This document shows positions 1 through 29,704 of a DNA stretch of 29,704 nt, piece by piece. How positions within the stretch are numbered: position 1 is the first letter of the stretch; each line of letters starts with the position of its first letter. The stretch spans positions 1 through 29,704 of the IMG/VR virus record IMGVR_UViG_3300049020_000030; one strand, written 5' to 3'. The translations under genes were made by a program, and so were the position numbers. The notes beneath the pieces are model-generated. The model made no database searches. It saw nothing but the letters and a program-made list of their open reading frames with translations, and was not told the DNA's origin. This stretch comes from a virus.

Positions 1-155
1 ATCCAGAATTCAAGTATGTGAACGATTTACCAGAAGATAGATATCTTATGGTTGATGGCATTGCTTATATGAAAAAGGCAGCTCATGTTTACAAAGTTGA
101 TCTGATGGAAGTATTTCCTAATATGACTGAATTTTTGAATCACAGGAACACTTGA
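1..155 (+). CDS. 3' end of an unrecognised gene (partial)
   Basis: An open frame with codon phase starting at base 3 runs from the window edge to TGA at 153-155. The visible 50 residues include the stretches YVNDLPEDRY and HVYKVDLMEVFP and end in NHRNT. No domain can be recognised from this fragment. The stop overlaps the next start as TGATG, so it probably belongs to the same transcript as the following small ORF, the SGNH protein and the carbamoyltransferase. The function is unknown and the true start lies outside the window. Confidence 0.6.
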   Translation, partial: PEFKYVNDLPEDRYLMVDGIAYMKKAAHVYKVDLMEVFPNMTEFLNHRNT

Positions 156-262
156 TGCGTATTATCAGATATTTGAAATCAATACCAAGCAGAATAAAAG
201 GTTACTTCATCTACAGAAAAAGAATGAAGCAATTGAAGAAAAAAAACCCATTCATTTACTAG
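155..262 (+). CDS. small basic protein, 35 aa
   Basis: A 35-codon frame starts on the A of the upstream TGA stop (TGATG overlap at 153-157) and ends one base before the next ATG at 264. The peptide is strongly basic, with many Lys and Arg (for example YRKRMKQLKKK) and few acidic residues. The tight packing on both sides and the lack of any gap argue that it is translated by coupling, but a peptide this short has no recognisable family. It could be a nucleic-acid-binding peptide or simply a translational bridge; the sequence does not decide. Confidence 0.45.
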   Translation: MRIIRYLKSIPSRIKGYFIYRKRMKQLKKKNPFIY

Positions 263-263
263 T

Positions 264-1070
264 ATGATTTACATTTCCGGGGATAGCTTCGCTACTGGCG
301 AGGAATTAAATGACAATCGGTTCACAACCTACCCTGGTGATGGGTGGCTACTGGATCACAAGCCATGGAAAGAATGGCACAAGCAAAGGACCAAGGAATT
401 GATTGCCGCATATGGTTCCTATCACAAGTACATAGAAAAATGCAAGGATGATTCCTGGGGTTCAATGGTTAGTAACCACTATGGGATGCCATACGTCAAC
501 ACCGCGATCAGTGGTGCTTCGATGATGACTATCTTGGTCAACACGCAAAATAGTCTGACAGCACTGAAGAATCAGAATATCAAAGTCGAGAAGGCTTTCA
601 TCATGCTTACTAGCCCATATCGAATATCAGTATTCAAGAATGAAGGCGAAAGCTACAATCCTGAAACAAGTATCGAGACCTTGTGCCCCACGTTCACCGA
701 TTTACCATGCTCTCAGTCAGGGCTAACCTATATGAAATCATGGGTTGCGGCTGAGGATGAAAATGCGATGTTGAGTCGATGGATGATGCACTTCAATGCC
801 ATTCGTCACGCCGTAATAGCATTGGCTGGAATAGAACCAATATTTTTGGATTCTCAGTTTGTTGAACAGAACGAACTTCATAACATGGAAGGCCGAATGA
901 CCACTCCAGTTGCTAAAGAGCTATGGAGAAGCGTAGAGCCCTATTTCCCAGACGTTCTAAATCGAATGAGTACATTTAACGGAAATGATCCGCGGATGCC
1001 TCTGGGGCATTATGGCTGGGCTACTCACAATCGATTCGCAAAGTCATTAGCTTTGCGATATCCAAAATGA
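264..1070 (+). CDS. SGNH/GDSL-type hydrolase-like protein
   Basis: The 268-residue protein opens with a beta strand followed by GDSFATGEE (residues 6-14), the block I signature of SGNH/GDSL hydrolases with Ser8 as likely nucleophile. NTAISGASMMT (79-89) fits the oxyanion-hole block and MLTSPYR (114-120) sits where block III normally has GxND. The C-terminal DPRMPLGHYG segment offers Asp242 and His249 as a candidate Asp/His pair. Family members cleave esters such as acetyl groups on sugars. Here the next gene, overlapping by ATGA, is a carbamoyltransferase, so a role in processing a small-molecule or nucleotide modification is possible but inferred. The start at 264 is the first ATG after the upstream stop. 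No signal peptide is seen, so it should act in the cytoplasm. Confidence 0.7.
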   Translation: MIYISGDSFATGEELNDNRFTTYPGDGWLLDHKPWKEWHKQRTKELIAAYGSYHKYIEKCKDDSWGSMVSNHYGMPYVNTAISGASMMTILVNTQNSLTALKNQNIKVEKAFIMLTSPYRISVFKNEGESYNPETSIETLCPTFTDLPCSQSGLTYMKSWVAAEDENAMLSRWMMHFNAIRHAVIALAGIEPIFLDSQFVEQNELHNMEGRMTTPVAKELWRSVEPYFPDVLNRMSTFNGNDPRMPLGHYGWATHNRFAKSLALRYPK

Positions 1071-2527
1071 TCTACTGGGGGGTGGTATCAAGGGGCCATG
1101 ATGCCAGCTTGACTGTGGTTGAGGACAGGGAAATTCTATTTGCCGGCCATGCAGAACGATTCAGTGGTGTGAAGAACGACCCCGACATCAATCAAGATCT
1201 GATTGATGTGGCTATGAAATACGGTGCACCAGATCAAATCGTCTGGTACGAACGCCCATGGTTGAAAGCATCCAGGCATCTTTGGGCTGGGCAATCACTT
1301 CCTGAATTGCAGATCAGAAAGCATTTGGCAACATGGGGTATCACCGCCCCTTTGACAACAGTGGGTCATCATGAAAGCCATGCTGCTGGTGGCTTCTACA
1401 CAAGTGGTTTCCAGGATGCGAGTATTTTGGTTTGTGACGCGATTGGTGAATGGGACTGTATCAGTATTTGGCAAGCTGACCAAACTGGTATGAAGAAGAT
1501 TCACAGTGAGCGATATCCCAACAGCTTGGGCCTCCTCTATAGTGCATTCACCCAAAGGTTGGGTCTGAAACCAAACGAAGAAGAATACATCATGATGGGA
1601 ATGGCTGCTTTGGGTGAGCCCCGTCATGTGAAAAGAATATTGGATGATTTCGTAAAACAAACCGAGTCACCAAAGTTCCATATGAGAATCAATGTCCACC
1701 GGGGAATACTTGGTTGGGCTCCTGAATTGAATACGACTCAGGATCATTACGATATCGCGGCTAGCATTCAGAAGATCACAGAGGATTGGTTGGTGTCCAC
1801 AACGCGATGGATGAGAGACAATCTACCAAGTAGCAATTTGGTTTTGAGTGGTGGAGTAGCGTTGAATTGCAAAGCCAACACCGAGATCGCGTATCTGAGT
1901 GGTTACCGGGGAATGTGGATAATGCCTAACCCGGGTGATGCGGGATCAAGTATGGGCGCAATTGCAGCGCATATAAAGAAACCCTTAATTTGGAAATCAC
2001 CATATCTGGGTACTGATATCGAGGGTGATCTGGATTACCAGGCTGTCGTGGAACATTTGGTAAACGGTGAAGTCGTGGGTTTGGCAAAGGGTAGGGCGGA
2101 ATGGGGGCCAAGATCTCTTGGTAACAGAGCTTTGCTGGCAGACCCCAGAGGACCACATGTCAAAGACTTGGTAAACACCATCAAGAACAGACAGAAGTTC
2201 CGCCCTTTCGCCCCAATGATTATGGCAGAATTTGCCAACCAGTATTTTGAAATGCCCTATGGGGAATCACCCTACATGCAGTTCACCGCAACTTGCAGGT
2301 TCCCGGAAAGTTTCCCAGCTATCTGCCACTTTGACAACACATCAAGGGTGCAAACAGTAACTATGGAACAAAACCCCATGATCTATCGATTACTGTCTCA
2401 ATTCTATGAGAGAACGCAATGCCCCATGTTGTTGAACACCAGTCTGAACATCAAGGGGCAACCGTTGGTTGATACCTGGCAAGATGCAATGGACTTTCAA
2501 GACAAGTACGGTGTCAAAGTCTTTTAA
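1067..2527 (+). CDS. carbamoyltransferase, NodU/CmcH/TobZ family
   Basis: This 486-residue protein has the two-domain plan of O-carbamoyltransferases. The N-terminal Kae1-like part shows GHHESHAAGGFY (100-111, metal/nucleotide-binding His), SGGVALNCKAN (261-271) and PGDAGSSMGA (289-298). The C-terminal YrdC-like part shows GRAEWGPRSLGNR (342-354) and KFRPFAP (377-383), followed by an NTSLNIKGQP motif. The family moves the carbamoyl group of carbamoyl phosphate, via carbamoyl-adenylate, to a hydroxyl. It is somewhat shorter than antibiotic-pathway members, which exceed 500 residues, but all key blocks are present. Phage members that carbamoylate 5-hydroxymethylcytosine in DNA are known, which makes DNA hypermodification the best guess for the substrate. 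It overlaps the SGNH gene by ATGA, and its last 14 bases overlap the convergent gene. Confidence 0.9.
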   Translation: MIYWGVVSRGHDASLTVVEDREILFAGHAERFSGVKNDPDINQDLIDVAMKYGAPDQIVWYERPWLKASRHLWAGQSLPELQIRKHLATWGITAPLTTVGHHESHAAGGFYTSGFQDASILVCDAIGEWDCISIWQADQTGMKKIHSERYPNSLGLLYSAFTQRLGLKPNEEEYIMMGMAALGEPRHVKRILDDFVKQTESPKFHMRINVHRGILGWAPELNTTQDHYDIAASIQKITEDWLVSTTRWMRDNLPSSNLVLSGGVALNCKANTEIAYLSGYRGMWIMPNPGDAGSSMGAIAAHIKKPLIWKSPYLGTDIEGDLDYQAVVEHLVNGEVVGLAKGRAEWGPRSLGNRALLADPRGPHVKDLVNTIKNRQKFRPFAPMIMAEFANQYFEMPYGESPYMQFTATCRFPESFPAICHFDNTSRVQTVTMEQNPMIYRLLSQFYERTQCPMLLNTSLNIKGQPLVDTWQDAMDFQDKYGVKVF

Positions 2528-2834
2528 TCTCATCCCCATTCCCAGAACCATCACACCATTCCTCATAAGTGAAGGTCTCAGCTTCCAGACCATAACACTT
2601 GATTAGCTCAGCCCAAGATTCCAAGGTGTCTGGATGCAACTTGATATCAGACTTAAGGGAAGCCAACACAGCTTCTTGCTCGTCCAAGAATGTGATTCGG
2701 AATAAATCACAGCTAGTCAACTCTACGACCTTTATGAAGTCTGGTTTGAGTAATTCATTTAACAGGCTTTCAAGATCTCGGATATCCGGGATGTCCTGAT
2801 ACTCATTGGTAAGATCAACCAGGAAGGATCTCAT
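2514..2834 (-). CDS. hypothetical protein, 106 aa
   Basis: A minus-strand frame encodes an acidic, soluble-looking protein (MRSFLVDLTNEYQDIP at the start, GSGNGDEIKRL at the end) with amphipathic helices rich in Leu, Asp and Glu. ATG at 2834 is preferred because it has AAGAG about five bases upstream and follows a stop by one base. An in-frame TTG at 2852 would add six residues, and an upstream TAA blocks anything longer. It is the last gene of a leftward operon with the next two entries and converges on the carbamoyltransferase gene with a 14-base overlap. No family is recognised. Confidence 0.65.
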   Translation of the reverse strand: MRSFLVDLTNEYQDIPDIRDLESLLNELLKPDFIKVVELTSCDLFRITFLDEQEAVLASLKSDIKLHPDTLESWAELIKCYGLEAETFTYEEWCDGSGNGDEIKRL

Positions 2835-2835
2835 T

Positions 2836-2880
2836 TCACTCTTGATAGCCAACGTTTATGATACTTTGTGTAGGTTTCAT
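2836..2880 (-). CDS. possible 14-aa leader peptide
   Basis: The stop of the upstream minus-strand gene overlaps an ATG (ATGA) that opens a 14-codon frame. This frame ends one base before the ATG of the 106-aa gene. Such a mini-ORF could carry ribosomes from one gene to the next. It lies in a stretch that resembles the leader of the 127-aa gene, so it may be a by-product of a repeated leader rather than a gene. Treat it as a low-confidence coupling ORF. Confidence 0.2.
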   Translation of the reverse strand: MKPTQSIINVGYQE

Positions 2881-3224
2881 GACGGTTCCATGAAGGACTG
2901 TAGTGATTTCAGATGGCTGGCATAGTTCCGAATTACTTGCCACCTCCCGGAACCACCCCGTTTATCACGATCTATATCGTAAATCTTATGATACGACTTT
3001 TCCTCAAATGGGAACAGAGCGAATCCCATAGTGATTGATTCCAGTATCAGGGGCGTGGAATAGGAAGTTTTCACCACGACTGTATGAAACATATAAGGGA
3101 GATCAGCTCTGTGCCAACCATCAATGGTTATTTCACGGAGTGAGCTCTCGACAAATTTGGCACCATCCCATCCAGAAGACTCTGAATCAAGGGTGTTTCG
3201 GAAATCAAGGTAAAAGTAGTTCAT
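2877..3224 (-). CDS. hypothetical protein, 115 aa
   Basis: The protein begins MNYFYLDFRN and has mixed alpha/beta character, with aromatic-rich strands such as YMFHTVVVKTSYSTP and a basic RDKRGGSGRW stretch. Its ATG overlaps the stop of the upstream minus-strand gene as ATGA and is preceded by CCAGGT, a weak ribosome-binding site. Its N-terminus resembles that of the neighbouring 127-aa protein (MNYYILD), hinting at common ancestry or shared selection on the start region. No known family is recognised. It is the middle gene of a leftward three-gene operon. Confidence 0.65.
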   Translation of the reverse strand: MNYFYLDFRNTLDSESSGWDGAKFVESSLREITIDGWHRADLPYMFHTVVVKTSYSTPLILESITMGFALFPFEEKSYHKIYDIDRDKRGGSGRWQVIRNYASHLKSLQSFMEPS

Positions 3225-3604
3225 ACCTGGGTGTACGCTTTCATCAATTCTGTCAAAGTCTTAAAGCTGGAATACGACTCAATGATTCGCCGTTCTTGAA
3301 CATTGGACTTCTCAGCTAATTGTAACCTAACAGCAGGAGTATCCTGATATACGGGATGACTGGATGCAAGAACATCATGCACAACCATGGAATCATCACG
3401 GTATTCCATCAGATACAAGATGTAATTGGTCGCAAGAATATCAGGGTGTTCATGTTCAATGTAAATGGAACTGATACGATCTGGTTTCAAATCACTAAAG
3501 AGAGTCTGCATGAAGTGGACTGCGAGGTTGTTTATTCTCTTCTTCCTCAAAAGAGCAAGAGCTTGAATATAGAGTGGAGTGGCATCAAGGATGTAATAGT
3601 TCAT
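3221..3604 (-). CDS. hypothetical protein, 127 aa
   Basis: The frame encodes a largely helical soluble protein with stretches such as YIQALALLRKKRINNLAVHFMQTL and RISSIYIEHEHP. ATG at 3604 is chosen because a longer version could only begin at TTG 3646, and because this ATG overlaps the stop of a 17-codon ORF in the usual ATGA manner. The downstream 115-aa gene overlaps its stop by four bases. It is the first substantial gene of the leftward operon; its promoter probably lies in the repeat-bearing gap up to 3873. Function is unknown. Confidence 0.65.
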   Translation of the reverse strand: MNYYILDATPLYIQALALLRKKRINNLAVHFMQTLFSDLKPDRISSIYIEHEHPDILATNYILYLMEYRDDSMVVHDVLASSHPVYQDTPAVRLQLAEKSNVQERRIIESYSSFKTLTELMKAYTQV

Positions 3605-3654
3605 GGTTGACAAGTATGACTCTTTGTATAGGTTCCAGTAAACCAATTCTTCAT
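3601..3654 (-). CDS. possible 17-aa leader peptide
   Basis: A 17-codon minus-strand ORF starts at ATG 3654 and ends with TGA overlapping the ATG of the 127-aa gene. Its DNA contains CCTATACAAAGAGTCATA, which resembles CCTACACAAAGTATCATA in front of the 106-aa gene. Position and overlap suggest a translational leader for the operon, but no protein family supports it. Confidence 0.2.
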   Translation of the reverse strand: MKNWFTGTYTKSHTCQP

Positions 3655-3740
3655 GAATCTTTCACGGTTATTCAATGAGATTAGTCACCTCGTTCCCTTG
3701 AACTTCTTCACGAATATATGACGAGATTGTCACTTCGTTC
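3647..3740. repeat. imperfect tandem repeat in a 219-base gap (3655-3873)
   Basis: Two boxes occur twice in the same order. TTCTTCATGAAT (3647-3658) recurs as TTCTTCACGAAT (3704-3715). GAGATTAGTCACCTCGTTC (3677-3695) recurs as GAGATTGTCACTTCGTTC (3723-3740). The copies are separated by different spacers (18 and 7 bases). No gene is seen in 3655-3873 on either strand. The repeat lies upstream of the leftward operon and opposite the rightward late promoter at 3839, so a regulatory role or a decayed leader duplication is likely. Confidence 0.5.
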
Positions 3741-3838
3741 CAGGGAATCTCCAGGTAGATTTTGAGGAATTTGACAGGAACTCAACATAATTGTTCACAT
3801 GGTAGCACAAAACTGATGGCAGATGACTAGCAGTTTTT

Positions 3839-3846
3839 CATAAATA
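3839..3846 (+). promoter_or_regulatory. T4-type late promoter candidate, CATAAATA
   Basis: CATAAATA lies in an intergenic gap, 27 bases before the ATG at 3874, close to the T4 late box TATAAATA. No -35 element is needed in the T4 late system. Six other sites in this window share the TAAATA core at similar spacing. GGAG at 3865-3868, inside the palindrome AGCTCCGGAGCT (3859-3870), is the ribosome-binding site of the gene it would drive. Confidence 0.55.
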
Positions 3847-3873
3847 ACCAGTTAACAAAGCTCCGGAGCTACT

Positions 3874-4659
3874 ATGAATTTCAAACAGTATTTGGCTGAG
3901 AGCGAAAAGACCTACAAATTCCGCATCAAGACTGTGGCCACAGTCGATAAAGAGATGCTGAGAAAGATTGAACAATACCTGAGTAAGTTCAATCTCATTA
4001 AGGTTTTTCCGACTACCAAGACCATCTTGCAAAAACACCCTCTTGATTTTAGCCCAAACATCAAGGATATGGAAGTCTACATCGTGGACGTGGAAATGGG
4101 CCTGCCCGTGAGTTCATTCATCATGGAAAAAGAACTCACCAGTCTGTTGGGTCTTTCTGGTGGATATCTTTTGGTTCGTGGTGAACACGATGCCTTGGAA
4201 ACCCAAATTGATGCTACTCAACAAGCTCAAGATATAGCGGACCAAGCTGCAAAGAAGGGCCTTGGTGCGTCTACACTTCTTTCCACAGAGTCGGTGTACC
4301 CCGATGCTGATCAGACTGCCCAAGGCACCAATTATTACGGCAACGAATACAATGGTCGCTTCCTCAAGTATTTGAAGGACGAGTCGGCAACCAGAAAGGA
4401 AAAGCAAAAAGTGGAAGCTCCCGCTCCATTGTTTTCCTGGTTGGATTACGAAAAGCTGGACCACACTCCTGATGACGACCAGGAATTCAACAAGGACTTG
4501 GAAAAGTTTGGCTTGAAGGCTGCTGACAAAGACGCCATGGTTCCTGGTGACACCGGTGCATTCACGGATGCTGGTAAGGTTATGAAGAAGACTTATCAGG
4601 ACGAGAAGGGAAAAACAAAAACTCTTAAAGGGAAGTCCACCAACGTGGGTCTGAAATAA
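3874..4659 (+). CDS. conserved phage protein with capsid-targeting-like N-terminus
   Basis: The 261-residue protein begins MNFKQYLAES. This resembles the roughly ten-residue capsid-targeting peptide of T4 internal proteins, which is cut by the gp21 prohead protease after an (L/I)-x-E sequence; here LAE/S would be the site (Glu9/Ser10). The following 100 residues look like a compact alpha/beta domain with a regular run of strands (KTYKFRIKTVATVD, KDMEVYIVDVEMG). The C-terminal half is hydrophilic and Lys/Asp-rich, consistent with a flexible tail. ATG 3874 has GGAG five bases upstream and a late-promoter box before that, fitting a virion or morphogenesis gene. Packaging in the head is an inference. 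Confidence 0.7.
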   Translation: MNFKQYLAESEKTYKFRIKTVATVDKEMLRKIEQYLSKFNLIKVFPTTKTILQKHPLDFSPNIKDMEVYIVDVEMGLPVSSFIMEKELTSLLGLSGGYLLVRGEHDALETQIDATQQAQDIADQAAKKGLGASTLLSTESVYPDADQTAQGTNYYGNEYNGRFLKYLKDESATRKEKQKVEAPAPLFSWLDYEKLDHTPDDDQEFNKDLEKFGLKAADKDAMVPGDTGAFTDAGKVMKKTYQDEKGKTKTLKGKSTNVGLK

Positions 4660-4660
4660 C

Positions 4661-5482
4661 ATGAACGAAATCAACGTAAAGAAAATCATGGAGATGGCTT
4701 CCTATGGTCGCCCAGTCCAGGAAGAAGGTGACTACTCAATCGATTATTCACCAGTCGCGACCGGTCGTGATCACAATCAAACTAACCAGATGGGTGACAA
4801 TCCACTTCCACTTGAGGAAGAAGCTGGTGAAGTCACGGAAGTGATGATCGACCAATTGTATGAAATCCTCCACAATGCTGGTAAGAGTGATAGCGATATC
4901 GCGATGGGTAATGTGAAGATCAAACCCACAAGTGCCGAAAAGGTAATGCGTACTATTGCTCCTGGTCAGTCTTTCCAAGATCCACATGCCTTCCTCGAGA
5001 AGGTATTGGCTGCCCTTGCCAAGCAACTTGATCCATCAAAGGAACAAGTTGTTGAGTTCCAAGAAGTCCCCAACGGTGCTCGCTTCGTTCACAATATCGA
5101 CACCATGGGTAATGTCCAAATTGTTGATTCACAATCAGGCAAAGAAGTTGTTCTGAGTGGCGAAGACTCCATGGAACTGATCGGTGAGTTGGAAATGAAT
5201 GGTGGCACTCCTGAACAAGTTCAAGAAATCCTGGCATCATACCAACACGTTCTCGAAGGTGACATGGGTCAAGAAGTCGTGAGCGAAGACATGAATCTGG
5301 CTACTTCTGGTGTCCGTTCACTTCTCGACGATATCAAGAACATGGAAAATAAGTTGAAGCAAATGTTGGATAAGGCAGAAGCTGACGGTGACGTGATGGC
5401 AGCAACCGCGGCGAATATTTTCAGTGAAGAAGTAACTAAGCTGGAAACAGCTATTGATGACTATCTTAAACAGCAGAGTTAA
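4661..5482 (+). CDS. hypothetical protein, 273 aa, C-terminal coiled coil
   Basis: The gene starts one base after the upstream stop (TAACATG). The protein is acidic, with a low-complexity N-terminal third, a central region containing ARFVHNIDTMGNVQIVDSQ and a strand-turn pattern, and a C-terminal segment from about residue 218 with a clear heptad pattern (SLLDDIKNMENKLKQMLDKA) predicting a coiled coil. It is co-transcribed with the upstream capsid-targeting-like protein and ends just before a hairpin terminator at 5504-5527. No enzyme motif is visible. A structural or scaffold-like role is possible from position near TerL but not shown. Confidence 0.65.
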   Translation: MNEINVKKIMEMASYGRPVQEEGDYSIDYSPVATGRDHNQTNQMGDNPLPLEEEAGEVTEVMIDQLYEILHNAGKSDSDIAMGNVKIKPTSAEKVMRTIAPGQSFQDPHAFLEKVLAALAKQLDPSKEQVVEFQEVPNGARFVHNIDTMGNVQIVDSQSGKEVVLSGEDSMELIGELEMNGGTPEQVQEILASYQHVLEGDMGQEVVSEDMNLATSGVRSLLDDIKNMENKLKQMLDKAEADGDVMAATAANIFSEEVTKLETAIDDYLKQQS

Positions 5483-5496
5483 TTCGAGCACGTGAA

Positions 5497-5504
5497 AGTA
5501 AATA
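5497..5504 (+). promoter_or_regulatory. late promoter candidate, AGTAAATA
   Basis: AGTAAATA lies 24 bases before ATG 5529 and runs directly into the hairpin at 5504-5527. A transcript starting about six bases downstream of the box would lack the left arm of that hairpin. Confidence 0.4.
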
Positions 5505-5527
5505 AAGGGAGCATTTTGCTCCCTTTT
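5504..5527 (+). terminator. intrinsic terminator-like hairpin
   Basis: A perfect 10-bp stem (AAAGGGAGCA / TGCTCCCTTT) with a TTT loop ends in TTTT, directly after the 273-aa gene. It also ends one base before ATG 5529, so it could shield that start in read-through RNA. Confidence 0.7.
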
Positions 5528-5528
5528 C

Positions 5529-5939
5529 ATGTTTCCGGCTTTACCAAAACATCATCCTCCTTTGAAGGGCTGCCTAAATGCCCTCACTTTTACAGAAGTC
5601 AGCGTAAGTATTTTTGACTCCTGGGGGCCTGGTGCGGCTTCGACATTTACCGGGACGGCATCTTTTACCTACGATATTGCGGATATGGAGTTTGTGAATT
5701 CCATACGGCCAGAATCTTTTTCATACCGTAAATCACACGATTTGATTTACTACTTGCCACTCCATGTTCAGGACTGGTTTAATACGGTGATATCTGGTTC
5801 TTGGGTCTATCTAGTCAGGAACAAACTAGATGCTGTGAACAATCATGCGATCAGGGTAGCAACGCAATCAAACTCTCAAGAGTTTGTATTTTTCTTTCAA
5901 CATGAAGAAGATCTCATGTTGTTCAAACTTTCATGGTAA
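5529..5939 (+). CDS. small conserved phage protein, 136 aa (start uncertain)
   Basis: The frame is open from ATG 5529 to TAA 5939. The C-terminal half (residues 53-136) carries the pattern DWFNTVISGSWVYL followed by FVFFFQHEEDLMLFKLSW at the end. This matches the layout of another gene in this window (23774-24019), which ends ...FMIWLSFKEDSDLIQFKLQW before a short tail. Both look like one family of small phage proteins of unknown function. ATG 5685 (MEFVNS) would give an 84-aa protein aligned end to end with that relative. ATG 5529 has a late-promoter box at the usual distance but no Shine-Dalgarno. The gene ends five bases before terL. Confidence 0.55.
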   Translation: MFPALPKHHPPLKGCLNALTFTEVSVSIFDSWGPGAASTFTGTASFTYDIADMEFVNSIRPESFSYRKSHDLIYYLPLHVQDWFNTVISGSWVYLVRNKLDAVNNHAIRVATQSNSQEFVFFFQHEEDLMLFKLSW

Positions 5940-5943
5940 ACAT

Positions 5944-7527
5944 ATGAGTGAATTTGATCCCATTAAGAAGCCGCATAGGCTTGATACGTTCACGAAGAAC
6001 GATCTCACGGAATTGATGAAGTGTACTTTTGACCCGATATACTTCATTGAAAACTACATCAAGGTTCAACATCCTATCAAGGGTTCTGTCCCCTTGAAAC
6101 TATACGACTTCCAGGTTGATATGGTTAAGGGATTTCATGAAAACCGTTTTGTGATTGGTTTGACTGCTCGACAGATGGGTAAGACTACCACGGCGGCGGC
6201 TTATCTGTTGTGGAAGGCGATGTTCGTGCCGGATACCAAAATCCTGATTGCAGCCAACAAATTGGTAGCTGCATTGGAAATTATGTCTCGTATCCGATAC
6301 GGTTACGAGGAAGCACCGAACTTCCTTAGAGCCGGCGTCACTGAATACAACAAGGGTACAATCAAATTCGACAACGGTTCTGAAATTACCGCTCGAGCAA
6401 CAACGCCAGATGCTGGTCGTGGTCTTTCCATTACCTTGCTTTATCTGGATGAGTTTGCATTTGTGCGACCAAGCATGGCTCAGGAATTCTGGACCGCTAT
6501 CCAACCAGTTCTGTCCACGGGTGGTGGATGCATTATCACATCCACGCCAAAGAACGACGAAGATCAGTTTGCTCAAATCTGGAAGGGCGCCACTGACAAT
6601 CAGGATGAATATGGCAATTATCTCCCGGGCTCAGTGGGATCTAATGATTTCTATCCTATCAAGGTAACTTGGGACAAGCATCCGGAACGAAACGAGGAAT
6701 GGGCAGCCCCATTCCGTCAATCATTGGGTGATGCTCGATTTGCACAGGAATTTAACTGTGAATTCGTTACCGATGATGAAACCCTTATCGACCCATTGAC
6801 CCTCAGTGCTCTCAGATATAAAGATCCGGAATTCTTTACTGGACAGATACGATGGTTTAAAGAACCTGAACCCAACAAAACGTATTTTGTTGGTCTTGAT
6901 CCCAGTCTGGGTACAGGTGGTGACTATTCTGCCATTCAAGTATTTGAGCTCCCGGGAATGCAACAAATTGGAGAATGGCAGCATAACAAGACTCCACCAA
7001 AGGGCCAGATCAGAATATTGATGACTATCTTAAGCATGATAGATCAGGAGCTCAGGAACAATCCTGAGCAGATAGGGGAACCCACGATATATTGGACGGT
7101 TGAAAACAATACCTTGGGTGAGGCGGCTCTGATTGTGATTGAGGACACGGGTGAACATAATTTCCCCGGCGTGTTCATCAGTGAAAAGAAGAGGCCAGGT
7201 GCCACTCGTCGCTTCAGAAAGGGTCTGAATACTGACAACCGAAAGAAACTCGCAGCTTGTAGTAAGATGAAGAGTTTGGTTGAATCTAGGAGAATGGTAA
7301 TCCATAGTCGGTCACTTATCAAACAATTGAAGAACTTTGTGAGTAGTGGTTCCGGATATGCTGCCAAATCTGGGGAGAACGACGACTTGGTTATGAGTGC
7401 ATTGCTTGTGGTGAGAATGTTGGAAACGGTTATCCATTGGTTAAATGCTGACGACGCCGAGGAATTGCGTGATGGTATCGACCCAGAGGACGTATTCGAC
7501 GAACCAATGCCAGTTTTTATTGGGTGA
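5944..7527 (+). CDS. terL: terminase large subunit (gp17-like)
   Basis: This 527-residue protein is the ATP-driven DNA-packaging motor and headful nuclease. The N-terminal ATPase shows Walker A TARQMGKTT (74-82), Walker B LLYLDE (165-170, Glu170 catalytic) and the coupling motif TSTPKN (199-204). The C-terminal RNase H-like nuclease shows the first Asp in VGLDPSLGTGGDYSA (Asp319), Glu387 in WTVENNT and acidic residues in GENDDLVMS (480-481). Length and motif order match T4 gp17 although it is somewhat shorter than the roughly 610 residues of gp17. ATG 5944 is chosen because upstream residues of the longer frame lie inside the preceding gene. No small terminase is recognised next to it. Confidence 0.95.
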   Translation: MSEFDPIKKPHRLDTFTKNDLTELMKCTFDPIYFIENYIKVQHPIKGSVPLKLYDFQVDMVKGFHENRFVIGLTARQMGKTTTAAAYLLWKAMFVPDTKILIAANKLVAALEIMSRIRYGYEEAPNFLRAGVTEYNKGTIKFDNGSEITARATTPDAGRGLSITLLYLDEFAFVRPSMAQEFWTAIQPVLSTGGGCIITSTPKNDEDQFAQIWKGATDNQDEYGNYLPGSVGSNDFYPIKVTWDKHPERNEEWAAPFRQSLGDARFAQEFNCEFVTDDETLIDPLTLSALRYKDPEFFTGQIRWFKEPEPNKTYFVGLDPSLGTGGDYSAIQVFELPGMQQIGEWQHNKTPPKGQIRILMTILSMIDQELRNNPEQIGEPTIYWTVENNTLGEAALIVIEDTGEHNFPGVFISEKKRPGATRRFRKGLNTDNRKKLAACSKMKSLVESRRMVIHSRSLIKQLKNFVSSGSGYAAKSGENDDLVMSALLVVRMLETVIHWLNADDAEELRDGIDPEDVFDEPMPVFIG

Positions 7528-7539
7528 TTTCACCTAGTC

Positions 7540-7547
7540 ACTAAATA
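7540..7547 (+). promoter_or_regulatory. late promoter candidate, ACTAAATA
   Basis: ACTAAATA sits in the 46-base gap after terL, 26 bases before ATG 7574. The same eight bases, with the same preceding C, occur at 27823-27830 in front of another operon. Confidence 0.55.
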
Positions 7548-7573
7548 AGCGAGAACCTAATAACTGTGTTTAT

Positions 7574-9601
7574 ATGATCAACTTCGAAGACTTTTGTGTA
7601 GAACTTTTCCAAATCCTGCGCGCTTACGAGCGGGAAATGGTCCTCTACGACGCTACGGGGAACCGAGTGTACGAACCCAGTGAAGCCAGGAGATTTTACC
7701 TAACCGGTGACAATATCCTCATTTCCATATCGGAAAAGGGTGATGACAGTTCATTGAAGCTCTACTTGAGCCCTTCATTGAACTTAGCTCAAGTTATGGG
7801 CTTCATCGAAACATTGCGGGTTATGGCCACGAAGGCCAACCTGCTTTTCCATGTGAAGAAATTCAACAAGGAAATCAAACCACAGGACTTTGCCACCAAA
7901 GCGGCAGTAAATGAAAATCAGGAGCAAACAATGAATATTATGGAAGGCATGTACGGCACCAGCAGAAGCTCATACCTCAAGCTGGAAAACGCCCGTATGA
8001 TCGTCCGTCACGGCGCACGAATTAACGAAAACATGATTGGTAGCAGAGGTAGAAACATCCAAGCTATCTTCGTGGAAAACGCACAAGGCGAACGCTTTCT
8101 GTTCCCCGTAAATGTATTGGCTGGTGCTCGCGCCATGACCCAACACGTGAATCACGGCGGCTCCTTTGAAGACCAAGTTGGTGCACAGATCATCCGCATG
8201 GCCAACGACTTCAGAAATTTGGCCAAAGTTGCCCACCCGGGAGCCAAGAATCTGGTTGCTGATACTGAAGCATTTGCGCAAGTTCGTGAAAGTGCTATCT
8301 CGGCAATGAAGCAAAGCAAGTTGGCGTTTGCCCGTATTTCATCTGACCGCTCCTATGTTCGTGAAAGCGAAAAGCTGTCAGCTGCATCCGCTCTGATGGA
8401 AACCAGCGAAGACCTGAGCGAAACAATTGCTCAATTTACAGCTATTTTGGGTGAGAACTTCAGTGAAGCTGAAGTGAATACATATGCCCGTCTGTTGTCC
8501 CTGACTGAAACAATTTCTCAATTTGATGAAGTGACGGATGATGTCGTGGAAAACTTGGAAGAATTCCAAGGTAATGGTGGTTACAACGACGTTTCCGGAA
8601 TGGAAGTTGACGAACTGTTTGACTTCAAACCAGGTAATATGGTCCAAGTTAAGGGTGAAACTGCTGGTATGCACTTCAAGGTCATTGATGTGAACGGTGA
8701 CATCGTTACCGTTCGTGACGAGGAAGGCAATACGGGTAAGATGAATGCTGGTGAACTTGAACCAGTCAGCAGAGAGCATGTTGATCTCCCCATCACTAAC
8801 AACGAATCTATCCAACAATTTGAAGCATGGATGGAAGAATTTGAACCAGACAATTTCCTCAGAAAACAGAAGGTTGAGGAAATGCCCAGCATCTCTGATA
8901 TGAATTCTGGTTGGATGAAGGATAGTGATGCACAAGCTGGTGTTAGTCGCGTTCGTGGTGGTCACGAAACTGTGACAACCCGCAGTGGTACATTCAAGTC
9001 CATGGGACCAATCAAGAGCTCCAACATGGTGGCCGGTACCATCGTGATGGCATCATACAAGTCCTATAATCAAGGCGCTGATGTGGTAGAAGTTTTGGGC
9101 TACAGAACCGACCACTTCGCTGATGATGTTGAGTATCCGTCACTGAAGGCCATGGCTCAGAAGTTTGGTGCCAAGACTCTGGCCGCTCTGGATGAAGCAG
9201 TCAATGTGGCGAAGGGTGGCAAATACGGTAATGGCGTCTACATGTGCGTCAAGGATTTGGAAGACGGTACGAGTGGTGCCTGGTTCTATGTTTCCGGTGG
9301 TAGATTCTGCCGTGGTTCAGGTGCTGAACGTTTGTCATTCACCAAGTTGGAAAAGATGCCAGCTAACGAATCAATCGACGAAGCAGATGGCGATCTGACT
9401 ATGCATGACATCAAGAGCATGTTGCAACAATACAAGGGTGAATTGTCTTCCACGAGTCCATTCGATTCCAAGTATGGCAAGTTGCGCAGCCAGATTCGTG
9501 ATCTGGAAGTCCAACTGAAGAAGAGTGCTCCTTATGGCAAGGCAGTCTCCACAGTTGATGAAGCAGAGCGTCAACCCGGTGAAGACGAAAACAACGTCTA
9601 A
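7574..9601 (+). CDS. large conserved phage protein, 675 aa, unknown function
   Basis: Several regions can be told apart. Residues 1-105 form a small alpha/beta domain. Around residues 134-178, YLKLENARMIVRHGARINE and SRGRNIQAIFVE...GERFLFP form a segment of a type seen in other large environmental myoviruses, here followed by AGARAMTQHV. Residues 220-345 are helical. Residues 350-397 (MVQVKGETAGMHFKVIDVNG) have the short-strand pattern of a KOW/SH3-like fold. Residues 480-600 form another compact domain with GKYGNGVYMCV. The C-terminus is a short helical and acidic tail. A late-promoter box precedes it and no catalytic motif is visible. A virion or head-associated role is inferred from location after terL only. 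Confidence 0.75.
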   Translation: MINFEDFCVELFQILRAYEREMVLYDATGNRVYEPSEARRFYLTGDNILISISEKGDDSSLKLYLSPSLNLAQVMGFIETLRVMATKANLLFHVKKFNKEIKPQDFATKAAVNENQEQTMNIMEGMYGTSRSSYLKLENARMIVRHGARINENMIGSRGRNIQAIFVENAQGERFLFPVNVLAGARAMTQHVNHGGSFEDQVGAQIIRMANDFRNLAKVAHPGAKNLVADTEAFAQVRESAISAMKQSKLAFARISSDRSYVRESEKLSAASALMETSEDLSETIAQFTAILGENFSEAEVNTYARLLSLTETISQFDEVTDDVVENLEEFQGNGGYNDVSGMEVDELFDFKPGNMVQVKGETAGMHFKVIDVNGDIVTVRDEEGNTGKMNAGELEPVSREHVDLPITNNESIQQFEAWMEEFEPDNFLRKQKVEEMPSISDMNSGWMKDSDAQAGVSRVRGGHETVTTRSGTFKSMGPIKSSNMVAGTIVMASYKSYNQGADVVEVLGYRTDHFADDVEYPSLKAMAQKFGAKTLAALDEAVNVAKGGKYGNGVYMCVKDLEDGTSGAWFYVSGGRFCRGSGAERLSFTKLEKMPANESIDEADGDLTMHDIKSMLQQYKGELSSTSPFDSKYGKLRSQIRDLEVQLKKSAPYGKAVSTVDEAERQPGEDENNV

Positions 9602-9608
9602 TCACGAC

Positions 9609-9628
9609 GAAGAGGCCATGGCCTCTTC
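9609..9628 (+). terminator. perfect 20-bp palindrome / hairpin after the 675-aa gene
   Basis: GAAGAGGC and GCCTCTTC flank a CATG loop, and the whole 20 bases are a perfect palindrome starting seven bases after the stop. It is followed by CCCC rather than a U-tract, so it may be a weak terminator, an RNA-processing or stability element, or a protein-binding site. Confidence 0.45.
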
Positions 9629-9647
9629 CCCCTATGGAAAATACAAA

Positions 9648-11264
9648 ATGAACAATTTTAGAGACATGATTAACGCGATTGCAAAGTCAGTCGTAAACGA
9701 AACAGAACGTCAGTTCACAAACGAACAAGTACCTGGTTGGTACATGCTGGATGTTTCTACTGGTGAAATTGCTGACGGGCCATATGATACCAAGGAGCAA
9801 GCTCAAGAAAGTTCTGGGCTCGCGTCCGAGATGGCACAATATTGGACTGGTCGCAAATGGTCCACCGTTGATTCTTACCCAGAAGAACATTATCAAATGC
9901 TTCCCGATGGTACCAAAGTCACCATCAAGATTGGCAATGTCGATCAAGGTAAGACCGGAGTCATTCAAGGTGAAGACGAAAGTGATCCTGATGCAGGAAC
10001 TGAATGGGCTAGATATCGTATCTCCTTTCCAGATGGAGGTCACGTCTACAAGAAAAAGCATCAGTTCAATGTTGTTGGTATTGAAGAAGGAGTCATGGAA
10101 GCTCCTGCTGGTAAAACCCCCAATCCTGATAACCTGGGAGCTCTAGCTTCGTACATCTCTCGTGAATTTGCGGCAACAGCGGCAGACTGCCAGAAATACG
10201 CATCGCAAGATAGATCGTACGGTATTGGTGGTAATTTCAACGCCGCATCGTCGGGCAAAGTAGTAATTGACCGCAATGTTCATATGCCCGGCTCATACAA
10301 TACCAGTACCTATTTCAACGAAGTATTGAAAGTGGGGACTTCGATCAAGGGGGCGAAACCTCTAGACATCATTCGTGATTTGTTCCAGAAGATCTCTGAG
10401 AAAGCCAAGGTGTATGGTCTTGAGAAACGCAATGTGAGTCACGATGCTCTGTATTTTGATGTGGGCGTAGCCACAATGCAGGTCATGTACGAAGTTGGCT
10501 CCAATTATATGTGGATTGGTTACAACTGGTTGTCAAAGGCTAAGACCGAATCTGTATCTGAAGCAAGTGATCACGATCATACTGATGACTGTGAAGTTTG
10601 CAATCAGGATTTGATGGAACTCCCCGATATCGAGGACGGCATCATCGAAGGTGTGGATGACCTGGAAGAAGGTTTCTTTGATAAGACGACATCTAAGTAT
10701 TTCCCAGAAGCCACTAATTTGGACGATGCACACGCCGTTGATATGGCTTGGGAATGGATTCAAGTTGATATCAAGGACAATCCACAAGCTGATGAATCTG
10801 ATATTCATAGATTTGCTTTGTCAACCCAGCAAGAAAAGGGCCTCAGTGATAATGATACTCAATTCATCAGATTGCAGGCCGAAGAATTAGCGGCAAGAAA
10901 TAAACCAATGGACGAAGACTTGAATCACATGGGTGAACATGAATTCCAGTCATTCGGTGCATGGAGAGCCGCTTGTAAGAAGAGAAGCCCAGACGTATGG
11001 TTTGACGGCGATCGTGACATCGCAAACGCGATGGTTGGTCCTAATCCATACATCCAAGGAGAAACGATTTCCATGGGTGAATGGGATGGTGAAGTTGGGG
11101 TGATTTATGCTCCGATGCATGAAGCAACCGTGGATCGCAACAAAAACATCAAGCAGAATCAACCCGCAGATCTGATGGCTGAAATCACAGCTAAGGATGA
11201 AAACGGTGAAGACATGGATGCTACAGAAGTTTCTAGACTCAAGCAATTGGCGGGATTGAAATGA
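9648..11264 (+). CDS. hypothetical multidomain phage protein, 538 aa
   Basis: Start ATG 9648 (MNNFRDMINAI) is chosen because it follows the 9609-9628 hairpin and gives an N-terminus like the neighbouring proteins; in-frame ATGs at 9525 and 9618 would lie in the previous gene or in the palindrome. Visible parts: a KOW-like strand region at 84-145 (LPDGTKVTIKIGNVDQGKTGV), a central alpha/beta domain at 160-295, a possible metal site HDHTDDCEVC (309-318), acidic linker, a helical segment near 345-415, and a C-terminal tail SRLKQLAGLK. A short C-terminal LAGL-type tail is a feature I recall from several proteins of marine T4-like phages. It overlaps the next gene by ATGA. No enzyme function is recognised. 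Confidence 0.7.
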   Translation: MNNFRDMINAIAKSVVNETERQFTNEQVPGWYMLDVSTGEIADGPYDTKEQAQESSGLASEMAQYWTGRKWSTVDSYPEEHYQMLPDGTKVTIKIGNVDQGKTGVIQGEDESDPDAGTEWARYRISFPDGGHVYKKKHQFNVVGIEEGVMEAPAGKTPNPDNLGALASYISREFAATAADCQKYASQDRSYGIGGNFNAASSGKVVIDRNVHMPGSYNTSTYFNEVLKVGTSIKGAKPLDIIRDLFQKISEKAKVYGLEKRNVSHDALYFDVGVATMQVMYEVGSNYMWIGYNWLSKAKTESVSEASDHDHTDDCEVCNQDLMELPDIEDGIIEGVDDLEEGFFDKTTSKYFPEATNLDDAHAVDMAWEWIQVDIKDNPQADESDIHRFALSTQQEKGLSDNDTQFIRLQAEELAARNKPMDEDLNHMGEHEFQSFGAWRAACKKRSPDVWFDGDRDIANAMVGPNPYIQGETISMGEWDGEVGVIYAPMHEATVDRNKNIKQNQPADLMAEITAKDENGEDMDATEVSRLKQLAGLK

Positions 11265-12484
11265 AAGACATCAGAAAGTACATGGACCTGATGGGTAACC
11301 CAGCCCCCCAAGTCCTTACTGAGGGCAGGAAAACCCTCAAAGACTACCTGACCGAAACGGAAAATTCTTTGGCCGAGGCACCGAAGAAATCTGAAATCCA
11401 ATTGATGGCGTCCAAAGTGTTGCCACGTGGTGCCAAGGAAGAACCGCTCACTGGTCGAATGGTCTACGTCAAACAGGGTGGTCTTGACTCAGTCGCTACG
11501 ATGGAAGAAAAGATCATCGCCAAACTGAAAGAAGTTGGCTTCGTCAAAATGCCATCAAAGGGCGAAGAAAACATTTTCAAATTGGATAACTGGATGGTAA
11601 CCACAAGGGTCAGCTATGGCGGCGGGTACAAGTACGCTAACATGAGTGCTATTCTGACTTCTGTTCAAGAGAATGATTCCAATCTTGCTGAAGGATCATT
11701 TGTAGTAAAGTCATTGGACGGGGTCGAGAAGAGATTTAAAACTTTGGGCCCTGAAGCTGATGCTTGGCAAAAGAGCTTGTCACCGCAAGCTCAGAAAGCA
11801 GAAGTCAACAAGGACCTAAGAGACCAAAGCAAACAAAAAGCAGAGGCTATGAACGCCACTATTTGGTCTTCCATCAATGGTCCATGGGAATGGACCGAGC
11901 TGGATTGGATTGACATCGTGCAAACCTTCATAGTGCCAGATCTGATTTCCAAGCTCAAAGGCCAACCAGTCAGCGCGCAAGTTAAAGATGCCTTAATTGA
12001 CGCCAGGAATGGTGATTTGTTCGCACTGCTGAAGATATTTGATTCCGTGACCCGCAACATGAAAATGGGGAACAGTTTCAGTTCTTGGGCCAAATCGATG
12101 CAAGGTGGTAGAATGGAAAGCATCGAAGATGGTGAAGCAGATATGCTGGACGAAGCACCTATGAGTGACAGCAGGAAAGCTATCAAACAATTCCTCACTG
12201 CCAATGGTTGGGTCAAGCAAGAGTTCAGAAAGAGTCGTCAAGGAACTAGAACTTGGTTGAAACAACGCTCACCAAAGAACACACCCAAGATGTCAAAGGA
12301 AGAATACTTAACTCAACTGTTGGCCGATCTGCATTCTAATGGCATTGAAGGTAATATTGGTGATGGATATAAGCGTGATTCCATAATTGGTTCTGATTGG
12401 ACACTAACTGTCCAAAATGACACGGGCGTTATAGGCGTGTTGTTGTCGTTGCGGGACACCCCGGATGATGGCATGGATTGGTAA
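11261..12484 (+). CDS. hypothetical protein, 407 aa, N-terminus with LxE sites
   Basis: The start overlaps the preceding stop as ATGA. The first 40 residues contain three sequences that fit the T4 prohead-protease consensus (L/I)-x-E: LTE/G (19-22), YLTE/T (29-33) and LAE/A (37-40), suggesting a removable N-terminal segment. Two later segments have a similar small alpha/beta layout, one at about 76-130 (KLKEVGFVKMPSKGE, then NMSAILT) and one at about 305-400 (AIKQFLTANGWVKQEF, then TLTVQNDTGVIGVLLSL), which may be a duplicated domain. The protein ends before a strong hairpin terminator. Function is unknown; a role in the head or as an internal protein is an inference from the N-terminus and position. 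Confidence 0.65.
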   Translation: MKDIRKYMDLMGNPAPQVLTEGRKTLKDYLTETENSLAEAPKKSEIQLMASKVLPRGAKEEPLTGRMVYVKQGGLDSVATMEEKIIAKLKEVGFVKMPSKGEENIFKLDNWMVTTRVSYGGGYKYANMSAILTSVQENDSNLAEGSFVVKSLDGVEKRFKTLGPEADAWQKSLSPQAQKAEVNKDLRDQSKQKAEAMNATIWSSINGPWEWTELDWIDIVQTFIVPDLISKLKGQPVSAQVKDALIDARNGDLFALLKIFDSVTRNMKMGNSFSSWAKSMQGGRMESIEDGEADMLDEAPMSDSRKAIKQFLTANGWVKQEFRKSRQGTRTWLKQRSPKNTPKMSKEEYLTQLLADLHSNGIEGNIGDGYKRDSIIGSDWTLTVQNDTGVIGVLLSLRDTPDDGMDW

Positions 12485-12503
12485 GTCAAACCTTGCATCC
12501 ATT

Positions 12504-12530
12504 GAAAACGCCAGTTATACTGGCGTTTTC
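12504..12530 (+). terminator. intrinsic terminator
   Basis: A perfect 11-bp stem GAAAACGCCAG / CTGGCGTTTTC with loop TTATA lies 19 bases after the 407-aa gene; the right arm supplies the U-tract. Confidence 0.8.
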
Positions 12531-12544
12531 ATCATTGGAATCAT

Positions 12545-12922
12545 ATGAACTACGTCAAGTTGTCGGCAGAGGAAGCCCAAAAGTATCGTGATGATGCGGA
12601 ATCTGTTCTTCGGATCAATTCCATCAAGTATCGGATTCAGTCACTGTCTGGGAAGATTCCGGAAAACTTCCGAAAGCTGGAAACCCTCCTTGGTGTTCCT
12701 TTCCCACAAAGAGATTACGACGTGGTGGCTGAGCAAATTCGAATCACCCATATGCGCCCAACGGAGTTTGTCAATGGTGCTACTCACGACGTGTCGGACG
12801 CAAACTATCTGGAAATGTTGGAAGCCGCATGGAAACGTCTCAACTCCCAGAACAATGAACTAGTTCACCAAATTGGTAACATCAATTGGGAAAAGAACAT
12901 GGGCCCACTTACAAAGGTTTGA
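12545..12922 (+). CDS. hypothetical protein, 125 aa
   Basis: The gene begins 14 bases after the terminator hairpin and codes for a mostly helical, charged protein (MNYVKLSAEEAQKYRDDAESVL; NYLEMLEAAWKRLNSQNNELVHQIG). No motif of a known family is visible. The stop is followed by the GTG start of the next gene one base later, so the two are probably cotranslated. No strong promoter or Shine-Dalgarno is seen before its ATG, and it may depend on read-through of the upstream terminator. Confidence 0.6.
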   Translation: MNYVKLSAEEAQKYRDDAESVLRINSIKYRIQSLSGKIPENFRKLETLLGVPFPQRDYDVVAEQIRITHMRPTEFVNGATHDVSDANYLEMLEAAWKRLNSQNNELVHQIGNINWEKNMGPLTKV

Positions 12923-12923
12923 T

Positions 12924-13292
12924 GTGTCAACTACTGATTCCTTGTTTTCCATCGATGCACAAATCGCGATCGCCAAGGAAGCAATCTTGGCATTTTGCAA
13001 AGATACCAAGAATCCATTGGATGAACGAATCAAAGTGTTCTCGTCAACACCTGGCAATCTGACGACTCATTGTTCGTGGACTATCACATTAAAACTTTTC
13101 GATCGTAAACACCGTCCGATAGAATGGTACGATGACTTTGGTATTGATAGATATCAAACAGTTAATTTGCGGAGATTCATCGAAAGTAAAGATGAACATT
13201 ATGGTACTGCAGAATGGAGTGATGAAAAATTCAAAGACTTTCAAGAAGCAGTATTGGCATGTGGTTATCATTCATTCTCAAACGATTGGTAA
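12924..13292 (+). CDS. hypothetical protein, 122 aa, GTG start
   Basis: GTG 12924 is preferred: it is one base after the previous stop and has AAAGG six bases upstream, whereas a longer in-frame start would lie well inside the upstream gene. The N-terminal third is helical (AQIAIAKEAILAFCKD), the middle has alternating strands around TTHCSWTITLKLFDR, and the end is helical with DEKFKDFQEAVLACGYH. No family is recognised. It is followed by a 194-base gap containing a terminator and a late-promoter box. Confidence 0.6.
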   Translation: MSTTDSLFSIDAQIAIAKEAILAFCKDTKNPLDERIKVFSSTPGNLTTHCSWTITLKLFDRKHRPIEWYDDFGIDRYQTVNLRRFIESKDEHYGTAEWSDEKFKDFQEAVLACGYHSFSNDW

Positions 13293-13357
13293 TTGATTGA
13301 CAAAATAATCTGAAAAGATGTCATAAACATTTTGCCCCAGAAGTTGAGTTAACGCAG

Positions 13358-13394
13358 AATAGCTACATGGTTTAAGAGACCTGTAGCTATTTTC
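13358..13394 (+). terminator. intrinsic terminator
   Basis: A 10-bp stem AATAGCTACA / TGTAGCTATT, with a further GG/CC pair next to the loop, ends in TTTC in the gap before the ssDNA-binding protein gene. Confidence 0.7.
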
Positions 13395-13408
13395 TGTTTA
13401 TCGCGGAA

Positions 13409-13416
13409 GATAAATA
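13409..13416 (+). promoter_or_regulatory. late promoter candidate, GATAAATA
   Basis: GATAAATA follows the terminator at 13358-13394 and precedes the gp32-like gene. It is 19 bases before an in-frame ATG at 13436 and 70 bases before the preferred start at 13487. Confidence 0.45.
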
Positions 13417-13486
13417 GATTTGATACGGAAGTGAAATGCTTTCGATCATGGCAAACTTTAACTACAACAATAAAAGGCAAATCAAA

Positions 13487-14461
13487 ATGGCATCATTGGC
13501 ACAAATCCAAGCTAAACTTCTCGAGCAAGCTAACAAAAGCACTGGCGAACGCTCACAATCTTCTTCCAGCGGTGATAACGCAAGTTACCCTTTCTGGAAC
13601 GTACCTGAAAACACTTCCGCTCAAATCCGTTTCCTCCCTGACGCTGATCCTTCAAACGTCTTCTTCTGGGTAGAACGCCAGATCATCAAGCTGCCTTTCC
13701 AAGGCGTGCTGGGTCGTGATGACAAGCCAGTGGAAGTTCAAGTTCCATGTGTGGACATGTTCGGTGATTCCTGCCCTATCACCAACGCAATTCGTCCATG
13801 GTGGAAAGATGAATCCAAGAAGGACCTGGCCCGCACCTATTACAAGAAGAAGAGCTATCTCTTCCAAGGTTTTGTGGTCGCAAGCCCATTCGAAGAACAA
13901 ACTGTTCCCGAAAATCCAATCCGTCGCTTCGTTATCAACCCGTCCATCTATGAAATCATCAAGAACTCCCTGATGAATCCTGAAATGGAAGATATGCCTA
14001 CCGATTATATCGGTGGTCGTGACTTCAAGTTGACCAAGACGAAGAAGGGCGAATACGCAAACTACGGCACGTCACAGTGGTCGTTCAAGACTCGTTCCCT
14101 GAACGAAGCTGAACTGGCTGGTATTGACCAACACGGTTTGTTCGATCTGAAGACTTTCCTGGGCCCACGTCCAGACAAGGATGGCATCGCAATGATCCAA
14201 GCCATGTTTGAAGACAGCCTGGCCGGTCGTCCGTTCGATGTGAACTCCTATGGCGCAGTATATCGTCCATTCGGTATGAAGGGTGGCGCAGCTCCAGCGG
14301 CTACGACTTCCCAAGCTGCTGCCCAATCGTCCTCACCAGCCCCTTGGGAAGACGATTCCCAAGCCTCCGCACCTACTCCTGTAGCGGCGTCTACTGGTGC
14401 AAAGCCTAGCGCTCAAGAGCTGCTGGCCCGCATCAAGCAAAAGACTCTGAACCAACAGTAA
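13487..14461 (+). CDS. 32: single-stranded DNA-binding protein (gp32-like)
   Basis: The 324-residue protein has the T4 gp32 plan: an N-terminal helix for cooperativity (SLAQIQAKLLEQ), a core OB-fold opening with ASYPFWNVPENTSAQIRFLPDADP (residues 32-55), and a C-terminal Ser/Ala/Pro-rich tail with acidic patches (APWEDDSQ). It coats ssDNA in replication and recombination and should work with the UvsX and UvsY-like proteins encoded next. The gp32 zinc ribbon looks lost: only Cys88 and Cys96 remain and the third Cys of the CPxC motif is Thr. ATG 13487 is chosen because an extension to 13436 would add an AGG codon while the rest uses CGC/CGT for Arg. The codon choice suggests high expression. 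Confidence 0.9.
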   Translation: MASLAQIQAKLLEQANKSTGERSQSSSSGDNASYPFWNVPENTSAQIRFLPDADPSNVFFWVERQIIKLPFQGVLGRDDKPVEVQVPCVDMFGDSCPITNAIRPWWKDESKKDLARTYYKKKSYLFQGFVVASPFEEQTVPENPIRRFVINPSIYEIIKNSLMNPEMEDMPTDYIGGRDFKLTKTKKGEYANYGTSQWSFKTRSLNEAELAGIDQHGLFDLKTFLGPRPDKDGIAMIQAMFEDSLAGRPFDVNSYGAVYRPFGMKGGAAPAATTSQAAAQSSSPAPWEDDSQASAPTPVAASTGAKPSAQELLARIKQKTLNQQ

Positions 14462-14470
14462 TGGTAAAAT

Positions 14471-14496
14471 AATTCAGGATTATCAAAACCTGAATT
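14471..14496 (+). terminator. hairpin after the ssb gene
   Basis: AATTCAGG and CCTGAATT form an 8-bp stem with a 10-base A-rich loop, ten bases after the stop. There is no U-tract, so termination may be partial, or the element may protect the 3' end of an abundant mRNA. Confidence 0.45.
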
Positions 14497-14504
14497 AGCG
14501 TTAA

Positions 14505-14535
14505 TTGGTAAGGGGATATAGAATCCCCTTACCAA
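14505..14535 (+). terminator. second, stronger hairpin between ssb and uvsX
   Basis: TTGGTAAGGGGA and TCCCCTTACCAA form a perfect 12-bp stem with a 7-base loop. There is no U-tract. Placed between two strongly needed genes, it may be a processing or attenuation site that sets the ssb-to-uvsX ratio. Confidence 0.5.
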
Positions 14536-14581
14536 CCTTACGGCGCAATGTCGTGAGTTTTAGGCAAAAGAAGAATAACAA

Positions 14582-15673
14582 ATGAAGCCATTAGATCTAT
14601 CAAAATTCCGAACGAATATTACAAAGTCTATCAATGGCATTAGTACCGGTTTCAACGACCCATCAACTTGGATCTCAACTGGTAACTATTGCCTCAATTA
14701 CTTGATCTCTGACGATTTTCATCGTGGTGTCCCATTGGGCAAGTCAACGATGTTTGCAGGTCAATCAGGTTCTGGTAAGTCTTTTGTGGTGTCGGGCAAT
14801 ATTGTCCGTGAAGCCCAGAAGAAAGGTGTTTTTGTGGTCTTGATTGACACAGAAAATGCATTGGATGAAGCATGGTTGAAAGCACTTGGTGTTGACACTG
14901 CCGAAGATAAGTTGATGCGTATCAGCGCAGCAATGATCGACGACGTGGCAAAGGTCATCAGTGATTTCATGGTCGAATACAAGTCAAACTACAGCTCAGA
15001 GAAGAAAGAAGATCGTCCGAAGGTGATGTTCGTTATCGACTCCCTGGGTATGTTGATGACCCCTACTGACGTTGCGCAGTTTGAAAAGGGTGAAATGAAG
15101 GGTGACATGGGTCGTAAGCCCAAGGCACTCAAGGCGTTGGTAACCAACGTGACTAACATGTTTGGTGAGTTTGACATTGGTCTGGTTACAACCAACCACT
15201 CGTACGCGTCACAAGACATGTTTGATCCTGATGACAAAATCTCAGGTGGTCAAGGTGTTGTTTACGCCGCGTCAATCGTGGTTGCAATGCAACGTCGCAA
15301 GCTGAAGGAAGATTCAGACGGCAACAAGGTTGCCGACGTTACGGGTATTCGTGCTGCTATCAAGATCATGAAGTCCCGTTATGCGAAGCCTTTTGAAAGT
15401 ATGGAAATCAAGATTCCATATGACACTGGTATGAATCCCTACAGTGGATTGGTTGATCTGTTTGAAGCGCGTGCAGTCTTGGCCAAGTCTGGAAACAAAC
15501 TTGAATATATAGACAATGACGGCGTTTCAACCAAGCTGTTCCGTAAGGAATGGGAAGCCAACAAAGATGGCATCTTGGATACGATCATGCGCGAATGGGC
15601 AGGCCGTCAAGAGAAACAACCAGTGGCAGTAGATGCCACTGAAGAAACTTTTGAGGAAACAGATGAACAGTGA
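14582..15673 (+). CDS. uvsX: UvsX recombinase, RecA/Rad51-like
   Basis: The 363-residue protein carries Walker A GQSGSGKS (60-67), the DTENALDE strand (89-96) that holds the catalytic Glu of RecA-type ATPases, Walker B VMFVID (148-153) and a conserved TTNHSY segment near residue 204 followed by SGGQGVVYAA, typical of the DNA-binding loop 2 region. It forms filaments on ssDNA and drives strand exchange, repair and recombination-dependent replication. A purine-rich AAGAAGAATAACAA precedes ATG 14582. The C-terminal tail is acidic (EETFEETDEQ), as in RecA-type proteins. Its last bases overlap the next gene by 11. Confidence 0.95.
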   Translation: MKPLDLSKFRTNITKSINGISTGFNDPSTWISTGNYCLNYLISDDFHRGVPLGKSTMFAGQSGSGKSFVVSGNIVREAQKKGVFVVLIDTENALDEAWLKALGVDTAEDKLMRISAAMIDDVAKVISDFMVEYKSNYSSEKKEDRPKVMFVIDSLGMLMTPTDVAQFEKGEMKGDMGRKPKALKALVTNVTNMFGEFDIGLVTTNHSYASQDMFDPDDKISGGQGVVYAASIVVAMQRRKLKEDSDGNKVADVTGIRAAIKIMKSRYAKPFESMEIKIPYDTGMNPYSGLVDLFEARAVLAKSGNKLEYIDNDGVSTKLFRKEWEANKDGILDTIMREWAGRQEKQPVAVDATEETFEETDEQ

Positions 15674-15911
15674 ATCCAGGTTGATTCTAGAAAACTGGGA
15701 AACGGTACGGGACTTTGTCCCTGCCAATAAACGCCTAGACGTGGCTATACAATGGCTACGATCTTTTGAAGAATTTGGAGTCGACCCAGGAGATTTTCAT
15801 GATCTCGTGGGCGAAGACAAAATCTTGGAAGAAGCATATCACGTGCTTTTTGGCGAAGACCCGGAAGAAGAACTGAGCGAAGACGCGTTTGAATACGACG
15901 ACGATAATTGA
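15663..15911 (+). CDS. small acidic protein linked to uvsX, 82 aa
   Basis: ATG 15663 lies within the 3' end of uvsX with GAGGAAACAG just upstream, giving MNSESRLILENWETVRDFVP. The body is a helical bundle-like domain with regular hydrophobic spacing (RLDVAIQWLRSFEEFGVDP) and the tail is very acidic (EELSEDAFEYDDDN). Small proteins of this look occur next to uvsX in other T4-like phages, to my recollection without known function. A role with recombinase or SSB is an inference from the gene order. The next gene starts nine bases after its stop. Confidence 0.65.
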   Translation: MNSESRLILENWETVRDFVPANKRLDVAIQWLRSFEEFGVDPGDFHDLVGEDKILEEAYHVLFGEDPEEELSEDAFEYDDDN

Positions 15912-15920
15912 AAGAACAAG

Positions 15921-16391
15921 ATGGCTGATTGGTACAGCAAGGTAACGCAAGATCCAGATGATCTATCTCCACTGGTTGGGGCGGTAGAATACTACGAGGC
16001 TGAACTCCTAGCTGCTAGAAAAGATCTGAATGTTGATGGCAGGAAAATTGAAGAGATTCAAAAACGCCTGCCTGGGTGGGCCGAATTTAGGTTTAATCAA
16101 CTACAAGAGCTTGAAGCAATATTGAAGTATCTCAATCTCAAGCTGGATAAGAAGCGTGGTGAAAAGCATCGTTACTACATGGAAAAATACAATCGGGCGA
16201 TGACAAGTCGTGATGCCGAGAAGTATGCTGAAGGTGATGACGATGTTTTGGAGATTGCACTGCTGATCAATCAAATCGCTCTGCTGAGAAACAAGTTTCT
16301 TGGTGTGACAAAAGGGATTGAATACTTGCATTTCCAATTGTCATCAGTTGTTCGATTAAGAGTTGCGGGTATAGAAGACGCGAGCTTATAA
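15921..16391 (+). CDS. uvsY: UvsY-like recombination mediator (probable)
   Basis: The 156-residue protein is nearly all helical and charged. From residue 50 it carries LPGWAEFRFNQLQELEAIL, then KHRYYMEKYNRAMTSRDAEKYAEG, then EIALLINQIALLRNKFLG, and ends with LSSVVRLRVAGIEDASL. The size, the charge pattern, the RYxMExYxRAxxSRDxEKY core and the position two genes after uvsX fit the UvsY group, which loads UvsX onto gp32-covered ssDNA. T4 UvsY itself is similar in size (137 residues) but very divergent, so this is a context-supported assignment. The gene ends right at a strong terminator. Confidence 0.6.
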   Translation: MADWYSKVTQDPDDLSPLVGAVEYYEAELLAARKDLNVDGRKIEEIQKRLPGWAEFRFNQLQELEAILKYLNLKLDKKRGEKHRYYMEKYNRAMTSRDAEKYAEGDDDVLEIALLINQIALLRNKFLGVTKGIEYLHFQLSSVVRLRVAGIEDASL

Positions 16392-16392
16392 T

Positions 16393-16420
16393 AAAATGGC
16401 CACAACATGTGGCCATTTTT
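16393..16420 (+). terminator. intrinsic terminator of the uvsX operon
   Basis: AAAATGGCCACA and TGTGGCCATTTT form a perfect 12-bp stem with a 3-base ACA loop and a T after the stem, starting two bases after the uvsY-like stop. Confidence 0.85.
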
Positions 16421-16423
16421 ACG

Positions 16424-16837
16424 ATGAAATATCCCAAAAATTCCAAATTTGATTATCCGGACCATACCAAGATACGGATGTCACCACAATTCAAATATCA
16501 CTACAGTGATTATTCGGGTGATACCTCAAAAACCTGGGAAGTTACCGCAGGTGAACGAGAACTCATTGACTGGCTTGATCAGCATATCTCTCCAGTAGAA
16601 GGGTATTCCTACAAGATTCCAATGTGGGGTAAAAAGGGCTGGTGCATCCGTGAAACCAGAGAGATGGATCACAACCCAGAAGATTACGCATGGGCGAGGA
16701 TTAACTATTATCCTGGTAAGGGGCTCATAGGGTTCTTCCTGTGTATAGATGATGAATTTGACAATGAAGCCGTCCAATTGAAACTGAGTGGAGTTTTGGA
16801 AAGAGCCATAAATCCAAGATTCTTTGGTCCGGATTGA
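16424..16837 (+). CDS. hypothetical protein, 137 aa
   Basis: ATG 16424 begins three bases after the terminator; a GTG inside the hairpin would add five residues and is rejected. The protein has an aromatic-rich N-terminal part (SPQFKYHYSDYSGD) and a strand-rich centre with WGKKGWCIRETREMDHN, followed by YYPGKGLIGFFLCIDDEFD. The layout suggests a small alpha/beta or all-beta soluble domain. There is no Shine-Dalgarno close to the start, so expression probably depends on read-through. No family is recognised. Confidence 0.6.
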   Translation: MKYPKNSKFDYPDHTKIRMSPQFKYHYSDYSGDTSKTWEVTAGERELIDWLDQHISPVEGYSYKIPMWGKKGWCIRETREMDHNPEDYAWARINYYPGKGLIGFFLCIDDEFDNEAVQLKLSGVLERAINPRFFGPD

Positions 16838-16864
16838 TAAAAGGATAACTGGTTCTGTTAGAAT
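16834..16864 (+). promoter_or_regulatory. weak sigma70-type promoter candidate
   Basis: TTGATA and TAGAAT are 19 bases apart, and TG one base before the second hexamer gives an extended -10 (TGTTAGAAT). It lies in the 48-base gap before the HARP-like gene, whose ATG at 16886 has GGAG at a good distance. The long spacer lowers confidence. Confidence 0.3.
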
Positions 16865-16885
16865 GGTCTGATCATTGGAGAGTTT

Positions 16886-17533
16886 ATGGTAGTTGAGGAT
16901 ATCTTGGATGGTTTGAGTCGCCTTGTGGTTGCGGGGAAAATCAAAGGTGCATGGCACATTGACTTCATCAGTAATGTCCAGGGATATGTGGGTGGTGGTG
17001 GATGTCTTAGCACAAACCAGGGAACAACCTTACTGAAGCTCGCCACATCAAACACCAACGCACTCGCGCAGTTGTTCAGTGTTTCGTCCGCGACGATGAA
17101 AAACTGGATTGACAATCCCACCTACCGTCAATCTCCCTATCAGAGCACCAGTGTAAAACGCGAAGTACGGTATCTGGGTGGGGACCAGTTAGCTTTTCGT
17201 TTCAAGGCTGACAAGACAGTCACAGATGATCTCAAGGCTCTCAAAACCAACGAAGACGTGATGAACACCCGTCCGAAATGGAATTCTCATTATCGGGTCT
17301 GGGTCGTCACTGTAACTGCTACTAATCTGGAGAAGATCATGACCTTGATCCAGAAACATTTGTTCGCATTTGATACCACGGCATTGGAATACATTACCAT
17401 CTGCAACAACTCCAAGGCGGCTGACAGCACGTTCTTCTCAATGGAAGAAGAGGGATTGATATATGGCAACATTGCCTGTGGTCCCATCCTGGCGTCTGTT
17501 TTGGAAAAAACTTGTGGAGCTCGACTGGTATGA
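16886..17533 (+). CDS. HARP-like domain protein
   Basis: This 215-residue protein has two parts. Residues 1-75 are helical and include KGAWHIDFISNV and LSTNQGTTLLKLA. Residues 101-162 run QLAFRFKADKTVTDDLKAL ... RPKWNSHYRVWVVTVT ... LEKIMTLI. This is the pattern of the HARP module of SMARCAL1-type annealing helicases: a strand, a helix ending in LK, a W(N/D)xxxRxW core and a second helix. In those proteins HARP precedes an SNF2 ATPase. Here the next ORF, overlapping by ATGA, looks like the first ATPase lobe, but with a broken Walker A. GGAGAG precedes ATG 16886. The HARP match is by eye. Confidence 0.6.
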   Translation: MVVEDILDGLSRLVVAGKIKGAWHIDFISNVQGYVGGGGCLSTNQGTTLLKLATSNTNALAQLFSVSSATMKNWIDNPTYRQSPYQSTSVKREVRYLGGDQLAFRFKADKTVTDDLKALKTNEDVMNTRPKWNSHYRVWVVTVTATNLEKIMTLIQKHLFAFDTTALEYITICNNSKAADSTFFSMEEEGLIYGNIACGPILASVLEKTCGARLV

Positions 17534-18360
17534 ATATTGATGTATGCTTGGATATGACTCCCAGTAACGCTCGAAAACTTCTGCGGATGCGGAAGGTATT
17601 CAAGATGGAGTTGTCGGAAGAAATTGAAAAACTTTCGTTCACCGACCTAATCTCCATGGAACAAATGTATGCGGCCGTACCAGAGTTCTTGTTGAATCAA
17701 TTCGAGCACCAAACATTGCTGAACTACATTCAACATGCGGTTGACTATGATGGTCGATTTGTAAATGTGGGAACCGGTGAAACGAAAAATATATTGGCTG
17801 CGATCGCTTACTCATTCTTCAGTGATAAGAAGATTATGATTCGCGACCGGTATAAGAACATGATCGAGGTGAACAAGTTCTTGAAAGAGAATAACGTCAC
17901 ATCAAAGTTTGTTAGCACTGATCGAGATTTCGATCCTGAATCTATTAGGGTCGCTATGTTACCGGTGCAACAAATTCCCGAGGAGATCATTTCAAGCTCT
18001 AGGAAATGGGTGATGTTCACCAACTCGATTTGTACTGACTTCACGGACAAATCCAGATCATATGTTTACGATGCGACTTCTCCCAGTCAGAATGATTATT
18101 TTCATTCTATCAATAGTGTTGATATAACGATACCACCTCCCATACAGTCATATGTGCCACAAGCCGTGGATAACAAGATCACATCTCTGATTGCCGCGAT
18201 GTCAACCCTGTTCCAGGGTATGAATCTCAGCAAATTGTTTGACGTTCGCAAGCCCGTGGCATCCAGTCGGCAGGGAGTTAGGATCACGAATCCGTACCAC
18301 ATTTCACGTGGCTTTGGTGTTCATTATGGTCTCCATGTAACCCAGGAACCTAATGACTAA
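17530..18360 (+). CDS. degenerate SNF2-type helicase lobe (predicted inactive)
   Basis: From residue 59 the sequence EHQTLLNYIQHAVDYDGRF followed by VNVGTGETKNILAAIAYSFF follows the Q-motif/Walker A region of SNF2/HARP helicases (HQ..GV.F....GGR.L..DEMGLGKT..AI..A). The Walker A Lys is replaced by Glu84 (GTGET instead of GLGKT), and the expected DEAH box is replaced by VYDATS (179-184). The protein stops after 276 residues, so the second lobe with motifs V-VI is missing. It cannot be an active ATPase by this reading. It may serve as a DNA-binding or partner subunit of the HARP-like protein encoded just upstream with an ATGA overlap. ATG 17530 is chosen for that overlap. Confidence 0.6.
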   Translation: MNIDVCLDMTPSNARKLLRMRKVFKMELSEEIEKLSFTDLISMEQMYAAVPEFLLNQFEHQTLLNYIQHAVDYDGRFVNVGTGETKNILAAIAYSFFSDKKIMIRDRYKNMIEVNKFLKENNVTSKFVSTDRDFDPESIRVAMLPVQQIPEEIISSSRKWVMFTNSICTDFTDKSRSYVYDATSPSQNDYFHSINSVDITIPPPIQSYVPQAVDNKITSLIAAMSTLFQGMNLSKLFDVRKPVASSRQGVRITNPYHISRGFGVHYGLHVTQEPND

Positions 18361-18387
18361 ATTAGATTTCTAATCTTCCATACTTGA

Positions 18388-18411
18388 GATAACCGCCAAA
18401 TGGCGGTTATC
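18388..18411 (+). terminator. intrinsic terminator
   Basis: GATAACCGCC and GGCGGTTATC form a perfect 10-bp stem with an AAAT loop 27 bases after the degenerate helicase gene. The U-tract is poor (GTTCATT). Confidence 0.7.
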
Positions 18412-18443
18412 GTTCATTCTGATAATCATATTTTGATATAGAG

Positions 18444-18509
18444 ACCTGATTTCACTAAAATAGAAGATGATGATTGGGATAATCCAATCAATAACTTGTG
18501 AAATCAGGT
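18444..18509 (+). promoter_or_regulatory. inverted repeat covering the uvsW start codon
   Basis: ACCTGATTTCAC (18444-18455) is fully complementary to GTGAAATCAGGT (18498-18509); the right arm contains the first two bases of the GTG start at 18508. Between the arms lies a second small hairpin (GATTGG 18472-18477 / CCAATC 18484-18489). Folding would hide the uvsW start in transcripts that include the left arm. ACTAAAATA between the arms (18454-18462) resembles the late box with one extra A. Confidence 0.5.
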
Positions 18510-19965
18510 GAAGACAACTATAAGAATTATCGACCAAGTGAATTGCAAGTTCCTTGACGTCGACCCACATACTCGTCGAAAGATGGTTGAGGAATTGAAA
18601 TATTTCTTGCCACATGCTCGACACACCCCTGCATTCAAACTTGGTAGATGGGACGGCACCCAAAGTTTCTTCCAAGTTTCTGGAGCCACCTTCGTTAATC
18701 TTTTGGAGCGAGTTCTTCCAATCGTAATCGATGCTGGCTATGATGTTGACATTGATGATCAACGACCACCGTTTGAGTTTGAATTCCCGGAATGTGATGA
18801 GTTCCTGTTGAGTGAAACCTCATGGCCAAAAGGTCACCCAGCTGAAGGTGAACCTATCATGCTCCGTGATTATCAGGTCCAAGCCATCAACAACTTCTTC
18901 CAGAATAAGCACAGCATGCAACAGATCAGCACTGGTGCGGGCAAGACTATTATCTGCGGTGCACTAAGCAAGCTGTGTGAACAATACGGTAGAACACTGA
19001 TTATCGTCCCTAGCAAGAGCTTGGTGACACAAACTGAAGAAGACTATCGCAACCTTGGTCTCGATGTTGGCGTCTATTACGGTGACCGAAAGGAAATTGG
19101 ACACCTGCACACTATTTCAACTTGGCAATCCCTGAGTTCATTGTGTAAGAAATCAGGCTTTGATGAAGACTTCACGATAGCTGATATGATCGAGGGCGTG
19201 GTTACCGTAGTAGTTGATGAAGCCCACTCAGCAAAGGGTAATGATCTTCAGACAATGTTGGCTGGTCCGCTCGCCAACATTCCAATCCGTTGGGGTCTGA
19301 CCGGTACTATCCCCAAGGATGAGGTTGATCAAATCAGATTGTTGTCATGCTTGGGCCCAGTAGTTGGTAACATCACTGCCAAGGAACTCCAGGACAAGGG
19401 CGTATTGAGTCAATGTCATGTAAACATTCTGCAACTCGATGACGAGCATGTGGAGTTCAAGAGTTACGCGGATGAGAAGAACTATTTGACATCAGATACG
19501 GCTAGACTTACCTGGATCGCCAACAAAGCTAGAGAATTGGCACTTGAAGGCAACACTCTGATATTGATCGATCGAATTGAAACAGGAACCACGTTACATG
19601 AGCTGTTGCCTGATTCTGTATTCATCAATGGATCGGTGAAGAATGCAACCAGAAAAGAAGAGTATGATTCCATTCAAGAAGCTGACAACAAGATCCTAGT
19701 TGCCACCTATGGTGTTGCCGCTGTGGGTATCAACATTCCACGTATTTTCAACTTGATCTTGATTGAACCTGGGAAATCCTTTGTTCGAGTGATTCAAAGT
19801 ATTGGACGTGGCATCAGAAAAGCCAAAGACAAGGACTTCGTTGATATCTGGGATGTGACCAGTACGCTGAAGTTTTCAGCAAAGCATTTGAAAGCCAGAA
19901 AGGTTTTCTACAAGGATGCTTCATATCCGTACACGACGGAAAAAATCGATTACCGTAAAAAATAA
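18508..19965 (+). CDS. uvsW: UvsW-like recombination helicase, SF2
   Basis: The 485-residue protein matches T4 UvsW in length and order. An N-terminal DNA-contact domain with PAFKLGRWDG (41-50) is followed by the Q-region LRDYQVQAI (119-127), Walker A STGAGKT (141-147), DEAH (237-240), motif III LTGTI (264-268) and a C-terminal lobe ending in VIQSIGRGIRKAKDKDF (motif VI). UvsW unwinds branched DNA and R-loops and helps switch T4 from origin to recombination-dependent replication. The start is GTG 18508, without a clear Shine-Dalgarno and inside an inverted repeat, which suggests translational control. Confidence 0.93.
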   Translation: MKTTIRIIDQVNCKFLDVDPHTRRKMVEELKYFLPHARHTPAFKLGRWDGTQSFFQVSGATFVNLLERVLPIVIDAGYDVDIDDQRPPFEFEFPECDEFLLSETSWPKGHPAEGEPIMLRDYQVQAINNFFQNKHSMQQISTGAGKTIICGALSKLCEQYGRTLIIVPSKSLVTQTEEDYRNLGLDVGVYYGDRKEIGHLHTISTWQSLSSLCKKSGFDEDFTIADMIEGVVTVVVDEAHSAKGNDLQTMLAGPLANIPIRWGLTGTIPKDEVDQIRLLSCLGPVVGNITAKELQDKGVLSQCHVNILQLDDEHVEFKSYADEKNYLTSDTARLTWIANKARELALEGNTLILIDRIETGTTLHELLPDSVFINGSVKNATRKEEYDSIQEADNKILVATYGVAAVGINIPRIFNLILIEPGKSFVRVIQSIGRGIRKAKDKDFVDIWDVTSTLKFSAKHLKARKVFYKDASYPYTTEKIDYRKK

Positions 19966-19977
19966 CCAGAGAACAAC

Positions 19978-20478
19978 ATGCGAATCCTAACACCAGAAAA
20001 CAAACCATTTGATATGGTTAATATCCCGAATGAAATTGATGACGTCCGTTACGGAGTCCTGGACTACAGCGACCCCAATGATGTTGATTACTACTTCATG
20101 CCATTGATCTTTTTGGACAACTTTCCACGACCAGCGGCTGATGTGCAATTGGGACCATATAGAATCCAAATGCCCCTTGATTGGAGTATCGTCATCGTTG
20201 ACAAGCATAGTGGCGCTGTTGAAGTTTTGGAACTCAAGAACATCAACGACCGTGAGTTTGATGCTTGGGGCTTCAATCCAATCAATGGTTATATGCCATC
20301 ATTCCTACCAATCAACATCTTGAACATTTACCCTGATGTGAATTGGTATTTTCCAAAGCTCAAATATGGTCACCTGTTGGCAATACCATTGGATGACGGC
20401 CCCTCACCAGTATGCGTTTACATTGTCAAAGATATAAACAAGCTGCCCGAATGTTTGGACATTACAAAATTGATGTAA
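19978..20478 (+). CDS. conserved phage protein, 166 aa, unknown function
   Basis: The protein has a strand-rich core with YYFMPLIFLDNF, LGPYRIQMPLDWSIVI, a central LNDRxF-like segment (INDREFDAWGF), and YFPKLKYGHLLAIPLDDGP. To my recollection similar proteins sit near uvsW in other environmental T4-like phages, always unannotated. No catalytic motif is visible. GAGAACAAC precedes ATG 19978, 12 bases after uvsW, so it is in the uvsW operon. The NADAR gene starts one base after its stop. Confidence 0.7.
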   Translation: MRILTPENKPFDMVNIPNEIDDVRYGVLDYSDPNDVDYYFMPLIFLDNFPRPAADVQLGPYRIQMPLDWSIVIVDKHSGAVEVLELKNINDREFDAWGFNPINGYMPSFLPINILNIYPDVNWYFPKLKYGHLLAIPLDDGPSPVCVYIVKDINKLPECLDITKLM

Positions 20479-20479
20479 T

Positions 20480-20962
20480 ATGAAAAGAGAAGACTTTCTA
20501 GTTGACGGCGTGGTTCAACCAATTGTCACCCAGGACTCAATCCTGGGTCTCTATGGCCCATACCGATGTTTGTCAAATTTCCACAAATTCCCATTCACAT
20601 ATCAGGGGCGGGTGTATCAAACATCTGAAGCTGCTTACATGTCTGCGAAAACCCTAGATCCGGTCGAGAAAGATTATTTCGCAACGTTGTACGAGGGTAA
20701 GGAAGCCAAGGCTTATGGCTATCAGATCAAGCTCAGGGATGAATGGGATGATCGACATAGAATTCACGCAATGTATCGAGTTCTCTTTGCCAAATTCACC
20801 CAGGATATTGATTCATTGAATGTACTCTTGTCTACTGGTGACAAGTACATTGAAGAGTCCAATTGGTGGGGTGACGTTTATTGGGGAAGATGTAATGGCA
20901 TCGGAACCAACCATCTGGGAAGTATTTTGATGACCATTAGGGATTTTGTGTCATCAAAATAA
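20480..20962 (+). CDS. NADAR (YbiA/RibX-like) domain protein
   Basis: The 160-residue protein is a single NADAR domain of usual length. YGPYRCLSNFHKFPF (25-39) is the family opening (Y/FG...LSNF...PF), YQTSEAAYMSAK (46-57) holds the active-site Glu50, and ESNWWGDVYWG (126-136), GIGTNHLGSILMTIR (140-154) complete the pocket. Family members act on ADP-ribose or N-glycosidic bonds. Some NADAR proteins remove ADP-ribose from guanine in DNA and act as antitoxins to DarT-type enzymes. In a phage this makes counter-defence or nucleotide/NAD metabolism the likely roles. It is the last gene of the uvsW operon before a terminator. Confidence 0.88.
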   Translation: MKREDFLVDGVVQPIVTQDSILGLYGPYRCLSNFHKFPFTYQGRVYQTSEAAYMSAKTLDPVEKDYFATLYEGKEAKAYGYQIKLRDEWDDRHRIHAMYRVLFAKFTQDIDSLNVLLSTGDKYIEESNWWGDVYWGRCNGIGTNHLGSILMTIRDFVSSK

Positions 20963-20966
20963 GGAA

Positions 20967-20994
20967 AACCCCCTAGAGATCACCCTAGGGGGTT
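20967..20994 (+). terminator. intrinsic terminator of the uvsW operon
   Basis: AACCCCCTAG and CTAGGGGGTT form a perfect GC-rich 10-bp stem with an 8-base loop, four bases after the NADAR stop. A weaker hairpin (AGAAGC / GCTTCT, 21037-21056) follows in the 150-base gap to 21113, where no gene or clear promoter is seen. Confidence 0.75.
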
Positions 20995-21112
20995 CACCGA
21001 TTCCTGTGTTTTGAGGGAGACTCAGGTTTCAAATTTAGAAGCATTTTGCAGCTTCTCACAAAAATATTTATCATGACTCCTCGGATATGTGATAACAACG
21101 ACTAAAAACAAC

Positions 21113-21745
21113 ATGGACCTTTTCGACCTAATTGCCGACCTACCCTCAATCTCTGAGCAGAAAGAGATTGATAAACTGTTGGCCAAAAACCCTGATCTGA
21201 TCTATGACGATGTGCCATTACCAGATGACAAGAAAGTGGATATCTTCAATCTGTTGCAGAACGTTGATTACCGAAATCTGAGTTTTTACAATAGACTCAC
21301 CGAGAACGAACAGAAGACTTTTCCCCTTTATGTGGCCATGCGGTGGCTAAGTGGGGTATCCGATTCGTCAGTACACCGTGACAACACTTTGTTCTATGTA
21401 AATAACGTTCTGAACGTTGACTTCGATGTGTTGTCCAAACACCCAGAGTTCATGTGGAAGTTGATGGCCGCCGGTGGTTGTGGTACCAAGCTCAGATACA
21501 ATTGGATTCCATCAGCGAAGAAATCCAAAACCAGTAACAAGGTAGACGAATTCATGCTTCGTTGGTATCCGAGTGCAAATGATCTAGAGCTCAAAATACT
21601 AACCGGAAAAATGACACGTGATGAATTCGAACAATTTGCAAAATCAGCAGAATCAGATGACAGAAAAATCAAAGAACTCCTCGAAGACTTCGACATCCAG
21701 CGCGGCGTCAAGCCGAAAAAAGCCACTAAAAAGCGAAAAGATTGA
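21113..21745 (+). CDS. possible sliding-clamp loader small subunit (gp62-like)
   Basis: This 210-residue protein starts MDLFDLIADLP at ATG 21113; a longer in-frame version from 21089 is less likely. It has a helical core: DIFNLLQNVDYRNLSFY, PLYVAMRWLSGVSD, YVNNVLNVDFDVLSKHPEFMWKLM, then a basic stretch RYNWIPSAKKSK and a final Lys-rich tail. The pattern of a helix-rich 200-residue protein with FPxxxAMRxxS resembles T4 gp62 and proteins labelled clamp-loader small subunit in related phages, but similarity is weak. Neighbouring replication genes support it. The 3' end overlaps the next frame. Confidence 0.55.
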   Translation: MDLFDLIADLPSISEQKEIDKLLAKNPDLIYDDVPLPDDKKVDIFNLLQNVDYRNLSFYNRLTENEQKTFPLYVAMRWLSGVSDSSVHRDNTLFYVNNVLNVDFDVLSKHPEFMWKLMAAGGCGTKLRYNWIPSAKKSKTSNKVDEFMLRWYPSANDLELKILTGKMTRDEFEQFAKSAESDDRKIKELLEDFDIQRGVKPKKATKKRKD

Positions 21746-22415
21746 ACACGTCTGCGAGTTTTGCAAAAGAGCATTTGTTCGTGAAAGCACGTTGATTGTT
21801 CATGTCTGCGAGAAGAAGCGTAGATGGATGGTCAGAGATGAAAAGTACACCAAGATGGGCTTCTTCGTGTACAAGAAGTTCTACGATATCACGTATCGGG
21901 GAATGAAGCCCAGGACCTACGAGGATTTCATCGATAGCAACTATTTCACGAGCTTCAGTAAGTTTGGCAGATACTTGATTGATATTCAAGCTATCAAGCC
22001 AGAAGCGTTCGTGGACTTTTTGTTGAAGGCACAAGTGCCGCTGAAAAACTGGCAGTTGCCGTTTGTCTATGAACAATTCATCCGTGAACTCAACAAGCGT
22101 GAGACTGCTACCAGTGCAGTTGAGCGCAACATCCTATTGATGCAACAGTGGGAGATTGAGAATGGTAAGCCCTGGTATGACTTTTTCCGTGAAGTTAGCC
22201 CGCATCTTGCCACACATTGGATTCAAAGTGGTCGATTGAGCCCATGGGTTCTCTACACGGCAACCACATCTCAATATCTGTTTGAACGTTTCACTGACGA
22301 ACAATTGGCGATCATCGAGAAGCATGTTGATCCGAGATTCTGGCAGAGAAAGTTTGACGAGAGCCCAGAAGAGGTTGCGTTTGTGAAAGAACTATTGGCA
22401 GAGGCAGGAGTATGA
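21657..22415 (+). CDS. zinc-finger phage protein, about 224-252 aa
   Basis: From ATG 21657 the product has 252 residues. The first 30 are a Ser/Lys-rich sequence read out of frame across the previous gene, followed by CEFCKRAFVRESTLIVHVC, a C-x2-C-x12-H-x-C zinc site (Cys33, Cys36, His49, Cys51), then EKKRRW. The rest is helical with KTYEDF-like and FFREVSP motifs typical of a conserved phage family of unknown role. Relatives usually begin only a few residues before the first Cys, so an ATT start at 21741, overlapping the upstream TGA as ATTGA, is a real alternative. No Shine-Dalgarno marks 21657. It overlaps the next gene by ATGA. Confidence 0.7.
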   Translation: MTEKSKNSSKTSTSSAASSRKKPLKSEKIEHVCEFCKRAFVRESTLIVHVCEKKRRWMVRDEKYTKMGFFVYKKFYDITYRGMKPRTYEDFIDSNYFTSFSKFGRYLIDIQAIKPEAFVDFLLKAQVPLKNWQLPFVYEQFIRELNKRETATSAVERNILLMQQWEIENGKPWYDFFREVSPHLATHWIQSGRLSPWVLYTATTSQYLFERFTDEQLAIIEKHVDPRFWQRKFDESPEEVAFVKELLAEAGV

Positions 22416-22732
22416 AAGACGTAATCGAGAGCCTTTACGGGCAGAAAGAAGGGGAACCACAAGCATCCAAGGTGCTTAGGGAAGCCACGAACGAGTTTGA
22501 AATCAAGACGCAATCCAAGAACTTCACAAAGATCAAAGCGGGTTCCAAGGACGTGGTTGTTCCCACCGCAACGTATGTGAAGGATTTGGAAGATCAGATC
22601 ACTAAATTGAACAAGGATGTGAAATCCCTGTCCTCTGATTATTCCAAAGCTGTTCGAGCCATCAATGCCTTGTCTCAAACGGTGGAGACTCTCAAGAAGA
22701 ACATGAAGAATAAAATGGACCGATTTGATTGA
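22412..22732 (+). CDS. coiled-coil protein, 106 aa
   Basis: The start overlaps the upstream stop as ATGA. Residues 1-50 are polar and Lys-rich; residues 52-103 form one long heptad pattern (YVKDLEDQITKLNKDVKSL, then ALSQTVETLKKNMKNKM), predicting a dimeric or trimeric coiled coil. Its position between a zinc-finger protein and an unknown protein in a replication-linked operon suggests a small assembly or adaptor protein, but nothing more can be said from the sequence. Confidence 0.65.
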   Translation: MKDVIESLYGQKEGEPQASKVLREATNEFEIKTQSKNFTKIKAGSKDVVVPTATYVKDLEDQITKLNKDVKSLSSDYSKAVRAINALSQTVETLKKNMKNKMDRFD

Positions 22733-22740
22733 GGTGACTA

Positions 22741-23205
22741 ATGGCCACAAACGTAATTTTCGATGACTATGTGTTGAGAACTAGAACGGCGATTTTGTTG
22801 GGTGACAATTCCCTACAAGAAGTCATCGACCGTTGGGAGAGCGTTGATCCGCTTTTGGTGGCCCTTGATAATGTGGAATTGTTCAAAGGACGATCACAAT
22901 GGTCCAAGTTGGATCCACATCACTGGCGTTTATTGATCACTAACACATTGAACAAACGTGACACAGTTTTGAAGCCAGAAGACCGTTACAACGATGAGAA
23001 ACCAATTGTTGCTTCATTGTTATTCCTAGTCATGGGTTTGGTTCATTGTATTCAACTTCGATCCACAGGTGCGGTTGACACCCTGAGAATAGTGCGAATT
23101 TCAGAGATTGATATTACTCTGGAGTTTACGGTGCTGATGATGAGTCAGCCCAAGAAGAAATTGCCACCCACCGGTGGTTTGCAAGTTGTTGTGGATAATA
23201 CATGA
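22741..23205 (+). CDS. hypothetical protein, 154 aa, partner of mini-DnaE
   Basis: GAGGTGACTA gives a strong ribosome-binding site for ATG 22741. The protein is helical in its first half (DNSLQEVIDRWESVDPLLVALDNVELF) and has strands towards the end (IDITLEFTVLMMSQ), with a hydrophobic segment ASLLFLVMGLVHCIQL around residue 91-106 that is more likely a buried helix than a membrane span. Its stop overlaps the start of the DnaE-like gene as ATGA, so the two are probably made together and may interact. No family is recognised. Confidence 0.6.
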   Translation: MATNVIFDDYVLRTRTAILLGDNSLQEVIDRWESVDPLLVALDNVELFKGRSQWSKLDPHHWRLLITNTLNKRDTVLKPEDRYNDEKPIVASLLFLVMGLVHCIQLRSTGAVDTLRIVRISEIDITLEFTVLMMSQPKKKLPPTGGLQVVVDNT

Positions 23206-23777
23206 GCGCGGATATTGACGTTGACTTTCAGGATAGAGGAAAACCTCTGGGATTCTTGCCGCATATTTTGGCTTTGATGAATCACAATGGGCAAGATGTC
23301 AAACACAATACTGGCGTCTACTTCCAGAACATCCCCACCAACCCCTTAAGTGGTATTGCCAGCATTCCCTATAAAAAGGCTGATGCACTGGGGTACTTCA
23401 AGATCGACTTCATCAACAACACGGTTTATGAGAACGTTCAGGATGAGAATCACCTCATTCAATTGATGAACACTGAACCACCATGGGAAATGTTGGAAGA
23501 GGCGGATTTCGTTGAAATGCTGGCTCACATTCACAGTCACAAAGATATCGTGGATGTTATCAAACCCAAGTCGGTGGAAGATTTGGCTGTGGTCTTGGCT
23601 TTGATTAGACCAGGGAAGAGATCGTTGATGTATTTGGATCGAAATGAAATCGATGCCAAGATATGGGAACCACCACAGGATGGTTCATATCACTTCAAGA
23701 AAAGCCACTCGGTGGCTTATGCTGTTTCAATTGTAGTGCAGATGAACTTGCTAATCGAACTCGGGGAACAGGAATGA
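23202..23777 (+). CDS. mini DNA polymerase III alpha (DnaE)-like protein, 191 aa
   Basis: The short protein keeps, in order, motifs of the C-family polymerase core. ADIDVDFQDR (3-12) matches the DxDxDF palm motif that carries two catalytic Asp (Asp4, Asp6). KHNTGVYF (34-41) matches the HxAGVV region. KADALGYFKIDFINNTVYENV (59-79) matches the GLxKxDFLGLxTL motif with the third Asp (Asp69). SVEDLAVVLALIRPGKR (124-140) matches SFEDLVALxALxRPG, and KKSHSVAYAVSIVVQ (166-180) matches FNKSHAxAYAxxxYQ. Bacterial DnaE is about 1,160 residues; the PHP, thumb, beta-binding and OB domains are absent here. It may be a relic with a new job, a nucleic-acid-binding protein or a minimal nucleotidyltransferase. 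Confidence 0.75.
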   Translation: MSADIDVDFQDRGKPLGFLPHILALMNHNGQDVKHNTGVYFQNIPTNPLSGIASIPYKKADALGYFKIDFINNTVYENVQDENHLIQLMNTEPPWEMLEEADFVEMLAHIHSHKDIVDVIKPKSVEDLAVVLALIRPGKRSLMYLDRNEIDAKIWEPPQDGSYHFKKSHSVAYAVSIVVQMNLLIELGEQE

Positions 23778-24019
23778 CACTCCTGCGAATAAGTCAGGCG
23801 TCATTTACTCCAACTCAACTTGATGACATCAATCACTGGTTGGCATACCAAACAATTGGCAACTGGGAAATGGTAGCGAACTGGGAAGGTAGATTTGAAG
23901 ACTTCATGATTTGGCTGAGCTTCAAAGAAGATTCAGACCTAATACAGTTTAAATTGCAATGGTCTGATATCTGTGAAATGGTTACATTTTACGAACCAGC
24001 GTTATCTGACGCTTCCTGA
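23774..24019 (+). CDS. small conserved phage protein, 81 aa
   Basis: ATG 23774 overlaps the stop of the DnaE-like gene (ATGA). The protein has NHWLAYQTIGNWEMVANW followed by FMIWLSFKEDSDLIQFKLQW, the same arrangement seen in the C-terminal half of the 5529-5939 product, so the two are probably paralogues. The FxExxDLxxFKLxW signature is shared; function is unknown. Its 3' end overlaps the convergent minus-strand gene by 38 bases. Confidence 0.6.
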   Translation: MTLLRISQASFTPTQLDDINHWLAYQTIGNWEMVANWEGRFEDFMIWLSFKEDSDLIQFKLQWSDICEMVTFYEPALSDAS

Positions 24020-24353
24020 TTCGTCTACTGATAGTTTCCTGCAGACTGACTGCGTGGCCTGCCTGTAGGTCAAAGTCCTTTCGACCAAAGTGTTTGATGA
24101 ATGGTCGGAAAACTCTAAATTCTTCCTTGTGGAAGATGTTGATTGGGATCTGGCGGTTACTACCCCACCACCATTCCTCACCATATTGGAGGAATAGTTT
24201 CCTGATTTCCTCGTTTGGCATCATATCCAAAACGTACATAGACAACAAACTGTTGTCTGAGTTCTGAATAATACCCAGATATTCTTTTTCGTCGAATATC
24301 CCGTAGCTCAGAAACGGAAACTTCTCTAAGATTTGTTGAATTTGTTCGTTCAT
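23982..24353 (-). CDS. conserved phage protein, 123 aa
   Basis: The protein begins MNEQIQQILEKFPFLSYGIFD and carries YLGIIQNSDNSLLSMYVLDMM, FLQYGEEWWWGSNRQIPINIF and a basic end (RRIRKRQITLVRK). This set resembles a conserved family of small unannotated proteins that I recall from T4-like phages. ATG 24353 is preferred to a non-ATG start at 24386. A late-promoter box on this strand lies 23 bases upstream. It is the only leftward gene in the right half of the window and converges on the 81-aa gene. Confidence 0.75.
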   Translation of the reverse strand: MNEQIQQILEKFPFLSYGIFDEKEYLGIIQNSDNSLLSMYVLDMMPNEEIRKLFLQYGEEWWWGSNRQIPINIFHKEEFRVFRPFIKHFGRKDFDLQAGHAVSLQETISRRIRKRQITLVRKM

Positions 24354-24376
24354 TAACTGGTTCGCCTGGTTGCCAA

Positions 24377-24384
24377 TATTTAGC
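24377..24384 (-). promoter_or_regulatory. late promoter candidate on minus strand, GCTAAATA
   Basis: Read on the minus strand the sequence is GCTAAATA, 23 bases before the ATG at 24353. Together with the plus-strand box at 24413 it forms a divergent promoter pair in an 88-base gap. Confidence 0.5.
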
Positions 24385-24412
24385 AAATGAAATTTGTCGA
24401 TTTGGTGGCAAT

Positions 24413-24420
24413 AATAAATA
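24413..24420 (+). promoter_or_regulatory. late promoter candidate, AATAAATA
   Basis: AATAAATA lies 21 bases before ATG 24442 and overlaps the left arm of the hairpin at 24416-24440, as at 5497. RNA started about six bases downstream would lack most of that arm. Confidence 0.6.
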
Positions 24421-24440
24421 CTCGGCTAAACCGAGTATTT
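24416..24440 (+). terminator. hairpin ending one base before ATG 24442
   Basis: AAATACTCGG and CCGAGTATTT form a perfect 10-bp stem with a CTAAA loop. It can terminate rightward read-through from the 81-aa gene and would also cover the leader of the next gene. Confidence 0.6.
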
Positions 24441-24441
24441 C

Positions 24442-25230
24442 ATGCCTAATGTAACCGTATATCAGCTTCCAACCGTGGTTCAACTCATACAGAATGTTGC
24501 TGTAAGCGTGGGCACGGTTATCAACCGCACAGATTTCAATCTGCACAAGGGCCTCACGAACGAGATTGAGTTCTTGATCAAGAACATTGATCGAAAGCCT
24601 ATCAATCTGATAGATAAGACCTTCGTGATTTACATCGTGGAACACGCTACTGATCAATTGGTAATTCAAGCCACATTGATTAACATCATTCCGGAACGAG
24701 GGCACGCCAGATTGGTTCTGAGCGATGTTGATTTGTCCACATTGAATGTGGGCTATTATCGTTATGTGGTGACTGAAGTAAGGATTGATTCACAAATCGC
24801 AGTGTACACGGACCAGAATCACTCCATTAGAGGATTCCTGGAAATATTCCAAGGACCACTACCACCCACACCTCCGCTGATTACTATTCCGGGTGATGAA
24901 TTCTCCTCGGTGCAATGGGGTGATCCAATGCAGACCTACAAGGTATCAGAAGCACAGCCTGGCGCAGCTCAACGAGAAAATAGAGCAGGCACGCACACTA
25001 TGGCAATCTACAGCCAGGACTTCTCTGGCAAAGTAACGATTCAAGCCAGCCTGTCCGATATTTCGCCGTCGCAATCTGATGATTGGTTTGACGTAATGGA
25101 ACATCAGATAACTGAAGAAGATACGGTTACCGGGCTTCCCTTCGTGGGTAATTATCAGTGGGTCAGAATGTTCTATAAACCTGATGCACTGACGACTGGT
25201 TCTATCACAAAAGCAGTATTGAAGAATTGA
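24442..25230 (+). CDS. probable virion protein, beta-rich, 262 aa
   Basis: Residues 25-140 follow an Ig-like pattern seen at the start of some phage baseplate and tail proteins: DFNLHKGLTNEIEFLIKN, then DKTFVIYIVEH, then GHARLVLSDVDLSTLNVGYYRYVV. A Pro-rich linker (GPLPPTPPLITIPG) leads to a second strand-rich domain (VTIQASLSDISP, YQWVRMFYKPD). A tail, baseplate or neck role fits, and the late-promoter box before it agrees with a structural gene. The exact virion position is not known. No Shine-Dalgarno is seen. It is followed by a hairpin and the primase gene. Confidence 0.65.
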   Translation: MPNVTVYQLPTVVQLIQNVAVSVGTVINRTDFNLHKGLTNEIEFLIKNIDRKPINLIDKTFVIYIVEHATDQLVIQATLINIIPERGHARLVLSDVDLSTLNVGYYRYVVTEVRIDSQIAVYTDQNHSIRGFLEIFQGPLPPTPPLITIPGDEFSSVQWGDPMQTYKVSEAQPGAAQRENRAGTHTMAIYSQDFSGKVTIQASLSDISPSQSDDWFDVMEHQITEEDTVTGLPFVGNYQWVRMFYKPDALTTGSITKAVLKN

Positions 25231-25231
25231 T

Positions 25232-25275
25232 ATATAGGTACCCCACCAGTAAAATCTGGTTTTACGTACCTATAT
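25232..25275 (+). promoter_or_regulatory. two-tier hairpin that covers the primase start codon
   Basis: ATATAGGTAC (25232-25241) is complementary to GTACCTATAT (25266-25275), and inside it ACCAG and CTGGT can form a second stem. The right arm includes the A and T of ATG 25274. The fold begins two bases after the previous stop, so it may be a terminator, a translational block, or both. Confidence 0.5.
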
Positions 25276-26302
25276 GGCATCTTTTGACACCTCATTCTTG
25301 ACTGATAAACTCAGTCAAGTCCTCCCTCACCCCCGAAAACGAGTACCTGATGGTCTTCAGGTAAACTGCCCAATGTGTTTGTCCATGGGCCAGCCCAGAC
25401 CAGACACCAAGTTCCGGTGTGGTTATCGACCATTTGCCACGGGTGGTTTCAACATGAACTGCTTCAACTGTGGTTTCAAGATTATCTGGCGTCCTGGTTC
25501 GCTGTTGAGTACAAAGGTCAAGAGTTTGTTGGGAACGTTGGGTGTTCCAGATCAGGATATCGCCAAACTGAACTTCTCTGCTTGGCAAATCAAGAACAGT
25601 TTGGGCCCCACCGGTATCGCGGAACGCCCCATGTTCAATCCCAACTTCAAAGAAGTACCATTACCTGATGGCTCGATGAGTTTGGATTTCTGGTTGGACG
25701 AGGGCTTGGATGATCCCGACTTCTTGGCTGTATTGGCATATGCAGCCAGTCGAGGTGATGATGTGGTGCAATCCGCAAACCTACATTGGACCCCTGAAAA
25801 GAGAAACAATTTGAACAGAAGATTGTTGATTCCATTCATGTGGAATGATACCGTGGTTGGGTACAGTGGACGTTCCGTGGATTCAGATGTTCGTCCCAGA
25901 TATTACACAAACACCCCAGAACACTTTCTCATCAACAATCGTGTTTTGACACTGGATCGTAAATTTGTAATAGTGGTTGAAGGGACACTTGATGCATTCG
26001 CAATTGATGGCGTTTCCACTCAAGGTGCGAAAGTATCAGAAGAACAAGCGCAATGGATCAATGATTCTGGCAAGGAAGTAATCGTGCTTCCCGATATGGA
26101 AATATCCGGCCAGCCTCTCATAGATGCAGCATTGAAACACAATTGGAAGGTCAGCTTTCCAACATGGGGAACTGGCATCAAGGATGCCAACGATGCTGTT
26201 AAGGAATATGGCAGATTGTTCACTTTGAAATCAATCATCCAGAATGCTACTGATCAAAAGCTGAAGATAAATCTGTTGCGCAAGAGACTTAATAAAAAAT
26301 GA
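25274..26302 (+). CDS. 61: DNA primase, TOPRIM type (gp61-like)
   Basis: The 342-residue protein has an N-terminal zinc site (CPMC 32-35 and CFNC 63-66, with Cys49 between) and a TOPRIM catalytic core. VVEGTLDAF (234-242) holds the catalytic Glu236, LPDME (272-276) the first acidic pair and KDANDA (303-308) the second. It makes RNA primers for lagging-strand synthesis and works with the replicative helicase, which here follows with an ATGA overlap (26299-26302). In T4, genes 61 and 41 are separate proteins that form the primosome, as here. ATG 25274 lies in the right arm of a hairpin. Confidence 0.9.
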   Translation: MASFDTSFLTDKLSQVLPHPRKRVPDGLQVNCPMCLSMGQPRPDTKFRCGYRPFATGGFNMNCFNCGFKIIWRPGSLLSTKVKSLLGTLGVPDQDIAKLNFSAWQIKNSLGPTGIAERPMFNPNFKEVPLPDGSMSLDFWLDEGLDDPDFLAVLAYAASRGDDVVQSANLHWTPEKRNNLNRRLLIPFMWNDTVVGYSGRSVDSDVRPRYYTNTPEHFLINNRVLTLDRKFVIVVEGTLDAFAIDGVSTQGAKVSEEQAQWINDSGKEVIVLPDMEISGQPLIDAALKHNWKVSFPTWGTGIKDANDAVKEYGRLFTLKSIIQNATDQKLKINLLRKRLNKK

Positions 26303-27783
26303 AACAAGAAAAAAAAGACGTAAAGAATTATACCTTTGAGGTTCAGGAAATGTTGCTGAACTTCCTGATAAGTGACCCTTCCTCATTCACACGGTGTCAG
26401 GGCATTATCAAACCAGAATATTGGCAAGAACGCCTCCGCCCAGCCGTACGATACGTGATGGAATTTGCTGGTGAATTCCGAGCACTGCCAAAGGCAGAAC
26501 AAATCGTTGCTGAGACCAAGGTAAATGTGGTTCCAGTTGGTGATATTGCACCACAGCATAGTGAATGGTTTCTGAAAGAGATCGAACAATTCTGCAGACA
26601 TAGAGCGGTTGAAACGGTAATCATGGAAGGTGCGGACTTGGTTGAGTCCGGGCAATACTCTGACGTTGAAAGTCGTCTCAAGGATGCGCTAACGATCAGT
26701 TTGCAAACTGATCTTGGTACAAGCTATTTTGAAGATCCTAAGAAGCGTATTCAGGAAGTCCTGGACAGACAAGACGTCGTATCGACTGGATGGAATGCCC
26801 TGGATTCAAGATTGTATGGTGGCTTCACCAAGGGAACATTGAACATCTTTGCTGGTGGTTCTGGTTCTGGTAAGAGTTTGTTCCTGCAGAATTTGGCATT
26901 GAACTGGTCATTCATGGGTCACGATGTTATCTACTTCTCCCTGGAATTGAGTGAAAACTTGGTTGCAGCTAGATTGGACTCGATGGTGACTGGTTATACG
27001 ACCAAGGAAATCTTCAAGAAGATCGATGACGTTGATCTCAGGGTCAAGATGCAGGGTAGGAAGTCCGGGTCGATCATGATCAAGAAACTCCCAGAAGCTG
27101 GTACCACGACCAATATGCTTCGTGCTTACATGAAGGAATATGAGATCAAGAATGGTAAGAAGCCCACAGCCGTGCTTTGCGACTATTTGGACTTGATGTA
27201 TCCCAACAATTCAAAGGTCAATCCATCTGATATGTTCGTGAAGGATAAGTTTGTGGCTGAAGAATTGCGAGCATTTGCTTCTGAATTCCACTTGCTGTTT
27301 GCAACGGCCTCACAGCTGAATCGAGGTTCGGTTCAAGCAGCTGGTGAGTTCGATCACAGCCACATTGCTGGTGGTATCTCAAAGATCAACACGGCCGATA
27401 ACGTGTTTGGTATCTACACGACTCCGGGTATGAAAGAACGTGGTGAATATCAGCTGCAATTTTTGAAAACTCGTAGTAGTGCTTCCGTGGGTATGACGAT
27501 TGATCTGGCATATGACACTAGTTCTTTGCGAATTGCTGATCCAGACCCGGATGCTGATGCGACGGCGCCTAGGAATCAGAATCAACTTGTCAATGATATC
27601 AAGTCTAAGATTCAGGGTGGCACTTCGTTCACACCAAAGACTCCCAAAACGTCTGATTCAATCCAGCAACCCGCTAATCAATTGCCTAAAGCAAATGCAC
27701 CTGTGGTACCACCAGCCCTACCCAATGCATCCGCGAGCAGGGCAAAGATGCTTGATATGGTTCGGAATACCCAAAGCAGATAA
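26299..27783 (+). CDS. 41: replicative DNA helicase, DnaB/gp41-type
   Basis: The 494-residue protein has an N-terminal helical domain (1-140) and a RecA-type motor: Walker A GGSGSGKS (186-193), the YFSLELSE strand (212-219), Walker B AVLCDYLDLM (291-300) and a TASQLNR motif followed by the conserved SKINTADNVFGIY segment. The C-terminal 70 residues are Pro/Gln/Asn-rich and flexible, which may contact primase or SSB. It unwinds the fork 5' to 3' as a hexamer. Its start overlaps the primase stop by four bases, giving a primase-helicase pair made in step. Confidence 0.93.
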   Translation: MKQEKKDVKNYTFEVQEMLLNFLISDPSSFTRCQGIIKPEYWQERLRPAVRYVMEFAGEFRALPKAEQIVAETKVNVVPVGDIAPQHSEWFLKEIEQFCRHRAVETVIMEGADLVESGQYSDVESRLKDALTISLQTDLGTSYFEDPKKRIQEVLDRQDVVSTGWNALDSRLYGGFTKGTLNIFAGGSGSGKSLFLQNLALNWSFMGHDVIYFSLELSENLVAARLDSMVTGYTTKEIFKKIDDVDLRVKMQGRKSGSIMIKKLPEAGTTTNMLRAYMKEYEIKNGKKPTAVLCDYLDLMYPNNSKVNPSDMFVKDKFVAEELRAFASEFHLLFATASQLNRGSVQAAGEFDHSHIAGGISKINTADNVFGIYTTPGMKERGEYQLQFLKTRSSASVGMTIDLAYDTSSLRIADPDPDADATAPRNQNQLVNDIKSKIQGGTSFTPKTPKTSDSIQQPANQLPKANAPVVPPALPNASASRAKMLDMVRNTQSR

Positions 27784-27822
27784 CTGCTTAGTAATGTGCC
27801 AGTATTTTCATGTTCATCTGTC

Positions 27823-27830
27823 ACTAAATA
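27823..27830 (+). promoter_or_regulatory. late promoter candidate, ACTAAATA
   Basis: ACTAAATA lies in the 72-base gap after the helicase gene, 25 bases before ATG 27856. It shares CACTAAATA with the box before the 675-aa gene (7539-7547). Confidence 0.55.
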
Positions 27831-27855
27831 GAACAAAATACCATACTTTAATTGC

Positions 27856-28125
27856 ATGACACATAACGACCACATTAGATCCCTGATAAGGATCTCAGAA
27901 GGCTTGAATGATGCTCCGGAGGAGATTCTCTTAGAGGATTTCGTACCCGCTGAGCATGATGAAGCATTGGATCTCAGAGTTGAAGATGAACTCGAGGGCC
28001 TGATTTTCAAACTCAGGAGCTACCAAGATCCAGAAGCGTCACAGGATGCCATGGGAATAGAGATGGGAATGACTATGGCAGCTGACATGCTGCAAAACGT
28101 CCTGGATAAGCTGAGAGGTCGGTAA
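27856..28125 (+). CDS. hypothetical acidic protein, 89 aa
   Basis: The protein begins MTHNDHIRSLIRISEGLND. ISE/G (residues 13-16) fits the prohead-protease consensus, but the N-terminus is a weaker match to a capsid-targeting peptide than that of the 3874 gene. The rest is acidic and helical (EEILLEDFVPAEHDEALDLRVEDELEGL, MGIEMGMTMAADML). A late-promoter box precedes it. The stop shares one base with the next ATG (TAATG). Function is unknown. Confidence 0.6.
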   Translation: MTHNDHIRSLIRISEGLNDAPEEILLEDFVPAEHDEALDLRVEDELEGLIFKLRSYQDPEASQDAMGIEMGMTMAADMLQNVLDKLRGR

Positions 28126-28382
28126 TGGAATCAAAATTTCGAGGCATTGTTGAAGAATTAAGCGCGTATGTACCACCAAAGAACAAGGATGTTTTCATTG
28201 AAGGTCAAGCACAACAAGTAATCGCGAGCGCTAGAAACCTAATTGCGTTGGTTGAATCCAACTATTCTCCTGAGATAGCGGAAGATCTGACAAAGAGACT
28301 TCTCAGCGCCATCAAGAATAATGACAGTGAGAAGTTTTGCAGAAAGGTCAGACAAGTTAGAAATTCAGGAGATACAAAATGA
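28125..28382 (+). CDS. hypothetical protein, 85 aa
   Basis: The gene starts on the last base of the upstream stop (TAATG) and ends overlapping the next start (ATGA), so it is translated as part of a three-gene unit. The protein is helical throughout (KFRGIVEELSAYVP, AQQVIASARNLIALVESN, EDLTKRLLSAIKNNDSEKF) and basic at its end. The layout resembles a small helical bundle. No family is recognised. Confidence 0.6.
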   Translation: MESKFRGIVEELSAYVPPKNKDVFIEGQAQQVIASARNLIALVESNYSPEIAEDLTKRLLSAIKNNDSEKFCRKVRQVRNSGDTK

Positions 28383-29140
28383 CAACAGTTAACGAAGGCT
28401 TCTGGGACGCGGTTGTCAATGGTGTGAAGAGAGCTGGACTGGCGGTCGGAGCCGCCGCGGGTAGTGGCAAGGCTGATGGCAAGCTGACTGCTTTGAATCT
28501 GTCCACGAAATTTTATGACGAGTTCAATCACTATATGGGTTCCACTGGACAAACAGGAACACCCGATAGCATGGTTGAATTCATGGCAAACAAACTGGGT
28601 CTGAGTAAGGATTTCAGCACCAGGGCGGGTACGGAATTCGAACGATTCATCCAAAGCCCATCAACTTATCCCAACAAATCCACGGGTGGTGAATCTCCAA
28701 TGGGAGATCAGCCTAAGAAGTTCAGTGACGGTGAATTGAGGAAATATTTCCTCAATGTGGCCCAAACGGCTCTTCGTACTGGTGAAGCTAGGGATGCGGC
28801 AAGAGCTGAAATGTCTGGACTTAGAAAGTCGCAAGAACCAGAACAACAATCTGAGCCTCAACCAAACGAACCTGAAGCGAGCCCACAACAAACTCAATCT
28901 GAACCTGATGCGGAAACGGCGACCGCTGAACCAACAAAGGTTGAATTGAACGGTGTCAACCTTAACGATCCAGAACAAGATCTGTTGAATTCAATCGAAG
29001 GTCAGGTTGGCATCGAGGGCGTGGCTGGTTTGGTAAAAGCTGATGATCCTGATGTGCAAAAATTGGCAAAAAAGATTGTCTTACAAGCATTGCGGGACTA
29101 TCGAGCGAAACATCCTTCTTCCACTCAAAAGAAGAAATAA
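28379..29140 (+). CDS. hypothetical protein with Glu/Pro/Gln linker, 253 aa
   Basis: The N-terminus MTTVNEGFWDAVVNGVKRAG is an amphipathic helix followed by a Gly/Ala-rich stretch. Residues 35-140 form a helical domain (FYDEFNHYMG; DGELRKYFLNVAQTALR). Residues 145-185 are a low-complexity linker rich in Glu, Pro and Gln (PEQQSEPQPNEPEAS), and the C-terminal 60 residues are a small helical domain ending in a basic tail (HPSSTQKKK). The start overlaps the previous stop by ATGA, and the stop lies at a strong terminator. Function is unknown. Confidence 0.65.
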   Translation: MTTVNEGFWDAVVNGVKRAGLAVGAAAGSGKADGKLTALNLSTKFYDEFNHYMGSTGQTGTPDSMVEFMANKLGLSKDFSTRAGTEFERFIQSPSTYPNKSTGGESPMGDQPKKFSDGELRKYFLNVAQTALRTGEARDAARAEMSGLRKSQEPEQQSEPQPNEPEASPQQTQSEPDAETATAEPTKVELNGVNLNDPEQDLLNSIEGQVGIEGVAGLVKADDPDVQKLAKKIVLQALRDYRAKHPSSTQKKK

Positions 29141-29168
29141 AATGATGAGGCAAATGCCTCATCATTTT
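29139..29168 (+). terminator. intrinsic terminator
   Basis: AAAATGATGAGGCA and TGCCTCATCATTTT form a perfect 14-bp stem with an AA spacer at the tip; it starts within the stop codon of the 253-aa gene. Confidence 0.85.
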
Positions 29169-29199
29169 GAATGGTGGGAATTTTGTGCCATCATAGGGG

Positions 29200-29704
29200 A
29201 TGAGTATCCCACATCTAGTCGATTGTCCACCCCACGTCATAGAATCATTCATCGCCCAGCCAGACAATGTCACTGTGGTGGAAAAGCTGGATGGTATTGG
29301 CTTTTCACTCCATTCTTTGGATGGTCGTCTCTACACCAAACGAGTCAGTGACCGAACTTTATACCCACTCCACCCAAGAAAGGGTGAACCTGTTTGGGGT
29401 GACGAGATCTGGGAGTCAATCTTCAAATCAGCTCACGCCTTTCTAGCCAGCCAATTTAATGATAATATGTTGCCTGATGACTTCCAGGTTGACTACGAGA
29501 TTTTATCCTCTAGATTTCCCAACGCTATCGAATATTTGCCTTACGGTGGTAATTTGAATATTCTGGTGAAACTAAACACGTCCCATTTTTCCATAGATTA
29601 CATCTTGGGGATGATGTTTGACACCGTTCTGGATGTGAAAACCACCAGATATGAAATTGATGATAATTTGAATGCTCGTGAAGTTGAATGCAAGGACCGG
29701 TGGG
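29200..29704 (+). CDS. nucleotidyltransferase/ligase-like protein (5' part, runs off the end)
   Basis: A frame opens at ATG 29200, six bases after an in-frame TAG begins, and stays open to the window edge (168 codons). TVVEKLDGIGFSLH has the KxDG motif I of ATP- or NAD-dependent nucleic-acid ligases (Lys29 as AMP acceptor), followed by DGRLYTKRVSD. Further on, FQVDYEILSSRF fits motif III/IIIa (ExL). DNA ligases, RNA ligases and capping enzymes share this core; the missing C-terminus is needed to tell them apart. AGGGG touches the ATG, an unusually short spacing. The gene stands behind a terminator and probably has its own promoter in 29169-29199, where none is obvious. Confidence 0.65.
   Translation, partial: MSIPHLVDCPPHVIESFIAQPDNVTVVEKLDGIGFSLHSLDGRLYTKRVSDRTLYPLHPRKGEPVWGDEIWESIFKSAHAFLASQFNDNMLPDDFQVDYEILSSRFPNAIEYLPYGGNLNILVKLNTSHFSIDYILGMMFDTVLDVKTTRYEIDDNLNAREVECKDRW

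Follow-up and report, generated by a model that had tools for sequence, protein, structure and literature searches.

The window (the whole 29,704-nucleotide stretch of viral DNA that was analysed) carries the T4-type replication setting described in the earlier note, with genes for a gp32-like SSB, UvsX, UvsY, UvsW, a primase, and a DnaB-like helicase. The conserved part of this setting runs from UvsW to the primase and helicase, and the same block is found in relatives. Within it, a plus-strand open reading frame (ORF) was confirmed to encode a 191-aa protein with all five motifs of C-family polymerases. This protein and its homologues are called the C-half below, as they probably form the C-terminal half of a split enzyme. 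The main features are as follows, with counts given over 109 C-half loci.

18508..19965, plus strand: UvsW-like helicase, flanking the conserved block on the left (phrog_16, E 7e-80)
21618..22415, plus strand: upstream gene phrog_11058, 265 aa (E 9.5e-67; neighbour at 102/109 loci)
22741..23205, plus strand: 154-aa ORF with an ATGA overlap with the polymerase-half start; judged not to be a functional partner
23202..23777, plus strand: probable C-terminal subunit of a split C-family (Pol III alpha-like) polymerase, 191 aa, phrog_11778
23982..24386, minus strand: convergent gene phrog_11637 (E 1.3e-34), just downstream of the C-half at 103/109 loci
25274..26302, plus strand: DNA primase, flanking the conserved block on the right (phrog_47, E 9e-30; 93/109 loci)
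26299..27783, plus strand: DnaB/gp41-like replicative helicase (phrog_19, E 3e-65)

Several other observations concern the surroundings of this gene. The phrog_11058 protein (21618-22415) has a weak match to a C2H2 zinc finger (E 0.012), and the minus-strand phrog_11637 gene often overlaps the 3' end of the C-half gene in relatives. A NADAR-domain protein (PF08719, E 4e-18) is encoded inside the replication block at 20480-20962 on the plus strand, with a homologue at 0 of the 109 related loci. Further away, at 1067-2527 on the plus strand, lies a gene for a Nol/NodU-like carbamoyltransferase (phrog_1601, E 3e-98), which may modify nucleotides or sugars.

Homology, predicted fold and lost segments of the C-half

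The five motifs occur in the same order in the 191-aa protein and in E. coli DnaE, with the following positions on the plus strand.

23211..23228: DIDVDF catalytic strand, residues 4-9 (E. coli DFDVDF, 401)
23301..23315: KHNTG, residues 34-38 (E. coli KHAGG, 510-514)
23400..23411: KIDF, residues 67-70 (E. coli KFDF, 553)
23607..23621: RPGKR, residues 136-140 (E. coli RPGPL, 639)
23694..23723: FKKSHSVAYA, of which KKSHSVAYA is residues 166-174 (E. coli NKSHSAAYA, 757)

Profile searches matched the protein to phrog_11778, annotated as "DNA polymerase" (E 2.4e-66 over residues 3-186), and weakly to the cellular families TIGR00594 polC (E 9e-5) and PF17657 fingers (E 0.0018). Sequence searches of the PDB were weak, both with the single sequence (E 0.27) and with a profile (E 0.011), and the C-half therefore required profile-profile and fold comparison. 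Using hhalign, a profile of 99 C-half homologues matched a profile of eleven DnaE/PolC-type sequences with 96.2% probability (E 2.2e-9). The predicted structure was confident (pLDDT 93.3), and its best 15 structural matches were all PolC or DnaE (Z 9.3 to 5.9, led by PolC at 9.3, Taq DnaE at 9.1, and E. coli at 8.7), with an unrelated fold next at Z 3.4. Foldseek placed the model with Mtb DnaE1 (E 1.8e-4). The structural matches map residues 1-191 to E. coli DnaE 399-784, and structure comparison found a palm plus fingers fold in the model. The profile-profile match and the fold comparison thus bear out the Pol III alpha homology proposed in the earlier note, and the five-motif resemblance to Pol III alpha is not due to chance.

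The three aspartates named as metal ligands hold their places in the alignment, with D4, D6, and D69 corresponding to E. coli D401, D403, and D555. The D6-D69 spacing is 63, as had been stated, versus 152 in E. coli (D403-D555), and the R136-H169 spacing is 33 versus 121; two segments, the thumb and the mid-fingers, have therefore been shortened. Only ~24-28 residues separate DxDxDF from KH.G, compared to ~104 in E. coli, which agrees with the proposed absence of a thumb. The PHP, OB, and clamp-binding parts are likewise absent, as proposed, since the ORF begins at the catalytic strand and stops at the equivalent of E. coli 784. Overlooked in that account were the loss of ~90 residues of the mid-fingers, including E. 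coli LYQEQ (685) and RRAMGKK (709), and the absence of the first half of the palm; the GRGS nucleotide-binding palm motif is not present in the 191-aa chain. The RRAMGKK segment contacts the incoming triphosphate. With the thumb, LYQEQ, and RRAMGKK lost, template-directed synthesis is not assured.

A separate gene for the N-terminal half

Homologues of the C-half were sought in several collections. Using tblastn, we found 63 phage records with a C-half, at 35-48% identity among the matches listed; nearly all come from jumbo phages of the RaK2, PA5oct, Atu_ph07, SCTP-2, and XacN1 kind, and a few of the records are shorter. PHROGs and GenBank records call the family DNA polymerase. Twelve C-half contigs came from eleven GTDB metagenome-assembled genomes. 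A cellular home for the C-half was considered and rejected, as all 12 matches are metagenome-assembled contigs that are probably mis-binned jumbo phages.

In complete relatives, PF07733 matches a distinct short gene, which we call the N-half. Its product ends in GRGSSVxSYxLxLIGxHxVxSIxYxLDxxEFLK, the counterpart of 34 residues in E. coli DnaE, and GRGSS is invariant in the N-half gene of relatives. The N-half profile found a match in 16/16 complete isolate genomes, both halves were present in 9/9 metagenomic contigs of at least 220 kb, and a profile-derived scan of viral contigs recovered at least 597 C-half and at least 592 N-half stretches. Gene coordinates place the N-half gene 15-224 kb from the C-half gene in relatives. 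No N-half ORF was seen within the 29.7-kb window; pairing of the halves is shown in relatives, and the phage studied here is known from a C-half on a 29.7-kb fragment, so that its own pairing is predicted from theirs.

The N-half model was also confident (pLDDT 91.7) and gave Z scores of ~10, reaching 12.1 to Mtb DnaE1; in profile comparison with hhalign, the N-half matched the DnaE profile with E 1.2e-12. Its residues 79-178 map to E. coli 278-393 and the C-half starts from 399, so the halves meet at 393|399, within the loop that leads into the catalytic strand. N-half residues 1-78 form a confidently modelled region that had no match and is without a counterpart in DnaE alignments; they could bind the C-half or take over from the missing thumb. 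In three relatives, the genes downstream of the N-half are a small conserved gene (phrog_14844 in one of them) and a GroES/gp31-like co-chaperonin, which are not replication genes.

The break itself is sharply defined. The N-half stops 1-7 residues past EFL in 95/95 sequences (1 residue in 79/95), and the C-half mostly has fewer than 25 in-frame residues ahead of DxD. A split intein joining the halves was rejected because these ends are too short. An assembly artefact or a frameshifted full-length DnaE was rejected as well, given the same break in ~100 independent sequences with halves 15-224 kb apart, and no fused N+C ORF was found among 198 sequences (99 N, 99 C). Distances between N-halves and between C-halves were strongly correlated over 12 genomes (r 0.98); joint inheritance of the halves predicts such a value, but vertical descent alone would produce it as well.

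These results bear on the suggestion that the 191-aa protein is a miniaturised or repurposed replicase core. Its origin from Pol III alpha stands; its being a self-contained core does not, as an N-half with GRGSS is encoded elsewhere in relatives. A related reading is that such a core works with the co-translated 154-aa protein. The two ORFs do share an ATGA overlap in the window, which would suit this reading, with the 154-aa ORF as the proposed partner. That ORF matched no family in profile searches and has a homologue at just 2/109 C-half loci, however, and the missing half of the palm is a separate gene in 25/25 near-complete relatives (at least 220 kb). We consider this reading extremely improbable. 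The 191-aa protein is instead, with good though not full confidence from its sequence and model, the C-terminal subunit of a minimal C-family polymerase that T4-related jumbo phages encode in two genes and that probably has an accessory role.

Active-site conservation and candidate function

Residues of the predicted active site are maintained throughout the family. D4, D6, and D8 are present in 98/98 C-half sequences covering them; H35, G38, K67, D69, R136, P137, K139, and H169 are invariant in 99/99; and F165 occurs in 97/99. The median pairwise dN/dS of the C-half was ~0.10 among pairs with unsaturated dS, which indicates strong purifying selection on the gene. In Mtb DnaE1, an inhibitor that occupies the site of new base-pair formation is contacted by Arg667 and His787, and the template base that it displaces clashes with Pro668 (PMC8922275). 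By alignment to 7pu7, R136, P137, and H169 correspond to Mtb DnaE1 R667, P668, and H787. Judged by aligned residues, the metal site and the nascent-base-pair pocket are thus both conserved, a combination that fits template-directed nucleotide addition better than a generic transferase activity.

The replication setting of the relatives further constrains the role of the enzyme. A family-B polymerase was found in 20/20 relatives tested, so the "replicase" label is unlikely to fit, and the split enzyme most probably supplements the replicase. Of 20 relatives, 11 have a DnaQ-like exonuclease (PF00929); it was rejected as an obligate partner and is either optional or too divergent for detection in the others.

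Two alternatives to a polymerase function were weighed against this evidence. The split complex may be a nucleotidyl transferase that is not template-directed, acting in end-tailing or modifying nucleotides, RNA, or proteins. Such a role would be consistent with a metal site and GRGSS retained while the thumb and mid-fingers were lost, and with the full family-B replicase always present in the relatives tested. The invariance of R136, P137, and H169, which suggests that base-pair selection has been retained, and the location of the C-half gene among replication genes argue the other way, and we regard a transferase as unlikely, although it deserves serious consideration. The second alternative is a dead scaffold, in which the C-half would bind DNA or replisome proteins and its polymerase chemistry would be vestigial. 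Extensive domain loss in the C-half and the presence of an active replicase encoded elsewhere could be read this way, but sequences that are mostly 35-50% identical share every metal-binding and GRGSS residue without exception. A decaying active site would not keep such residues, and a dead scaffold is accordingly a poor candidate.

Our preferred reading is an accessory polymerase made of two chains. In the proposed mechanism, the two subunits would join non-covalently and rebuild one palm, with an active site that takes GRGSS from one chain and DxD and KxD from the other. The complex would then extend a DNA 3' end by nucleotide addition at low processivity, in an accessory role that may be gap filling, repair, or lesion bypass, and bulk replication would be left to the family-B enzyme. 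The fullest form of this reading is held tentatively, with somewhat less than even confidence: the 191-aa protein and its ~178-aa partner may constitute an active, thumbless, template-directed polymerase of non-covalent halves with an active site split between chains, which would be the smallest C-family polymerase and would be maintained by hundreds of jumbo phages as their dedicated second polymerase.

Comparison with known systems

The family and its split are already known. A split minimal DNA polymerase III alpha of group 2.2 jumbo phages was described computationally by Iyer et al. (2021; PMC7824862), who proposed that the enzyme may help synthesise one strand or act in repair and that the split form may resemble an ancestral form; the 191-aa protein is a further member. 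New beyond that work are the exact breakpoint, the near-total co-occurrence of the halves, the purifying selection, the retention of the nascent-base-pair pocket, and the loss of ~90 finger residues. The phage studied here has the same C-terminal Mg-binding, template-binding piece and T4-type replication genes as the group 2.2 system, and its relatives share the distant N-terminal piece and the family-B polymerase. The sole difference seen is the non-conserved 154-aa ORF directly upstream of the C-half.

The other half of the enzyme has been reported from the same phages. CBB_328 and Atu_ph07 gp316 were described as truncated Pol III alpha (PMC5259590, PMC6102473) and, by size and annotation, are probably the N-terminal partner; the C-half apparently goes unrecognised in those two reports. 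A marine survey found PF07733, taken here to be the N-half, in 51.9% of one jumbo-phage cluster (PMC9123017). Our search of the literature, in which coverage of subscription journals was mostly missing, found no experimental study of the split enzyme.

The interest of the split enzyme lies in its unusual, predicted two-chain active site, and it points to a second polymerase common to a widespread group of giant phages. If active, it would be about one third as large as DnaE, with a catalytic site built from two separately encoded proteins. Such a minimal enzyme could then be used to ask what a bacterial replicase needs for its chemistry, and whether the split form is a reduced or an ancestral one.

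Compared to E. coli Pol III alpha, Taq DnaE, Mtb DnaE1, and Geobacillus PolC, the phage protein has the same palm strand order, DxD/KxD site, RPG and KSH nascent-pair motifs, and palm-plus-fingers fold. The phage enzyme differs from DnaE and PolC in consisting of two chains, in being without the PHP, thumb, clamp-binding, and OB parts, and in having ~90 fewer finger residues; the invariant Lys139 is phage-specific. Cyanobacterial DnaE is split into two distant genes with the DnaE intein. The phage polymerase is likewise encoded by two distant genes, but its break point differs and its halves are without an intein.
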